Part shown: positions 1-64,000 of the stretch, piece by piece
Numbering within the stretch: the stretch's first letter is position 1
Layout: the number at the start of each line of letters is the position of its first letter
Source of the DNA: Bacteroidota bacterium
GTDB taxonomy: Bacteria > Bacteroidota > Rhodothermia > JANXDC01
Length of the DNA: 64,000 nt
Reading direction: 5' to 3'
Assembly (NCBI GenBank): GCA_025998875.1
Contig: AP024675.1
Location: 372,001-436,000, forward strand
The notes under the pieces: generated by a model
The model's database searches: none
Seen by the model: only the letters and a program-made list of their open reading frames with translations
What the model was told of the DNA's origin: nothing
Position numbers and translations under genes: made by a program

Positions 1-1195
1 CGTCGCTTACCTGGGATATGATTGGACGGATGACACCTGGGTTGATGCCCGGCTTTATGTCATGGATATCGACGGATCCAACGTGCGGGAGCTGACCGCC
101 TCCCTGGATCGCACCCCCCAGAACCTGATATGGGCGCCAGATAACTCCGGGATCTATTTCACCGTCGACGATCGAGGCACACGCAACCTATACTTTGTCT
201 CCCTGCGCGGGGAGATCCGCCAGATCACGCGCGGCACGCACATGCTGACCGTGACAGACATGCACCCCTCCGGCTGGTTTGTCGGCGTCTATACGAGCTA
301 CCATCGTCCCCCGGATGTGGTGCGTTTTGCTCTGCGTCAGCCCGAGATCCAATTCCTGACCGCCGTCAACGAAGACATCCTGCAGGGCATCCAACTCGGA
401 GAGGTCGAGGAAATCTGGTATACCTCCACCGACAACTTCCGCATCCAGGGTTGGATCATCAAACCCCCGGACTTCGATCCCGGGAAAAAATATCCGCTCA
501 TTCTCGTCATCCACGGGGGTCCACATGCCATGTACTCGGTGGCCTTCAACTTCGCCTGGCAGCTGCATGCGGCGGAGGGTTACGTGGTGCTCTACACCAA
601 TCCACGCGGCTCTACGGGATACGGATCGGCCTTCGGCAACGCGATCAAATACGCCTATCCGGGCAAAGACTACGACGATCTGATGCACGGGGTCGATGAG
701 GTGATCCGACGCGGCTATATCGACGAACAGAACCTCTTCGTCTACGGGGGATCCGGAGGCGGCGTGCTCACCTCCTGGATTATCGGCCATACGGATCGGT
801 TCGCCGCCGCCGCCGTGCTCTATCCGGTCACGAACTGGCTCTCTTTCGTGGGGACCACAGACGGGGTATCCTGGTACCGCAACTTCCAGAAGCTGCCCTG
901 GGAGGATCCTTCTGAACACCTGCGACGCTCGCCCCTCATGTACGTAGGCAACGTCAAGACACCCACCTTGCTCATGACCGGCGTCAACGACCTGCGCACC
1001 CCCATCTCGCAGACGGAGGAGTACTATCAGGCGCTCAAACTGCGCAAAGTGCCCACCGCCATGATCCGGTTCAACGAGGAATTTCACGGCACGGGCTCCA
1101 AACCCTCAAACTGGCTGCGCACACAGGCCTATCTGCACTACTGGTTTCAGAAATGGGCTCGCAAGGGGGCATCGGCCCCGAGCTCGAGCAGATGA
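1..1195 (+). CDS. S9 family prolyl oligopeptidase, 5'-truncated by window edge
   Basis: The reading frame is open from base 2, so the true start lies upstream of the window; the ATG at 62 is internal. What remains is the end of a beta-propeller (repeated Tyr/Asp-rich blades) followed by the alpha/beta hydrolase domain. The nucleophile motif is GGSGGG near base 750, the acid is in GVNDLRTP and the His is in EEFHGTG, so the Ser-Asp-His triad is complete. Family members cleave peptides after proline or release di- and tripeptides, usually in the periplasm or outside the cell. It ends just before a strong terminator and is the first of three S9 genes here. Substrate is unknown. Confidence 0.93.
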   Translation, partial: VAYLGYDWTDDTWVDARLYVMDIDGSNVRELTASLDRTPQNLIWAPDNSGIYFTVDDRGTRNLYFVSLRGEIRQITRGTHMLTVTDMHPSGWFVGVYTSYHRPPDVVRFALRQPEIQFLTAVNEDILQGIQLGEVEEIWYTSTDNFRIQGWIIKPPDFDPGKKYPLILVIHGGPHAMYSVAFNFAWQLHAAEGYVVLYTNPRGSTGYGSAFGNAIKYAYPGKDYDDLMHGVDEVIRRGYIDEQNLFVYGGSGGGVLTSWIIGHTDRFAAAAVLYPVTNWLSFVGTTDGVSWYRNFQKLPWEDPSEHLRRSPLMYVGNVKTPTLLMTGVNDLRTPISQTEEYYQALKLRKVPTAMIRFNEEFHGTGSKPSNWLRTQAYLHYWFQKWARKGASAPSSSR

Positions 1196-1217
1196 GGGGA
1201 CAGGAAGAGCGCGTCCC

Positions 1218-1257
1218 GGCGGGGCGGCTTTTCTCCGCCCCGCCTTTTTATTTTTTT
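1218..1257 (+). terminator. Rho-independent terminator after S9 peptidase gene
   Basis: A perfect 10-bp GC stem (1218-1227 with 1235-1244) around a 7-nt loop is followed by a T-rich run to 1257. It separates the S9 gene from the M16 gene. Confidence 0.88.
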
Positions 1258-1321
1258 CGTAACCCGGACTGAGAAGGACGCGTAGATGCCGTCTGGTCAA
1301 GCAAGGGATTCGGAGGACGCC

Positions 1322-4075
1322 ATGCGCGAGCTGCTCTTTGCCGGTGCCCTGGCCGTGGGCCTTCAGACGGGCGCCCTGGCCCAGAACGCCCCAGAGGGAT
1401 TCACCTTCGTTCGCGAATCCGGGGGCATCCGGGAATACCGGCTCAACGCCAATGACCTGCAGGTCCTGCTGCTGGAGGACCATTCCGCTCCCGTAGTCTG
1501 CTTTATGATCACCTACCGGGTGGGCTCCCGCAACGAGGCTCCAGGATATACCGGGGCCACGCATCTGCTGGAACACCTGATGTTCAAAGGCACCCCCACA
1601 TTCAACAAACAGAAGGGCACGGCCATCCCGGTCGTGCTCCAGAACGCGGGGGCGATGATGAACGCGACCACCTGGAACGACCGAACAAACTACTTTGCCG
1701 TTCTGCCCAGCGACCGCCTGGAGCTGGCCGTGCACCTGGAGGCGGATCGGATGCGCAACGCCTTCCTCTCCGAGGAAGATCGGCGCTCGGAGATGACCGT
1801 GGTGCGCAATGAGTTCGAGCGAGGCGAGAACTCCCCCCTTCAGGCCCTCTCGAAAGCGGTCTGGGCCACGGCCTACTGGGCGCATCCGTACCACCATCCC
1901 ACCATCGGCTGGCGTTCGGATATTGAAAATGTGCCCATCGAGCGCCTGCGGTGGTTCTACGACACCTACTACTGGCCCAACAACGCCACGGTGACCGTGA
2001 TCGGGGACTTTCGCCCCGAGGAAGCGCTTGCCCTCATCCGACGATACTTTGAGCCCATCCCCCGCGCGCCCCACGCCTTCCCGGACGTCTACACCACCGA
2101 GCCCCCCCAGCAGGGGCCCCGGCGCGTAACTATTAAGCGCAGCGGCCAGCTGGGAGCGGTACTGATCGGGCACAAATCCCCGCGCGGCCTGGACCGCGAC
2201 ACCGACGCGCTGGAGGTGCTGGCCACCCTGCTTTCGGAAGGCAAAAGCAGCCGACTCTACAAGGCGCTCGTGGATCAAAACCTGGCCTCGGCGGTATCGA
2301 GCAACGTTTCCCGGTTTCGCGACCCGGGCCTGTTTACCACCTTCGTCTCCCTGGTCCCCGGCGTGGAACACAGCCGCGTAGAAGAGGTGGTCCTGGCCGA
2401 ATACGCCCGGATCGCCCGCGAAGGGGTCTCAGAAGAAGAACTGGCACGAGCCAAGGCGCAGTTGCGCGCGCAATATATTTTCGGCCGTGACGGGGCCTTT
2501 GCCATCGCCAGCCAGCTCAACGAGGCCATCGCCATGGGCGACTGGACCTTCTACACCACCTACCTGGATCGCATCCAGGCCGTCACGGCTGAGGATGTAC
2601 AACGCGTGGCGGCGCGCTATCTGGTCGAAGATCAGATGACGGTCGGCTACTACGTGCCGATCCCGGGCCGCATGGCGCAGCTCGGGTCCGGCTCCGATGG
2701 ATCCCTCGCTCCCCGCTACGGTCCCTGGTACCTGCTAGATCCTGCAGAAGCCTCGCAATCCGTCTCCCCGGCTGCTTCCACCAGCTGGGCGCGCCGGGTG
2801 CGCATCCGCCAGATCGGCCCCATCAAGCTGATCACGCTGCGCACCAACCTGGAGGGGGTCGTCACCCTGCGGGGCAGCTTCGAGGGAGGGGGATCGGCCT
2901 ACGCCGATCCTGCCGTGCTGGCCAACCTTACCGTGCAGATGCTCGATAAGGGCACGCGGCGGCGGGACAAGTTTCAGATCGCCGAGGAACTCGAGCGACG
3001 CGGCGCCCAGCTCTCCTTTTTCGCCGGTACGTTCCGGGCCGGGTTCAGCGCCCGCTGCCTCAAGGAGGATCTGCAGACCGTGCTCGAGCTGCTGGCCGAA
3101 CAACTGCGAGAGCCCGCCTTTGAGGAGACGGAGTTCCAGAAGGTCAAACTCCAGGCCTTGGCCGGCCTCCGACGTGCCCTGGAGTCCACCTCGGCCGTGG
3201 CGCGCAACACCCTGCTGAGGCAACTCTACGGGCCAGAGCATCCAAACTATGAACCCGACCTGCAGGAGCAGATCCGCCTTCTGGAAACGGTACGGCTGGA
3301 AGACGTCAAACGCTTCTACGAGACCCACTATGGCCCTCAGCGGATGATCCTTGTGGCCGTTGGCGACGTGGACGAACAGGCCCTGGCCGAGGCCGTGCGC
3401 CGGCTCCTTGGCGACTGGCCGAGCAAAAACGTGCGGGCCCGCTTCTCCGGTCTGGCCCGATCCGATCACCCTTCCGGCCCTATCGTCCGCTATATGGCCG
3501 ACAAAGCCAACGTGGATGTCTACCTGGGCCACAGCCTGCCGCTTAAGCGCACCGATGCCGACTACCTGCCCGCCTTTGTGGGCAATTTCATCCTCGGAGG
3601 GAATTTCTCCGCCCGACTCATGCAGACTGTGCGCGATTCCCTAGGACTCACCTACGGCATCGGCTCCTCCCTGGTGGGACTTACCCCATGGACCCAAGGG
3701 CACTGGCAGATCACCGTCACCCTGGCCCCAGAAAACACAGACCGAGGTCTTGAGGCCACCCTGGAACAGCTGCGCCGTTTTGTCGAAAGAGGCGTGAGCC
3801 CAGAAGAGGTGGAGGCCAAAAAGAACACCCTGATCGGAAACTTCAAAGTGAGCCTGGCCACCTCGGCTGGTATAGCGAACACGATCCTCAGCTACGAGGA
3901 AATAGGGCTGGGTGTGGCCTATCTGGATCGATATCCACAGGAACTGGAACGCATCAACGCACAACAGGTAAACGAAGCGATTCGAAAATACTTTCATCCG
4001 AATAGGCTGCTGATCGTGATAGCGGGCACAGTGGAAGAAAAGAAAACAGAGGCCATCCCGCTTCCTCGACAGTAA
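1322..4075 (+). CDS. Secreted M16 family zinc peptidase, two fused halves
   Basis: A 917-residue protein made of two M16 (insulinase/pitrilysin) units in one chain. The N-terminal half carries the inverted zinc motif HLLEH near residues 81-85 and a distal glutamate region (RSEMTVVRNEFERGEN), so it should be catalytic. The C-terminal half lacks HxxEH and should form the other wall of the chamber. Start: an in-frame ATG at 1286 also has a ribosome site, but the ATG at 1322 has GGAGG five bases upstream and directly begins a signal peptide ending ALAQ, so I prefer 1322. Likely a periplasmic or surface oligopeptidase acting with the neighbouring S9 enzymes. Confidence 0.9.
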   Translation: MRELLFAGALAVGLQTGALAQNAPEGFTFVRESGGIREYRLNANDLQVLLLEDHSAPVVCFMITYRVGSRNEAPGYTGATHLLEHLMFKGTPTFNKQKGTAIPVVLQNAGAMMNATTWNDRTNYFAVLPSDRLELAVHLEADRMRNAFLSEEDRRSEMTVVRNEFERGENSPLQALSKAVWATAYWAHPYHHPTIGWRSDIENVPIERLRWFYDTYYWPNNATVTVIGDFRPEEALALIRRYFEPIPRAPHAFPDVYTTEPPQQGPRRVTIKRSGQLGAVLIGHKSPRGLDRDTDALEVLATLLSEGKSSRLYKALVDQNLASAVSSNVSRFRDPGLFTTFVSLVPGVEHSRVEEVVLAEYARIAREGVSEEELARAKAQLRAQYIFGRDGAFAIASQLNEAIAMGDWTFYTTYLDRIQAVTAEDVQRVAARYLVEDQMTVGYYVPIPGRMAQLGSGSDGSLAPRYGPWYLLDPAEASQSVSPAASTSWARRVRIRQIGPIKLITLRTNLEGVVTLRGSFEGGGSAYADPAVLANLTVQMLDKGTRRRDKFQIAEELERRGAQLSFFAGTFRAGFSARCLKEDLQTVLELLAEQLREPAFEETEFQKVKLQALAGLRRALESTSAVARNTLLRQLYGPEHPNYEPDLQEQIRLLETVRLEDVKRFYETHYGPQRMILVAVGDVDEQALAEAVRRLLGDWPSKNVRARFSGLARSDHPSGPIVRYMADKANVDVYLGHSLPLKRTDADYLPAFVGNFILGGNFSARLMQTVRDSLGLTYGIGSSLVGLTPWTQGHWQITVTLAPENTDRGLEATLEQLRRFVERGVSPEEVEAKKNTLIGNFKVSLATSAGIANTILSYEEIGLGVAYLDRYPQELERINAQQVNEAIRKYFHPNRLLIVIAGTVEEKKTEAIPLPRQ

Positions 4076-4091
4076 AGCATAGGCTTTCCGC

Positions 4092-4119
4092 AAAAGCCCG
4101 GCTTCTGCCGGGCTTTTTT
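4092..4119 (+). terminator. Rho-independent terminator after M16 gene
   Basis: An 11-bp stem (4092-4102 with 4107-4117) with a 4-nt loop runs into six T residues. Confidence 0.9.
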
Positions 4120-4179
4120 GCTTGCCTAGCTTCGAACATTTTTTTAATTTGCTACACACCTTGAAGGAGGAGAAAAAAT

Positions 4180-4449
4180 ATGCAGATCGAAGGTCGTATT
4201 GCTCGATCGCAAATTCCCATGACGCGCGCCTCAAGGATATCCAAGTACGTGGAAATCCTCCAAGCACTAAAACAGCTCAACGCAGATGAGGCGCTCATGA
4301 TAGATGTTTCTGATGAGCGCAATCCCCGCTCAGCAGCACAACGCATCGCAAGCACGGTCAGGAGATACGCAAAAGGCGAGATCACCGGCAAAATCAAAAG
4401 CCGGTTCGACGCCAACCGGAAAAAAGTATACCTGTGGATCCAGAGCTGA
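4180..4449 (+). CDS. Small basic protein of unknown function
   Basis: An 89-residue protein with an excellent ribosome site (AAGGAGGAG seven bases before ATG). I do not recognise it. It is rich in Arg and Lys, has no signal peptide or membrane segment, and looks like a compact helical fold (residues about 20-70) followed by a short beta-like tail ending KVYLWIQS. The basic charge and size would suit a nucleic-acid-binding or regulatory role, but that is inference. It stands alone between the M16 terminator and the inverted repeat that precedes the exporter block, so context gives no function. Confidence 0.7.
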   Translation: MQIEGRIARSQIPMTRASRISKYVEILQALKQLNADEALMIDVSDERNPRSAAQRIASTVRRYAKGEITGKIKSRFDANRKKVYLWIQS

Positions 4450-4496
4450 TACGGCAACCTTACTTACCCCAGAAGCCCTGCTCCATCGCAACCCGA

Positions 4497-4570
4497 CCGG
4501 AGCGCGCGGATTCGGGGGCGGCCTAGATATGCTCCGCAGAACACCCTGGCTTACCCACCGCGCGCTCCGG
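4497..4570. repeat. 13-bp perfect inverted repeat, 48-nt spacer
   Basis: CCGGAGCGCGCGG at 4497-4509 is matched exactly by its reverse complement at 4558-4570. The spacer holds a smaller GCGG/CCGC hairpin. It could be a structured RNA, a terminator without a T run, or a scar beside the exporter block. No coding sequence spans it convincingly. Confidence 0.6.
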
Positions 4571-4621
4571 CCCTTCGCCCGTCGGTAGCCGATCCCCCAG
4601 ACAGGCGATCAGCGGAAAACC

Positions 4622-4650
4622 TTGACAAGGCGTGATCGGGTTGGTATATT
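4622..4650 (+). promoter_or_regulatory. Sigma-70-type promoter of the TetR gene
   Basis: TTGACA (4622-4627), a 17-bp spacer and TATATT (4645-4650) lie 28 bases before the TetR start codon. This looks like a classical -35/-10 promoter rather than the TTTG/TAnnTTTG type seen elsewhere in the window. Short GAAAC/GTTTC arms at about 4652-4677 could be an autorepressor site, but this is weak. Confidence 0.55.
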
Positions 4651-4678
4651 GGAAACGCCAGATACGATTTTAGTTTCT

Positions 4679-5332
4679 ATGGTAGACTCCCCTTCCGCAT
4701 CCCCAACCCTGGCCCGCATCCTGCAGGCCGCGCGAAGACGCTTCTTCCGCGAGGGGTTTGCCCGCGTGACCATGGATGAGTTCGCGCGCGAGCTGGGCAT
4801 GAGCAAGAAAACCCTCTACCAGCACTTTCCCACCAAAGCCGCTCTGGTTGCGGCCCTCATGCAATCGTTCCGCGAAGAAATGGCCTCTGCGCTGACCCGG
4901 ATCGCAAGCGATCCTGCGCTATCGCTTCCGGAACGTATCGCGCGCACCTTCGCCGAGGCATCGCACAAGTTGCGGCAGATCGAGCGGCCGTTTCTGCAAG
5001 ACCTGGCCCGCTTTCTTCCCGACGTCTGGGCCGAAACCGAACGCTTCCGCTCCGAAACGATCGCGCGCCTGCTGGGCGGCGCGCTCCGAGAAGGCCAGGC
5101 GGCCGGATTCATCCGGACCGACGTGCCCGTGGAAATCATGCTCCGGAGCTTCCAGGCCGTGGCCGAACGCCTGGTGACGCCTTCGGCACTCATGGAACTG
5201 CCCTACACGCTCCCGGAAATGATCCGCCTGGTGATCCGGCTCCTGTTCGAAGGGATGCTGACCGACGCCGCGCGCGGCGACTTCCGAAAAGCCCTCGAGG
5301 CTCTCGATTCCCCCGTGCACGCACCGATATAA
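4679..5332 (+). CDS. TetR/AcrR family regulator, CecR-like, of the exporter operon
   Basis: A 217-residue one-component repressor. The helix-turn-helix lies at about residues 30-50 (VTMDEFARELGMSKKTLYQHF), the most conserved part of the family; the rest is the helical ligand and dimer domain. The reading frame also opens at a TTG at 4622, but that codon is the -35 box, so the ATG at 4679 is the start; there is no clear ribosome site. It is the first gene of an export operon in the same order as E. coli cecR-ybhG-ybhF-ybhS-ybhR, so it probably represses that operon in response to an exported compound. The ligand is not predictable. Confidence 0.88.
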   Translation: MVDSPSASPTLARILQAARRRFFREGFARVTMDEFARELGMSKKTLYQHFPTKAALVAALMQSFREEMASALTRIASDPALSLPERIARTFAEASHKLRQIERPFLQDLARFLPDVWAETERFRSETIARLLGGALREGQAAGFIRTDVPVEIMLRSFQAVAERLVTPSALMELPYTLPEMIRLVIRLLFEGMLTDAARGDFRKALEALDSPVHAPI

Positions 5333-5341
5333 GGCACCACC

Positions 5342-6307
5342 ATGCGCACGCTGTTCGCTTACCTACTGCTATCGGGCTCTCTCCTGCTCGGATGCCGGAA
5401 CACCCATACCGACGTGCTCGAAGTCTCCGGCACCATCGAGGCCACCGAAATCCAGCTGGCCGCCCGCACGACCGGTGAGATCATGCGGTTTTTCGTGGAC
5501 GAAGGCGACCGCGTCGCACGCGGCCAGCCGCTGGTGTGCCAGGACACCACGCAGCTTGCGCTGCAGCTCCGCCAGGCCGAGGCCGATGTGGCGGCCGCCC
5601 GTGCCAACCTGGCGCTGCTGGAGGCCGGCGCCCGGTCCGAAGACCTCGAGCAGGCCGAAGCCCGGCTCCAGCAGGCAGAAACGCGCCTGGAACAGGCCCG
5701 CCGCGATGCGGCCCGCCTCGAAGCGCTCCACACGCAGGGCAGCGCCACCGATCGCCAGCTCGAAGACGCCCGACTCCAGCTCCGACTCGCCGAAGCCGAA
5801 TACCGGGCCGCTCGAGCCCAGCTCGAAAAGCTCCGGAACCTGGCCCGCCCCGAAGAGCTGGCCATGGCGCGCGCTCGCCTCGCCCAGGCCATAGCCCGGC
5901 GCGATCTGCTCCGCCGCCAGCTCGAGGACGCCTGTCTCGAGGCGCCGATCGACGGGATCGTCAGCCGCCGCGTGGCCGATGCGGGCGAGCTGGCCGCCCC
6001 CGGTTCGGTGCTGCTCGTGCTCGTCCGGCTCGACACGGTCTACGTGCAGCTCTACATCCCCGAGCCGCTGATCGGCGCCGTGCAGTACGGCCAGCCCGTC
6101 ACGGTGCGCGTCGATACCTGGCCCGACCGCACCTTCGAGGGCCGCGTCACCTACATCTCGCCCGAGGCCGAATTCACCCCCCGCAACGTGCAGACGAAGG
6201 AAGACCGCACACGGCTGGTTTTTCGCATCAAGGTGACGCTGCCGAACCCGGAAGGGCTGCTCAAACCCGGCATGCCCGCCGACGCCACCCTACAACCCGG
6301 CGCCTGA
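5342..6307 (+). CDS. HlyD-family membrane fusion lipoprotein, YbhG-like
   Basis: A 321-residue periplasmic adaptor. A lipobox (LLLGC, Cys18) indicates a lipoprotein. Then come the first lipoyl half (about residues 28-65), a long Gln/Ala/Glu/Arg-rich coiled-coil hairpin (about 75-195) and the second lipoyl half plus beta-barrel (about 200-320). Such adaptors link inner-membrane ABC exporters to a TolC channel. It lies nine bases after the TetR gene and three bases before the first ATPase, so co-transcription is likely. Length and order match YbhG. Confidence 0.9.
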   Translation: MRTLFAYLLLSGSLLLGCRNTHTDVLEVSGTIEATEIQLAARTTGEIMRFFVDEGDRVARGQPLVCQDTTQLALQLRQAEADVAAARANLALLEAGARSEDLEQAEARLQQAETRLEQARRDAARLEALHTQGSATDRQLEDARLQLRLAEAEYRAARAQLEKLRNLARPEELAMARARLAQAIARRDLLRRQLEDACLEAPIDGIVSRRVADAGELAAPGSVLLVLVRLDTVYVQLYIPEPLIGAVQYGQPVTVRVDTWPDRTFEGRVTYISPEAEFTPRNVQTKEDRTRLVFRIKVTLPNPEGLLKPGMPADATLQPGA

Positions 6308-6310
6308 GCC

Positions 6311-7258
6311 ATGACGCCCCCGATCGAGCTACGCGCCGTCACGAAACGCTTCGGGCCGATCACGGCCCTGGCCGGCGTGTCGCTGTCGGTCAGCGAAGGC
6401 GAGATGTTCGGGCTCGTCGGACCCGACGGCGCCGGCAAGACCACGCTGCTGCGCCTGGTGGCCGGCATCGCCCGGGCCGACGAGGGCGTCGTGCGCGTGC
6501 TCGGCCATGACCTGACCACCGAAGCCCGGCGCATTCGCCCGTTTATCGGCTACATGGCCCAGCGGTTTTCGCTCTACGGCGACCTGACCGTCGAGGAAAA
6601 TCTTCGCTTTTTCGCGCGCCTGCACGGCACTGGTACCGACCGGGCCTGGCAGGAGCGCCTGCTGGAGATGACCGGCCTGGCCCCGTTCCGCACCCGGCTG
6701 GCCGACTACCTTTCGGGCGGTATGAAGCAGAAGCTGGCGCTCATCTGCACGCTCGTCTACCGTCCGCGGCTGCTGCTGCTCGACGAACCCACCACGGGCG
6801 TCGATCCCGTCGCCCGGCGCCAGTTCTGGGAGCTGCTCGTGGAGTTTCAGCAGGAAGGGCTGACGATCGTGCTGGCCACGCCCTATCTGGACGAAGCCGA
6901 GCGCTGCCGCCGCGTGGCCCTGCTCCACGAGGGTCACATCCTGGCGCTCAACACGCCCGAAGCGCTCCGGGCGTCGCTCCCCGGCTGTTTGTTCGAGCTA
7001 ACGGCCACGCCCGTGCGCGAGGCGGCCCGCCGGCTTCGCACCTGGCTTGAGCCGCACCGCGTACAGCTCATCGGCAACCGCATCCACCTGCTGCTCGACC
7101 GCGACGACGAGCTGGCGCCTCTGCTCGGCCGTCTCGAAGTCGACGGTATCATTCGGGTGCACGACTGCCAGCCCATCGCGCCCACGCTGGAGAACGTCTT
7201 CCTCGCCTACCTGACCGAACAGACCATACCATCAAAGCAAATCGACGATGTACGATGA
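6311..7258 (+). CDS. ABC exporter ATPase, like N-terminal half of YbhF
   Basis: A 315-residue ATP-binding subunit. Walker A is GPDGAGKTT (residues about 37-45), the signature is LSGGMKQ (about 134), and Walker B with the catalytic Glu is LLLLDEP (about 155-161). The LSGGMKQKLAL signature resembles the first nucleotide-binding domain of E. coli YbhF, which is normally fused to a second domain. Here the second domain is a separate gene (8613-9551), with the TolC-type gene inserted between them. The stop overlaps the next start (ATGA), suggesting translational coupling. The last 90 residues are a regulatory tail typical of the drug-exporter (DrrA-like) class. Confidence 0.92.
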   Translation: MTPPIELRAVTKRFGPITALAGVSLSVSEGEMFGLVGPDGAGKTTLLRLVAGIARADEGVVRVLGHDLTTEARRIRPFIGYMAQRFSLYGDLTVEENLRFFARLHGTGTDRAWQERLLEMTGLAPFRTRLADYLSGGMKQKLALICTLVYRPRLLLLDEPTTGVDPVARRQFWELLVEFQQEGLTIVLATPYLDEAERCRRVALLHEGHILALNTPEALRASLPGCLFELTATPVREAARRLRTWLEPHRVQLIGNRIHLLLDRDDELAPLLGRLEVDGIIRVHDCQPIAPTLENVFLAYLTEQTIPSKQIDDVR

Positions 7259-8616
7259 GGAGTAAGACGGCATCCTGGATGATGTTGCGCTACCTGCCCG
7301 GACTGTTGCTATGCCTCACTCGGGCGCTCACGCTGCAAGCGCAACCCGTCTCTTTGACTCTGGCCGAAGCGGTCCAACGCGGACTTCAGACGCATCCCGA
7401 CCTGGCCGCTGCCGAAGCGGCCGTCGCGGCCGCCCGGGCCCGCCTCGGTCAGGCCCGCGCGGCCTTCCAGCCCCGGCTGCAGTTTTCGGCTGGCTATCAG
7501 CGGCTGAGCGAGATCACGCCGTTTGCCATCCCGATGCCGCTGCCGGGTGCCGAGCCGATCGAGATCACGCCCAACATTCCGAATCAGTATCAACTGCAGC
7601 TTTCGCTGCAGCAGCCGTTGTTTCAGGGCGGGCGGCTGCGGGCCCAGCTCGAGACGGCGCGTCAGGAAGCGGCGGCGGCCGTTGCCGAGCAGCACGCCCG
7701 GCGCGAGGCGCTCGCCTACCGCATCGCCACGGCCTACTGGCAGCACGTGGAGGCCGAAGCGCTGGCCCGTGCCGCCGAGGAGAACGTCCGGCGTCTGGAA
7801 GCACACCTCGAGGATGCCCGTAACCGGCAGGCGCAGGGGCTTCTGCTTGAAAGCGAAGTACTCGACGTGGAGGTGGCGCTGGAGCAGGCCCGGCTCGAAG
7901 CGCTCCGGCAGCGGCAGACGGCCCAACTCACCGCCATCATGCTGAGCAGTCTGGTGGGCCTGCCGCCGGACACGCCGCTGGCGCTGTCCGACCGGCCCGA
8001 CACCGCTGCGCGGCCGGTGCCGCCGCTCGACAGCCTGCGTGCACTGGCCCTGCGCCGGCGGCCCGATCTGGCCGCACTCCGGCACACCATCGCCCGCGCC
8101 GATGCGCTGCGGTCCATGGCCCGGGCCGGCTGGTGGCCGCAGGTGGCGCTCGTCGGGCGCTACCTCTACGCCCGACCCAATCCGCGCCTCATTCCGCTAC
8201 AGGATCGTTTCGAAGGGACCTGGGAGGTCGGGCTGTCGCTGACGCTCGATCTGTGGAACGGCCTGCGCACGCACCATCAGGTGGCCGAGGCCACGGCATT
8301 GCGCCGTCGGGCCGAAGCGCAGGAGGCCGCCATACTTCGCGCACTGGAGCTCGAGCTGGCGCAGGCGCGGCTCGGCGTCGAGCAGGCCTACGAGCGACTG
8401 CAACTGGCCCGGCTGGTGGTCCGTCAGGCCGAAGCCCGCTACGCGCTCGTGCGCGATCAGTTCGCCCAGGGACTGCGCACCAGCCGCGACTTGCTCGATG
8501 CCGAAACGGCCTTGGCGCAGGCCCGCGCCCGGGAGATTCAGGCCCGGACGGCCTGCGCACTCGCCTGGCTGGCGCTGGAGCAGGCCACCGGTACGCTGAC
8601 CGAACACCTGCCATGA
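7255..8616 (+). CDS. TolC-family outer membrane efflux protein
   Basis: A 453-residue outer-membrane channel subunit with a signal peptide (about residues 1-30, ending LQAQ) and the two-fold repeated helical hairpins of the TolC family. Long Ala/Arg/Glu-rich helices occur at about 35-85 and 140-240, and again in the second half, joined by short beta segments. Trimers form a barrel plus a periplasmic tunnel. The gene sits inside the ABC operon with ATGA overlaps at both ends, so this exporter carries its own outer-membrane partner, unlike E. coli ybhGFSR, which has no TolC gene in the operon. Confidence 0.92.
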   Translation: MRSKTASWMMLRYLPGLLLCLTRALTLQAQPVSLTLAEAVQRGLQTHPDLAAAEAAVAAARARLGQARAAFQPRLQFSAGYQRLSEITPFAIPMPLPGAEPIEITPNIPNQYQLQLSLQQPLFQGGRLRAQLETARQEAAAAVAEQHARREALAYRIATAYWQHVEAEALARAAEENVRRLEAHLEDARNRQAQGLLLESEVLDVEVALEQARLEALRQRQTAQLTAIMLSSLVGLPPDTPLALSDRPDTAARPVPPLDSLRALALRRRPDLAALRHTIARADALRSMARAGWWPQVALVGRYLYARPNPRLIPLQDRFEGTWEVGLSLTLDLWNGLRTHHQVAEATALRRRAEAQEAAILRALELELAQARLGVEQAYERLQLARLVVRQAEARYALVRDQFAQGLRTSRDLLDAETALAQARAREIQARTACALAWLALEQATGTLTEHLP

Positions 8617-9551
8617 GCACACCCGCCATCGAGGTACGCGACCTGACGCGCCGCTTCGGTAGCTTTACGGCCGTCGACCACGTGACATTTCAAGTGGAAG
8701 CCGGCGAGATTTTCGGCTTTCTGGGCGCCAATGGCGCCGGTAAGTCGACCACCATTCGCATGCTCTGCGGCCTGCTGCCGCCCTCGGAGGGCACAGCCCG
8801 CGTGGCCGGATTCGACGTAGCCCGCGAGCCCTACCGCGTGCGCCAGGCCATCGGCTACATGGCCCAGAAGTTCTCGCTCTACGAGGATCTGACCGGCCTG
8901 GAGAACCTGTACTTTTTCGGAACCGCCTACGGACTGACGGGCCGCCGACTCGAAGCCCGCATCCGCGAGGTTACGGCCCGCGTGGGCCTGAACGGACAGG
9001 AACGCCGTCTGGTGCGCGAGCTGCCCACCGGCTGGCGTCAGCGGCTGGCGCTGGCCGGTGCGCTGCTGCACGAACCGGCTGTGGTATTTCTGGACGAGCC
9101 CACCAGCGGCGTCGATCCGCTGGCCCGGCGTCGCTTCTGGGACCTGATCGCCGAGCTGGCCGCCGCGGGCACCACAGTGTTCGTCACCACGCACTACCTG
9201 GACGAGGCCGAGTACTGCAACCGGCTGGGCCTCATCCAGAGTGGCCGTCTCATCGCGCTGGGCGCACCCGAGGCGCTGAAGGCGCGCTACCTGACCCGCC
9301 CGCTGTACGAACTGGAAGCCACGCCGCTACGTGCCGCCCTGGAAACGCTGCGCCGGATGCCTGAAGTGTTCGAGGCGGATCCCTTCGGCAGTCGCATTCA
9401 CGTGACTCTGCAGGATCGTTCCTTTGACCCCGACGTGCTCGTACGTCGCCTGCGCGAGGCGGGGCTGGCGGTCGCCGGCATCCGTCCCATCGTCCCCACG
9501 CTCGAAGACGTGTTTCTGCACTTGATCGAACATCCGCCCACCGAAACCTGA
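8613..9551 (+). CDS. ABC exporter ATPase, like C-terminal half of YbhF
   Basis: A 312-residue ATPase starting at the ATG that overlaps the TolC-type stop; the open frame upstream is shadow. Walker A is GANGAGKST (about residue 38) and Walker B is VVFLDEPTSGVDP. The signature is LPTGWRQ instead of LSGGxxQ, the same kind of change seen in the second domain of YbhF. Paired with the canonical ATPase upstream it should form a heterodimer with one regular and one altered ATP site. The drug-exporter C-terminal tail is present. It lies eight bases before the first permease gene. Confidence 0.92.
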   Translation: MSTPAIEVRDLTRRFGSFTAVDHVTFQVEAGEIFGFLGANGAGKSTTIRMLCGLLPPSEGTARVAGFDVAREPYRVRQAIGYMAQKFSLYEDLTGLENLYFFGTAYGLTGRRLEARIREVTARVGLNGQERRLVRELPTGWRQRLALAGALLHEPAVVFLDEPTSGVDPLARRRFWDLIAELAAAGTTVFVTTHYLDEAEYCNRLGLIQSGRLIALGAPEALKARYLTRPLYELEATPLRAALETLRRMPEVFEADPFGSRIHVTLQDRSFDPDVLVRRLREAGLAVAGIRPIVPTLEDVFLHLIEHPPTET

Positions 9552-9558
9552 TCCGGCC

Positions 9559-10704
9559 ATGGCTGCGCTGCGTCTGATCGCGACGCTGTTCGTCAAAGAA
9601 TTCACCCAGATCCGGCGCGATCCGCTCTCGCTGGGCATGCTCATCGCGCTGCCGGCCTTTCTGCTGATTCTGTTCGGCTACGCGCTCACGTTCGACGTGC
9701 GCCACCTGGCGCTGGGCGTGTGCGACCAGGACCAGTCGGCGGCCAGCCGCGAGCTCATCCGGCGCTTTGCCATCACCGAATACTTCGACCTGAAACGCCA
9801 GGTGGACGATCCGCGGGCGCTCACGCGGCTCATCGATCACGAGGTGATCCGGGTGGGTCTGGTCATTCCGCCGGACTTCGAGGAGCGGCTCGAGGCGGGA
9901 CGGCCGGCGCCGGTCCAGTTTCTGGTGGACGGCACGAACGCCACGATCGCCTCGGCTGTTACGGGCTACGCCGATGCCATCGTCCGGGCGTTCAGCAGTC
10001 AGGTGGTGCTGGAGCAGATGCTGCGCACCGGGCACCGTCCGCCGCTGGCGGCCGTCTCCGTCGAGGCCCGCATCTGGTACAACCCTGAGCTGGAAAGTGC
10101 CCGCTTCCTGCTGCCCGGTCTGATCGCCTTCCTGCTCATGGTAGCCACGGTGGTGGCCACGTCGCTTTCGGTCACGCGCGAGCGGGAACGTGGCACCATG
10201 GAGCAGCTCGTGCTGGCGCCACTGGAGCCTTACCAGCTCGTGCTGGGCAAGACGCTCCCCTATCTGCTCGTGGCGATCGGCTCGACCCTCTTGATCCTGC
10301 TCGTCGGACGCCTGCTCTTCGACGTGGAAGTGCGTGGCGACCTGCTCGTGCTGGCCTTTGTGGTGCTGGCCTACCTGCTGGCCGGTCTTGGTCAGGGATT
10401 GCTGATCTCGACCGTCGCGCCCAGCCAGCAGGTAGCCTTTCAGATCGCCATCATCAGCACGCTATTGCCCACGTTCATCCTCTCGGGTTTCGTTTTTCCC
10501 ATTTACAACATGCCGCCGGTCATTCAGGCGCTCACCTATCTGGTGCCGGCTCGCTACTTCCTGGTGGCGCTGCGGGGCGTGATGCTGAAAGGAACCGGGC
10601 TGGCCGTCTTCTGGCCCGATGTGCTGCTGCTGTTGCTTTTTGCAGGGCTTATGCTCACGCTGAGCAGCATTCGCCTGCGCCGGCTGTTTCAACATCTGAT
10701 GTGA
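9559..10704 (+). CDS. ABC-2 type permease, YbhS-like
   Basis: A 381-residue inner-membrane permease. One N-terminal membrane helix (about residues 22-42) is followed by a periplasmic domain of about 130 residues and then five helices from about residue 185, the layout of the YhhJ/YbhS/YbhR group. The motif RERERGTMEQLVLAPL between the second and third helices is the usual coupling helix to the ATPase. It should dimerise with the next permease to form the export channel driven by the two ATPases. Confidence 0.92.
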   Translation: MAALRLIATLFVKEFTQIRRDPLSLGMLIALPAFLLILFGYALTFDVRHLALGVCDQDQSAASRELIRRFAITEYFDLKRQVDDPRALTRLIDHEVIRVGLVIPPDFEERLEAGRPAPVQFLVDGTNATIASAVTGYADAIVRAFSSQVVLEQMLRTGHRPPLAAVSVEARIWYNPELESARFLLPGLIAFLLMVATVVATSLSVTRERERGTMEQLVLAPLEPYQLVLGKTLPYLLVAIGSTLLILLVGRLLFDVEVRGDLLVLAFVVLAYLLAGLGQGLLISTVAPSQQVAFQIAIISTLLPTFILSGFVFPIYNMPPVIQALTYLVPARYFLVALRGVMLKGTGLAVFWPDVLLLLLFAGLMLTLSSIRLRRLFQHLM

Positions 10705-10710
10705 GCCGCC

Positions 10711-11806
10711 ATGGAACAGGTGCTCGCTTTTCTGCGGAAAGAGTTCCGCCAGTTGCGGCGCGATCCGCGCATGCTGTTTCTGCTGATCGTGCCGCCGATC
10801 GTGCAGCTCGTGCTGCTGGGCTACGCGGCCAACCTGGACGTGCGACACGTGCCGCTCGTCGTGTGCGATCCGGTGCCCTCGGCCACCAGCCGTGAGCTCG
10901 TCCAGCGGCTGGTAGCCAGCACCTACTTCGATCTTGTCGGCTACGAGCCCGACGCGCGGCGCGTCGGCGAATGGCTCGACCGCGGACAGGCCACCGTGGC
11001 GCTGGTCTTCCCGCCCGACTTCGGGAAGGATGTTGCGCAGGGCGCCACGGCCTCGGTACAGTTGCTGGTGGACGGTAGCGAGACGAACACGGCCACCGTC
11101 GCCCTGAGCTATGCGTCGCAGATCATCCAGCACGCGCTGGGTGCCGGGACCATCCCGGCGGGCGTGGTGCCCGAGCTACGCGTGTGGTTCAACCCGGCGC
11201 TCTCCAGCCGCTGGTTCATCATCCCCGGGCTGGTGGGTCTGCTGCTGACCGTGATGACCACGGTGCTGACGGCGCTGGCGCTGGTCAAAGAGAAAGAGAC
11301 GGGCACGCTGGAGCAATTGCTGGTAACACCGCTGCGTCCGGCCACCGTGCTGCTGGGCAAGCTCGTGCCGTTTCTGCTGATCGGGCTACTGGACGTGCTG
11401 CTGGTGGTGCTGGTGGCGACGCTGTGGTTTCAGGTGCCGCTGCGCGGCAGCATTCCCTCTGCTGTTCGGCTGCGCGCTGCTTTTTCTGCTCAACACGCTG
11501 GGGCTCGGGCTGCTCATCTCCACGCTGAGCCGTACGCAGCAGCAGGCACTGATCGGTGCCGCCTTTTTCGCGCTCATGCCCATGATCATCCTTTCCGGCT
11601 TCGTCTTCCCCATCGAGAGCATGCCACCCGTGATCCAGGCCGTCACCTACATTGTGCCCCTGCGTTACTTTCTGACCATCGTGCGGGGCATTTTCCTGAA
11701 AGGCGTGGGCATCCCGGCGCTCTGGGAGGAGATGCTGGCGCTGCTTGTGCTGGGGCTGGTATTGTTCGGCCTGAGCGCCTGGCGTTTTCGGCGGCAGCTT
11801 CTCTGA
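10711..11806 (+). pseudogene. ABC-2 type permease, YbhR-like, frameshifted near 11457
   Basis: The second permease has the same layout as its neighbour, including the KEKETGTLEQLLVTPL coupling helix, but the frame breaks after LWFQVPLRGSIP. Reading the CCC at 11455-11457 as CC restores a normal ending (LLFGCALLFLL..., then ILSGFVFPIESMPP... to FRRQLL) with its stop at 11806. As sequenced, translation runs on in the wrong frame to 11895 as a Arg/His-rich tail without membrane segments. Either the gene is inactivated, removing half of the channel, or this is a one-base sequence error; the intact downstream frame shows no other damage. Confidence 0.85.
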
Positions 11807-11807
11807 T

Positions 11808-11831
11808 GGGGCTCGGCTTTTTTAAAGCCCC
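11808..11831. terminator. Hairpin between convergent exporter and anti-sigma genes
   Basis: GGGGCT (11808-11813) pairs with AGCCCC (11826-11831); alternatively GGCTTT/AAAGCC (11815-11820 with 11824-11829) forms a tight stem with a T-rich loop. It lies between convergent genes and could stop transcription from both sides. Confidence 0.5.
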
Positions 11832-11866
11832 CCCAAACAGGTATACAGGATCTCCCCTGAAGCCGC

Positions 11867-12703
11867 TCAGCTTTCCTCCGGGCCGGGCGGGATGATCATG
11901 GCCTGCAGAGCACGCCCGTCATGGTTGGAGACAGCCTGATAGAACACCCCCCTCCAGCGCCAGCTGAGCACATGCCGGCCGCCGAGCTCTTGGATGTAGA
12001 AGTCCTGATCACGCCGCAGGTGCGCCCAGACCTCGGGCTCAAGGTTGAGCTTATTGCCGTAGCGCTCGAAGCATTCCGGTGCGAAGACAAATACGTATAT
12101 AGGCTGCTGGTTACGCCGATCCCGATAATGGAGCACGGGCACCTCTATGCCGGGCAGGTAGGGGCCGATCCAGACGCCCCGCAGCTCGGCGTGGCGGATT
12201 GGAGGAATACGGACATCCCATCCGGTCCGCTCCCAGATCACCTGCCAGGCCTGCTGGCGATCGGAAACGGGGATCCAGGGCAGTTGCTGGTTCAATGTGG
12301 TCCGGAAGTGCTGCAGGGTGAGTTCGCTCATCGTGCGAGCCGAGACGGGGTGTGGCCCTCGGGAAAGCAGATAGGCGACAAACAATCCCAGTCCGGCCAC
12401 CACGGCGGCCATAGCCCAGGTGCGGCGCAGTACAGGGCTTCGCTTTCTAGCCGATCGCAGCTCGCCGATAGCATCCCGTATGCGGGCTTCCAGTTCCTCT
12501 GGAACCGGAACCGGAGCCCGTCTCTGAGCCAGATACTGCTTCTGGGCGCGCTCCAGCTCCAGCTCCAGGCGGCAGTTCCTGCATCCAGCAAGGTGTTCTT
12601 CGAGCAGGAGGCGCTCTTCCTCCTGGAGCATGCCGTCGACAAAAGCCGTGATCAGCTCCTGTGCCTGACGGCAGGTAAGGTCAGCCTGTGATGTCTGAGT
12701 CAT
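11867..12703 (-). CDS. Membrane-bound zinc-finger anti-sigma factor
   Basis: A 278-residue anti-sigma factor. The N-terminus has the ZAS zinc motif HLAGCRNC (HxxxCxxC) with an upstream Cys in DLTCRQAQ, followed by one membrane helix (TWAMAAVVAGLGLFVAYLL, about residues 95-113) and a periplasmic domain of about 165 residues that I do not recognise and that may sense envelope state. It overlaps the 3' end of the sigma gene by 23 bases, the usual arrangement for an ECF sigma and its inhibitor. An ATG at 12736 is possible, but 12703 has a better-placed GAGGG and less overlap. Confidence 0.87.
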   Translation of the reverse strand: MTQTSQADLTCRQAQELITAFVDGMLQEEERLLLEEHLAGCRNCRLELELERAQKQYLAQRRAPVPVPEELEARIRDAIGELRSARKRSPVLRRTWAMAAVVAGLGLFVAYLLSRGPHPVSARTMSELTLQHFRTTLNQQLPWIPVSDRQQAWQVIWERTGWDVRIPPIRHAELRGVWIGPYLPGIEVPVLHYRDRRNQQPIYVFVFAPECFERYGNKLNLEPEVWAHLRRDQDFYIQELGGRHVLSWRWRGVFYQAVSNHDGRALQAMIIPPGPEES

Positions 12704-13277
12704 CGACCCTGTACCCTCGCTGGCGTGCGTATTCAAGCAGGCGCAGACGCAGCAGTTTTCGGCCCCGATGCAGGCGGGAGCGCACCGTGCCGATGGGGAT
12801 TTCCAGCATGTGCGCGATTTCCTCGTAGGTAAAACCTTCCAGGTCGCACAGGATCACCACCGTTCGGAAACTCAGCGGCAGGCTCTGCAGGGCCTCGGTG
12901 AGCTCGTCATCCAGCAGCTCACGATCCATCAACTTTTCCAGATCCGTCGTCTCGGCGAGCACCTCATCGCGCAGGCTGTAGTAGTAATCTTCGATCTCCT
13001 CGAACTGCACGGTTTCTGGGTCTCGTTTCCGACGGCGGTACCGGTTGATGAAGTTGTTCTTCAGGATGCGAAACAGCCAGGCTTTTGGGTTCGTTCCCGG
13101 CTCGTAGCGATCGATGAACCGATAGGCTTTCAGGTAGGTTTCCTGCACCAGATCGGCCGCATCCTCCCGATTATTCGTGAGCCGTAGGGCGAACCCGTAA
13201 AGAGAGGCCATATGGGGCAACAGTTCGAGTTCAAAGAGCTGCGCGGGTTCGCTGAGGTGCTGCTGCGGCTGGACCAT
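12681..13277 (-). CDS. ECF sigma factor (RpoE-like)
   Basis: A 198-residue sigma-70 family protein of the extracytoplasmic class. Region 2 (about residues 20-80) contains DAADLVQETYLKAYR and the -10-binding segment ending LKNNFINRYRRRKR; region 4 (about 135-185) has ALQSLPLSFRTVVILCDLEGFTYEEIAHMLEIPIGTVRSR reduced here to its helix-turn-helix core. The frame is open further upstream, but homology-like sequence begins only after the ATG at 13277. The downstream anti-sigma gene overlaps it. Probably held at the membrane until a stress signal frees it; target genes cannot be read from the window. Confidence 0.9.
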   Translation of the reverse strand: MVQPQQHLSEPAQLFELELLPHMASLYGFALRLTNNREDAADLVQETYLKAYRFIDRYEPGTNPKAWLFRILKNNFINRYRRRKRDPETVQFEEIEDYYYSLRDEVLAETTDLEKLMDRELLDDELTEALQSLPLSFRTVVILCDLEGFTYEEIAHMLEIPIGTVRSRLHRGRKLLRLRLLEYARQRGYRVDDSDITG

Positions 13278-13388
13278 ATGGAGATGCGGCTTGTCTGTCC
13301 GGCCTATAGATACGAAACCGGACGGTTTGGCACAACCGCGCGACCCCGGCGTGGAATTATCCGGTGGCCGGGGGGAATCCGGCCTCTC

Positions 13389-13396
13389 TATATTTG
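13389..13396 (+). promoter_or_regulatory. -7 element (TATATTTG) before lipoprotein gene
   Basis: TATATTTG fits the Bacteroidota -7 consensus TAnnTTTG and ends 26 bases before the lipoprotein start. No good TTTG lies at -33, so only half of the promoter is convincing. It is in the divergent region shared with the ECF sigma gene. Confidence 0.45.
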
Positions 13397-13422
13397 GTTC
13401 GCGCACAGAGCAGGTTGGCATC

Positions 13423-14085
13423 ATGCCTCGTATCGGGTTTGTGCTTCTGGTGGGCGTCCTTGTGGGTCTCGGCTGCAGCAAAACGCAGCGGGCAGAGGAA
13501 AAAGTTTCAGGCTCCGATCTACCCGGGCGCGTACTGGGTGAGGCGCTACCGGCATTCGGAGAACTCCGCTTTGGCATGTCCCTTTCGGAGTTCGAAAGTC
13601 GGTTTGCCGATGCCATATCGGAGCGTCAGGAAGGTCCTCTGCTCGATCGCATCCGCGAGGAGCTCACCCCCGAGTTGCGCGCCCAGCTGGAGGAGGCGCT
13701 CAAGCAAAAGGCGCCTCCCTCCCGGGTTACCCTTATCACCCCGCCGATTCCGGTCGAAGACAGCCGCTATTCGTATGCGGCCCGGTTGAGTCTGGACTTT
13801 GTGCAAAGCCGGCTGGCTCGGGTTCGGATGTTGGTTGATGCCCGAAACCAGACCGAAGCGCTGGCGATCGAGTATTTCTGGTTAGAACATCTGTCGCGGG
13901 TGCTTCGGCAACGTTTTGACCCCGAGGGGGTGCGTTTTACTCCTGCCACAACGGCCTACGGACTGTACCAGTGGGAGCTCCCGGAACGGCGGCGCGTGCT
14001 CCTGCAGGTCATGCCCCGTTCGGAGGGAAACCCCCCGTACGTGCGTTTGCTGCTGGAAGATCTTCAGCGAATTGACAGCCCATGA
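13423..14085 (+). CDS. Lipoprotein of unknown function
   Basis: A 220-residue protein with a clear lipobox (VGLGC, Cys18), so it should be anchored in a membrane facing the periplasm. I do not recognise the domain: after a Ser/Glu linker comes FGMSLSEFESRF, a short helix-rich stretch, then alternating beta-like segments. The FGMS...F pattern recalls repeat units that bind cell-wall or surface partners, but this is weak. The longer open frame from 13291 lacks a signal and is rejected. Its stop overlaps the next start (ATGA), so it is coupled to the dehydrogenase-like gene. Divergent from the ECF sigma gene, it could be a target of that sigma. Confidence 0.8.
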   Translation: MPRIGFVLLVGVLVGLGCSKTQRAEEKVSGSDLPGRVLGEALPAFGELRFGMSLSEFESRFADAISERQEGPLLDRIREELTPELRAQLEEALKQKAPPSRVTLITPPIPVEDSRYSYAARLSLDFVQSRLARVRMLVDARNQTEALAIEYFWLEHLSRVLRQRFDPEGVRFTPATTAYGLYQWELPERRRVLLQVMPRSEGNPPYVRLLLEDLQRIDSP

Positions 14086-15248
14086 AAATCGCCCTCCTAG
14101 GTGCCGGCCAGATGGGCCGGGCGGTGTTGGCCGATCTGTTGCGCAATCCCGCGGTAACACAGGTCCGCGTCTTCGAAAACCACTCCGCCCACCTCAACGA
14201 GATCCGGGAGCGCTTCAGCGATGCCCGCCTGCTGTTGTACCGGGTAGATGTCCGGGATCGGCCGAGCCTGGAGCGACTACTGCGGGGGGTAAACGCGATC
14301 ATCAGTTGCCTGCCCTATACGTTCAATCCCTCCATGGCCCGTCTGGCCGTGGAGTTGGGCATTTCCTTCTGCGATCTGGGAGGGAACGATAAGGCCGCCT
14401 CCGAGGAGCTGGCCCTGGCCCGGGAGGCACAGATGGCCGGAATATGGATCCTGCCCAACTGTGGTCTTGCCCCCGGGCTGACGAACATCCTGGTTATGCA
14501 CGGCATGGAGCAGTTCGATGAGGTGGATACGATCTCCATTCGGGTAGGCAACCTCCCTCTGGAACCCCGTCCCCCGTTTTATTTCCAGCTCACCTTTTCC
14601 GGGGAGCGCTTGCTGGATGAGTACACGCAACCGGTGGAGATCATCCGCAACGGTCAGCTGTTCACCGTAGAGCCGCTGGAGGAGCTCGAATACGTCGATT
14701 TTCCCGAGCCCTTCGGGCGCCTAGAGGCTTTTCTTACCGCGGGAAGCCTTTCCACACTGCCCCGGATGCTGCTCGGCCGCGTGCATCATCTTGAATACAA
14801 AAGCCTGCGCTACCCCGGTCATCGGGATATGATGCGCGCGCTTTTTGCGCTTGGGCTGGCCGAGAACCGGCTCATCGATGTGCGCTCCACGCTCACCTAC
14901 CGGGATCTGCTGTTGCGCCGACTGCAGAGGGCGCTGGCCTTTCGCGACCCCGACGCGGTGCTGGTACACATCCACCTTAGCGGCCGCCGGGGGGGACAGA
15001 CCGCCAGTCTGCTCTACACACTTGTAGATCGCTACAGCGAGGCCGAAGGGCTCTCGGCCATGACGCGCGCTACGGCCTTCCCCATCTCCGTCATCGGCCA
15101 GATGCTGGCCATGGGCCAGATACCCGGATCCGGGGCCGCCCCGCCGGAACAGGTCGTGCCCCGCGAAGCCTTTCTGGAAGCCGTCCGGGAGCGGGGTCTG
15201 GAGATCGAAACCCGCTGGGAAATCCTCTCCGGCCCGAGCGGCGACTGA
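14082..15248 (+). CDS. Saccharopine dehydrogenase-like NAD(P)-dependent oxidoreductase
   Basis: A 388-residue protein with a Rossmann fold at its start (GAGQMG, residues 7-12) and the saccharopine/lysine 6-dehydrogenase layout: a nucleotide domain of about 130 residues, then the substrate domain beginning PNCGLAPGLTN. Family members oxidise or reduce amino-acid derivatives such as lysine or saccharopine. The short length favours lysine dehydrogenase or carboxynorspermidine-type enzymes over full saccharopine dehydrogenase, but the substrate cannot be fixed from sequence alone. It is translationally coupled to the lipoprotein gene. A fit with amino-acid catabolism and the peptidases nearby is inference. 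Confidence 0.85.
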   Translation: MKIALLGAGQMGRAVLADLLRNPAVTQVRVFENHSAHLNEIRERFSDARLLLYRVDVRDRPSLERLLRGVNAIISCLPYTFNPSMARLAVELGISFCDLGGNDKAASEELALAREAQMAGIWILPNCGLAPGLTNILVMHGMEQFDEVDTISIRVGNLPLEPRPPFYFQLTFSGERLLDEYTQPVEIIRNGQLFTVEPLEELEYVDFPEPFGRLEAFLTAGSLSTLPRMLLGRVHHLEYKSLRYPGHRDMMRALFALGLAENRLIDVRSTLTYRDLLLRRLQRALAFRDPDAVLVHIHLSGRRGGQTASLLYTLVDRYSEAEGLSAMTRATAFPISVIGQMLAMGQIPGSGAAPPEQVVPREAFLEAVRERGLEIETRWEILSGPSGD

Positions 15249-15336
15249 GCGGTCGATCACAAGTTTGCTACAACTCCCCACCGGGCTTTTCCTGTATCTT
15301 CCCGGGTCGGTTGTCGGCTAAAAAGGAGGATAGACC

Positions 15337-17712
15337 ATGCCACGGCGCGGCTTGCTTTTCCTGCTCGTTCTCGGCCTGACGGGCCCGGCCATAGCCCAGA
15401 GCCGACTTACGATCGAAGGGATCATGGACGATCCCCGCTGGATGGGATCCTTTCCGCGCGATCCCTTCTGGTCCGAGGACGGGCGATGGCTGTATTTCTA
15501 CTGGAATCCGGACGGCGCCCCGGGCGACTCCCTCTACAAGGTACCCCGTACGGGCGGCGAACAGCCCGTGAAGGTCAGCCCGGAGGAGCGTCGCCAGCTA
15601 CCACCTCCCGGAGGGGTATACGACCGCAGCCGTGCCCGGAAGCTCTTTGTGCGCGATGGAGACCTCTTCCTCTACGATATCCGGGCCGGGCGCCTGCTGC
15701 GGCTGACTCAGACCGTGGAGCAGGAATCCAGTCCCCAGTTTCTCTTCGACGATCGGATCGCTTTTGTGCGGGACAACAACCTCTTCGAACTCGACCTGCG
15801 AACGGGTATGCTCAGACAGCGCACAGACTTCCGCACAGGGCAACCTCCCTCCACGCCCCGGCCGGACGAACAGCAACGGTGGTTGCGCCAGCAACAGCTG
15901 CAGCTCTTCGAGGTGCTGCGCCGACGTCAGCAACGCCGTCAGGAGGCCGAGCGCTGGCGGGAGCGGGAGCGACGCGCCGAGCACCCCCCTCGAACAATCT
16001 ATCTGGGGCGCCGAAGTGTGCAGAACCTGACGATCTCTCCGGACGGCCGGTTTATTACCTTCCAGTACGTCACCCCTCCGGAGGACAACCGTCCCACACA
16101 GGTGCCCACCTATGTAACCGAAAGCGGCTACACGGACCAGCTTCGTGCCCGCCCCAAGGTGGGTTCTCCCCAACCCCGATACGAGTTCACCATCTACGAT
16201 ACGCACCGGGATACCATGCTCACCCTCAGACGAGAAACCATCCCGGGCATTTATGATCTGCCGGACTACGAACGAGAACGACGGCAGGCACGGGGGGATA
16301 CAACAAGCCGCTATCGAGATCCCCGTCCGATTTTCGTGCACGGGCCCTTCTGGTCTCCGGATGGCCGGCGCGCGGTCGTCGTGGCCGTGGCGCAGGACAA
16401 CAAGGACCGCTGGATTCTGGAACTATTTCCCGAAACGGCCACGGTGCGCCTGCTCGATCGCCAACGCGACGAGGCCTGGATCGGGGGACCGGGCATCGGA
16501 GGGCTGTTCAGCCCCGGCGTGATCGGCTGGCTTCCCGACAGCCGCCGGATCTACTTCCAGTCCGAAGAGACCGGCTACAGCCACCTCTACGTACTGGATC
16601 TGGAAACCGGCCAGAAGCGCGCCCTCACCTCCGGCCGATTCGAGGTATTCGATCCCTTTCTTTCTCGAGACGGGCGGTTTTTCTACTTCACCTCCAGCGA
16701 GGTGCATCCCGGCGAACGGCACTTCTACCGTGTTCCCGTCGAAGGGGGTCCGCGTCTGCAATTGACCAGCATGGCGGGCAACAACGAGGTGGTGCTCTCT
16801 CCAGATGAGGGCATGCTCGCCATCCGGCATTCGTACTCCAACCGGCCCTGGGAGTTGTTCCTTCAGGAAAACCGCCCCGGCGCCCGCCCGCGGCAGATCA
16901 CCGATTCCCGAAGCGAGGCCTTCAAGGCCTATCCCTGGCGAGACCCGCAAATCGTCACCTTTCGAGCCAGGGATGGGGAGCTTGTCTACGCGCGGCTATA
17001 CAGGCCCGAGCGCCCCAACGGGGCGGCCGTGCTCTTCGTGCACGGGGCCGGATATCTACAGAACGTCCACCGCTGGTGGAGCTCCTACTTCCGGGAGTAT
17101 ATGTTCCATAATTTCCTGGCCGATCACGGCTATACGGTGCTGGACGTGGACTACCGGGGCTCGGCCGGGTATGGACGCAACTGGCGCACAGGCATCTATC
17201 GGCACATGGGCGGCAAAGATCTGGAAGATTATGTCGATGCCGTGCAGTATCTGGTTCGCGAGCACGGTATCGATCCGAAGCGAGTCGGCATCTACGGAGG
17301 CTCCTACGGTGGCTTCTTGACGCTCATGGCCATGTTCACCCAGCCGGACGTCTTCGCCGCCGGAGCCGCCCTGCGGCCCGTAACGGACTGGGCCCATTAC
17401 AATCACCCCTACACATCGAACATCCTCAACCTGCCCTATACGGACAGCCTGGCTTATGTGCGCAGCTCCCCCATCTACCATGCCGAGGGGCTTAAAGGGG
17501 CCCTGCTGATCTGCCACGGCATGGTGGACGTAAACGTGCACTTTCAGGACGTCGTGCGCCTGGTACAACGACTCATCGAACTACGCAAAGAAAACTGGGA
17601 GCTGGCCGTATACCCCGTTGAGGATCACGGCTTTGTGGAGCCAACCAGCTGGATGGACGAATACAAGCGGATCTTCAGGCTCTTTGAACGATACCTGCGC
17701 GGTCAACCGTAA
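15337..17712 (+). CDS. Secreted S9 family peptidase (dipeptidyl-peptidase IV-like)
   Basis: A 791-residue secreted peptidase with a signal peptide ending AIAQ (about residue 21), a beta-propeller of about 490 residues with a charged coiled insertion (about 175-220, rich in Arg, Gln and Glu), and a C-terminal hydrolase domain. The nucleophile motif is YGGSYGG, the acid is in GMVDVNVH and the His is in VEDHGF, matching the DPP IV/prolyl tripeptidyl group. AAGGAGG precedes the ATG at a good distance. It has its own transcription unit and ends at a strong bidirectional terminator. Probably releases di- or tripeptides from proline-containing substrates in the periplasm. Confidence 0.95.
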   Translation: MPRRGLLFLLVLGLTGPAIAQSRLTIEGIMDDPRWMGSFPRDPFWSEDGRWLYFYWNPDGAPGDSLYKVPRTGGEQPVKVSPEERRQLPPPGGVYDRSRARKLFVRDGDLFLYDIRAGRLLRLTQTVEQESSPQFLFDDRIAFVRDNNLFELDLRTGMLRQRTDFRTGQPPSTPRPDEQQRWLRQQQLQLFEVLRRRQQRRQEAERWRERERRAEHPPRTIYLGRRSVQNLTISPDGRFITFQYVTPPEDNRPTQVPTYVTESGYTDQLRARPKVGSPQPRYEFTIYDTHRDTMLTLRRETIPGIYDLPDYERERRQARGDTTSRYRDPRPIFVHGPFWSPDGRRAVVVAVAQDNKDRWILELFPETATVRLLDRQRDEAWIGGPGIGGLFSPGVIGWLPDSRRIYFQSEETGYSHLYVLDLETGQKRALTSGRFEVFDPFLSRDGRFFYFTSSEVHPGERHFYRVPVEGGPRLQLTSMAGNNEVVLSPDEGMLAIRHSYSNRPWELFLQENRPGARPRQITDSRSEAFKAYPWRDPQIVTFRARDGELVYARLYRPERPNGAAVLFVHGAGYLQNVHRWWSSYFREYMFHNFLADHGYTVLDVDYRGSAGYGRNWRTGIYRHMGGKDLEDYVDAVQYLVREHGIDPKRVGIYGGSYGGFLTLMAMFTQPDVFAAGAALRPVTDWAHYNHPYTSNILNLPYTDSLAYVRSSPIYHAEGLKGALLICHGMVDVNVHFQDVVRLVQRLIELRKENWELAVYPVEDHGFVEPTSWMDEYKRIFRLFERYLRGQP

Positions 17713-17733
17713 ACGCTTCGAGGCCGGATCGAA

Positions 17734-17765
17734 AAGCGGGCTCCTGGACGTCCAGGAGCCCGCTT
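17734..17765. terminator. 32-nt perfect palindrome, bidirectional terminator
   Basis: AAGCGGGCTCCTGGA (17734-17748) and its exact complement (17751-17765) flank only two bases. It lies between two convergent genes and follows TTTTC on the minus strand and precedes T-rich sequence on the plus strand. Confidence 0.8.
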
Positions 17766-17767
17766 CG

Positions 17768-18262
17768 TTATTCTACGGTCCCGTGTCCGGATGCCTCTTC
17801 GGAAGCCGGAGCCTGCGTCTGTACGTTCACCCCATGCCGATAGGTCAGCTCTCCGCCCAGCTCACCGGTCTGGTAAATCAGGTAGGCGAGCACAAGTCCC
17901 AGTATGGCCACCAGCCCCCGGACCCAGAGGGCATCCCATCGTCTCCAGCTCAACAACACCAGCACAACCGCCCAGAGCATACTGCCGATCCAGGCGCGCG
18001 TGCCCCATTCCTCGTGGGCCTCGATGGCCTCGTGCACCGCCTCGGTCATGCGTCCCGCCTCGGCGAAAGCGTGCTCGGCCTCCTCTCCGGTCTGTCGGGC
18101 CCCAAAGAGCGCCACCGATCCAGCTACAGCCAGCACGAGGGCGGCCGTCCGCAGCCAGGTCCGGTTCCAGATCAGCCAGGCCAGAGCAAACCCCACCGCC
18201 CCCATCATCCAGCCAATGGCCAGGTGAACGACCTTGGGGTGTAGCAGCGGAGAAATCTCCAT
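17768..18262 (-). CDS. DUF2231 family membrane protein
   Basis: A 164-residue integral membrane protein. The opening motif LHPKVVHLAIGWMMGAVGFAL is the conserved start of DUF2231, whose members have four membrane helices; here they lie at about residues 12-30, 38-55, 90-108 and 115-132. The linker between helices 2 and 3 is rich in Glu and His (GEEAEHAFAEAGRMTEAVHEAIEAHEE) and could bind metal or haem, but that is inference. The ATG at 18262 has AAGGAGGG upstream and is preferred to 18322. Some relatives sit near cytochrome or electron-transport genes; here the neighbours give no hint. Confidence 0.85.
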   Translation of the reverse strand: MEISPLLHPKVVHLAIGWMMGAVGFALAWLIWNRTWLRTAALVLAVAGSVALFGARQTGEEAEHAFAEAGRMTEAVHEAIEAHEEWGTRAWIGSMLWAVVLVLLSWRRWDALWVRGLVAILGLVLAYLIYQTGELGGELTYRHGVNVQTQAPASEEASGHGTVE

Positions 18263-18407
18263 GGAAAGTCCCTCCTTGCAGGTGACGGCGGGAAAAATAG
18301 GCAGGCCCAGAGAGGAGCGCAAACCTCCACAGATGAGCTTGAACGGTATCCCGGGCCTGGTTTTATTTGCGAGATGGGAGCCGTGACTCTATGGAGGCCT
18401 CTGGACC

Positions 18408-19088
18408 ATGGCGCGGATTACTTACTACGGACATTCGGTGATCTGGCTCGAGGTGGCCGGATATCGGCTTCTGTTTGATCCCTTTATCACGGGCAATCCG
18501 CTCTGCCCCGTGCAACCGGAGGCGCTGCATCCGGACTACATCCTGCTGACTCACGCCCATGGCGATCACTGGGGGGATACGATCGCGATCGCCCGCCGCA
18601 CAGGTGCCATGGTGATCGGCATCTGGGAGATCTACGACTACCTGCAGAAACAGGGGATCACAAATGCCCACCCCATGAACCTGGGAGGAAGGCGCCAATT
18701 TCCCTTTGGCCGGCTTACGATGACGATCGCCCACCACAGTTCCTCCTTTCCCGATGGCACCTACGGGGGGCATCCGGCCGGTTTTCTGCTCGAATCCGAG
18801 GGCAAGATCTTCTACAACGCCGGAGATACGGCCCTAAGCTATGAGATGCGCCTTCTGGGGGAGCGCTACCGAATCGATGTGGCCTTTCTTCCCGTGGGGG
18901 ACAATTTCACGATGGGACCCGAGGACGCGCTCATTGCGGCCGAATGGCTCAAACCCCGACTCGTGGTGCCCATCCATTACAACACATTTCCCGTAATCGA
19001 GGTCGATATCGAGGCTTTCGCTCAGCAGCTGCGGGAAAAAGGCATCGAGGTGCGCCCGTTGCGGCCGGGCGAGGGATTTACGCTCTGA
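18408..19088 (+). CDS. UPF0173 family metal-dependent hydrolase
   Basis: A 226-residue metallo-beta-lactamase-fold protein of the UPF0173/YtkL group. Metal ligands are visible: HSV near the start, then THAHGDHWGD (HxHxDH) near residue 46, IAHHSS, and NAGDTAL plus a late HYNTFP. The short length and the opening YYGHSVIWLE are typical. No physiological substrate is established for this family. It has no signal peptide and should be cytoplasmic. It is followed after 41 bases by an outer-membrane-like gene, and co-transcription is possible. Confidence 0.92.
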   Translation: MARITYYGHSVIWLEVAGYRLLFDPFITGNPLCPVQPEALHPDYILLTHAHGDHWGDTIAIARRTGAMVIGIWEIYDYLQKQGITNAHPMNLGGRRQFPFGRLTMTIAHHSSSFPDGTYGGHPAGFLLESEGKIFYNAGDTALSYEMRLLGERYRIDVAFLPVGDNFTMGPEDALIAAEWLKPRLVVPIHYNTFPVIEVDIEAFAQQLREKGIEVRPLRPGEGFTL

Positions 19089-19129
19089 AAACAGGCAACC
19101 GACCACACCGCACTGCCGGGAGGTGTGGT

Positions 19130-20032
19130 ATGCTCCGCATGGGGTTAGGGGCTCTGGCCTTTGCCGGGATCGCCTCGGCAGCTGCCGTGGCCCAGTCCCC
19201 AAATGTCCATGAGCCGTTTTATCGGGAGGAGACGGCCCGACGCCAGTTCTTCGATGCCCTGCTTGTGCGCGCCGACGTGGGCATTTCCTCCTCCCCATCG
19301 CCCTCCCGGCCCATGACGGGCACCGGGCTACAGACAGTCTCCCCCCTGTCGCTGGGGCTTCAGCTGGAAGGTCGCCTCTGGAGCCGCAGCTCCTGGGGGA
19401 CGAGCTGGGATCTACTGCGCAGGCTACAGCTATCGACCCCGCTGCCCGACTGGATCTGGATCCGCTATTACTGGCGGGTGGAGGAAACCGATTACGCCCT
19501 GCGCGTTGCCTTCGACCCGATACCGGGCCAGAGCGGGTTCCGACGCGTGGACGTGGCCTTTCTGAGCAGCACGGACCTCTCCCCCCAGCTGGGCAGTGAC
19601 TTCGCCATCGGCTTCCGCTCCCTGTCGGATCGCTACGGATATGCCCTGTTTTCGGACAGCACCTGGGCGCCCCTGAGCGGAGGCTTGGGGGGCGCGGAAG
19701 AACAGCGCAACGGCTCGATCGTGGAGATGGGCCGCGAAGTGCGTCTGCAACAGGTCTACCTGGCCTATCTGGACCCCGCCCGCAGCGCGCTGTTCGCCGG
19801 CTTGCAGGCTACCGCGGGCCATTATACGCTGCTGCGGCGGTATGCGAGGCCGGATTCGACCGCCCTGCCTGTACAGCAGGAACACCTGAGAGGCCTGCTC
19901 TGGCTCCGACTCGGGGGACGCTGGGCCCGCCCTGCCTGGAGCGTGGGGGGCTACGTGGCCATCCCCCTCTATCAGCACCCCGCCAGTCGGGTTTACGGAC
20001 CCGAACTGGGTCTGCAGCTGCTGTGGCGATAG
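19130..20032 (+). CDS. Predicted outer-membrane or exported protein
   Basis: A 300-residue protein with a signal peptide (residues about 1-22, ending AVAQ). The rest alternates hydrophobic and polar residues with many Trp, Tyr and Arg, ends in an aromatic-rich strand (LGLQLLWR), and repeats segments like WIRYYWRVEETDYALRVAF, as expected for a small beta-barrel. I do not recognise a family. The ATG at 19130 has GGAGG before it; the open frame further upstream overlaps the hydrolase gene and is shadow. Short spacing from the hydrolase gene suggests one transcript. Confidence 0.75.
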   Translation: MLRMGLGALAFAGIASAAAVAQSPNVHEPFYREETARRQFFDALLVRADVGISSSPSPSRPMTGTGLQTVSPLSLGLQLEGRLWSRSSWGTSWDLLRRLQLSTPLPDWIWIRYYWRVEETDYALRVAFDPIPGQSGFRRVDVAFLSSTDLSPQLGSDFAIGFRSLSDRYGYALFSDSTWAPLSGGLGGAEEQRNGSIVEMGREVRLQQVYLAYLDPARSALFAGLQATAGHYTLLRRYARPDSTALPVQQEHLRGLLWLRLGGRWARPAWSVGGYVAIPLYQHPASRVYGPELGLQLLWR

Positions 20033-20036
20033 AAAA

Positions 20037-20066
20037 CAGGAGCGGGCCGGTCAGGGCCCGCTCCTG
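20037..20066 (+). terminator. GC-rich hairpin after outer-membrane-like gene
   Basis: A 12-bp stem (20037-20048 with 20055-20066) lies four bases after the stop. No T run follows, so it may be a processing or weak termination site. Confidence 0.5.
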
Positions 20067-20219
20067 GTGTCGTCTGTGTTCAGGGAGGAGGTTAAGAAGT
20101 GCACTTGCGTGCGTCGGGTTTTTCCCGATCGCACCCCCTTATACGTCCCCCCTTGCACGGCGGGTTCCCACTTCTTCAGGAAAACGGGCTCTTCACCGTT
20201 TTTTCACACACGCGGCAAC

Positions 20220-20235
20220 CGGCACAGGCTGTGCA
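20220..20235 (+). promoter_or_regulatory. Candidate sigma-54 (-24/-12) promoter of flagellar operon
   Basis: CGGCACAGGCTGTGCA matches the TGGCAC-N5-TTGCA pattern, with the essential GG (20221-20222) and GC (20233-20234) separated by ten bases as required. It lies 94 bases before flhB. A sigma-54 activator with GAFTGA is encoded at 60,919, so sigma-54 is presumably present. The site lies in an otherwise non-coding 296-base gap that shows no other clear feature. Confidence 0.5.
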
Positions 20236-20328
20236 TCGAGATCCCTCGTCGAAGTCCGGAAGCGCTGGCAGGCTCTTCCGAGACGTGTGCAGGCAAAAGT
20301 TGCCGGAACAGGGGGATCAAACTTTCCG

Positions 20329-21399
20329 ATGGCGGAACGGGATTTCCAGGAGCGCACCGAGGAGCCCACTCCACGACGCCTGGAGAAGGCGCGGCAAGAG
20401 GGTCAGATCGCCCGCAGTATGGAGGTGAGCTCTGTGGCCGTGCTCCTAACCGCCCTGGGCGCACTGAGCTGGATGGGCTGGGGCCTGATGCGCGAACTCG
20501 CGCGCCTGACGCTGGAGGCCTATCAGCAGGTGGAAACCCCCTTTCTGGATGGGGGAGGCGCGCTCCTGCTGCTGCAGCGCTGGGGATGGAGGGGAATAGG
20601 CCTGCTGATGCCTTTTCTGCTTCTGGTCACGGCGGCCGCCTTGCTGGCGGGCTTGCTGCAAAGCGGGGTACAGATCAGCTTCAAGCCCCTGGAGCCGAAG
20701 TTATCCCGAATCAGCCCGGTTGCCGGTTTTCGGCGCCTGTTCTCCAGCCGGGGCCTCATGGAACTCCTCAAAAGCCTGCTCAAACTGGCGGTTCTGGCTC
20801 TCATTGGCTGGCTGTTCATCCGCAACCGGCTTGATACGCTCTTTCAGTTGCCTCTGCTCGGCCTGACCCAGATCGCCCAGATCAGCTGGAACTGGATGCT
20901 GGGGCTTCTGGGGCAGGCTCTGGTCGCTCTGGTTCTCCTGGCCGGTATGGATTACGCCTTTCAGCGGTGGAAACACCGCCGCGAGCTGCGCATGAGCCGC
21001 CAGGAGGTCAAAGACGAGTACCGCGAATTGGAAGGTCATCCGCAGATCAAGGCCCGGCTGCGTAGCCTGATGCGCCAACGACGCCGCAGGCGTCGTCTGG
21101 ACCACGCCGTGCTGGCCGCCGATGTGGTGGTGACCAACCCCATCCACTACGCCGTGGCCCTGGCCTACGATCCGGATCGGCACCGGGCCCCGGTTGTGAC
21201 GGCCAAGGGTATCCGAAAGATGGCCCTGCGCATTCGGGAGTTGGCCCAGCAGGCGGGCATTCCCATCGTGGAAGATCCCCCCACGGCGCGCACCCTGTAC
21301 GCCGCCGTCGAGGAAGGGGCGGAAATCCCAGTAGCGCTCTACGAGGCCGTAGCCGAGATCCTGGCCCGCGTATACAGAGAACGCAACCGCAGACGATAA
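20329..21399 (+). CDS. flhB: Flagellar type III export protein FlhB
   Basis: A 356-residue inner-membrane component of the flagellar export gate that switches substrate class from rod/hook to filament. It opens ERTEEPTPRRLEKARQEGQIARS, the standard FlhB start, has four membrane helices (about residues 32-245), then a cytoplasmic domain with KDEYRELEGHPQIKARLR. The self-cleavage motif reads NPIH (270-273) instead of the usual NPTH; Asn and Pro, between which the chain is cut, are retained. The ATG at 20329 is chosen because homology begins there. First gene of a tight operon with flhA three bases downstream. Confidence 0.96.
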   Translation: MAERDFQERTEEPTPRRLEKARQEGQIARSMEVSSVAVLLTALGALSWMGWGLMRELARLTLEAYQQVETPFLDGGGALLLLQRWGWRGIGLLMPFLLLVTAAALLAGLLQSGVQISFKPLEPKLSRISPVAGFRRLFSSRGLMELLKSLLKLAVLALIGWLFIRNRLDTLFQLPLLGLTQIAQISWNWMLGLLGQALVALVLLAGMDYAFQRWKHRRELRMSRQEVKDEYRELEGHPQIKARLRSLMRQRRRRRRLDHAVLAADVVVTNPIHYAVALAYDPDRHRAPVVTAKGIRKMALRIRELAQQAGIPIVEDPPTARTLYAAVEEGAEIPVALYEAVAEILARVYRERNRRR

Positions 21400-21402
21400 C
21401 CC

Positions 21403-23511
21403 ATGACCACACCGCAGAGCATAGCATCCGGGGCACCGGCGAGGCCGACCAACATGCGGGGGGAGGCGGCCATGGCCGCCGGTATCGTACTGATCCTGCT
21501 GGTCATGCTCATCCCCCTGCCCGCGTTCCTGCTTGATGTGCTGCTGGCGCTCAATATTTCCCTCTCCCTTCTCGTGCTCCTGGTAGCCTTCTACACCCGT
21601 CGGCCCCTGGAGTTTGCCATCTTCCCCACGCTCCTGCTCGTGCTCACGCTCTTTCGGCTGAGCCTGAATGTAGCCTCTACCCGGCTCATCCTCTCGGAGG
21701 CCTCTGCGGGGGCCATCATCCGGGCTTTCGGGCAATTCGTCGTGGGCGGCAATTACATCGTGGGGCTGATCATCTTCCTGGTGCTGGTGGTGATCAATTT
21801 CGTGGTCATCACCAAGGGCTCAGGCCGCATTGCCGAGGTGTCGGCCCGATTCACCCTCGATGCCCTGCCCGGCAAGCAGATGGCCATCGATGCGGACCTC
21901 AACGCCGGGCTCATCGACGACAGAGAGGCCCGCAGGCGAAGAGAGGAGATCGCCCGGGAATCGGACTTCTACGGGGCCATGGATGGTGCAAGCAAGTTCG
22001 TGCGTGGCGACGCCATCGCGGGGCTTGTGATCACGGGAATCAACATCTTCGGCGGGCTGGCCATCGGCACCCTGCAGATGGGCATGCCGCTGGGGGAGGC
22101 CGCCTCCACATACCTTATCCTCACCGTGGGCGACGGGCTCGTATCCCAGATCCCCGCCCTGCTCATCTCCACGGCCGCCGGTATCATCGTCGCCCGCGCG
22201 GCGTCGGAGTCCAATCTGGCGGCGGATTTCTCCCACCAGCTTTTCGGACACCCGCGCGTGCTCCTGATAACGGCGGCTTTTCTGCTGCTCTTCGGCCTGA
22301 TTCCAGGCCTCCCCATGATCCCCTTCTGGACGCTGGCCGTTGTGCTCTTCGTCGCCTCTCGCTGGAGCCAGCGGGCCATAGAAGAAGCTCACGCCCGCCA
22401 GGAACAGGAAGCCGCGCGCGAGCTGGAAGCGGCCACGAAAGCCCGCACCGAGGACCGCCCCCAGGATTACGTACTGGTCGACCCGCTGGAACTGGAAATC
22501 GGCTATAACCTTATTCCCCTCGTCGATCCTCAGCAGAAAGGGGACCTGCTCAACCGGATCACCATGCTGCGCAAGCAGCTGGCCATGGAGCTTGGCATTG
22601 TGATCCCACCGGTGCGGATCCGGGACAATGTACAACTGGAAGCCAACCAGTACGTGATCAAACTCCGGGGCAATCCGATCGGGCAGGGCGAGGTATTGCC
22701 CGGCTACTACCTGACCCTGCTTCCCGAAGAGATGGCCGCCTCAGGTGAGCTACCCGTGCAGGGCATTCGCACCACGGATCCCTCCTTCGGATTGCCCGCA
22801 CTCTGGATCAACGAACGGCATCGGGAGGAAGCGGAGGCCCAGGGGCTGACCACGGTCGAAGCCTCCGCCGTGATCACCACCCACCTGCTTGAGGTGTTGC
22901 GGCGCAACGCCTACAAACTGCTCGATCGCCAGGAGGTCAAAAAACTCCTCGACGGTGTCCGGGAGGTCATGCCCGCGCTGGTCGATGAGCTCGTACCCAA
23001 CCTGCTCTCCGTGGGGGATATCCAGAAGGTGCTCAAGCGCCTGTTGCGCGAAAAGGTCCCCATCCGGGACATGGTCACGATCCTGGAGACGCTGGCTGAT
23101 TACGCGCCAAACACCAAAAACGTGGATGTGCTGACGGAATACGTACGCGCCGCACTGGCCCCCACGATCACGCGTCAGTATCGGGACGAATTCGGGGAGG
23201 TCAAGTGTATCGCGCTCGAGCCGGCTCTGGAGGCCCAGCTTATGGAACACGCCCAGAAGGGCATCCTCAATCCCAACACGCTGGGCTTTTCTCCGGAGAT
23301 CGTAGAGCGCATTTACACCTCGGCCTCGCGCGCCTTCCGCCGCATGATGGCCAACGGCCTGCAACCCATTGTGCTCACCTCCCCCGTACTGCGCCCGATC
23401 CTGTACCAGTTCCTCTCCCCGATCTGGCCGGATGTGGTGGTGCTCAGCTATAACGATCTGACCACGGATACGCAGATCAAACCCGTAGATAGGATTGGGC
23501 TCTCCGTATGA
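21403..23511 (+). CDS. flhA: Flagellar export gate protein FlhA
   Basis: A 702-residue FlhA of normal length. The N-terminal half has about eight membrane helices and the most conserved cytoplasmic loop, TLDALPGKQMAIDADLNAGLIDD, which couples to proton flow. The C-terminal domain (from about residue 345) forms the nonameric ring that docks export chaperones. A signature PTLLLVLTLFRLSLNVASTR is also clear and is intact. It lies between flhB and flhF, overlapping the flhF start by four bases. Other gate genes (fliP, fliQ, fliR) are not in the window. Confidence 0.98.
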   Translation: MTTPQSIASGAPARPTNMRGEAAMAAGIVLILLVMLIPLPAFLLDVLLALNISLSLLVLLVAFYTRRPLEFAIFPTLLLVLTLFRLSLNVASTRLILSEASAGAIIRAFGQFVVGGNYIVGLIIFLVLVVINFVVITKGSGRIAEVSARFTLDALPGKQMAIDADLNAGLIDDREARRRREEIARESDFYGAMDGASKFVRGDAIAGLVITGINIFGGLAIGTLQMGMPLGEAASTYLILTVGDGLVSQIPALLISTAAGIIVARAASESNLAADFSHQLFGHPRVLLITAAFLLLFGLIPGLPMIPFWTLAVVLFVASRWSQRAIEEAHARQEQEAARELEAATKARTEDRPQDYVLVDPLELEIGYNLIPLVDPQQKGDLLNRITMLRKQLAMELGIVIPPVRIRDNVQLEANQYVIKLRGNPIGQGEVLPGYYLTLLPEEMAASGELPVQGIRTTDPSFGLPALWINERHREEAEAQGLTTVEASAVITTHLLEVLRRNAYKLLDRQEVKKLLDGVREVMPALVDELVPNLLSVGDIQKVLKRLLREKVPIRDMVTILETLADYAPNTKNVDVLTEYVRAALAPTITRQYRDEFGEVKCIALEPALEAQLMEHAQKGILNPNTLGFSPEIVERIYTSASRAFRRMMANGLQPIVLTSPVLRPILYQFLSPIWPDVVVLSYNDLTTDTQIKPVDRIGLSV

Positions 23512-24740
23512 CGCTACGCACCTTTACCGGCAACACGCTGAAAGAAGCCCTCGAAGCCGCCCGTCGAGCGCTGGGAGAAGACTTCTATCTGGTGGACTCG
23601 ATCTCCCCGAAAACGCCGGGGGAGCCGGCTCGCGTAATTGTCATGATCGACGAGCAGCGGCCGGCCCGGCCACGAAATCCGGGATCGGGCACAAAAACGG
23701 ACTTCCGTAGCCTGCTCTATCAGAGGCAGTCCAGCCTGACGTCGGCTTCGCGCACGCACTCCGCGCCTCGTCCGGAAGCCTCCCCCCCGGCCGCCGTCCG
23801 GCTGGGAACCGGAGCTTCCTCCGGCCCGGAAATAGTGCGCCCCTCGGGGGGGCTGGAGACCATCCAGCGCCGGCTGGAGCGGTTGGAGCGGCTGATCCGG
23901 GAGACACTCCTGGAGCCCCCCGTCGAGTTTGTCGACCTGCCTCTGTATCGGCAGCTCTTCGCCCAGGGGCTTCCTCCGGCGCTCATCCACGGATGGCTTC
24001 GGGAAGCGGTCTCCAGCGGTATCGATCCGCATCGGGATCCAGAGACCTTCACCTGGGAGGTGGCGCGGCGAATCCGGGACGGTCTGCCCACGGCCCCTGC
24101 CCGGCGTCCCCAGACGCACATCGTCTTTATAGGTCCAGCGGGAGTGGGCAAAACCTCCCTGATCGTCAAACTGGCCCGGCATCCAGGCTTTCTGGCCGGT
24201 CGCAAGATCGCCCTCCTTTCCCTGCACCCCCGAGATGGGGAGCCGGTCCACAACAGCCTGGAAGCCCTGGCCGAACGCTACCGGTTGCCCGTGCTCTGCG
24301 TCGACAGCCCGACCAAAATGCAGAAGGCCCTTGAACTGCTTGAAGGGTTCGATCACCTGCTCATCGACACCCCGCCTGTACCCCTGCGCGGGCCAGAAAC
24401 CTTCCGAAGGCTGTGGCAGCTTGCCGAGCTCCTGGCCGGACTGGTGCCCATGGAGGTGCACTGGGTGCAGAATGCCACCTTGCATCCGCACTATGCCGAC
24501 CCCGGCCTGTGGAGCCGCAGTCCGCTGCCGATCGATTTTATCGCGCTGACCCACCTCGAAGAGCTCGACCGCTTCGGCGCCCTTTACGCCATGCTCCGGA
24601 GTTGGAATCGACCCGTACGCTTTGCGAGCACGGGCCGAATGATCCCCGACCATTTGATGGCTTTCAGCCCGGCCTGGCTGGCAGAACAGCTACTGCAAAC
24701 CCGCACTCCTCATATGGTCGCGCTTGCCGAGGCTTCGTAA
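23508..24740 (+). CDS. flhF: Flagellar GTPase FlhF with degenerate motifs
   Basis: A 410-residue SRP-type GTPase that in other bacteria sets flagellar position and number. It opens RTFTGNTLKEALEAARRALGEDFYLVDS, the FlhF B-domain start, followed by a variable linker and the N and G domains. The P-loop is GPAGVGKTS (about residues 209-217). The G3 region, usually DTAGR, reads DTPPVP (about 287) and the G4 region, usually TKLDE, reads THLEELDRFG (about 348), so nucleotide specificity or hydrolysis may be altered or lost. ATGA overlap with flhA and 15 bases to flhG. Confidence 0.9.
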   Translation: MTLRTFTGNTLKEALEAARRALGEDFYLVDSISPKTPGEPARVIVMIDEQRPARPRNPGSGTKTDFRSLLYQRQSSLTSASRTHSAPRPEASPPAAVRLGTGASSGPEIVRPSGGLETIQRRLERLERLIRETLLEPPVEFVDLPLYRQLFAQGLPPALIHGWLREAVSSGIDPHRDPETFTWEVARRIRDGLPTAPARRPQTHIVFIGPAGVGKTSLIVKLARHPGFLAGRKIALLSLHPRDGEPVHNSLEALAERYRLPVLCVDSPTKMQKALELLEGFDHLLIDTPPVPLRGPETFRRLWQLAELLAGLVPMEVHWVQNATLHPHYADPGLWSRSPLPIDFIALTHLEELDRFGALYAMLRSWNRPVRFASTGRMIPDHLMAFSPAWLAEQLLQTRTPHMVALAEAS

Positions 24741-24755
24741 GCCTGGAGGAAACCT

Positions 24756-25532
24756 ATGATCGTCGCCATCACGAGCGGAAAAGGCGGAACCGGGAAAACC
24801 CTCATCGCCACCCACCTGGCCGAGGCATTGGCCCGCCTGGGACATCGCACCACTCTGGTGGATGCGGATCTGGACCTGGCCAACTGCGCGGTCCTGCTCA
24901 ACGAAACCCCGCGCTGGACGCTGGAGGACTACCTGCTCGGCCGCTGTGGGCTCGAAGAACTCTTCCATGAAACCGAAGGGGGGTTTGCGCTTCTTTCCCC
25001 CTCCCGGGGTGCCCTCGCTTCCCCGCGAGAGGCCATGCTCGAGGTCCTCGACGGGGCGCTCTGGGAGGCACAGGCGCGCTCCGAATTCGTGCTTCTGGAT
25101 ACCCCTGCCGGACTAGAAGCACCGGTCCTCTGGGCCCTGGACCGAGCCCATCTGGCCCTCGTCGTGTTGCTGGGCGAACCTGCGGCCGTTTCGGACTCCT
25201 ACAGGCTCATCAAACATGTCTGCGCTCTGGTGCCCGACTATCCGTTTGCGCTCATGGTCAACGGGGTTGATTCAGCAGAAGAGGCCGAACAGGTTGCCGC
25301 CCGTTTCGATGCCATCGTGGAGCGCTTCCTGGGTCGTTCGATCCCGTACATGGGTCACGTCCTCTACGATCCGGAACTACGCCAGGCCATACAGCGCCAG
25401 GAGGTGCTCCTGCGTCGGGCGCCCCAGAGCCCGAGCTCGCTTGGTTTCCACGCTCTGGCTGAACGACTGCTGCACTGGAGAGCCGAACTGCAGTCCAGAA
25501 CCGAGGAGTTGCTGCTGGCAAAGGAGGCCTAG
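24756..25532 (+). CDS. flhG: MinD-like ATPase FlhG (FleN)
   Basis: A 258-residue ParA/MinD-family ATPase. The deviant Walker A SGKGGTGKT (residues about 7-15) and the DADLDLANCAVLL segment are present. FlhG partners with FlhF to limit flagellar number, and it often inhibits a sigma-54 flagellar activator. GGAGGA sits before the ATG. It follows flhF and precedes a small membrane protein and fliA. The C-terminal third is less conserved, so the membrane-targeting helix typical of MinD is not certain. Confidence 0.9.
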   Translation: MIVAITSGKGGTGKTLIATHLAEALARLGHRTTLVDADLDLANCAVLLNETPRWTLEDYLLGRCGLEELFHETEGGFALLSPSRGALASPREAMLEVLDGALWEAQARSEFVLLDTPAGLEAPVLWALDRAHLALVVLLGEPAAVSDSYRLIKHVCALVPDYPFALMVNGVDSAEEAEQVAARFDAIVERFLGRSIPYMGHVLYDPELRQAIQRQEVLLRRAPQSPSSLGFHALAERLLHWRAELQSRTEELLLAKEA

Positions 25533-25535
25533 GGT

Positions 25536-25799
25536 ATGTCCGCTACGGTCTGGTACAGCAGCCTGCTCATAGCCACCGGAGTGCTCCTGATCGGTCTGCT
25601 GGGAAACCGGCCCGTGGCCGATGTTGTCCTGATGGCTGGGATTGCGTTTCTGATCAGCTGGGGTCTGCTGGCCACCGGAGGGCTGCTTTACCAGTGGGTC
25701 CAGTGGGCGCACCGCCATCCCGACCTCCAGGGGGGCAGGACCAACTCGCCCTCCCCGCCCAGACAAAAGAAGGAAGAATCCGTAAACTCCACGGTATGA
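25536..25799 (+). CDS. Small membrane protein in flagellar operon
   Basis: An 87-residue protein with two predicted membrane helices (about residues 6-24 and 29-53) and a polar, proline- and lysine-rich tail. I do not recognise it. AAGGAGG overlaps the end of flhG just before the ATG, and fliA starts four bases after its stop, so it is expressed with the flagellar regulators. A role in tethering FlhG or FliA, or in flagellar assembly, is possible but not shown by the sequence. Confidence 0.75.
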   Translation: MSATVWYSSLLIATGVLLIGLLGNRPVADVVLMAGIAFLISWGLLATGGLLYQWVQWAHRHPDLQGGRTNSPSPPRQKKEESVNSTV

Positions 25800-25803
25800 G
25801 CCC

Positions 25804-26574
25804 ATGAACCTGGCGCGCCTGCAAGCGCTGGCCGAGGCCTACAGCCGCAACCGGGGCGATGAGGCCCTGCGAGAGGCGGTGATTCTGGCCGCTGTCCCGC
25901 TCGTACGCCGTATTGTGGGCAAGATCCCCGCCCCCGCACATCCGCTGGCGCAACCCGCCGATTTGGAGAGCGCCGGTATTATAGGCCTGCTACAGGCCAT
26001 AGAGACCTATGATCCGGCAAGCAGCACAGCCCAATTTCACACCTTTGCCTACCAGCGCATTCGGGGGCAGATTATCGACTACCTGCGCCAGATCGACGCC
26101 CTGCCCCGGGGCCAGCGCCAACGCTACGGCCAAGTACAGGAAGCCATCGAGCGGCTGCGCCAGGAGCTGGGCGCCGAACCGACCGACCAGCAGGTGGCCG
26201 ATTACCTGGGTATACCCCTGGCCCAGTATCAGGCCCTGCTCATGGAAGTCCAGCGCCGCTTCGTGCTCAGCCTCGATGAACCCTGGCAGGAAGAGGAAGG
26301 CGAAACCGGGGATCCGCTGTATGCCCGTCTGGCCGAAGAAAACGAACCGGAAGAAGAGCTCGACCGCAACCTGCTGGTCTCGCACCTGGAGGCCTGGATC
26401 CGGGAACTGCCGGAACGGGAACGGACCATTCTGGCCCTGTACTACTACGAAGACCTGACCCTCAAAGAAATCGCCCAGCTGATGGGGCTCACAGAGGCGC
26501 GCATCTCCCAGATTCTGGGCAAGCTCATCCTCTACCTACGGGGCCGACTTCAGCGTGTTCTGGCCTCTCCCTGA
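25804..26574 (+). CDS. fliA: Flagellar sigma-28 factor FliA
   Basis: A 256-residue FliA/WhiG-class sigma factor. Region 2 has DLESAGIIGLLQAIETYDP and TFAYQRIRGQIIDYLRQIDALPR, region 3 has ELGAEPTDQQVADYLGI, and region 4 ends in the helix-turn-helix LKEIAQLMGLTEARISQI. It directs RNA polymerase to late flagellar and chemotaxis genes. It ends the flhB-flhA-flhF-flhG operon, a common arrangement. Its last 25 bases overlap the convergent end of a dehydrogenase-like gene, so there is no room for a terminator. Confidence 0.95.
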   Translation: MNLARLQALAEAYSRNRGDEALREAVILAAVPLVRRIVGKIPAPAHPLAQPADLESAGIIGLLQAIETYDPASSTAQFHTFAYQRIRGQIIDYLRQIDALPRGQRQRYGQVQEAIERLRQELGAEPTDQQVADYLGIPLAQYQALLMEVQRRFVLSLDEPWQEEEGETGDPLYARLAEENEPEEELDRNLLVSHLEAWIRELPERERTILALYYYEDLTLKEIAQLMGLTEARISQILGKLILYLRGRLQRVLASP

Positions 26575-27227
26575 GAAACCGGCTCCAGAAGCGCATACCG
26601 CCTCAACACCGGCGAAATCCGATAGCGCGGCTCTCCCAGATCCATGAAGAGGGCCTCCAGAACGGTCATCACGTTTCGGGCTCCCAGCTGTCGCATCCAG
26701 GCAAAGGGCCCCCGGGGGTAGTTGGTGCCCAGCTCCATGGCCACATCGACCTCCTCGGGAGCGGCTACCTGCTCCTGTACAGCCGTACAGGCCTCGTTGA
26801 TCAGAGCGCAGAGCATGCGCGGCAGCACCCCTCCGATCCGGTCTGCCACCCATTGCGGGGTTTTTCCGGATCCACGACAGAGCGCCTCGACCCGCGCCTC
26901 CACCTCCGGGCTTGTCAGCTCCGTACGCACCAACTCCAGCTGTTCCAGGCGCAGCAATCCCGGAAGCAGATGCAACCCCACGACTCGATCCGGATACGGA
27001 GAACGCAGCGCGCACTCCAGCGCGAGCACCGTAGTCGCGTTGACCAGCCGAATGGCCCGGTTTTCCGGCAGACGTTCCCAGCGGGAACGGAGCGCATCGG
27101 GCTCCAGATCGAGCACCACGATCCAGTCGGCCTCATCCGGGGCCGACACGGTAGGAAGGGGAAACTGCTCCTGGAATTCGAGCACAAGCTCCGGGGGTCC
27201 TGCCACCCAGATGGCCTGGCCATTCAT
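26550..27227 (-). CDS. 3-hydroxyacyl-CoA dehydrogenase-like protein, reduced N-terminus
   Basis: A 225-residue protein whose C-terminal half (PRMLCALINEACTAVQEQVAAPEEVDVAMELGTNYPRGPFAW) matches the C-terminal domain of 3-hydroxyacyl-CoA dehydrogenases. The N-terminal half looks like a shrunken Rossmann domain (IWVAGPPELVLEF, without GxGxxG), so NAD binding and catalysis are doubtful. It is translationally coupled (ATGA) to the full-length dehydrogenase upstream, so it may be a partner or stabilising subunit. It overlaps fliA at its 3' end. Confidence 0.8.
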   Translation of the reverse strand: MNGQAIWVAGPPELVLEFQEQFPLPTVSAPDEADWIVVLDLEPDALRSRWERLPENRAIRLVNATTVLALECALRSPYPDRVVGLHLLPGLLRLEQLELVRTELTSPEVEARVEALCRGSGKTPQWVADRIGGVLPRMLCALINEACTAVQEQVAAPEEVDVAMELGTNYPRGPFAWMRQLGARNVMTVLEALFMDLGEPRYRISPVLRRYALLEPVSQGEARTR

Positions 27228-28126
27228 GCCTCCTTCTCCCCCTGTGCATCCGGATACGTATAAAATCCCCTTCCGCTCTTGCGTCCCAGCAAGCCGGCCT
27301 GCACCATACGGTGCTGGATGAGATGGGGCTGATAGCGGGGTTCGTGGAAGTAGGCGTTGTAGACGGATTTCGTCACGGCCAGATTCACATCGATTCCGAT
27401 CAGGTCCATAAGCTCAAAGGGGCCCATCCGGAAGCCGGCCGCCCGCACGAGGCGATCGACCTGCTCGACGGTGGCGATGCCCTCTCCCACGATGCGCAGA
27501 GCCTCTCCATAGAAAGGCCGGGCTACGCGGTTGACGAGAAAACCGGGCGTGTCCTGAACCACCACGGGCACCTTGCCCATGCGCTCGGCCAGCGCCCGAG
27601 TACAGGCGATCGTCTCCGGAGCGGTCAGGTGTCCCCGAACCACTTCGACCAGCTTCATCGCATAGGCGGGGTTGAAGAAATGCATGCCCACGACGAGCTC
27701 GGGCCGTCGGGTGGCCGCGGCGATTCCCGTGATGGGGAGCGAGGAGGTATTGGAGGCCAGGATCACGTCCGGCTGACAGGTTCGATCCAGGTTTTCGAAG
27801 AGCGCCTGCTTGACCTCGAACTGTTCGATGATGGCCTCGATGACAAAATCCACCTCCTCCATGCGGGAGAAGTGGGTGGTGACCTCGAACCGCTCCAGGG
27901 CACCGCGCACCCCCTCGGGGTCCAGCTTGCCGCGCTCGGCAGCCTGTTGCAGGTTGCGCTCCACGATCTGGGCGGCCTGCTGTACCTGGGAGGGCTTTAG
28001 ATCATAGAGCAGGACGCGATAGCCGGCCATCAGGGCTACCTGGGCGATACCGGAGCCCATGGTGCCGGCTCCCACGATGCCGATCTTCTCAATGGATTCC
28101 AGAGGACGCGGAACGGACATGCTCAC
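27224..28126 (-). CDS. 3-hydroxybutyryl/3-hydroxyacyl-CoA dehydrogenase
   Basis: A 300-residue NAD-dependent enzyme that oxidises L-3-hydroxyacyl-CoA to 3-ketoacyl-CoA. The Rossmann motif is GAGTMGSGIAQ (about residues 19-29), the catalytic His is in VVGMHFFNPA, and the conserved QDTPGFLVNR and GRKSGRGFYTY segments are present. Length fits the Hbd/PaaH class. It overlaps the upstream PaaG-like gene and the downstream dehydrogenase-like gene by four bases each, so the three are translated together. Probably part of beta-oxidation or phenylacetate breakdown; reverse use in butyrate synthesis is less likely here. Confidence 0.94.
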   Translation of the reverse strand: MSMSVPRPLESIEKIGIVGAGTMGSGIAQVALMAGYRVLLYDLKPSQVQQAAQIVERNLQQAAERGKLDPEGVRGALERFEVTTHFSRMEEVDFVIEAIIEQFEVKQALFENLDRTCQPDVILASNTSSLPITGIAAATRRPELVVGMHFFNPAYAMKLVEVVRGHLTAPETIACTRALAERMGKVPVVVQDTPGFLVNRVARPFYGEALRIVGEGIATVEQVDRLVRAAGFRMGPFELMDLIGIDVNLAVTKSVYNAYFHEPRYQPHLIQHRMVQAGLLGRKSGRGFYTYPDAQGEKEA

Positions 28127-28911
28127 CGACCCTTGAAGACCGGGGCGCGTTTTTCCCGAAATGCGGCAACCCCTTCCCGATAATCCTCCGTGCGGCCGGC
28201 AATCTCCTGGCAGTACTGCTCATACTGCAGCATCTCCTCCAGCGAGGCCCAGGTGGCCTTCTGGAGCAGACGCTTGGTAAGGGCCAGCGCGCGGGGGGGC
28301 AGTGTCGCATAACGACGAGCCCAGGCGAGGGCCTCCTCTCGAAGCCGATCATCCGGCACCACGCGGTTGACCAGCCCCAGGTGCAGGGCTTCCTGAGCGG
28401 AGATGCGCTCCCCGAGCGTGGCGATCTCAAAAGCCCGCGCGTAGCCGAGTAGATGTACGAGGAAAAAGCTCGACCCGGAGTCCGGCACCAGCCCGATGCG
28501 CACAAAGGCCTGCACGAAGAAGGCCGACTCGGCAGCCAGGCGCACATCGCAGGCCAACGCCAGGCTCATCCCCGCCCCCGCGGCGGCTCCGTTGACCGCC
28601 GCGATCACGGGGAAGGGGAGCGCCCGCAGACGACGAATGATGGGATTGTAACGCTCCTCCAGGGAACGCCCCAGGGAGCGTTCCTGGGCCGGATCGATGC
28701 TCTTCAGATCCTGTCCGGCACAGAAGCCCCTGCCCGCGCCCGTGAGCACAAGGGCGCGAAGGCCTTCCTGCCGCTCCAGGTCGCGGAGCAGCTGCTGGAG
28801 CTCACGCGTGAGCGTCTCGTCAAAGGCGTTGAGCTGCTCCGGACGGTTGAGCTCCAGCCACCCAACGCCCGGCTCCGGCTCCTCATAGCGCAGCGTTTCG
28901 TAGGCCGCCAC
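28123..28911 (-). CDS. paaG: Enoyl-CoA hydratase/isomerase, PaaG-like
   Basis: A 262-residue crotonase-fold enzyme. The oxyanion-hole motif is GRGFCAGQDL, and VPDSGSSFFL carries the Asp at the position used by PaaG-type isomerases instead of the second Glu of hydratases. The C-terminus TEDYREGVAAFREKRAPVFKGR is typical of PaaG. PaaG isomerises the epoxide of phenylacetyl-CoA or enoyl-CoA double bonds. No epoxidase (paaABC) genes occur in the window, so a role in unsaturated fatty acid breakdown is equally possible. It lies in an operon with Hbd and two other genes. Confidence 0.85.
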   Translation of the reverse strand: MAAYETLRYEEPEPGVGWLELNRPEQLNAFDETLTRELQQLLRDLERQEGLRALVLTGAGRGFCAGQDLKSIDPAQERSLGRSLEERYNPIIRRLRALPFPVIAAVNGAAAGAGMSLALACDVRLAAESAFFVQAFVRIGLVPDSGSSFFLVHLLGYARAFEIATLGERISAQEALHLGLVNRVVPDDRLREEALAWARRYATLPPRALALTKRLLQKATWASLEEMLQYEQYCQEIAGRTEDYREGVAAFREKRAPVFKGR

Positions 28912-28926
28912 AGCGAAGATCCCGGC

Positions 28927-29313
28927 TTACCAGCGGTCCTCTTCGTCGTAATCGTCGTAATCGTCGAAGTCTTCGAAGTCCTCCTCCTCCTCATCGAGGC
29001 CGTAGTCATAATCATACTGGCTCAGATCGATACCCAGCTCGTCGGGATCGATCAGGCCCTCCTCGGCCAGGATGACGGGGACTTCGTCCACCGCATCGTA
29101 GAGGTCCTCTGGCACGCGGTTGTAGATCTCGTCCATCCCCTCCTCGCTGACGATGTAGTGGAGGATGGCCTCGAACTTGTGTCCCTCGGCCAGCAGGGGT
29201 TCGATCTCGACGCGGAAGCTATCGAGATCGAATCCCCCCGTGTTGCGGATGACCGTGGCCACGGCCTCGGCGGCCTCTTCCTTTACGCGATCGGGAAGAT
29301 CGATCTCGGACAT
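28927..29313 (-). CDS. Acidic protein of unknown function in beta-oxidation operon
   Basis: A 128-residue protein with an ordered, Glu- and Asp-containing N-terminal part (about residues 1-95) and a low-complexity tail of Asp, Glu, Tyr and Phe ending DDYDEEDRW. There is no signal peptide or membrane helix. I do not recognise the family. It lies between the enoyl-CoA hydratase and PaaG-like genes with 15- to 21-base gaps, all on the minus strand, so it should be co-expressed. The acidic tail could act as a chaperone-like or protein-binding arm, but nothing confirms this. Confidence 0.8.
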   Translation of the reverse strand: MSEIDLPDRVKEEAAEAVATVIRNTGGFDLDSFRVEIEPLLAEGHKFEAILHYIVSEEGMDEIYNRVPEDLYDAVDEVPVILAEEGLIDPDELGIDLSQYDYDYGLDEEEEDFEDFDDYDDYDEEDRW

Positions 29314-29334
29314 ATATCCCTCCAGTGTGGCTAT

Positions 29335-30114
29335 TTACTGTCCTTTCCATACAGGCGGGCGCTTTTCCAAGAAGGCCCGCATACCCTCTTTTTGATCCTC
29401 GGTGGCGAAGAGCAAATAGAAGTTTTTGCGCTCAAACTCCAGCCCCGCGCTCAGCGGCAATTCAAAGGCTTTGAGCACGGCCTCCTTGGCCAGGCGCACG
29501 GCCAAGGGGGGGCGCGCGGCCACCTCGCGGGCCAACTTTAACGCCTCATCGAGATAAAGTTCCACCGGCACAACCCGATTTACCAGTCCAGCCAGCCGGG
29601 CCTCTTCGGCCGTGATCATACGGCCCGTGAGTACCATCTCCATGGCGCGGGCCTTGCCGATGGCGCGCGTAAGCCGCTGCGTGCCACCTGCCCCGGGCAT
29701 GACGCCGATATTGATCTCCGGCTGCCCGAATCGGGCCGTCTCGCTGGCCACGATCATATCGCAGCTCATCGCCAGCTCGCATCCTCCGCCCAGCGCGTAT
29801 CCGCTGACCGCGGCGATCAACGGCTTGCGAATGCGCTTGATGCGGTCCCACTTCTGAAATTGATCCACCAGCACCATGCGCACCACGGAGGCGTCGGCCA
29901 TCTGGGTGATATCCGCCCCGGCGGCGAAGGCGCGTTCGTTGCCCGTGAGCACGATCGCCCGCACCCCCGGATCCGCATCCAGCTCTTCAAGCGCCCCAAC
30001 GAGTTCCTCCATGAGCTCCAGGCTCAGGGCGTTGAGCACTTCCGGCCGGTTCAGGCGCACAAGCGCCACCCCGTCGTCGGGGAACCGCTCCAGGAGGAGA
30101 AACCGATACGCCAT
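29335..30114 (-). CDS. Enoyl-CoA hydratase
   Basis: A 259-residue crotonase-fold enzyme that hydrates trans-2-enoyl-CoA to L-3-hydroxyacyl-CoA. Both catalytic glutamates are in place: one in GGGCELAMSCD and one in GQPEINIGVMPGAGGTQRL. The oxyanion-hole region is ERAFAAGADI. The ATG at 30114 starts right before MAYRFLLLE; the open frame to 30318 upstream is not protein-like. It heads a minus-strand run with the acidic protein, PaaG-like and two dehydrogenase-like genes, which supplies consecutive steps of beta-oxidation. No thiolase is in the window. Confidence 0.94.
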   Translation of the reverse strand: MAYRFLLLERFPDDGVALVRLNRPEVLNALSLELMEELVGALEELDADPGVRAIVLTGNERAFAAGADITQMADASVVRMVLVDQFQKWDRIKRIRKPLIAAVSGYALGGGCELAMSCDMIVASETARFGQPEINIGVMPGAGGTQRLTRAIGKARAMEMVLTGRMITAEEARLAGLVNRVVPVELYLDEALKLAREVAARPPLAVRLAKEAVLKAFELPLSAGLEFERKNFYLLFATEDQKEGMRAFLEKRPPVWKGQ

Positions 30115-30365
30115 AGCATGCCTCGCGCAACGCCGCAATGATACATGCACCTGTTCTTCGGCGCAAGTGGGCTCGGCGGGCTCTGCGGTCCAGCAAGCCG
30201 GATCCTCCCCCAGAGCCCCGCCCCATGGACGGGCAAGGCGGCTTATGAGCCGGCACCGTTTCTGCCCTGCCCGGTCAGCCCGGCTCCCCACCTCCGGGAC
30301 CTTCACCTTGCCGGTCAACCGGCGCCTTGTCCAAATTGTCTTGACAGGAACCCGTGTGCCGAATT

Positions 30366-30935
30366 ATGGCACTTCTGCGCTCGCTTTGTGCCCCTTTCGG
30401 CCTGCTGGTTTTTCTGGGATGCGGTCTGTTTCAGACCCGCCCCCCGGAAGATCCCTTCGCGGACTCCGGAGGATACCGCCCCCCGGAAACGCCGGAGATC
30501 GCGCTGGAAAACCTGCAGTATGCCATCTCCCAGCTCAACACGCAGAACTATCTGCGGGGGCTTTCGAGCGCTTTTCGCTACACGCCTTCCGCCCCGGCGC
30601 TGTCCCGCAACCCCACGCTCTGGGGGGGATGGGGCCTGGAGCAAGAGGCGGCCTACGTGCAGAACCTCCGGCTGAGCGCCGGAGATCAGAGCGGGCATCG
30701 GCTCAGCCTGAGCGAACGCCGGGACGATCCCGGCTCGGATCGGTACGTAATCACGGCCCGCTACAGCTTGCTCATACAGCATCGACGCCCGGACGTGCCC
30801 ACCGTGGCCGAGGGACGGCTGAGCCTGTTGCTGGTGCGAGAAAACGACGGATTGTGGCGCATACGGGAATGGACGGATACGGCGCTGGAGGACCGGTTTT
30901 CCTGGAGCGACCTGCGCGCAGCGTTCGCCCGATAA
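30366..30935 (+). CDS. Lipoprotein of unknown function (first of a pair)
   Basis: A 189-residue lipoprotein: the lipobox VFLGC follows a short hydrophobic stretch. A GTG at 30354 is a possible alternative start. After a Pro-rich linker the sequence (PEIALENLQYAISQLNTQNYLRGLSSAFRYTP... ending ENDGLWRIREWTD) resembles small NTF2-like, cone-shaped domains. The next gene encodes a similar protein and starts at this stop codon, so the two may act together. The gene is divergent from the beta-oxidation operon across 251 bases with no certain promoter. Function is not known. Confidence 0.78.
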   Translation: MALLRSLCAPFGLLVFLGCGLFQTRPPEDPFADSGGYRPPETPEIALENLQYAISQLNTQNYLRGLSSAFRYTPSAPALSRNPTLWGGWGLEQEAAYVQNLRLSAGDQSGHRLSLSERRDDPGSDRYVITARYSLLIQHRRPDVPTVAEGRLSLLLVRENDGLWRIREWTDTALEDRFSWSDLRAAFAR

Positions 30936-31432
30936 GGCTATCCCCGATCCTGACGCTGCCGATCCTGTTGCTCGCCTGCCTGAATCCCTTCGCCCCGGCT
31001 TACCGGGCAGGGGATCCGTCCGAGGATCTGCTCGGGGATCCCCGCACCATCGAGGGTTTCTTTACCCGCTTTCGCAACGCCTATGAACTGCGGGATATTC
31101 GCCTCTATGAGGCGCTTCTGGACTCCGACTTCGTCTTCATTTACTACGATTTCGACACGGGGACGGAGCGCACCTGGGGGTTCAGCACCGAGCTGAAGAC
31201 CACCGGAGGGCTCTTCCAGGCCGCCGAAAACCTGCGTTTGAGCTGGCGCCAGATCCTGCAACTGCAGGAAGACAGCCTCCAGGCCCGGGTCGTACGCCAG
31301 TTTACGCTTACCGTCCTCCTGCGCCAGGGAGACGTGTTCCGGGGCGAGGGCAACGTCAACTTCACCCTGCGGCGCCCCCATAAGCAGGCTCCCTGGCGGT
31401 TGCTGCGCTGGCGCGATGAGTCCCAGTTCTGA
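30932..31432 (+). CDS. Second lipoprotein of a pair, apparent ATA start
   Basis: The frame encodes a lipoprotein with the lipobox LLLAC and a mature part like the preceding protein ([36 protein letters not shown]..., ending [10 protein letters not shown]), again NTF2-like in appearance. There is no ATG, GTG or TTG at the natural start. ATA at 30932, overlapping the TAA of the upstream gene, would give [15 protein letters not shown], a perfect signal peptide. The nearest in-frame ATG, near 30,868, would add 20 unlikely residues inside the first gene. I infer a rare ATA start or a mutated ATG; about 166 residues. The coding call is firm, the start is not. Confidence 0.7.
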
Positions 31433-31465
31433 GACATTCGCCTGGACAAATCCCGCCAAACGGGC

Positions 31466-31474
31466 TATCTTTTG
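31466..31474 (+). promoter_or_regulatory. -7-like element before ruvB
   Basis: TATCTTTTG resembles TAnnTTTG with one extra T and ends eight bases before the ruvB ATG, so the transcript would have almost no leader. Confidence 0.4.
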
Positions 31475-31481
31475 CCGTCTT

Positions 31482-32498
31482 ATGGCGCATGAACGGCTCA
31501 CCGATCCCTTCTCGGTGGATCGCGATTTCGAGGCGCGGCTCCGCCCCCTGCGCTTTACGGAGTTCTTCGGCCAGGAGCGGGTGCTGGAAAACCTGCGTGT
31601 TTTCGTGGAGGCCGCTCGCGCCCGCCGCGAGCCGCTGGACCATGTTCTGCTCATCGGTCCACCGGGACTGGGCAAGACCACGCTGGCGCACGTAATCGCC
31701 CACGAGATGGGGGCGCGCCTGCTGGTCACCTCCGGCCCCGTGCTGGTCAAACCCGCCGATCTGGCCGGCGTGCTAACCGGACTGGAGGCCGGAGACGTGC
31801 TCTTCATCGACGAGATCCACCGGTTGCACCCCGTCGTGGAGGAATACCTCTACAGCGCCATGGAGGATTACCGCATCGACATCCTGCTCGATTCCGGCCC
31901 CCACGCGCGGACGGTGCAGCTGGCCCTGGAGCCGTTCACCCTGGTGGGGGCCACCACCCGGGCCGGGTTGCTGAGCGCCCCGCTCCGGGCCCGCTTCGGG
32001 ATCCAGTTCCGGCTCGAATACTACACGGTCGAAGTTCTGGAGCGCATCCTGGAGCGATCAGCCCGGATCCTGGACGTGGAGCTGGATCCGGCGGGGGCCT
32101 TCGAGATCGCCCGGCGCAGTCGCGGCACCCCGCGCATCGCCAACCGGCTGCTGCGCCGAACCCGCGACTTCGCCCAGGTCCGCGGAGACGGCCGCATCTC
32201 GGCCGACATCGCCCGCTACGCGCTGGAGGCCCTGGAGGTAGACGAGGAGGGCCTCGATGAGATGGATCAGCGTCTGCTTCGCACGCTTATCGAGCGTTTC
32301 CGCGGAGGGCCCGCGGGCCTGAACGCGCTGGCGGCCGTCTTAAACGAGGATCCGGGCACGCTGGAAGAGGTCTACGAACCCTACCTGCTGCGGGAGGGGT
32401 TTCTGGAGCGTACCCCTCGAGGGCGGGTGGCAACGGCCAGGGCGTATCGCCATTTCGGTCTTCCCCCACCGATGCACTCCCAGACCAGCCTGTTCTGA
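31482..32498 (+). CDS. ruvB: Holliday junction branch-migration ATPase RuvB
   Basis: A 338-residue RuvB of normal length. Walker A is GPPGLGKTT (residues 59-67), Walker B is LFIDEIHRL, and sensor segments [19 protein letters not shown] and the C-terminal winged helix ([23 protein letters not shown]) are present. RuvB hexamers pump DNA through RuvA-bound four-way junctions in recombination repair. The open frame begins earlier (31416), but homology and the ATG at 31482 fix the start. It follows two lipoproteins and precedes a prenyl synthase, a neighbourhood without functional link. RuvA and RuvC are not in the window. Confidence 0.98.
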
Positions 32499-32503
32499 AC
32501 GCC

Positions 32504-33481
32504 ATGTCATCCCGCGCATACCTGCAGAACCTGCAGGAGCAGATCGAATCCTATCTGCGCCGGGCTATCCCCCGGGGAGATGTCGAGGCGCTCTACGAAC
32601 CAGCCCGCTACGTGCTGGAGGCCGGCGGCAAACGGCTTCGCCCCCTGCTCGTGCTCCTGGCCTGCGAAGCGCACGGGGGACGGGCCGGGGATGCGCTTCC
32701 GGCCGCTGCCGCCGTGGAGCTCTTTCACAGCTTCACGCTGGTACACGACGATATCATGGACCACTCCGAGACCCGTCGAGGTCGCCCCACGGTACATATG
32801 CGCTGGGGAGCGGAGGCGGCCATCCTGGCCGGCGACCTGCTGATGGGCCTGAGCTACTTTGAACTCAGCCGCGCCGCCGTGGCGGACGTGCGGCCCCTGA
32901 TCGGCTGCCTGCACCTGACCATGCTGCGCCTCTGCGAGGGGCAGATGCTCGACAAGACCTATGAAAGCCGACAGGACGTCTCCATTGCCGAGTACTGGGA
33001 GATGGTCGATCGCAAAACGGGCGCGCTGCTGGCCGGCGCCCTGGAAATCGGGGCTCGTATCGGGGGGGCTTCGGAGGCGGACCTGGAAGGTATGCGGCAG
33101 ATGGGATGGGCGCTGGGCCGGGCCTTTCAGCTGCAGGACGACTATCTGGACCTGATGGCCGATCCCCGCACGTGGGGGAAACCCATCGGACAGGATATCC
33201 TGGAGGGCAAACGAACCTACCTGCTCCTGGCCGCTCTGGAGCGCGCCCGAGGGGCGTCGGATCGAGCTCTACTGGATCGCATTCTGGGGCGCCGGAGCGG
33301 GCCGGAAGATGTGACGGCGGCACGGGAGCTCTACGCCCGTCTGGGCGTGCTCCGGGAGGCCGAGGCGCTCATCAGGGCCTATTACGCCGAGGCCCGCTCC
33401 ATGCTACAGGCCCTTCCCCCTTCGCCGGCCCGTGACGGACTGGAGGCGGTCATGGAGGAGCTCTCCGGCCGGTTGCGCTGA
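32504..33481 (+). CDS. Polyprenyl (trans-isoprenyl) diphosphate synthase
   Basis: A 325-residue trans-prenyltransferase that adds isopentenyl diphosphate units to an allylic primer. Both Asp-rich motifs are present: LVHDDIMDHS (first DDxxD) and FQLQDDYLDL (second), with GGKRLRP and EGKRTYLL also conserved. Two non-bulky residues precede the first motif, so the chain may be longer than farnesyl; the product (geranylgeranyl, octaprenyl for menaquinone, or a carotenoid precursor) cannot be settled. It starts five bases after ruvB and may share its transcript. Confidence 0.93.
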   Translation: MSSRAYLQNLQEQIESYLRRAIPRGDVEALYEPARYVLEAGGKRLRPLLVLLACEAHGGRAGDALPAAAAVELFHSFTLVHDDIMDHSETRRGRPTVHMRWGAEAAILAGDLLMGLSYFELSRAAVADVRPLIGCLHLTMLRLCEGQMLDKTYESRQDVSIAEYWEMVDRKTGALLAGALEIGARIGGASEADLEGMRQMGWALGRAFQLQDDYLDLMADPRTWGKPIGQDILEGKRTYLLLAALERARGASDRALLDRILGRRSGPEDVTAARELYARLGVLREAEALIRAYYAEARSMLQALPPSPARDGLEAVMEELSGRLR

Positions 33482-33603
33482 GGGGGTAGCCAGTCCGGTC
33501 CGGCCTCGTAGAAGAACGCTTTTCGGTGCCTTCTGCGCGACTCCATCCGCCAGAGCAGGAGGACGCCCGCGTAAGCGATGCCGAGCAAAACCCAGAACCC
33601 CAT
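33382..33603 (-). CDS. Possible small membrane protein
   Basis: A 73-codon minus-strand frame begins MGFWVLLGIAYAGVLLLW, a convincing membrane helix, then a basic stretch RRRHRKAFFYEAG. Its last third overlaps the prenyl synthase end in antisense and is low complexity, so only the first 40 residues look real. No good ribosome site. It lies between a permease gene and the convergent synthase. It may be a real short membrane protein or chance. Confidence 0.3.
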   Translation of the reverse strand: MGFWVLLGIAYAGVLLLWRMESRRRHRKAFFYEAGPDWLPPQRNRPESSSMTASSPSRAGEGGRACSMERASA

Positions 33604-33642
33604 CGACGTCTCTCAACACGCCACGGCGCCGTTCTGTTCCCC

Positions 33643-34890
33643 TCACTCATAGCGCAACGCCTGCGCCGGCCAGATGCGCCCGGCCCGCCAGGCCGGATAT
33701 CCCGCCGCCAGCAGGCAGAGCACCCAGGCGCCCAGCACCACCACGGCCACATCCATCCACTCCACCCGCACGGGATAGGCATCGATCAAAAACGCCTCCC
33801 CTCCCCGGAGGCGTACCAGCCCGTAGCGGCGCTGCAGTTCACAGAGCCCCAACCCCATGAGCAGCCCCATCCCACTGCCCACAAGGCCGATCCAGAATCC
33901 GGCATACAGAAACAGGCGCCGCACCTGAGCCCGTGTGGCCCCCATGGCCATGAGCGCGCCGATCTCACGGCGCTTTTCCAGTACCAGCATGGTGAGCGAG
34001 CCCAGGATATTGAGCGCGGCCACCCCGATAATGAGAGACAGGATCACATAGGCCGCCCATTTCTCCAGCGCCATGACCTCATAGAGCGTGCGCTGAAGAT
34101 CATACCACGTCTGCACGCGGACCGGCTCCCCCTGAAGACGCTCCTGTAGCCATCGACGCACCCGCTCGGCCTGATCCGGATCCCGCAAGCGCAGCTCGAT
34201 GCCGGAAGCCTCTCCGTCGGCGAACCCGAGCAGCGCTTGCGCCCCCTGGAGGGAGGTGAAAACGCGACTCTGATCCAGGACGCGGTAGATCTCATACAGA
34301 CCCGAGACGCGAAAAGCCTGCAGGGTGGGCCAGTGCCACCCCTGCAGGGCCGCGTTGAAACCACTGGCGCTGAGCAAAAAGACGGTATCACCCTGAAAAA
34401 ACCCCAGCTCGGAAGCCAGGCTTAACCCCACCAGAAGGGGCGGCAGTTGCCCCGGCCCTGTGGGCCCCGTTTTCGGCGAAAAAAGCCCCCTCAGCTCCCC
34501 TGTCCGGCTCGGAGCGAGCATGGGCGGAAGAGAGTCAAGCCCGCGCACAAAAACCACCCGTCCCGATCGCGACCCGTAAAGCAGGAGCGCTTTGCCCTCC
34601 ACATAGGGACTGACCTGAAGCACATCTGGGCCCCCCCGGGCCAACTCGATCCAGCGGGAAAGCGCCTGCAGACGCGCCCCATGCGCCGGTACCAGACGCA
34701 CGTGGGGGTCGAATCCCAGCAGCAGATCCCGCACAAGCCCGTAGAAACCATTGAAGACAGAGAGCACCACGATGAGCAAGGTCACCCCGATACTCACCCC
34801 CAGCACGGAGATGGCGCTCAGCACAGAGATAAAACGCCATCGCCGCCGGCCGAGCAGATAACGACGCGCCACAAGAGCCAGAGCGTTCAC
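33643..34890 (-). CDS. FtsX-like ABC permease, LolC/LolE type
   Basis: A 415-residue inner-membrane permease with the four-helix MacB/FtsX layout: one N-terminal helix (about residues 20-42), a periplasmic domain of about 220 residues, and three C-terminal helices from about residue 270. The start MNALALVARRYLLGRRRWRFISVLSAISVLGVSIGVTLLIVVLSVFNGF is typical of LolC/E, which extract lipoproteins from the inner membrane for transport to the outer membrane. The partner ATPase LolD is not nearby. It overlaps the YbbR-like gene by four bases. Confidence 0.9.
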   Translation of the reverse strand: MNALALVARRYLLGRRRWRFISVLSAISVLGVSIGVTLLIVVLSVFNGFYGLVRDLLLGFDPHVRLVPAHGARLQALSRWIELARGGPDVLQVSPYVEGKALLLYGSRSGRVVFVRGLDSLPPMLAPSRTGELRGLFSPKTGPTGPGQLPPLLVGLSLASELGFFQGDTVFLLSASGFNAALQGWHWPTLQAFRVSGLYEIYRVLDQSRVFTSLQGAQALLGFADGEASGIELRLRDPDQAERVRRWLQERLQGEPVRVQTWYDLQRTLYEVMALEKWAAYVILSLIIGVAALNILGSLTMLVLEKRREIGALMAMGATRAQVRRLFLYAGFWIGLVGSGMGLLMGLGLCELQRRYGLVRLRGGEAFLIDAYPVRVEWMDVAVVVLGAWVLCLLAAGYPAWRAGRIWPAQALRYE

Positions 34891-35879
34891 GGTTCTCGAT
34901 CCCGTGTGGTAGCGGTGCTATCTACTATGAGGCGCAGAAAGCGAATTCCGGGCGGGTCGATACGCACGATCCGCAGATGCAGAAACGGGGGCAGCTCCAG
35001 CGCCGGCACCAGCACGCCGGAGCTGTTTCGCACCAGATCGCCGTACTCCACGTAGGCCACCAGCGCCCGGGTGGTATCGGCGATCTCGAATTCTTCCAGG
35101 GGCACCCGGTACGTCACCTGCACATGATCGGGAATCAGTCGGTACAGAGGCGCCTCGGGAGGACGATTGCGCAGCTGCACCGGAATGCGGCGGGTGGCCT
35201 CTGTGTATTCGGCCACACGCACATGCAGGGTAACCCGCTCAGGTTGCACGCGCAGCTGGGGTTGTGCAGGGTCTGCGGTCTGCAGGCTGTGCTCCAGGGA
35301 ACGGGAGACCTCGCTCAGCCGCACCGGGGGCAGGCGCCAGGCCCTGAGGTCGCGCACCAGACTGGCCGGACCGGTCACGGTTACGGATTCCGGCTCCAGA
35401 CGAGGGGGCTCCAGGAGCCCGAGCGGCGGGGCGAGATCCACCTGCACATCCACCTCCAGCGGCAACCGACGCGTGAGCGCCTCCTCGAGCACAAGCTCCA
35501 GTTCTTGGGGACGAAACCGCAACGGCACCACGCCTGAGGGCAGGGGGGGATCCCATCCGGCTAGCTGATCAAGCCGCATACGTCCCGGCTGTACTTCCAG
35601 CCGGATCCGGGGACGCTCCAGATAGAGCCGAAACAACCGCCAGCCGCTGCCCTGCAGCAACACCCGGATCTGCTTCGGAGGCGTATTGCGCACACTCCAG
35701 CGCGTATCGGGATACTCCAGCTCCAGCGGCAGGGCCAGCTCCACCGTATAGCTACGGCTGAGCCGTATACCCAACCAGAGCCCAACGGCCAGGAGCCAGG
35801 CGCTCAGCAGAGGAATCCACCGGTCCGTGCGAAAAAAAGGAACGGAGCTGGGCAGGAAAGCACGTATGCGACGCCACAT
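34887..35879 (-). CDS. YbbR-like domain protein
   Basis: A 330-residue protein with an N-terminal membrane helix (WIPLLSAWLLAVGLWLGI) and two to three beta-rich YbbR-like repeats of about 80 residues, visible as recurring VTVTGPASLVRDLRAW and LEVDVQVDL segments. In Firmicutes, YbbR-type proteins (CdaR) regulate a diadenylate cyclase; here no cyclase gene is adjacent, so the role is unclear. The ATG at 35879 is chosen because no similarity precedes it. It is translationally coupled to the LolE-like gene and divergent from lepA. Confidence 0.83.
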   Translation of the reverse strand: MWRRIRAFLPSSVPFFRTDRWIPLLSAWLLAVGLWLGIRLSRSYTVELALPLELEYPDTRWSVRNTPPKQIRVLLQGSGWRLFRLYLERPRIRLEVQPGRMRLDQLAGWDPPLPSGVVPLRFRPQELELVLEEALTRRLPLEVDVQVDLAPPLGLLEPPRLEPESVTVTGPASLVRDLRAWRLPPVRLSEVSRSLEHSLQTADPAQPQLRVQPERVTLHVRVAEYTEATRRIPVQLRNRPPEAPLYRLIPDHVQVTYRVPLEEFEIADTTRALVAYVEYGDLVRNSSGVLVPALELPPFLHLRIVRIDPPGIRFLRLIVDSTATTRDREP

Positions 35880-36057
35880 GGGAAAAGCCCGCTCACCAGG
35901 AGCCCTCGGCAGATCCGGGCTCTCTGCGATCTGAAACCCCGCATCGCATGTCCGATTCGAGGTGAGCTCGACAACGCGTCGAATATACACAGCGCACAGG
36001 CGGGCCTGCCAGTCAGGGGGTGAAGAGACGGGCTTTTTTCCAGGCCTTGTGAGGTCG

Positions 36058-36065
36058 TATCTTTC
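36058..36065 (+). promoter_or_regulatory. -7 element (TATCTTTC) before lepA
   Basis: TATCTTTC lies 40 bases before the lepA ATG, with a T-run about 18 bases upstream in place of TTTG. It fits the Bacteroidota-type promoter with one mismatch. Confidence 0.4.
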
Positions 36066-36104
36066 CGCCAACCCGTCGTGGGTCGGTACCGCATTCGAGG
36101 CGAC

Positions 36105-37913
36105 ATGGAGCACATTCGCAACTTCTGCATCATCGCCCATATCGACCACGGAAAAAGCACCCTCGCCGACCGCCTGCTGGAACGCACGGGAACGATCTCC
36201 CCGCGGGAGCTCGTCGAGCAGGTGCTCGACTCCATGGATCTGGAACGGGAACGGGGCATTACGATCAAAAGCCACCCCGTGCGCATGGAGTATACAGCGC
36301 GCGACGGACGGCGATACGTCCTCAACCTCATCGATACGCCCGGGCATGTAGACTTCTCCTACGAGGTCTCCCGGGCACTGAAGTCCTGTGAGGGGGCGAT
36401 CCTGGTCGTCGATGCCTCTCAGGGTGTAGAGGCGCAGACGATCGCTAACCTCTATCAGGCGCTGGAGCACGATCTGGAGATCGTGCCCGTGCTGAACAAG
36501 ATCGACCTGCCCAACGCGGAGCCGGAACGCGTGGCGCAGGAGATCATCGACCTCATCGGCGGCCGCCCGGAGGACATTTTGCGCGTAAGCGCCAAAACGG
36601 GTCAGGGCATCGATGAGCTGCTGGAGGCCATCGTCGCGCGCATCCCGCCCCCCAGAGGGAATCCAGAGGCGCCGCTCCAGGCGCTCATCTTCGATTCCGT
36701 CTTCAATCCCTATCGGGGCGCGATCGTCTACTGCCGGATCTTTGAGGGCACCCTCAGACGGGGCGACCGAATCCGGTTCATGTCCACCGGCAAAGAGTAC
36801 GTGGCCGAGGAAATCGGTATCCTGCGGCTCGGCTATCATCCTGTCGAGGCGCTTCAGGCCGGAGAAGTGGGCTACGTGATCGGCAACGTAAAGGAACTCA
36901 AGGACGCCCGGGTGGGAGATACGATCACGCACGCCGATCGCCCCGCTTCGGAGCCCATTCCGGGTTTCCGGCAGGTCAAGCCCATGGTCTACAGCGGCTT
37001 GTATCCCACCAACTCCGAGCAGTTCGAAGAGCTTCGGGCGGCTTTGGAGAAACTCCAGCTCAACGACGCCTCGCTCGCCTTCACCCCGGAGACCTCGGCC
37101 GCTCTGGGGTTCGGATTCCGAGCCGGATTCCTGGGCCTACTGCACATGGAGATCGTACAGGAGCGTCTGGAACGGGAGTTCGGTCTGGACATCATCACCA
37201 CGGTACCCAACGTGGAATACCGGGTCGTCAAACGCAACGGCCAGGTGGTGCTGGTGGATAATCCCTCCGAGATGCCGCCCCTGGGGGAGATTGACCACAT
37301 CGAGGAGCCCTATATCCGGGCGCAGATCATCACCCCGAGCGCCTACATCGGCCCCATCATGCAGCTCTGTCAAGAGCGGCGCGGGGTGTACATCAACACG
37401 CACTACCTTTCGCCGGATCGGGCCGATCTGACCTATGAGCTCCCCCTGGCCGAGGTGATCTTTGATTTCTATGATCGGCTCAAATCCGTCTCCCGGGGCT
37501 ACGCCTCGCTGGATTACGAGCTGCTTGATTACCGGGAATCCGATCTGGTCAAGCTCGACATCCTGCTTAACGGTGAGCCCGTGGACGCGCTCTCGACCAT
37601 CGTGCACCGCTCGAAGGCCTACGAGTGGGGCCGCCGGCTCTGCCAGCGGCTCAAGGAGCTCATTCCCCGACAGCAGTTCGAGGTGGCCGTGCAGGCGGCC
37701 ATTGGCTCGCGCGTGATCGCGCGCGAGACCATCAAGCCGCTCCGCAAAAACGTGCTGGCCAAATGCTACGGGGGTGATGTCACACGCAAACGCAAACTCC
37801 TCGAAAAGCAGAAAGAGGGAAAAAAGCGGCTCAAGCAGATTGGTCGGGTCGAGGTACCTCAGGAAGCCTTCCTGGCGGTACTTTCCATGGACAATCCGGC
37901 CGCAAGGGGATGA
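36105..37913 (+). CDS. lepA: Elongation factor 4 (LepA), ribosome back-translocase
   Basis: A 602-residue translational GTPase of normal length. The start [19 protein letters not shown] gives the P-loop at about residues 10-18; G3 is DTPGHVDF and G4 is NKID. Domains II, III and V, and the LepA-specific C-terminus with [31 protein letters not shown] and [14 protein letters not shown], are all intact. LepA binds stalled ribosomes and is important in ribosome assembly and under salt or cold stress. The ATG at 36105 is preferred to GTG at 36078 because other LepA proteins begin there. Confidence 0.98.
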
Positions 37914-37917
37914 AAAA

Positions 37918-38532
37918 ATGCGGATATCGATCAGTTGGATGCTTCTGGGGCTGCTGATCGCTCCCGTACAGGCCCAGAACGTGCAGACCCTGCTTCGGCA
38001 CAGCACGATCACATGGCAGAAGATAGCTCCGGATGAGCGGGCCGAATACAACCGGCGCTGGCTGCAGGCCTACGAGATGAGCGGAGAGGGGTTCTATGAG
38101 CGCACCCCCATAGACACCATGCGCACCCCGGAAATCCGGGCCCGCCTGGAGGCCGTCTTCGGTTCCCCCACGCAGACCATCGTGGAGATCCTGCGCGAAC
38201 AGGGCTCCATACGCGCCCCGCTGTATGTGCAGTTCGAATACTGGTTCATGGTCGACGGTGAGATCCCCGTGGTGCTCCTGGACGTCGACGGACCTTTCGG
38301 GCGGGGGCTGGTCTATGGAGGCCTGCTGGCGCACGTAGATCGGCACCGGGAAATCAAGCGCGATCTGGTGCGCCGCCTGCTGGAGGCCGAGCCCGCCCCC
38401 TACGTAGATTACTACTACAGCCCGGAACACCGGCAGTGGTATCGGGTCGGATATGACGGCAGGCGATACTTTGTCGAACCCACCGGGTATCCGGCCCGAT
38501 TGGAACGTCCTCGGCTACATGGAACCCAGTAA
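37918..38532 (+). CDS. Exported protein of unknown function
   Basis: A 204-residue protein with a signal peptide ending VQAQ (about residue 20). The mature part has many aromatic and charged residues and a repeated GEIPVVLLDVDGPFGRGLVYGG region; I do not recognise it. AAGGGG precedes the ATG, which lies five bases after lepA, so the pair is probably co-transcribed with lepA and lepB, genes linked to translation and export. It is likely periplasmic. Nothing in the sequence gives a biochemical role. Confidence 0.78.
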   Translation: MRISISWMLLGLLIAPVQAQNVQTLLRHSTITWQKIAPDERAEYNRRWLQAYEMSGEGFYERTPIDTMRTPEIRARLEAVFGSPTQTIVEILREQGSIRAPLYVQFEYWFMVDGEIPVVLLDVDGPFGRGLVYGGLLAHVDRHREIKRDLVRRLLEAEPAPYVDYYYSPEHRQWYRVGYDGRRYFVEPTGYPARLERPRLHGTQ

Positions 38533-38551
38533 ATAGAAGGAGACGGCCACC

Positions 38552-39679
38552 TTGGCCCCCTCGCAGAGCACGACCACCCTCCCGCGCCGGAAAACACCCC
38601 CCACTTCCTCCTCGGTCTGGAAGCGCCTCTGGATACGCCTGCGTGGCAAGCCTCGCCCAACACGCCCTCCGAAAAGCAAACTCCGGGAGTGGGTAGATGC
38701 GATCCTGTTTGCCCTCGTGGCCGCTCTGCTCATCCGAACCTTCCTGCTGGAGGCTTTCCGCATCCCCACCCCTTCGATGGAAAAGAGCCTGCTTGTAGGG
38801 GATTTCCTGCTGGTCAGCAAGGTGCACTACGGGCCGCGCACACCGATCACGCTCGGCATTCCGTTCACGGATCTGTATATCCCGGGTCTGGAACTGCCCT
38901 TCTTTCGGCTACCCGGACTGCAGCGCGTGCAACGGGGAGATGTGGTCGTCTTCAACTACCCGCGCATGGATGCCCCCATCGATCGCAAACCCCATTATAT
39001 CAAGCGCACCGTAGGCCTGCCAGGCGACACGATCCTGATCCGGGATAAGCAGGTCTATGTCAACGGCCAGCCCCTGGCCAATCCCCCGGGCCTGCAGTGG
39101 CACTGGTGGCTTACGCTCGATGAACGCATCCGCATCTCGGGCATCCGGCTTGAAGAACTGGGCATCCAGCAACTCCGTCTGATCGGCAACCGCCTGCTGG
39201 TCAACGCCACCCATGAGGCCATTGAGGAAATCCGCACCTGGCCCGGAGTGCTGGCCGTCGAGCCGGAGGTCCTGCCGGCCGGCGACAGCCGCTTTAGTTT
39301 CGACACCTTCCCTGAAGGGCTAGGCTATAACCGGGACAACTTTGGCCCCCTGTGGATCCCCGCCCGGGGGGCTACGATCCCGCTCAATGAGGATACCTAT
39401 CGGCGATACGGCTGGACCATCAACCGCTACGAGGGACACCGGCTTGAGCGGGGAGCCGATGGCCGGTTCCTGCTCGACGGGCAGGAGGCGCAGGCGTACA
39501 CCTTCCGACAGAATTACTACTTCGTCATGGGCGACAACCGGGACGATTCCGAGGACAGCCGCTTCTGGGGTTTCGTGCCCGAAGATCATCTGGTGGGCAA
39601 GGCGCTGATCATCTATTTCTCCTGGGATACGGAGCGCAACCTGCCTCGCATAAGGCGCCTGTTTAACCTGATCCGATGA
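38552..39679 (+). CDS. lepB: Signal peptidase I, long Bacteroidota-type
   Basis: A 375-residue S26 peptidase that removes signal peptides from exported proteins. A basic N-terminal region precedes one membrane helix (AILFALVAALLIRTFLL). The catalytic Ser is in PTPSMEKSL and the Lys is in HYIKRTVGLPGD; MGDNRDDSEDSRFWGFV is the conserved box. Between the last two lies an insertion of about 170 residues, common in this phylum. Start TTG at 38552 has AAGGAG nine bases before. It overlaps the next small gene by four bases. Confidence 0.92.
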   Translation: MAPSQSTTTLPRRKTPPTSSSVWKRLWIRLRGKPRPTRPPKSKLREWVDAILFALVAALLIRTFLLEAFRIPTPSMEKSLLVGDFLLVSKVHYGPRTPITLGIPFTDLYIPGLELPFFRLPGLQRVQRGDVVVFNYPRMDAPIDRKPHYIKRTVGLPGDTILIRDKQVYVNGQPLANPPGLQWHWWLTLDERIRISGIRLEELGIQQLRLIGNRLLVNATHEAIEEIRTWPGVLAVEPEVLPAGDSRFSFDTFPEGLGYNRDNFGPLWIPARGATIPLNEDTYRRYGWTINRYEGHRLERGADGRFLLDGQEAQAYTFRQNYYFVMGDNRDDSEDSRFWGFVPEDHLVGKALIIYFSWDTERNLPRIRRLFNLIR

Positions 39680-39897
39680 GCCGCCGCCTGTTTCTGCTCA
39701 AGGTGCAGGGCCGCATGAAGATTCCGGACTACGTACAGGTCCGGGATGAACAGCAGACCCTGCTGGCGTATTTCCGGGCCGATCGGCCCGAACAGGGGCT
39801 GATGCGCGTTCCCGGGCTGGATCCGGAAGCGCGCGCCCGACTGGCCGAGCTCATCCGGCAGTTGCCATACGGAAAAGTGACCGAAGTGGAGCTATAG
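39676..39897 (+). CDS. Small protein of unknown function coupled to lepB
   Basis: A 73-residue protein with no signal, alternating basic and acidic residues; the middle part RVRDEQQTLLAYFRADRP-like looks like a beta hairpin and the end ARARLAELIRQLPYGKVTEVEL an alpha helix. I do not recognise it. It overlaps the lepB stop (ATGA), so it should be translated with lepB, and its 3' end overlaps by 47 bases the convergent flavoprotein gene. Confidence 0.75.
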   Translation: MSRRLFLLKVQGRMKIPDYVQVRDEQQTLLAYFRADRPEQGLMRVPGLDPEARARLAELIRQLPYGKVTEVEL

Positions 39898-40987
39898 CCC
39901 CACTCCAGAACCGGCCCGAAGAGCCGGAGCGCAACCGGTACCTTCGGATATGTTCCACCACGTAGCGGGCATCGCGGCCGACCCCGCCGATGAGCGCCGA
40001 ACCCCGGCTGTGCAGCCATGGCAGACCCAGAAAGTAGAGGCCTGGTTCCACGGAGACCCCTCGCAGGTGTTGGGGTTGACCGGAGGCGTCAAAGACGGGC
40101 AGTTCGATCCAGGGAAAACAGATCCGATACCCGGTTGCCCAGATCAGGGCCTGTATGCCGCTGAGCAGACGCCCGTCGGCCAGTTCAATCGCCCTCCCCC
40201 CATCGCGCACCCCCACAACCCGGCTTACAAGCCGCAGGGTGGGTCGGGCGAGCAGCTCTTTGAGGTTCACCCCCGAGACGGGCTCATTGAGCCGCCGCAA
40301 CCAGCGTCCCGGCCAGGCGTGCACGGACATGCGATTGAGGCCCAGCGTCCAGGCCCACCAGTGCACGGGTATCCCGAAGATTCGTTCCGGCGCCTGCCAC
40401 AGGGGCCGGTCACAGGACCAGTAGACCAGACGCGTGCGAGAGAGCTCTTCTGCGATGGCGATGCCGGAATTCCCCCCTCCGACGACCAGAACAGGCTCAC
40501 CGGGCACCTGATCCGGGTTGCGGTAAGCCTGACTGTGAATCTGCCACAACTCCGGATCCAGATCCGATGCCCATTCCGGCACCCGGGGCACGGCATAGGC
40601 ACCTGTGGCGACGATCACGTTACGGGCTGACCAGCTTTGCTGTTCCGTGATCACCTCAAAAGAGTCCTCCGCTCCCCGTCGCATGCGCAGTACACGTTGC
40701 CCTGTCAGCACCCGGAGCCGAAAGCGGCGGGCATAGCGCTCCAGGTAGTCCGCCACCTCGTCTTTAGTCGGGAACGCATAGGGGGGCGCCGGAAAGGGCA
40801 TGCCGGGCAGGGAGCAATATCGGGCCGGGGTGAGCAGGCGCAACCCCTCATAACGGGCCCGCCACTGATGGCCGATTCGCTCCCCCGCCTCCAGCACCCG
40901 ATACGTGATGTGTTGCTGCTCCAGATAATAGGCCGCCGCCAGCCCAGCCTGACCGGCGCCGATGACGAGCACGTCCCACTCGGACAT
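39851..40987 (-). CDS. Flavin-dependent NAD(P)H oxidoreductase/monooxygenase
   Basis: A 378-residue two-dinucleotide-fold flavoprotein: FAD-binding GAGQAGLAAAYYLE near residue 9, NADPH-binding GGGNSGIAIAEEL near residue 172, and the WATGYR motif near residue 300. This pattern is shared by flavin monooxygenases and by some putrescine or cation-transport-linked oxidoreductases; no substrate pocket is recognisable. The ATG at 40987 is chosen because homology begins at DVLVIGAG. It ends inside the convergent small gene. Confidence 0.88.
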   Translation of the reverse strand: MSEWDVLVIGAGQAGLAAAYYLEQQHITYRVLEAGERIGHQWRARYEGLRLLTPARYCSLPGMPFPAPPYAFPTKDEVADYLERYARRFRLRVLTGQRVLRMRRGAEDSFEVITEQQSWSARNVIVATGAYAVPRVPEWASDLDPELWQIHSQAYRNPDQVPGEPVLVVGGGNSGIAIAEELSRTRLVYWSCDRPLWQAPERIFGIPVHWWAWTLGLNRMSVHAWPGRWLRRLNEPVSGVNLKELLARPTLRLVSRVVGVRDGGRAIELADGRLLSGIQALIWATGYRICFPWIELPVFDASGQPQHLRGVSVEPGLYFLGLPWLHSRGSALIGGVGRDARYVVEHIRRYRLRSGSSGRFWSGAIAPLRSLFRMATAG

Positions 40988-41219
40988 GATGCTGTGCCCT
41001 TTTTCCGCTTGCTCAGCCGCTGATGTCGGCCTGCAGAGTAGGTTGGCAGGCCAAATACCATTCCATCCGCCCTTATGCCCGAACAGCCCCCTCTTGCGGG
41101 GATTTTCCGCCTTCCCCGACCGGGTGCGCCGCTTGCATCTCACATTGAGACCTTGCCCGATATGACTTTCTGAAGAGGCAGCAGATAAATTCCGCCGTCG
41201 GGAATCGGAGCAGGTGCCC

Positions 41220-41579
41220 ATGGATATCCGCCCCCTGCGCCTGATCTATCATCGCGCTGAGCGCCGGCTGGAGGTGGCCTTCTCCGACGGGCAGACATTT
41301 TCCTACAGCGCCGAGTACCTGCGGGTCTATTCCCCCTCGGCCGAAGTCCGAGGCCACGGCCCCGGAGAAGAGGTGCTCCAGGTCGGCAAGGAAGCAGTGG
41401 ACATCATCGGCCTGCAGCCGGTGGGCCATTACGCCGTGCAGATCATCTTCAGCGACGGACACAACTCGGGGATCTACAGCTGGGAATACCTCTACGAGCT
41501 TGGCCGCCATCAGGATCGTTACTGGGCCGACTATCTCAGACGGCTTCGGGAAGCCGGCTACAGTAGGCAGAAGCCATGA
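41220..41579 (+). CDS. DUF971 family protein
   Basis: A 119-residue protein matching DUF971 (the domain also fused to gamma-butyrobetaine hydroxylases in other organisms): LRLIYHRAERRLEVAFSDGQTFSYSAEYLRVYSPSAEVRG... VGHYAVQIIFSDGHNSGIYSWEYLYELG. The domain often binds iron-sulfur cluster scaffold partners such as Mrp/ApbC-type ATPases. GTG at 41214 is an alternative start. It overlaps the next gene, a kinase-like P-loop protein, by four bases; that pairing is unusual and suggests joint function. Confidence 0.85.
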   Translation: MDIRPLRLIYHRAERRLEVAFSDGQTFSYSAEYLRVYSPSAEVRGHGPGEEVLQVGKEAVDIIGLQPVGHYAVQIIFSDGHNSGIYSWEYLYELGRHQDRYWADYLRRLREAGYSRQKP

Positions 41580-42448
41580 CAGCGCCGCTTGCCATCTCCA
41601 CCTGGGAGGAAGCGCGCAGCCTCTGCCCTTCTGAGGGGGTGATCCTGCTGCTGGGCGGGATAGATACGGGGAAAACCAGCTTGGCCCGTTATCTGTGGAC
41701 CTGCGCACCGGCGCGGAGTGCGCGGCTGGATCTGGATCCGGGACAGGGGGAGCTCGGCCCGCCCGGAACCCTGGGCGGTCAGGTACGGCTGAACCGAGCC
41801 CGGGTTCGGCGCTACCGGTACTTTATCGGGCATAGTTCTCCTCGGGGACAACTAGTGCGCATGCTCGTCGGGGCCCGCAAACTCCTGGATGAGAGCAGGC
41901 GTCTGGGCGCGCGGTGGGTGCTTATTGACACCTGTGGCTTTATCCGACGCGAAGGCGGGGGAGCTACCTTCAAAGCAGCGCTGATCGAATCTCTGGAGCC
42001 GGATCTTGTACTGGCCCTAGAACGCGAAGGGGAGCTAGAGCCTATCCGGGAGCAATGGCCCGGAGAATGGCTTAGGCGCCGGTGGCGAACCCTTCGTCCC
42101 CCTCCGGAGATCAGGAACAAGAGCCCGGAGATGCGCCGCGCTCGCCGCCAGATGCGCTTCCGGCGCTATTTCGCCCGCGCCCGCACCCAGTTGCTGCCCA
42201 CCGAGGAGCTTGGGCGGGAAGAGGCCTATCCCCTTCTGGCCGGCCGCCTCATGGGGCTACTGGACGGCCGGGGCTGGTTGCTTGCCCTGGGATTATTCGA
42301 AGGTCACGACCCCGACGGCAGGCTCCGGGTGCGCACCCCGTACCCGCATCCGAAACGCGTTCGGGCCCTGCGCGCAGGCAGGTTGGTGCTCGACCCGGAG
42401 ACATGCGAGGAGATCTGGACCGATCCTTTCGGCGAGCCGCCCCCGTAA
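41576..42448 (+). CDS. Clp1/Grc3-like P-loop polynucleotide kinase-type protein
   Basis: A 290-residue protein with a P-loop GGIDTGKTS (about residues 26-34), then DLDPGQGELGPPGTLGG, a hallmark of the Clp1_P family of polynucleotide 5'-hydroxyl kinases (human CLP1, yeast Grc3/NOL9). Such enzymes add phosphate to 5'-OH ends of RNA or DNA. Acidic residues in VLIDTCGF sit at the Walker B position. The lid domain is Arg-rich (RRARRQMRFRRYFARARTQ). It is translationally coupled to a DUF971 gene and ends at a strong terminator. The function in this organism is inference from the fold. Confidence 0.8.
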   Translation: MTAPLAISTWEEARSLCPSEGVILLLGGIDTGKTSLARYLWTCAPARSARLDLDPGQGELGPPGTLGGQVRLNRARVRRYRYFIGHSSPRGQLVRMLVGARKLLDESRRLGARWVLIDTCGFIRREGGGATFKAALIESLEPDLVLALEREGELEPIREQWPGEWLRRRWRTLRPPPEIRNKSPEMRRARRQMRFRRYFARARTQLLPTEELGREEAYPLLAGRLMGLLDGRGWLLALGLFEGHDPDGRLRVRTPYPHPKRVRALRAGRLVLDPETCEEIWTDPFGEPPP

Positions 42449-42449
42449 C

Positions 42450-42485
42450 AGGCGACGCGCTGGCTTGAGAGCCAGCGCGTCGCCT
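42450..42485. terminator. 16-bp perfect hairpin between convergent genes
   Basis: AGGCGACGCGCTGGCT (42450-42465), a 4-nt loop, and its exact complement (42470-42485) lie between the kinase-like gene and convergent yceI. Confidence 0.8.
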
Positions 42486-42495
42486 CGAGCACAAG

Positions 42496-43134
42496 CTAAT
42501 TGGCCGCCTCGAACTTCGCATCCGAAAGGATCATATCCACGTTCACCGTGACCACTTCATTGAGCTTGAGCAGGAGCATCTGGGGCCGCTGCACGCCGTA
42601 ATCCGTGTACTTGATCGGAAAGTCGGCCACCACGCGTAGCAGATTGCCGGGCAATCGGGACCGAGTGGCCTCCGAGGCCGCCATATAGACCAGACGCGCC
42701 TTGATCTGTTCTTTGCGCTTAACCCCGTGCAGCTCGAAGGTGCCTTCCAAGGTGAGTTCGACCGTTTCCCCGTCCCGGATCGCGTTCCGCGAGGCGGAAA
42801 GAATACGATCCAGGGTGAAGCGAATCACGGGATACTTGGCGGTCTCCAGATAGTTCTCCCGCAGATGCTGATCTCGCAGATCGATGCCCGTCTTGAAGGC
42901 ATCGGCATCTACGACAAACTCAGCGGCGGCAGGTTTGCCGGTGATGTCCGAGGGGTCGAAACGGAAAAATCCGCGCAACGTGTTGTTCGTACCCACGATT
43001 GTCTCCAGAGGTGCCTCGCTTTTGAACGTGAGCACGTTGCGTCGATCATTCGGCGCAGTCCGGAATTCAACCTGCGCCTCCGCGACCGAAATGGCGGCGA
43101 GCACCAGCACGGTGGAAAGTAGACCCATCTTCAT
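42496..43134 (-). CDS. YceI family protein
   Basis: A 212-residue exported protein with a signal peptide (about residues 1-20) and the lipocalin-like YceI barrel, which binds isoprenoid or lipid ligands. Conserved features are VVDADAFKTGIDLRDQHLRENYLETAKYPVIRFTLDRI. AAGGAGGTG precedes the ATG. Many YceI proteins carry or protect polyisoprenoid quinones; others are stress proteins. The gene overlaps the upstream S9 gene by four bases and is probably translated with it. Confidence 0.92.
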   Translation of the reverse strand: MKMGLLSTVLVLAAISVAEAQVEFRTAPNDRRNVLTFKSEAPLETIVGTNNTLRGFFRFDPSDITGKPAAAEFVVDADAFKTGIDLRDQHLRENYLETAKYPVIRFTLDRILSASRNAIRDGETVELTLEGTFELHGVKRKEQIKARLVYMAASEATRSRLPGNLLRVVADFPIKYTDYGVQRPQMLLLKLNEVVTVNVDMILSDAKFEAAN

Positions 43135-45344
43135 GGAACACCTCCTTGTGTTGAGCCGGTTGCTACGTTAGTGGCCGTGTTCGAACCCGCTTGTCGGGCT
43201 GCCTGTTCCCAGGCCTCAAGCCAGGCGGCCCAGTTGGGCCAGGGCCTGCGATCTCCCATCCAGTGCTCGAACCAGTCCAGCTCGGCGAGCATCTTCACCA
43301 GCTGATACCGGGGCCGAGTGATACCATGCCCCATGCCGGGGTAGATAAGGAACTCCACAGGAACCCCTAACTTCTTGAGGGCCATGTAAAGTTCCTGACC
43401 CTGGGGCATGGGAATACGCCGATCCTCCTCGCCAAAGTGAATGAGGGTGGGTGTGCGGGCGCGCCGGATGTAGCGCAGAGGGGAAACCTCCAGATAATGA
43501 TCCCACCGCTCATAGGGGGTGCCTTGGAAGTAGAATTCCCGCGTAAATTGCACGTCCGTCTGCGCGTACAGAGAGATCCAGTTTACCGCGCCCGCGCCCG
43601 TAGAGATGGCCTTGAAGCGGTCGGTAGATACGAGCGCCCAGTTGGACCAGTGCCCCCCGGCGCTCCATCCCATGATCCCCAACCGCTCCGGATCGGCCCA
43701 GCCCCGCTGAAGGAGCGTATCGATGCCGGTCATGATATCGTCGAAAGCCTGCCGGAAGTAATCCCCGGCGATCTGACGACGGAACCGCTCCCCGTAGTTG
43801 GAAGACCCCCGGTAATTGGGCATGAAGATCAGATAGCCCCGTGCGGCCCACACGTGGGCAAAATTCCCCCACGAGCCGGGAAAGGCCAGCGTATAGGCGG
43901 CAGCCGGCCCTCCATGAATCTGGGCGATGAGCGGGTAGCGGCGTCCGGTTTGAAAGTCTGGAGGCTTTACAAGCAGCCCCTCTACGGTCTGGCCATCTGT
44001 GCTCTTCCAGCGCAACACTTCGACCTGGCCCAGTTGCCAGAGCCGGGCTTCCGGGTTGGCCTCGCTCAGGCGCACCCAGCGCTCGCGCCTCCCGACCTCT
44101 TCCAGGCGCGCCGTATACCAGTCTGGGGGCGTATAGGGATCTGTGTAGCGGATGAGTATCCGACCGCTTTCTTCATCCCGCACTACGGTGAGCGTGGCGT
44201 TCAGATGGGTCTCCCGACGCACCGGACCGCCCTCTACAGGGACGGAAAACAGGTTCTCCCGCACCCCTTCTCCGGCGGTAAAGTAGAGCCGACGGCCGTC
44301 GGAGCTCCAGAATGCCAGATTGGCATCATAGGGAAAATCCTCCGGCAGGGCGCGCACCCATCGTCCGGAAACGACCTCGAAAAGATGCAGCTTGCCTTCG
44401 TCATAGAGCTCGAAGTTGCGCGGGGCCTCGACGGCCAGATAGCGGCCATCGGGGGAAAATGTGGGTCCCGACTCGGCAACCCGATTCGTCGTCAACCGGT
44501 TCATGCGGCGGTGCTCTACATCGACCAGAAACAGTTCGGTCTCCACCGGGGGCTCGGCGTAACGGGCCGCGGGCACGGCCAGCACGGCCAGATAGCGGCC
44601 ATCCGGGGAAAGCACAAACTGCGTGATGCGCCAGGGACCCTCGGTGATGCGCTCTGGCTCCCCATCCGGCACAGGCACCCGCCACAGATGCCGGGGCGGC
44701 GGGGGTTCATCCATACGCCGCACATCAAACCCCCGCTCCCTTCTGCGCACCTCTACCGGATCCAGCGTATCGGCCACGAGCACGTATACAAACCGGCCAT
44801 CCCGACTCCAGCGAAGTTGCTCAACCGGAGCAGAAAAGCGCGTACGCTCCCGACTGCGCCCTGTGGAAAGTTCATAGAGGTAGAGCTGACGCCGGTTGCG
44901 ATCCCCCGCTGTATAGGCCACATATCGACCCTGAGGATCCACCGCATAGGTGCCGATGCCCTCACGCTCGTTAGTCAGGCGCTCGGCTTCCCCGCCATCG
45001 ATAGCCATGCGGTACAGCTGGGTCCTGCCCTCGCGGGCAGAGGTAAAAAAGAAACTCCGGCCATCCGGATGCCAGATCGGGTTCTGCTCGGATTGCTCCG
45101 CCGTAAACGTCATGCGTCGGGCGGCCCCTCCGGAGAGCGGAACCAGATACAGATCCGTATAGAACTCGCCCTTTTCCCAGTTCAGGCTCTCCAGGGCGAA
45201 AACCGCCCACCGGCCATCGGGAGACACCATTGGTCTCTGGGCCGTCCGTAACGCCACCACATCGGTGGGGCTCATGGGGCGGGGCTGCGCTCCGAGCACC
45301 CCGGCCACAACAAGGAACACAAGACTTAGTCGCATGGCCCGCAT
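43131..45344 (-). CDS. Secreted S9 family peptidase, third of the window
   Basis: A 737-residue secreted peptidase with a signal peptide ending VLGAQ, a long beta-propeller (about residues 30-470) of repeated SPDGRYLA/SxDGR blades, and a hydrolase domain. The nucleophile motif is GWSAGG, the acid lies in GEEDRRIP and the His in GMGHGITR. This order fits acylaminoacyl-peptidase or DPP-like enzymes. ATG at 45344 and 45335 are both possible; the second also begins a signal peptide. It overlaps yceI by four bases. Confidence 0.94.
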   Translation of the reverse strand: MRAMRLSLVFLVVAGVLGAQPRPMSPTDVVALRTAQRPMVSPDGRWAVFALESLNWEKGEFYTDLYLVPLSGGAARRMTFTAEQSEQNPIWHPDGRSFFFTSAREGRTQLYRMAIDGGEAERLTNEREGIGTYAVDPQGRYVAYTAGDRNRRQLYLYELSTGRSRERTRFSAPVEQLRWSRDGRFVYVLVADTLDPVEVRRRERGFDVRRMDEPPPPRHLWRVPVPDGEPERITEGPWRITQFVLSPDGRYLAVLAVPAARYAEPPVETELFLVDVEHRRMNRLTTNRVAESGPTFSPDGRYLAVEAPRNFELYDEGKLHLFEVVSGRWVRALPEDFPYDANLAFWSSDGRRLYFTAGEGVRENLFSVPVEGGPVRRETHLNATLTVVRDEESGRILIRYTDPYTPPDWYTARLEEVGRRERWVRLSEANPEARLWQLGQVEVLRWKSTDGQTVEGLLVKPPDFQTGRRYPLIAQIHGGPAAAYTLAFPGSWGNFAHVWAARGYLIFMPNYRGSSNYGERFRRQIAGDYFRQAFDDIMTGIDTLLQRGWADPERLGIMGWSAGGHWSNWALVSTDRFKAISTGAGAVNWISLYAQTDVQFTREFYFQGTPYERWDHYLEVSPLRYIRRARTPTLIHFGEEDRRIPMPQGQELYMALKKLGVPVEFLIYPGMGHGITRPRYQLVKMLAELDWFEHWMGDRRPWPNWAAWLEAWEQAARQAGSNTATNVATGSTQGGVP

Positions 45345-45676
45345 CTTTGTCCACTCCCACTTGTCTGCGCCTCAAGAATAGCCGAAGACCGCCTAAAGAG
45401 GCAACGCAATGGACCCGAAAGGCAACCGACCCACACCCTGTTCCGGTCGGCCCATCCGGACCGAACGCCCCGATACCCTTTGCGCCCTCTCAAGGCGGAA
45501 CCCGTACGTATCTCCCCACCCTGGCGAGGCCCGGAAGTGGCCAGAAAACTTGCCCATGTGCAACTTGGAACACCGGAATGCGATGCGGATGCTCTGCGCC
45601 TTCCTACACCGCCAAGCCCATACCCGTAGCCCCTGACGGGATCCTTCTCCAGGTTATTGCGAAGAAAGAGACTATC
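45345..45676. other. Intergenic region upstream of glycosyltransferase and S9 gene
   Basis: This 332-base stretch holds no convincing gene; the open frames here are low-complexity shadows. On the minus strand TATTCTTG preceded by TTTA could be a weak promoter for the S9 gene. It also marks the left edge of a block (45,677-48,212) with different codon style. Confidence 0.4.
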
Positions 45677-46753
45677 GTGACGCTTTTGCTCCTGCTGTTG
45701 CATATCGCGCTCTGGGGGACGCTGCTGGCCTCGCTGCGGTACCTACGGCGACAGCCCCGGCCTGAGCCAACAGCCGACGTGTGGCCCTCGCTCTCGGTGC
45801 TGATCCCGGCCCGCAACGAAGCTGCCAACCTGCGCCGCCTGCTCCCCACATTGCTGCGCCAGGACTATCCGCACTTCGAGGTGATCGTCTACGACGACGG
45901 CTCGGACGACGCCACGCCCTTCGTGCTCGAGCGCTACCGTGCCGACCGGCGCCTGCGCGTGCTCCGGGGCGAAGGGCCACCGCCCGGCTGGGTGGGCAAG
46001 GTTCATGCGCTCTACCAGGCCACCCGCCACGCCCGCGGTACGCTCTACCTGTTTCTGGATGCCGACACCGAGCTGCTGCGGCCGGACGCGCTCCGTCATC
46101 TGGTGGCCCGCTACCGGGCGCTGCCGCCGGGTTCGGTGGCCACAGCACTCCCTTCGATGCGGGGCGGCGGCCAGCTCATCGTCAGCCTCGTGCCGCTCAC
46201 GATCCTGGCCGGGTTGCCTTGGCCCTTAGTGCGCCGCCTGCCCAGTCCCCTGCTGGGCGCCCTCAACGGCCAGTGCTGGCTCATCGACGCCACGCATTAC
46301 CACCGACTGGAACCGCATCGTCATCACAAAAACGAAGTGCTCGAAGACGTACGGATCGGCCGTTACCTGAAAAAGCACGGCCTGGTGCCCGAAATGCTGG
46401 ACCTTCGCCACGAATTGGCCGTGTACATGTATCCGGACCTGAAGGCGGCCTGGCAAGGCTTCCGAAAAAACGCCTACCTGCTCATGGGCGGTCGTCCGCT
46501 CCCTTTTCTGCTGCTCTGGCTCGGCTACGGGCTGACGTTTGTGCTGGCACCGCTCGTCTGGGGACCGCTGCTCGTCTCCGTGCTCGGCCTCAAGCTGGTG
46601 GTCGATCGACTGTTCGGTCATCCGCTCTGGCTGAGCCTGCTGGCGCCGCTTTCGCACCTGCTGGCCTGGGCGCTCGGGCTCGATTCGGCCTGGAGCCACT
46701 GGCGCGGACGCGTCCGCTGGAAAGATCGGCCCATCGGGGGACCATCCGGCTAA
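45677..46753 (+). CDS. Family 2 glycosyltransferase, membrane-associated
   Basis: A 358-residue membrane glycosyltransferase. One N-terminal hydrophobic stretch precedes the GT-A domain (LSVLIPARNEAANLRRLLPTLLRQDYPHFEVIVYDDGSDD, with a FLDADTE DxD site), then about three membrane helices. The fold and the ALPSMRGGGQLIVSLVPLT region resemble carotenoid- or hopanoid-linked transferases such as CrtQ/HpnB. GTG at 45677 has AGAAAGAG upstream. The frame is open much further 5', but nothing protein-like is there. Substrate is not predictable. Confidence 0.85.
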   Translation: MTLLLLLLHIALWGTLLASLRYLRRQPRPEPTADVWPSLSVLIPARNEAANLRRLLPTLLRQDYPHFEVIVYDDGSDDATPFVLERYRADRRLRVLRGEGPPPGWVGKVHALYQATRHARGTLYLFLDADTELLRPDALRHLVARYRALPPGSVATALPSMRGGGQLIVSLVPLTILAGLPWPLVRRLPSPLLGALNGQCWLIDATHYHRLEPHRHHKNEVLEDVRIGRYLKKHGLVPEMLDLRHELAVYMYPDLKAAWQGFRKNAYLLMGGRPLPFLLLWLGYGLTFVLAPLVWGPLLVSVLGLKLVVDRLFGHPLWLSLLAPLSHLLAWALGLDSAWSHWRGRVRWKDRPIGGPSG

Positions 46754-46791
46754 AAACGCACCCCACCTCCCCGAAAGCCCGCAACAGGCCT

Positions 46792-46799
46792 TATCTTTG
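46792..46799 (+). promoter_or_regulatory. -7 element (TATCTTTG) before lapA
   Basis: An exact TAnnTTTG match 25 bases before the LapA start codon. No TTTG at -33 is visible. It suggests that lapA-corA has its own promoter. Confidence 0.5.
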
Positions 46800-46824
46800 G
46801 AATCGATACGCAACGCCACAGGCC

Positions 46825-47121
46825 ATGCGAACCTCGTTTCTTATTCTGTCGCTGATCATCGCCATCCTGGCCGTGATCTTCGCCCTGTCCAATCCGGGGT
46901 ACGTAACGCTGCGCTTCGGTCCGTACAAGACCGAGCAGTCCACGGCGCTGGTGGTGCTGGTCAGCTTTGCGCTGGGTGTGCTCGTGGGCATTCTGGTCAC
47001 CATTCCGGGCCGCATCAAACGCGCCCGCGAAATTCGCCAGCTGCGCAAGCAGCTGACTACCGGTAGCGAAGCGGCCTCTTCTTCGGGGCTGGGTTCGATG
47101 ACCGAAAACCCGTACGGATGA
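46825..47121 (+). CDS. LapA-domain (DUF1049) membrane protein
   Basis: A 98-residue protein with two membrane helices (about residues 4-22 and 40-60) and the FALSNPGYVTLRFG core of the LapA/DUF1049 family, followed by a basic, coiled-coil-like cytoplasmic tail. In E. coli LapA acts with LapB in the control of lipopolysaccharide synthesis. It overlaps the next gene by four bases. The nearby glycosyltransferase gene fits an envelope role. Confidence 0.85.
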   Translation: MRTSFLILSLIIAILAVIFALSNPGYVTLRFGPYKTEQSTALVVLVSFALGVLVGILVTIPGRIKRAREIRQLRKQLTTGSEAASSSGLGSMTENPYG

Positions 47122-48212
47122 CGCACAGAATCTCCCGATTCCGCGAAATCCTTGCCCAACGGCGCCGCAAGATCGGCCTGCCACCGGGCACGCTGCTTCC
47201 TCCGGAGAGACCGCCAGCCGAGCCCGTCACCGTCCATCTGATCGACTACGACGCCGAGCACCTCAAAGAGCGAGAAATCGCGCTCGAAGAAATCGAAACG
47301 ATCCTCAACTACTACAAGGACCGGCCGACAGTCACCTGGATCGACGTCACCGGTCTGCACGACATCCGGCTCACCGAGCAGCTCGGCAAATTGCTTTCGA
47401 TTCATCCGCTCACGCTCGAAGACATCACAAGCACGAGTCAGCGTCCCAAACTCGAAGAAGGCGACGCCTACCTGTACATCGTCTGCCACATGCTCACCTT
47501 CGACAAGCGCAATTGCACGGTGGAGGCCGAGCAGGTCAGCCTGATTCTGGGCCAGGGCTTCGTGCTGACGTTTCAGGAGCGGCCCGGCGACGTGTTCGAT
47601 CCGGTGCGTGAGCGCCTGCGCCAGCAGATCGGCCGCATCCGCCAGCGCGACGCCAGCTACCTGGCCTATGCGCTGCTGGATGTGATCGTCGATCACTACT
47701 TCGTGGTGCTGGAAGCGATCAGCGAACGGGCCGAACAGCTCGAAGCCGAAGTGCTGGAACAGGCCGACCAGCAGGTGCAGCACGGACTGGCCGCGCTTCG
47801 ACGGGAACTGATCGGCATGCGCCGCGCCGTGTGGCCGCTCCGGGAAGTGTTCGCCGAGCTGCAACGCCTCGAAAATCCGCTCATCGCTCCGGAAACCCGT
47901 CCCTTCCTGCGCGACACCTACGACCACATCGTGCAGGTGATCGAAATCGTCGAGTCGCTGCGCGAGCTGCTGGCCGGATTGACCGACGTGTACCTGTCGC
48001 AGCTGAACCATCGCATGAACGAGATCATGAAGGTGCTCACGCTCGTGGGCACGATCTTCATCCCGCTCACTTTCATCGTCGGAATCTACGGGATGAACTT
48101 CGACTACATGCCCGAGCTGCACTGGCGCTACGGCTACCCGGCCGTCATGCTGCTCATGCTGGTGCTGGCGCTGGGCATGCTTTATGCTTTCCGGCGACGG
48201 GGATGGATCTAG
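47118..48212 (+). CDS. corA: CorA family magnesium/cobalt transporter
   Basis: A 364-residue CorA-type channel. A long cytoplasmic domain (about residues 1-300, helix-rich) is followed by two membrane helices, with the signature YGMNF (about 324-328) after the first. Pentamers let Mg2+ or Co2+ enter the cell. It is translationally coupled to lapA. MgtE is encoded 8 kb away, so the cell has two unrelated Mg2+ transporters in this window. Length is normal for CorA. Confidence 0.95.
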   Translation: MTHRISRFREILAQRRRKIGLPPGTLLPPERPPAEPVTVHLIDYDAEHLKEREIALEEIETILNYYKDRPTVTWIDVTGLHDIRLTEQLGKLLSIHPLTLEDITSTSQRPKLEEGDAYLYIVCHMLTFDKRNCTVEAEQVSLILGQGFVLTFQERPGDVFDPVRERLRQQIGRIRQRDASYLAYALLDVIVDHYFVVLEAISERAEQLEAEVLEQADQQVQHGLAALRRELIGMRRAVWPLREVFAELQRLENPLIAPETRPFLRDTYDHIVQVIEIVESLRELLAGLTDVYLSQLNHRMNEIMKVLTLVGTIFIPLTFIVGIYGMNFDYMPELHWRYGYPAVMLLMLVLALGMLYAFRRRGWI

Positions 48213-48233
48213 GCAGCATGAAGTCGCTCAAGG

Positions 48234-48674
48234 ATGTCTTCCCAGAGCGCACTGCACATTGAGGTGGTCGGAACAGAGGCCCTGGAGCTCATCGCCCGGC
48301 TCAACTGGACGATCTTTGGCGAACGGCGGATCATCAATCGCTTTGATCGCCCGGATCTGTGTATGCTGCTGGCTCGCGTAGAGGGCCAGCCCGTGGGATT
48401 CAAAATCGGCTATGGTGAGTCTCGGGAGGTTTTCTACAGTGCCAAAGGTGGGGTCCTGGAGGCCTACCGTCGCCAGGGGATCGCGCGGGCGATGCTATAC
48501 CGCATGATGGAAGAGGCGCGCCGGCGCGGTTATCGGGTATTTGCTTATGATTCGTTTCCGAATCGCTATCCCGCTATGGTCATCCTGGGATTGGTCGAGG
48601 GCTTTCGGGTGGTGGATGTGCGCTGGCATCCTGATTTTCAGGATTTCAAGATGCGCTTTGAGCGCGCCCTTTGA
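48234..48674 (+). CDS. GNAT family acetyltransferase
   Basis: A 146-residue GCN5-related N-acetyltransferase. Motif A, EAYRRQGIARAMLYRMMEEARRRGY, is the acetyl-CoA pyrophosphate loop (R/QxxGxG/A form). The substrate is unknown. The start ATG at 48234 lies on the edge of the CorA-side block, with only AAGG directly before it, so the N-terminus may have been rebuilt. Its stop abuts the convergent stop of the next gene (TGATCA). Confidence 0.85.
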   Translation: MSSQSALHIEVVGTEALELIARLNWTIFGERRIINRFDRPDLCMLLARVEGQPVGFKIGYGESREVFYSAKGGVLEAYRRQGIARAMLYRMMEEARRRGYRVFAYDSFPNRYPAMVILGLVEGFRVVDVRWHPDFQDFKMRFERAL

Positions 48675-50417
48675 TCAGGGGAGTTCCACAATGCGGCCCC
48701 CTTGATACTGCAACACGCGGAGGGCGGGGTTGACGTTTCCATACCGAAAGTCGATCCGCAGCCGCACCCCTTCGAAGGGCCCTGTGCGTCGCAGGGCATC
48801 ACGGAGCGGCTCACCGGGCATGCGGCTCTGGAGCGCGGACGAGAGCCATCGACCCACATCGTAACCCACCAGGGCGAGCAGGCCGGGGTCTTCTCGGAAG
48901 CGGGCTCGATAAGCAGAACGAAACACCCCATAGTCGGGCATACGAGGTTCTGGCCGACCCTCGGCCGTGTAGGTGACCCGGAACCGGGCCAGTCGGCTCC
49001 AGCTGGAACGGAGCTCATGCCAGACCGCCCCGCCGAGGATCCTCGGGGGCCAGTAGGCCAGCTCTTCGAAGCGGCCCAGCATGTTTTCGATCGCGTTTTC
49101 CGTATCCTCTCCGGCCAGGGAGATGTAAAGCGCCTCGGGGCTCAGCGCGCGCAATCGCTCCACGAGCTCCGCGCTGACCCGCTGTCGGGATCCGGACAGG
49201 GCTTCGCGAAGCAGGACCGAACCTCCTGCGGCCTCCAGCTCGGTGGCGAAGACCTCGGCCAGCCAGGCCTCGCGCTCGGAGGGACGAAACAGCACGGCTA
49301 CCCGCTTGATGCCGAGTTTTTCGACGGCGAAGCGGGCCATGGTGCGCGCGTGCACAGAGGCAGGGGGGTTGATCTGAAAAACCCACTGTCGCTCATCGAC
49401 CAGTTGCTCCTCGTTGGCCAGGGGAAGGATGAGGGGCAGACGAGCATCTTCGGCCATATCCACGATCTCGGCCGCCTCTCGGCTGTACAGAGGCCCTACG
49501 ACGAGGTCAACGCTTTCTATCTCCAGAAGCTCTCGGAACGCATCCTGGATAGACCCCTCACTCGGGGCGCTGTTTCGAAAAATAAGCCGCAGGGGCCGAT
49601 CCCACCGACGCTGGTTATGCTCCTCGACGGCCAGCTCAAGCCCTCGCAGCAGCTCCCAGCTGTACTGCCAGTCCGACTCCCCGCCGTTTGCGGCGGGCAG
49701 AAACACCCCGATCCGATAGGGGGTCACGGATGCCGTATCAGGGAAGGCCAGCACCCGCCGTGCGCGCACAGCGGCCTCCAGCTCGGTGTGCAGGGCACGC
49801 AGCTCTGCGGGAAGCGGCCGAAGTCTGGCCAGTCGGTCTGAGGCCTCCTCGAAGCGCCACCTCCCTATCTCGTGGCGCACTATGGCCAGCTGGAGCATAG
49901 CCCGGAAGACGGGATCCTCGGCATGGGCGGCAAGAGAATCCAGCCCTTCCGGTTGGAAGGCAGCGCTCAAGGCCCAGAAACGCTCTTCCAGCTGCTGGCG
50001 TAGCTGGCCCTCTGCCCGCCTCCAGCCTCGCAATAAGGCCTCCAGAGCCCGATCTTCTCGGTGCAATGCCCAGTATGCGTAGGCCAGGCTCCAGCACGCC
50101 TCGGGGGCGTATCGGGACTGCGGGTAGGCTTCCAGAAAAGCCTCCAGCCAGGCGGCTCCGGATCGAAACTGTCCCAGGGCCAGAAGCGCACGGCCGGCCA
50201 TGAGGCCAGCCGCCGTTTTTCGAGCATGCGCCGGGGCGCGGTAGAGGGATTCAAAGCGGGTGAAGGCCTCCTCATAACGACCGGAACGAAACTGCTCCAG
50301 CGCTTGAGCAAAAAGCGCCTCACTCTCCTCGGGTGGGGCAATCTGCGCCGGAGCCGAACCTGCGCCTAACCCGAAGGCGCAGAGCAGCAACAGCATTATC
50401 CATCCCGACGCTCTCAT
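48675..50417 (-). CDS. TPR plus type-1 periplasmic-binding protein, LpoA-like
   Basis: A 580-residue exported protein with a signal peptide ending APAQ. Residues about 30-215 are TPR-like helices ([41 protein letters not shown]...). The rest (from about 225) is a type-1 periplasmic-binding fold ([34 protein letters not shown], then [18 protein letters not shown]). This two-part layout matches LpoA, the outer-membrane activator of PBP1A, though a lipobox is not clear here. The ATG at 50417 overlaps the guaA stop (ATGA). Confidence 0.85.
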
Positions 50418-51961
50418 TCCCACTCGATCGTGGCCGGAGGTTTGGAGCTGATATCGTAGACCACCCGGTTGATCCCGGCAACCTCACCCGTGATACGCGC
50501 CGAAACATGGGCGAGAAACTCATCGGGCAACCGGGCCCAGTCCGCCGTCATACCATCCGTGCTGGTCACCGCCCGCAGGGCGACGACGTGCTCGTAGGTA
50601 CGGCCATCGCCCATAACCCCCACGGTCTGCAGGGGCAAAAAAACGGCAAAGGCCTGCCAGACCGCATCATAGAGCCCCCAGCGCCGGAGCTCTTCGATGA
50701 AGATCGCATCCGCTCGACGCAGGATGGCCAGCCGCTCCGGCGTGACCTCTCCGATTACCCGCACCGCCAGGCCGGGTCCCGGAAACGGGTGCCGCCGCAG
50801 GATAGACTCCGGAATCCCGAGCGCTCTGCCGACAGCCCGAACCTCGTCTTTGAATAGCTCCCGGAAGGGCTCCAGGAGCCGAAGCCGCATGCGCTCCGGG
50901 AGCCCTCCTACGTTGTGGTGGGTTTTGATCGTCGCCGAGGGGCCGCGAAAGGCGGTGCTCTCGATCACATCCGGATAAAGCGTACCCTGAGCCAGAAATG
51001 TCACCGGAACACCCAACTCGTCGATGGCGCGCTCAAAAACCTCGATGAACGTATGTCCGATCAGGCGTCGTTTGGCCTCCGGATCGACAACCCCGCGAAG
51101 CCGCTCCAGAAACAGATCCTGCGCCTGCAGGACATGCAGGGGGATGGCGAAATGCTCCCGGAAGGTACGCACCACCTCCTCGGCCTCCCCCAGACGCAAC
51201 AGGCCATTGTCGACGAAGATGCAGTGTAGCCGGTCTCCGAGAGCGCGATGGAGCAGGACAGCGGCCACCGTGGAATCCACCCCCCCGCTTAAGGCCAACA
51301 CCACGTGCCCCTGGCCGACCTCCTGAGGCAGACGCCGAAGCGTGCCCTCGATAAAGGCTTCCGGAGTCCACAGACCCCGACAGCCGCAGATATCGCGCAC
51401 GAAGCGTTCCAGGATCTCCCTTCCGTAGGCAGTATGCGCCACTTCGGGATGAAACTGCACCCCGTAGAGGGGGCGGGTCCGACTGCGCACGGCCGCCACG
51501 GGAGCGCTGGCTGTGTGGGCCAGCACTTCGAACTCCTCGGGAAGCGCGCTCAGATGATCGCTGTGGCTCATCCACACCGTAAAACGCTCCGGCAACCCCT
51601 CGAAAAGGCCATTGCCACGGTCTATGATGAGCTCTGCCGGACCGAACTCCCGCCGCTCGGCGCGCTCCACCCGTCCGCCGAGCACCTGAGCCATGACCTG
51701 TAGCCCGTAGCAGATGCCCAGTACGGGCACGCCAAGCTCAAGCAGTCCGGGCTCCACCTGAGGGGCTCCGGGATCATAGACGCTCATGGGGCCGCCGGAG
51801 AGCACGATGCCCTTCGGGTTGCGGGAGCGGATCTGCTCCAGAGGGGCTGTGCAGGGCAGGATCTCACAGTATACGTGCGCTTCTCGGATACGTCGGGCGA
51901 TGAGCTGCGTGTACTGCGAACCGTAGTCCAGAACAAGAATACACTCGCTGTGGGGATCCAT
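50414..51961 (-). CDS. guaA: GMP synthase (glutamine-hydrolysing)
   Basis: A 515-residue two-domain enzyme making GMP from XMP, glutamine and ATP. The glutamine amidotransferase half (about residues 1-200) has the Cys in LGICYGLQ and the His/Glu pair in FHPEVAHT. The ATP-pyrophosphatase half has the [13 protein letters not shown] loop and the C-terminal dimerisation domain. [24 protein letters not shown] starts at 51961; an ATG at 51967 is also possible. It lies between gcvPA and the LpoA-like gene on the minus strand. Confidence 0.97.
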
Positions 51962-52060
51962 AGGCATCGGGCTCGTAGAAAACGCACAGGGCAAAATTGC
52001 GCCCGACCGGCCGGCTTATGCAACGCAAAAGGCACCCCCAGAAAGCATGCAGGGGAGACC

Positions 52061-53395
52061 TTAGCCCAGAGCGCGCAAGGCCTCCACGAAGCGGTCCATC
52101 TCTTGACGGGATCGCTTCTCCGTTACGGCCACAAGCAGCCCGGGCTCTCCCCAGCGATCCAGGGGTACTCCGGCCAGGAACCCTTCTTCGAGCAGGCGCT
52201 CGACGATCTCGGAGGCCGACCGGGGGGTGCGCACCACAAACTCCCGGAAGAAGGGCCCGGAATAGAGCAACCCGTACCCGGGCAGTTCGGCGATGCGCTC
52301 GGCCAGATAATGGGCCCGGTGGTAGCATTGTTCGGCGACCTCCCGCAAGCCCTCCTTGCCCAGGAGAGCCATGTAGATAGTCGCCGCAAGGGCCATCAAG
52401 CCCTGATTGGTGCAGATGTTCGAGGTGGCTTTTTCGCGCCGGATATGCTGTTCACGGGTCTGCAGGGTGAGCACGAAAGCGCGATTGCCGGCCGCATCCA
52501 CGGTCATGCCCACAAGCCGGCCGGGGAGCTTGCGCAGCAGCGAGGCCCGGGCGGCGAACAGGCCCAGATACGGACCCCCGAAGTTAAGCGGAATGCCCAG
52601 GGGTTGCCCTTCGCCCACCACAATATCTGCCCCATAGTGGCCGGGCGCCTCAAGCAGGCCGAGCGAGATCGGGTCGGCCACGACGATGTAGAGCCGCTTC
52701 GGATCGCTATGGGCGATGCGCTCGATCGTCCAGACGTCTTCCAGAAGCCCGTAAAAGTTGGGCTGCTGCACCACCACGGCGGCGACCCTCTCATCAACAA
52801 GCCCGGCCAGCGCCTCCACATCGGCCCGGCCCTCCCGCAACGGGGCCTCTTGAAGCTCGATCCCCTGGCCGTATCCGTAGGTGCGCACCACCTCCAGATA
52901 CAGCGGATGGATTTTGCCGGCAAACACCACCCGACTGCGCTCCGTATGGGCGCAGGCCAGGAGTACGGCCTCCGCTAGCGCGCTGCCCCCATCGTACATG
53001 GAAGCGTTGGCCACATCCATACCCGTAAGACGGCAGACCATGGTCTGAAATTCATAAATGGCCTGCAGCGTGCCCTGGGAGACCTCGCCCTGATAGGGGG
53101 TGTAGGCCGTATAGAATTCCGATCGCGACAAAATGGCCCCGATGGCAGCCGGGATGAAGTGGTCATAGGCCCCGGCCCCGGCAAAACAGATAAGCCGATC
53201 GGTGCCCAGATTCTGCTCCGAAAGGGTGGTCAGGAGCTGGGTAACCTCCCACTCGGAAAGCGCCGGGGGAATGCGAAGCGGCTCTTTGAGCCGGATTGCT
53301 TCAGGGATGGGCTCCAGGAGCTCCTCGAAGCGCTCCACCCCGATGGCGCGGAGCATCTCCAGGCGATCCTGTTCTGTATGGGGGATGAAAACCAT
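52061..53395 (-). CDS. gcvPA: Glycine dehydrogenase (decarboxylating) subunit 1
   Basis: A 444-residue N-terminal half of the split P-protein. This subunit type pairs with GcvPB to decarboxylate glycine with pyridoxal phosphate and pass the aminomethyl group to lipoyl-GcvH. It starts [31 protein letters not shown], the usual GcvPA start. The partner gcvPB and gcvT are not in the window. It lies directly after gcvH with no gap, so the two are co-expressed. The split form is found in many thermophiles and Gram-positives. Confidence 0.95.
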
Positions 53396-53782
53396 CTAGC
53401 GCACCCCGATCATACTCTGATATTCTTCGGCGCTGAGCAATCCCTCGATCTGCGCTGGATCCCGGGGTTGGATGCGAATGAGCCATCCGGCACCATACGG
53501 ATCGCGATTGATCAGAGCCGGATCCTGTATTACGGCCTCGTTGTGGGCAATAATTTGGCCGGCAACGGGCAGGTACAATTCAGAGACCGTCTTTACGGCC
53601 TCGACGGTTCCGAAAACGGCGTTTTGCTCCAGCTCCGTTCCCACGGGCTTAAGCTCCACAAAGACGATATCGCCCAGCTCGCTCTGCGCGAAATCCGTGA
53701 TCCCCACTACGGCCGTGCCGTCGGCCTCAAGCCGAATCCATTCATGCTCCCGCGTGTAGCGAAGCTCCTGTGGAATATGCAT
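53396..53782 (-). CDS. gcvH: Glycine cleavage system H protein
   Basis: A 128-residue lipoyl carrier protein. The lipoylated Lys is in VEAVKTVSELY, within the hairpin ...GTVEAVKTVSELYLPVAGQI. The start MHIPQELRYTREHEWIRLE fits the family; GGGGGAAGG precedes the ATG at 53782. GcvH shuttles the methylamine group from the P-protein (gcvPA, next gene) to the T-protein. Its gene follows accC after 13 bases, so both belong to the same minus-strand operon. Confidence 0.96.
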   Translation of the reverse strand: MHIPQELRYTREHEWIRLEADGTAVVGITDFAQSELGDIVFVELKPVGTELEQNAVFGTVEAVKTVSELYLPVAGQIIAHNEAVIQDPALINRDPYGAGWLIRIQPRDPAQIEGLLSAEEYQSMIGVR

Positions 53783-53795
53783 TGCGCCTTCCCCC

Positions 53796-55157
53796 TTATC
53801 TGGCAACTTGCTCGGATTCCGCTGTCAGGTCAAAGGTTTCCAGAAACTTCGTGGTAAACTCCCCGGCCCGGAAGCGCGCATCGCGCATCAGTCGGCGATG
53901 GAAGGGGATGGTCGTGTGCACCCCTTCGATGATGAACTCCTCGAGGGCGCGCTCCATTTTGGCAATGGCCTCCTGGCGCGTCTTGCCCCGCACGATGAGC
54001 TTGGCGATCATGGAATCGTAGTACGGCGGAATCACATACCCCGCATAGGCATGCGTATCGACACGCACCCCGTGTCCGCCCGGCACATGAAGGGCCGTGA
54101 TTCGACCCGGGGAGGGACGAAACCCGTTGAAGGGATCCTCGGCGTTGATCCGGCACTCGATGGCATGCCCCCGAAGCTCCGGAATCTGGCCCGAGATGCG
54201 CTCTCCCATAGCGATGAGAATCTGCTGCTGCACGATGTCGTAGTCGGTTACCTCTTCCGTGACGGGGTGCTCGACCTGAATGCGGGTGTTCATCTCCATG
54301 AAGTAGAAGTTGCCATACCGGTCGACGAGAAACTCGATCGTGCCGGCCCCCTCATATCCCACTGCCGCCGCACCGCGGATGGCCGCTTCACCCATACGCT
54401 GGCGTAGCTCGGGGGTCATGATCGGGGAAGGGGCCTCTTCGACCAGCTTCTGGTGCCGCCGCTGGATGGAGCAGTCCCGCTCGCCCAGGTGAATGACCGT
54501 GCCATGCCGATCGCCCAGGACCTGGATTTCGATATGCCGAGGCTCTTCGAGGTACTTTTCCAGATACACCGCCGGATTACCGAAAGCCGCTTCCGCCTCG
54601 GCACGAGCCAGATTGAACTGCGGAATAAAATCCTCCGGCTCCCAGACCACGCGCATGCCGCGCCCCCCACCTCCGGCAGCGGCTTTGATGATCACCGGAA
54701 AACCGATCTCGCGCGCGACCTCGAATGCCTCCATGGGATCCTCAATCGTGCCCTCCGAACCCGGGATCGTAGGCACCCCAGCCAGACGCATGGTACGCTT
54801 GGCCTCTGCCTTATCGCCCATGCGGCGGATGGCCTCCGGGCTGGGGCCGATGAATGTGATCCCGTGTTCGGCGCAGATGGCGGCAAACTGCGCATTTTCA
54901 GCCAGAAACCCGTACCCCGGATGGATGGCGTCGGCGTTCGTGACCTCGGCCGCGGCGATCAGGCGGGGGATTTTGAGATAGGAATCCCGACTCGGGCCCG
55001 GACCGATACAGACGGCCTCATCGGCGAAGCGCACGTGCAGACTATCCCGATCGGCGGTCGAGTAAACGGCCACGGTCCGGATGCCCATCTCCTTACAGGT
55101 ACGGATGATGCGCAGGGCGATTTCACCGCGATTGGCGATGAGGATCTTGCGAAACAT
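53796..55157 (-). CDS. accC: Biotin carboxylase subunit of acetyl-CoA carboxylase
   Basis: A 453-residue ATP-grasp enzyme that carboxylates biotin on AccB, the first step in malonyl-CoA synthesis. Evident features: the start [25 protein letters not shown], the glycine-rich loop [11 protein letters not shown], the [15 protein letters not shown] box and the RINAEDP segment. Length is normal. It lies eight bases after accB and precedes gcvH on the minus strand. The carboxyltransferase genes accA and accD are not in the window. Confidence 0.98.
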
Positions 55158-55164
55158 AGGGGGC

Positions 55165-55674
55165 TCAGGCGGGCTCGATCAGGAAAAGAACCTGGTCGTA
55201 CTCGACAGGCTGACCGTTTTCGACCAGAATCTTCACGACGCGGCCGGCCACGTCGCTCTGAATCTCGTTCATGATTTTCATGGCCTCGATGATGCAGAGC
55301 GTCTGTCCGACGGAGACCACATCTCCCACCTGCACAAAAGGAGGCTTATCCGGAGCCGGGGCCCGATAAAAAGTGCCCACGATGGGGGAACGGATCTCAT
55401 GCAGTTTCTTCCCCCCCTCGGCGGCGGGTGCCGCTGGCGCCTCGGCCGGCTCTGGCGCCGGCGTCTGTACCGGACTCGGAGCGGGCGCCGGCGGGGCGAC
55501 CGGAGCGGGAGCAGGGGGCAGTGACCACCAGGCCTGCGGGGGCAGACCGTTGACGATCGGCTGAGCGGGCTGCTTGCGGACAGCGATGCGAAAATCGCCT
55601 TCCTCGATCTCCACCTCCGCAACCTGGCTGGCCTCGACGAGCTTGAGGATCTGACGGATAAGCTTTAGATCCAT
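55165..55674 (-). CDS. accB: Biotin carboxyl carrier protein of acetyl-CoA carboxylase
   Basis: A 169-residue AccB. The N-terminal part ([34 protein letters not shown]) is followed by a Pro/Ala-rich flexible linker (about residues 45-90) and the biotinyl domain with the modified Lys in EAMKIMNE. It carries CO2 from AccC to the carboxyltransferase. The ATG at 55674 fits the family start; the open frame further 5' overlaps efp. It lies 25 bases after efp and eight bases before accC. Confidence 0.97.
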
Positions 55675-55699
55675 GATAGGCTTCCCCCTCCGAGCGGCC

Positions 55700-56269
55700 T
55701 CAGCCCTGGCGTACGCGCTCGATATATGTGCGGGTTTCCGTATTGACCCGAATGACGTCCCCAACCTCCACGAAGAGCGGCACCTGCACGACGGCACCGG
55801 ACTCCAACCGGGCGGGCTTGGTTCCGCCGGTGGCCGTATCTCCTCGGACGCCCGGATCGGTCTCGACGACCTGCAGCTCTACATGCACGGGGAGCTCTAC
55901 GAGCACGGGGGTTTCCGTCTCGGCATGCACGAGCACATCGGCTGTCCCCCCCTCCTTGAGGAACTCCCGTCCCTGTACGAGCTCCGGTGGCACGACGATT
56001 TGCTCGTAGGTTTCCAGGTTCATGAAATGCAGGCCCAGCTCATCCTCGTAGAGAAACTGATGGGGCCGGCGCTCCAGGCGGGCGGTCTCCACCCGTTCCC
56101 CGGCGCGAAAGGTGCGATCCACGACCCGGCCGGTTTTGACGTGCTTGAGGGTGGTGCGCACAAAGGCCCCGCCTTTTCCGGGCTTGACGTGCATAAACTC
56201 GACGATGGTGTACAGCTCGCCCTCAAGCACGAGGGTCATACCGTTGCGGAAATCAGCGGTCGTAGCCAT
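55700..56269 (-). CDS. efp: Translation elongation factor P
   Basis: A 189-residue EF-P that helps ribosomes through polyproline stretches. The loop [17 protein letters not shown] carries the Lys in the position that is modified in many bacteria. Three beta-barrel domains are evident, with conserved ends such as [24 protein letters not shown]. The ATG at 56269 is fixed by the family start ([24 protein letters not shown]). First gene of the efp-accB-accC run, an order often seen in Bacteroidota and Firmicutes, and its promoter is visible. Confidence 0.97.
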
Positions 56270-56310
56270 ATCGCAAACAGCTTCTTCAGACAGGCCTCCG
56301 ATTGCGGGGG

Positions 56311-56343
56311 CTAATATACCATGGGCGCCGAAGCCCGTGCAAA
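56311..56343 (-). promoter_or_regulatory. Bacteroidota-type promoter of efp-accB-accC operon
   Basis: On the minus strand TTTG (56343-56340), a 21-base spacer and TATATTAG (56318-56311) fit the -33/-7 consensus. The predicted transcript start gives a leader of about 35 bases before efp. Confidence 0.65.
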
Positions 56344-56370
56344 CCGACTTTCTTTTGCTCCCTTTTTTTC

Positions 56371-56647
56371 CTATCTTCGGCCGCCCTAGAGAAAACCGAA
56401 ACCGGGACAAAACTACCCCGGACGTATATGGAACTTGCCGACAGTAGTCGGCGCACGCCGGCGCCGAAAGCGCGCAGCAGAATACGGGGTTGTCGAAGCG
56501 CCCCCTCCCCCCTCCCGTAACGGCCCATCGGGCCTCCAGGGGCCGCTTCGCATGCCCCGTCTGGTGCCCCGGGAGGCCATACATGCCCCGCCTGGTGATC
56601 GCACTCCCCGCACCCGCAAACGGATTCCTGTCCGGAGGGATTCGACC
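56371..56647 (+). promoter_or_regulatory. Candidate promoter and long leader of mgtE
   Basis: TATCTTCG (56371-56378), with TTTC about 19 bases before, could be the promoter. The leader would then be about 260 bases. It contains small hairpins (CCGAC-AGTA-GTCGG near 56,440) and an imperfect 16-base direct repeat (56551-56566 and 56582-56597, one mismatch). It does not match the M-box consensus that I know. Confidence 0.4.
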
Positions 56648-58018
56648 ATGCTAAAAGAGCTGCTGGCCCCCGAAATCCAAGAACTGCTCAAGCAACGTCG
56701 ACTGGCCGAAGTGCGGGATATCGTCTCGGAGTGGGAACCCCCTGAGGTCGCCCGGCTGCTTGCTGATCTGCCCCCGGAAGAGGGCATCGTGCTCTTCCGG
56801 CTCCTGCCCCGCGCGCAAGCCGCCGATGTATTCGCCTATCTAGACCCCTCCCTGCAGCGCACCATCCTGGACCATCTAACCAGCGAACGCATCCGGACCC
56901 TGCTGGAAGAATTGGACCCGGACGATCGAACGGCGCTTTTCGAGGAACTGCCCGGCCAGGTCGCCCAGCGACTCCTCAACCTGCTCTCGGTCGAAGAAAG
57001 GCAGGAGGTGCTTCGGCTACTGGGCTACCCGGAGGGCTCGGTGGGCCGGCTCATGACGCCCGACTACGTGGCCGTCCGGCCCCATTGGACGGTCGAACAG
57101 GCCCTGCGCCACATCCGGCGCATGGCCCGTCGGGCGGAGACGATCAACACGATCTACGTGGTCGATGATTCCTGGAAACTGCTCGACGAAATCCCCCTGC
57201 AGAAGCTCATCCTCGCCGAACCGGAAACCAGGGTGGAATCTCTGATCGACTATCGTGTCGTGGCGCTGCGGACGACGGACGATCAGGAGCGGGCCGTATC
57301 GCTGATGCGGGAATACGACCGCACCGTGCTCCCCGTCGTCGATCAGGATGGCGTGCTTGTGGGGATCGTAACCGTAGACGACGTGCTGGATGTGGCCGTG
57401 GAGGAGGCCACGGAGGACATCCAGAAATTCGGCGGTATGGAGGCCCTGGATACACCCTATATGAGCACGCCTCTGCCGCAGATGCTCCGCAAGCGGGCCG
57501 GGTGGCTGTCCGTGCTCTTCATAAGCGAGATGTTCACGGCCTCCGCCATGGCCGCCTTCGAGCACGCCATCGAGCGCGTGGTCATGCTCGCCTTCTTCGT
57601 CCCCATGGTCATCGCCAGTGGAGGGAACAGCGGCTCCCAGGCCGCCACGCTGGTCATCCGGGCCATGACCCTGGGGGAGATCACGATACGGGACTGGTGG
57701 AAGGTGATGCGCCGGGAGCTGGTCTCCGGGCTGCTGCTGGGCACCATCCTGGGTGCGATCGGCTTTCTGCGGGTCACGCTCTGGGAGCTCCTCTTCGACC
57801 TCTACGGCACCCAATGGGTATCGATGGCCTTTACCGTGGCGCTGGCGCTGATGGGCATCGTGCTCTGGGGCACGCTGATCGGGTCCATGTTGCCGTTTCT
57901 GTTGCGCCGCCTGGGCTTCGATCCGGCCGCCTCCTCGGCTCCGTTCGTGGCCACGCTGGTCGATGTGACGGGTATCGTGATCTACTTCACGGTTGCTTCC
58001 TGGTTCTTTAGCCTCTAG
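56648..58018 (+). CDS. mgtE: MgtE family magnesium transporter
   Basis: A 456-residue MgtE. The N domain (about residues 1-130) has the superhelical repeats RLLADLPPEEGIVLFRLLPRAQAADVFAYLDP, followed by two CBS domains (about 130-255) that sense Mg2+, and a five-helix membrane domain with FFVPMVIASGGNSGSQAATLVIRAM, the ion pore. GGAGGG precedes the ATG at 56648; the frame is open 70 codons further 5' but reads as low complexity. The long leader could carry extra control. Confidence 0.96.
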   Translation: MLKELLAPEIQELLKQRRLAEVRDIVSEWEPPEVARLLADLPPEEGIVLFRLLPRAQAADVFAYLDPSLQRTILDHLTSERIRTLLEELDPDDRTALFEELPGQVAQRLLNLLSVEERQEVLRLLGYPEGSVGRLMTPDYVAVRPHWTVEQALRHIRRMARRAETINTIYVVDDSWKLLDEIPLQKLILAEPETRVESLIDYRVVALRTTDDQERAVSLMREYDRTVLPVVDQDGVLVGIVTVDDVLDVAVEEATEDIQKFGGMEALDTPYMSTPLPQMLRKRAGWLSVLFISEMFTASAMAAFEHAIERVVMLAFFVPMVIASGGNSGSQAATLVIRAMTLGEITIRDWWKVMRRELVSGLLLGTILGAIGFLRVTLWELLFDLYGTQWVSMAFTVALALMGIVLWGTLIGSMLPFLLRRLGFDPAASSAPFVATLVDVTGIVIYFTVASWFFSL

Positions 58019-58032
58019 AGCGTGGCACTGGT

Positions 58033-58064
58033 TTTGCTAGCCCCTCCCGGGAGGTGTATCTTTG
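58033..58064 (+). promoter_or_regulatory. Bacteroidota-type promoter, apparently leaderless
   Basis: TTTG (58033-58036), a 20-base spacer and TATCTTTG (58057-58064) form an exact consensus promoter. The ATG of the following gene starts seven bases later, where transcription is expected to begin, so the mRNA may have no leader. Confidence 0.7.
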
Positions 58065-58070
58065 TGTGCT

Positions 58071-58289
58071 ATGTCGGTACGCCGCGCCATAACCCTCTAC
58101 GATTGCAACGCCTATTTGCAGCACCTTGAGTACCTGCGTCGGGCACTGGTGGAGGCCTGGTTCCTGACTATGTACATTGAAGAGCAGACCGTGCCCCGCC
58201 AGGAGGTGGAAGCCCTCGTGGAAGCCTTTCTGCAGGCACGCCGGCAAGAGGGTCGATTCTTTGAGAGGGAGGCCACGACCTGCCCTTAG
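58071..58289 (+). CDS. Small protein of unknown function
   Basis: A 72-residue protein predicted to be largely helical (YLQHLEYLRRALVEAWFLTMYIEEQTVPRQEVEALVEAFLQARR), with no signal or membrane segment. I do not recognise it. The strong promoter ends seven bases before the ATG, and there is no ribosome site, so translation from a leaderless message is likely. The 3' end overlaps by four bases the convergent Fic gene; an antitoxin role is possible, but the genes are not in one operon and nothing confirms it. Confidence 0.72.
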   Translation: MSVRRAITLYDCNAYLQHLEYLRRALVEAWFLTMYIEEQTVPRQEVEALVEAFLQARRQEGRFFEREATTCP

Positions 58290-58903
58290 CCGGCCAGTTC
58301 CCGGAATCGCTCCTGTTCCCGCTCCAGAGCCGCTCGGATAAGCCCCTGTAAGGGCTCCAGATTTCCTCGATCCGCCTGCCGGAGGGCCTCGATATAGAGG
58401 CGCCGCAGATCTCCCTCCCGCGCGTAGAGCACCACCGGCGGCCCACCGCAACGAAGGGAAATCAGATCGCAGACCAGACGCGCCGTGCGGCCGTTTCCAT
58501 TGCGGAAGGGATGGATGAACGTGAGCCGGTGATGCACCTCGGCCAGCACCTCGACGAGCTCCTCCATCCCCCGAGTCGCATACGGCAACCGCAGCTCGAG
58601 GTTCTTCTCCAGCTGGTACATGAGCAGAGGGACCTGCGCCGGATGGGGAGGTTCAAGGACGCCCACCAGCACGGAAACCCGACGATACTTGCCGGCCCAC
58701 TCATAAAGGTGATGAAAGGCCTCGTAGTGAATCCGACGAATTAACGCGGCCGTGATAGGCTGTCGGGGCGAGAGGGAGAAGATGAAATGCTGCGCGCGCG
58801 CGATCCCTTCCAGTTCGGCCCGGTTGATCGCATCCGGATCGGTAAGCCCGAGCTTGTTGTCCAGATCTGCCTCGGTATGCGAGGTGTGGCCTAGCGGCTC
58901 CAT
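58286..58903 (-). CDS. Fic/DOC family protein
   Basis: A 205-residue Fic protein, which transfers AMP or another nucleotide part to target proteins. The active-site motif is HPFRNGNGRTAR (131-142), the HxFx(D/E)GNGRxxR pattern with Asn at the position of the acidic residue that binds Mg2+. The upstream segment LYEWAGKYRRVSV is also typical. I see no certain inhibitory helix motif. It resembles the proteins named mobile mystery protein B in other genomes, but without an adjacent partner A. Confidence 0.88.
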   Translation of the reverse strand: MEPLGHTSHTEADLDNKLGLTDPDAINRAELEGIARAQHFIFSLSPRQPITAALIRRIHYEAFHHLYEWAGKYRRVSVLVGVLEPPHPAQVPLLMYQLEKNLELRLPYATRGMEELVEVLAEVHHRLTFIHPFRNGNGRTARLVCDLISLRCGGPPVVLYAREGDLRRLYIEALRQADRGNLEPLQGLIRAALEREQERFRELAG

Positions 58904-59003
58904 GGGCGCGGCCCCTTTCTTTCGACTGCCTCCAGCCTTCCCCCCTTTGACTCTTTCCCCTCAGGGGACAATTAGGGCAAGAGGCCGATCAAAAGCAAGG
59001 CCC

Positions 59004-60023
59004 CTACAGGGAGAGCGTAAACCCGAAGCTACTGCCCCGCCCCACTTCGGATTCGATGATGAGCTGCTGTCGATGGGCCTCGATGATGTGCTTGACGATC
59101 GCCAGGCCCAGACCCGTTCCTCCTTGAGCGCGGGATCGGCTTTTGTCCACCCGGTAGAAGCGCTCCGTAATGCGGGGCAGATGTTCCGGGGGAATGCCAC
59201 AACCGGTATCCTGCACGAACACGGTGACCTTTCCCACAGGCTCCCGGCGCACAAAGAGCCGCACCTCGCCTCCCGGATCCGTATACTTGATCGCATTGTC
59301 CAGCAGATTCTGGACCACAAGGCGAATCTGATCCCGATCCCCCAGAACCATGAGCTGAGCCTCCGGCGGCTCGTACTGCAGGCGAATGCCCTTCTGCTGA
59401 CTGGCCAGCTCGAAAGTCTCGGCCACTTCCCGCAACAGGGGCTCCAGGCGGAAATACCGCAGGTTCATGCGCCGCTCCCCGGTCTCGATGCGAGAGATCT
59501 CGATGAGGTCGGAAACCAGGCTGGTCAGACGCCCCACGTGAAAAAGGGCCCGCTCCAGAAAACGACGGTTGACCTCGGGATCCTCCAGAGCCCCATCCCG
59601 TAGCGTCTCCAGATAGCCCTGAATGGCGTGGATAGGGGTTTTGAGCTCGTGCGAAACATCACCCAGAAACTCCCGCCGATATGTCTCCAGCTGGCGCAAC
59701 CGATCAAGCTCCTTTTGTACGCGCTCCAGGAACACGCCCAGCTCCTGTTCGAGCGCCCGGCAGGGATCCTGATTGATGCCCGGAGGGAGCTCCGGGGAGG
59801 GCTCAATAAGGCTCCAGATGCGCCTTAACTGGCCGCGCAACCGGTTCAGCTCAGGCTCCAACTTCCTCCGATAGGCCCCATACACCCCCGATGCGGCCAA
59901 GAGGGCAAAAAACACAGCCCAGCGCACGGAAAAGCCGCTCACCCAGCCAAGGAGTACCCCGGCCACGAGAATGGGCCCGATCGTGAAGAGCAAAAACACC
60001 CAGAGGGTTCGGTGACGGAACAT
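59004..60023 (-). CDS. Sensor histidine kinase (PhoR-like)
   Basis: A 339-residue membrane kinase. Two membrane helices (about residues 8-28 and 34-50) precede a coiled-coil linker and the DHp domain with the phosphorylated His in DVSHELKTPIH (His125). The ATPase domain has N box NLLDNAIKY and glycine boxes DTGCGIP and GGTGLGLAIVKHI. Periplasmic sensing appears minimal (only a short loop), so the signal may be read in the membrane. It is the partner of the response regulator upstream, which starts seven bases before it. Confidence 0.93.
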   Translation of the reverse strand: MFRHRTLWVFLLFTIGPILVAGVLLGWVSGFSVRWAVFFALLAASGVYGAYRRKLEPELNRLRGQLRRIWSLIEPSPELPPGINQDPCRALEQELGVFLERVQKELDRLRQLETYRREFLGDVSHELKTPIHAIQGYLETLRDGALEDPEVNRRFLERALFHVGRLTSLVSDLIEISRIETGERRMNLRYFRLEPLLREVAETFELASQQKGIRLQYEPPEAQLMVLGDRDQIRLVVQNLLDNAIKYTDPGGEVRLFVRREPVGKVTVFVQDTGCGIPPEHLPRITERFYRVDKSRSRAQGGTGLGLAIVKHIIEAHRQQLIIESEVGRGSSFGFTLSL

Positions 60024-60029
60024 GTCTCC

Positions 60030-60707
60030 CTATGCGGCGCGGAATCGATATCCCACCCCCTTTACGGTTTCGATGTAATGGCTACCGAGCCGCTCCCGGA
60101 TCTTGCGCACGTGTACATCCACGGTGCGGTCGACTACGTAAACGTCCGTACCCCAGACGCGATCGAGAAGTTCCTGACGGGAAAAAACGATTCCGGGATG
60201 AGAGGCCAAAAAGAAGAGCAGTTCGAACTCTTTTCGGGGCAGCTGGTGCTCCACGCCCGCCTGACGCACCACGTAGCGATCCCGATCGATTTCCAGATCG
60301 TGGATGCGGATACGCCGGGGGACGTTGGTGGGGAAAACGGCGCGCCGCAGCAGGGCACGGATATGGCTGATCAACAGGGCCGGGCTGATGGGCTTGGGGA
60401 TGTAATCGTCGGCTCCGAGCTCCAGGCCCATGATCTCGTCGGTTTCCGCATTCCGGGCGGTGAGAAAGGCGATGGGCACATGACGCAACTCCGGATGGGC
60501 GCGCAGCCGCTGGCAGACGGCAAACCCGTCCAGCTGGGGCATCATGATATCCAGCACGACCACATCCGGCCGCTCCGCCTCGGCCAGTTCGAGGGCCGAG
60601 GTACCATCGAAGGCGATCAGCACCCGATAGCCCGCCTTCTCCAGATTGTAGCGCAGGAATTCCAGCAGATCCGGCTCATCGTCAACCAGGAGCACTTTCG
60701 GAGTCAT
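60030..60707 (-). CDS. OmpR/PhoB family response regulator
   Basis: A 225-residue regulator with a receiver domain (acidic pair Asp9-Asp10, phosphorylated Asp53, Thr in LTARN and Lys in PKPISP) and a winged-helix DNA-binding domain ending KEFELLFFLASHPGIVFSRQELLDRVWGTD... and TVKGVGYRF. This is the PhoB/OmpR class, working with the kinase encoded just downstream. Whether it reads phosphate cannot be decided because no phosphate transporter genes are near. It is divergent from a sigma-54 response regulator across a region with a striking palindrome. Confidence 0.94.
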   Translation of the reverse strand: MTPKVLLVDDEPDLLEFLRYNLEKAGYRVLIAFDGTSALELAEAERPDVVVLDIMMPQLDGFAVCQRLRAHPELRHVPIAFLTARNAETDEIMGLELGADDYIPKPISPALLISHIRALLRRAVFPTNVPRRIRIHDLEIDRDRYVVRQAGVEHQLPRKEFELLFFLASHPGIVFSRQELLDRVWGTDVYVVDRTVDVHVRKIRERLGSHYIETVKGVGYRFRAA

Positions 60708-60779
60708 ATCCCACCCCTGTTCTGCCCGGTAAAGTTAGTCTATCGTGCCTCGCCTTTGTGTTAGGATACGGTTAAGCGT

Positions 60780-60814
60780 AGGTAGTTTTGTATCAAAGTG
60801 ATACGAAACTACCT
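60780..60814. repeat. Near-perfect 16-bp palindrome with 3-nt centre
   Basis: AGGTAGTTTTGTATCA (60780-60795) and the complementary TGATACGAAACTACCT (60799-60814) differ at one position. It overlaps a candidate -7 element TAGTTTTG (60783-60790) in the divergent promoter region. It looks like an operator or a leader hairpin; in RNA the odd position could form a G-U pair. Confidence 0.7.
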
Positions 60815-60918
60815 GTTTTGCTCCCGTCTGAAACCCTGTATCCGGCCAAAACGGGACTGGCATATCAGTGGCAGCTGCTGTGGCCGACATCCCCGTGGAG
60901 AAAGAAAGGGGTGAGGCC

Positions 60919-62325
60919 ATGGAAGCGCGCTCCAAACGGTATCGGGTGTTTGTGGTCGATGACGATCGGCACTATGCGCGCCTGGTAAGCTATCGACTCT
61001 CCCAGAATCCAGAGCTAGAGGTGCAGGTCTTCCACGGCGGAGAGGCCGTTCTGGAGCAGCTCGATCAGATGCCCGATGCCATCTTGCTCGACATCATGAT
61101 GCCGGGCATGAGCGGAATCGAGGTGCTGCAGCACATCAAGCAGGTGCTACCCGACGTGCCCGTTATCATGGTCTCCGCACAAGGGGCGCTCGACGTGGCC
61201 ATCGAGGCCATGAAACTGGGCGCCTACGACTACCTGGTCAAGGGGCAGGATGAGCTGGTCAAGATCGAGACCACGATCAAAAACGCCATTCAGACCTATG
61301 CGTTGCAGAACGAAGTTCAGCGCCTGCGTGAGGCCATTCCCCAGCATTACCGTTTTGAGGAGATTGTGGGGGAAAGCGAGCCCATGCAACAGGTCTTCCG
61401 CCTTATCGAAAAGGCGGCTCGATCTGACATCACCGTGCTCATCCACGGGGAATCCGGCACGGGCAAAGAACTCGTCGCGCGGGCCATTCACTACAACAGC
61501 GCTCGCCGGCATGAGCCCTTCGTGGTGGTCAACTGCGCGGCCATTCCGCGCGAACTCGTGGAAAGCGAGTTCTTCGGACACGAAAAAGGCGCCTTCACGG
61601 GAGCCTACACGCGCAAGATCGGCAAGTTCGAGCAGGCGCACAGGGGCACGATCTTTCTGGATGAGATCGGGGAGATGGATCCCTCTCTGCAGGTCAAGCT
61701 GCTGCGCGTGCTGCAGAACCGGGAAATCCAGCGCGTAGGGGGTCAGGAGACCATCCACGTAGACGTGCGCATCATCGCGGCTACCAACCGCAACCTGCGC
61801 GAGGCCATGCAGAAAGGCGAATTCCGCGAAGACCTCTACTATCGGCTCTTCAGCTTCCCCATCTACCTTCCCCCACTGCGGGAACGGGGACAGGACGTAC
61901 TCCTGCTGGCCCAGCATTTCCTCAAGCAGGCTCTGCGCGCCCATCCCGGGGGGCCGAAGAAGTTCTCCCGCGAGGCTCTGCAGGCCATCGCCCGTTACCC
62001 CTGGCCAGGAAATGTGCGAGAGCTCAAGAACGCCGTAGAACGCGCCGTACTCATCGCCGAAGGGCCGGAGATCACGGTCGAGGATCTGCTGCTGGAAAAC
62101 CCGCAACTTACAGCTGTCTCCTCTGCCGCGGTCCGGGAGGCCGTCGCTCCGGCTTCGGGATCGGTCGTGCGGGAAATCGTACCCCTGGAGGAGCTCAAGC
62201 GGCAGGCTGTCATTCAGGCCTTCGAGGCCTGTGGGCGAAACGTAGATCGCGCGGCCGTGCAACTGGGTATAGGGCGGGCCACCATGTATCGGTTGCTCAA
62301 GAAATACCGCCTGCTTTCCGGTTAG
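60919..62325 (+). CDS. Sigma-54-dependent response regulator (NtrC family)
   Basis: A 468-residue regulator: receiver domain with acidic triad and phosphorylated Asp58, AAA+ domain with Walker A GESGTGKE (about residue 177), GAFTGA loop (about 224) that touches sigma-54, Walker [10 protein letters not shown], and a Fis-type C-terminal helix-turn-helix ([23 protein letters not shown]). GGGGTGAGG precedes the ATG at 60919. The receiver region ends with [16 protein letters not shown]. Candidate target in the window: the sigma-54 site before flhB. No kinase gene is adjacent on the same strand. Confidence 0.95.
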
Positions 62326-63560
62326 CCCGGCCGAAGCACAACCCCGGAGAAGGCTTCCTCCAGAAAGAGCTCCTGAGCCAGCTGCCGCACCTGCTCCGGG
62401 GTGACGGACTCGATCCCGGCGAGTACTTCTTCGGGCGGCACAGGACGCCGATAATAGAGCTCATCTTTGCCCAGGCGCATCATACGGGACTGCGTACCTT
62501 CCATCCCCATCCACAGCGCGCCCCTGAGCTGGGCCTTGGCTTGCTCGAGCAGGCGGCTGCTAATCCGCTGCTGACGCAACCGGTCCAGCTCTTGCCAGAT
62601 CAAGCCGATCAGGCGATCAAGCCTGCGCACCTCCACCCCCGCATAGATACCGAACTGGCCCCCGTCCTCCCAGCCTTGGTAGAAGGAATAGATGGAATAG
62701 CAGAACCCGTATCGCTCCCGGATGTGCTGATTGAGCAACGAGCTCATCCCTCCGCCCAGCAAGATATTGAGTGCGGAGAGAGCGTACTGGCGTTCATCGA
62801 GCATGCCCGGCGCCCGAACACCCATGACGAGATGGGCCTGCCCTATAGGCCGAATCTCCTCCCGCCAGGCGGGCCTGTATCCGTGGAGCGGGATCCGCTC
62901 CAGCGGAGGCTCTGCAGGGCTCGATAGGGCTCCGAGAACATAACGCTCCAGCAGGGACATTACGGCCGTTATCGAGACCGGACCGGCGATAGTGATAATC
63001 ATCCGCTCCGGCCGGTACTGGCGGGCTCTATAGGCCCTCAGCTCCGCTGGACCCAGCTGGGAGACGGTCTCCGGCCGCCCCACAATGGGATGGGCTAACG
63101 GATGCCCGGCAAACAGGACCTCATCGAAGAGATCAAGCACGAACTCATCCGGGGTGTCTTCGTAGAGGCGCATCTCCTCTAGGATAACCTGGCGCTCCCG
63201 GATCACCTCATGTTCCGGGAAGGTCGGCTCCAGCACCAAATCGGCCAAGAGGTCAATGGCCCGTTCCAGATGTTCGACGAGCACCCGGGCGTAGAAGCAG
63301 GTGTGATCCTTCGTGGTGAAGGCGTTCACATACCCGCCCACGGCCTCCAGGTAGCGCGCGATGTGATGCGTGCGACGCCGACGCGTACCCTTGAAGACGG
63401 CGTGCTCCAGAAAGTGCGAGATCCCCAGCCAGGGTTCCGGCTCATCCCGACTGCCCGTTTGGATCCAGATCCCCACAGAGCAGGTGCCCACATCGGGCAC
63501 CTGCTCCAGCAGTACACGCAGACCTCCGGCGAGCTCCAGGCGCTCCACCCGATACTTCAT
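62322..63560 (-). CDS. M16 family zinc peptidase
   Basis: A 412-residue M16 protein without a signal peptide. The zinc motif is HFLEH (residues 49-53) with a distal Glu in RQVILEEMRLYEDTP, so it should be active as a homodimer or with a partner. This is the cytoplasmic type often found next to pnp, as in Bacillus (pnpA-mlpA). The ATG at 63560 is chosen because homology begins at YRVERLELAGG. Its end overlaps that of the convergent sigma-54 regulator by four bases. Confidence 0.93.
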   Translation of the reverse strand: MKYRVERLELAGGLRVLLEQVPDVGTCSVGIWIQTGSRDEPEPWLGISHFLEHAVFKGTRRRRTHHIARYLEAVGGYVNAFTTKDHTCFYARVLVEHLERAIDLLADLVLEPTFPEHEVIRERQVILEEMRLYEDTPDEFVLDLFDEVLFAGHPLAHPIVGRPETVSQLGPAELRAYRARQYRPERMIITIAGPVSITAVMSLLERYVLGALSSPAEPPLERIPLHGYRPAWREEIRPIGQAHLVMGVRAPGMLDERQYALSALNILLGGGMSSLLNQHIRERYGFCYSIYSFYQGWEDGGQFGIYAGVEVRRLDRLIGLIWQELDRLRQQRISSRLLEQAKAQLRGALWMGMEGTQSRMMRLGKDELYYRRPVPPEEVLAGIESVTPEQVRQLAQELFLEEAFSGVVLRPG

Positions 63561-63629
63561 GCTCAACCCGGAGGCGGTTTTTGACCGTAGGCGTGTGCGC
63601 ATACCCGCGGCCCCGCTGGAAGGGCGAGC

Positions 63630-64000
63630 TCAACGTCGATGCTTCCCCGGAGAACCGCCCCGATGCCGACGAGCATCCCGGGAAGGGGGCTTTGTGGGGG
63701 AACGGCCCGGGGAAGAACGCCCTTCTCCATTGGAGGAGCCTCCCGTTGTCTGGGCTTCCCCCCCTTCGGAGCGAGGCAGAAGGGATTTCATGCTGAGGCG
63801 GAACTTGCCCCCTTCCTCGATGCGGATCACCTGCACCCGGATCTTGTCGCCCACCTTGAGGTAATCGGAGACGTTCTCCACCCGCTTATGGGCGATCTCG
63901 CTCACGTGCAGCAGGCCGTCCTTTCCGGGCAGGATCTCCACAAACGCTCCAAAAGGCTGGATACTGCGCACCACGCCCTCGTACACCTGCCCCTCGACGG
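63630..64000 (-). CDS. pnp: Polynucleotide phosphorylase, C-terminal S1 part, truncated by window edge
   Basis: The minus-strand frame is open to the window end, so the 5' part lies outside. The visible 123 residues are the S1 RNA-binding domain of PNPase ([35 protein letters not shown], ending RLSMKSLLP) and a Gly/Ser/Arg-rich tail. PNPase degrades RNA from its 3' end with phosphate. The following M16 gene on the same strand is a known neighbour. The S1 core is intact. Confidence 0.92.

Follow-up and report, generated by a model that had tools for sequence, protein, structure and literature searches.

The window analysed in this work is a stretch of 64,000 nucleotides from a Bacteroidota genome, in which two adjacent genes on the forward strand were studied. 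The upstream gene (41220–41579, +) encodes a 119-aa DUF971 / GBBH-like_N protein of the SPSAEV type, without cysteines, assigned by its PF06155 match, its PDB relatives and its orthologue in a genome of the same genus. The downstream gene (41576–42448, +) encodes a predicted Clp1-family polynucleotide 5'-hydroxyl kinase of 290 aa, assigned by PF16575, its motifs and Foldseek. Both open reading frames lie where the earlier note had placed them, and the match of each to its family is highly significant. On the upstream side a flavoprotein monooxygenase-like ORF (39851–41221, −; likely start near 40988) parts DUF971 from a gene for a 73-aa protein of no known family (39676–39897, +; no Pfam match), and on the downstream side a perfect hairpin of 16 bp that has no U-tract (42450–42485) is located between the convergent Clp1 (+) and YceI (−) genes.

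The two genes share an ATGA start/stop overlap (41576–41579, +), in which the stop codon TGA of DUF971 (41577–41579) overlaps the ATG of the kinase gene (41576–41578). As read from the sequence, this arrangement suggests coordinated expression of DUF971 and Clp1; the overlap behind the translational coupling claimed in the earlier note is present, and from it we infer the coupling itself. A strong terminator had also been proposed to follow the kinase gene, and here the structure stood while its reading had to be narrowed. The hairpin has a 4-nt loop, a folding energy of −37 kcal/mol and a z of −6.4, far above shuffled sequences in stability, and it is the longest of the four perfect hairpins of at least 12 bp with short loops in the window. 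A scan of this site with respect to terminators, however, gave no intrinsic-terminator-like signal and no U-tract or T-run. Given the missing U-tract and the position between convergent genes, a strong terminator is a plausible reading only in the sense of a transcript end that depends on a factor or serves both directions.

The earlier note had proposed a profile search for the second gene, and this yielded a highly significant match to PF16575 (CLP1_P), with E 1.5e-26 and 93.8 bits against a cut-off of 26.6, spanning profile positions 1–187 of 188. Human and worm Clp1 were the only matches in a sequence search of the PDB; an NCBIfam search returned no names. In the alignment to worm and human Clp1 the Walker A motif GGIDTGKT is intact (required pattern GxxxxGK[S/T]), and Walker B DLDPGQG, of the [D/E]hhQ type and ending in Q, aligns to ELDVGQG of human Clp1. 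The LID of the window protein, which aligns to theirs as well, reads RRARRQMRFRRYF. Alignment of 15 bacterial homologues revealed invariant G27, G32, K33 and T34 in Walker A, invariant Asp and Gln in Walker B and invariant R187 and R191 in the LID. An AlphaFold model of the protein (mean pLDDT 83.8) was compared with the PDB by Foldseek: the top 20 structures were all Clp1/Grc3/NOL9, with TMq of 0.53–0.70, and the fold match to Clp1 had an E of 4e-14. Family, motifs and fold are established by this analysis, and the Clp1-family identity first suggested for the second gene is backed by its sequence, by its motifs in alignment with the worm and human proteins and by its fold. Its designation as a Clp1-type kinase, the activity being predicted from the Clp1 of Thermus scotoductus, is well supported.

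Bacterial Clp1 is rare, but it is already known. Among 1,543 bacterial species examined it occurred in 14, scattered over the tree, and kinase activity on RNA 5' ends has been demonstrated for the T. scotoductus enzyme, Ts-Clp1 (PMC6777427). Like the window protein, Ts-Clp1 is a short Clp1 P-loop kinase without the eukaryotic N-terminal domain, of a kind that is sporadic in bacteria (PMC6777427). Compared by its published description, Ts-Clp1, of about 27 kDa, reportedly has no C-terminal domain, whereas the AlphaFold model of the window protein carries a beta-rich C-terminal segment after the kinase core; in addition, the clasp has F in the window protein for W. With eukaryotic Clp1 (C. elegans, 4ohv; human, in 8hmy) the window protein has in common the P-loop kinase fold, Walker A/B and the LID, at 18–19% identity in the structural alignment, but it has no N-terminal domain and no context of tRNA splicing or polyadenylation.

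The clasp departs from the [T/S/L]xGW form. Worm and human Clp1 carry TCGW, whereas the window protein carries TCGF, with Phe for Trp; across the 15 bacterial homologues the motif is TTGW in a second phylum and LPGH in the other Clp1-bearing genus of the class. These changes of the clasp aromatic could indicate that the Clp1 fold has been kept in a dead or re-purposed P-loop NTPase, yet the Walker A Lys and Thr, the Walker B Asp and Gln and the LID Arg do not vary in any of the homologues aligned, and Phe preserves an aromatic ring, so that we regard this reading as distinctly improbable. The Phe clasp is treated here as a deviation inside the Clp1 family, since the fold and the remaining motifs hold, and it may be accompanied by RNA binding or specificity differing from that of the family.

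The DUF971 gene is the single copy of its family in the window genome. Its product matches PF06155 (GBBH-like_N, formerly DUF971) with E 5e-31 and 107.7 bits (cut-off 22.8), and its closest PDB relatives are 2l6n, 2l6p and 3luu, all of them uncharacterised proteins, with E of 2e-23 or better. The same Pfam family includes the C-terminal DUF971 domain of HCF101, in which CxCxxC is the proposed metal-binding motif (PMC7980591); the window protein, by comparison, is a stand-alone domain. Most HCF101 proteins and the bacterial DUF971 proteins listed in that work have CxCxxC, whereas this motif of the Fe-S linked (HCF101-like) DUF971 is absent from the window protein, which contains no cysteine, as is also the case for its same-genus orthologue. 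Both proteins have SPSAEV at the site where the other relatives examined have CPCxxC. SPSAEV likewise replaces CxCxxC in the two aligned structures of the type represented by 2l6n, 2l6p and 3luu, from which the window protein shows no notable difference. The idea of a redox-linked or Fe-S process involving DUF971, put forward in the earlier note, fails on this point: a role through the CxCxxC motif of the family is ruled out because the protein has no cysteine.

Comparison within the genus was made with one other genome (locus L057). Its gene order, namely lepA, a 252-aa gene, lepB, the 73-aa gene, DUF971, YceI and S9 peptidase, is as in the window, and its DUF971, 78% identical, occupies the equivalent position. 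This locus contains neither Clp1 nor the flavoprotein ORF. The 73-aa orthologue (84% identical) is directly upstream of DUF971, at a distance of about 30 bp, and in the gap of about 100 bp between DUF971 and YceI no Clp1 remnant was found; nor was Clp1 found elsewhere in that genome. The gap has its own hairpin, different from that in the window. With the flavoprotein ORF on one side of DUF971 and Clp1 on the other, both flanks differ between the window and the same-genus genome. With a single same-genus genome for comparison, these differences would be compatible with either gain or loss of Clp1, and also with its recent co-selection with DUF971.

The earlier note had viewed the two genes as a possible small system of their own. 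A dedicated RNA/DNA end-repair module, with DUF971 as its substrate-binding or regulatory subunit, would agree with the ATGA overlap on the same strand and with the hairpin end common to both genes, but its distribution across genomes argues to the contrary. In a survey of the class (245 genomes, 89 genera) Clp1 occurs in two genera, that of the window and one other, and the other has Clp1 without DUF971 in all five genomes searched. Among 47 relatives with DUF971, the window genome included, a full Clp1 is present in the window genome alone, and 394 genomes of the phylum yielded no further full Clp1. The same-genus genome has DUF971 without Clp1, and in the second phylum, where 12 of 43 genomes carry Clp1, DUF971 is on a contig other than that of Clp1 in both genomes checked. 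At the loci read in that phylum Clp1 has GAPDH as a neighbour, with a V-ATPase subunit (named by eye) at L021. When every locus retrieved was scanned with the profiles, DUF971 and Clp1 co-occurred in copies of this window and nowhere else. The lack of conserved pairing is established by these comparisons: in the collections searched the pair is unique to the window genome, an outcome which the earlier note itself had named as refuting its proposal. A conserved DUF971–Clp1 operon is rejected by the neighbourhood comparison; a dedicated system of the two is unlikely, since no other genome examined has the genes paired, and the end-repair module in particular appears to us highly improbable.

Other relatives gave partial PF16575 matches (E of 1e-5 to 1e-3, most of them to profile positions 1–38), which were left uncounted; considered as Clp1 candidates they were rejected, since they look like generic P-loops. 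No carriage of Clp1 was found in plasmids, phages or IMG/VR. In the tree of Clp1 homologues long branches meet, and the origin of the window Clp1 is not placed by it.

Very probably, the window encodes a bacterial Clp1-type RNA 5'-OH kinase of sporadic occurrence, located downstream of a pre-existing DUF971 gene, the two forming no dedicated functional pair. The kinase would take the gamma phosphate from ATP and place it on RNA 5'-OH ends, with fragments generated by metal-independent ribonucleases as its probable cellular substrates. Once phosphorylated, such fragments could be directed to 5'-monophosphate-dependent decay or would lose their eligibility for sealing by RtcB. RtcB, with an ORF upstream that was recognised by eye as archease-like, is present in the window genome together with a 2H phosphoesterase family protein, and a search of this genome for a PF09414 RNA ligase gave none; because of this combination the kinase products would be expected to enter 5'-monophosphate-dependent decay rather than to serve a T4-type ligase. 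DUF971 would be the older resident of the lepA–lepB string, and Clp1, directly downstream, would probably be carried on its transcript. The sporadic Clp1 gene may have been either gained in the window lineage or lost from its sister.

A different neighbour accompanies Clp1 in the other genus of the class. In six of its seven Clp1-bearing genomes Clp1 lies directly 3' of an MRB1590-like ABC ATPase gene, with a gap of 3–5 nt or a short overlap. These ATPases (L052 9097–10845; L053 9004–10809; L055 8621–10369; L056 9191–10939; L069 33–1439; L073 463–1869) are about 580 aa long where complete, and those that were read carry ABC_N, ABC_ATPase and MRB1590_C domains. In trypanosomes, MRB1590 itself is an ABC ATPase that binds RNA and belongs to RNA editing (PMC4538832). 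The MRB1590-like ATPase is plausible as an RNA-related partner of Clp1 in that genus, and it is a more suggestive one than DUF971. It is not required for Clp1, since it is absent from the seventh Clp1 genome and from the window genome; it is absent from the same-genus relative as well. A further speculation, which we hold to be unlikely, is that the Phe- and His-clasp Clp1 kinases of this class form a bacterial subgroup with changed substrate or regulation, by way of the paired ATPase in the other genus. The window Clp1 is an added member, with a variant clasp, of the rare bacterial Clp1 genes; DUF971 is removed as a tempting but unsupported partner, and the Clp1–ABC ATPase pair of the other genus offers a better handle on bacterial Clp1 function. 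At one of these loci (genome G015, L056 8256–9210) Clp1 is split over two overlapping frames, reflecting a frameshift or an assembly error.
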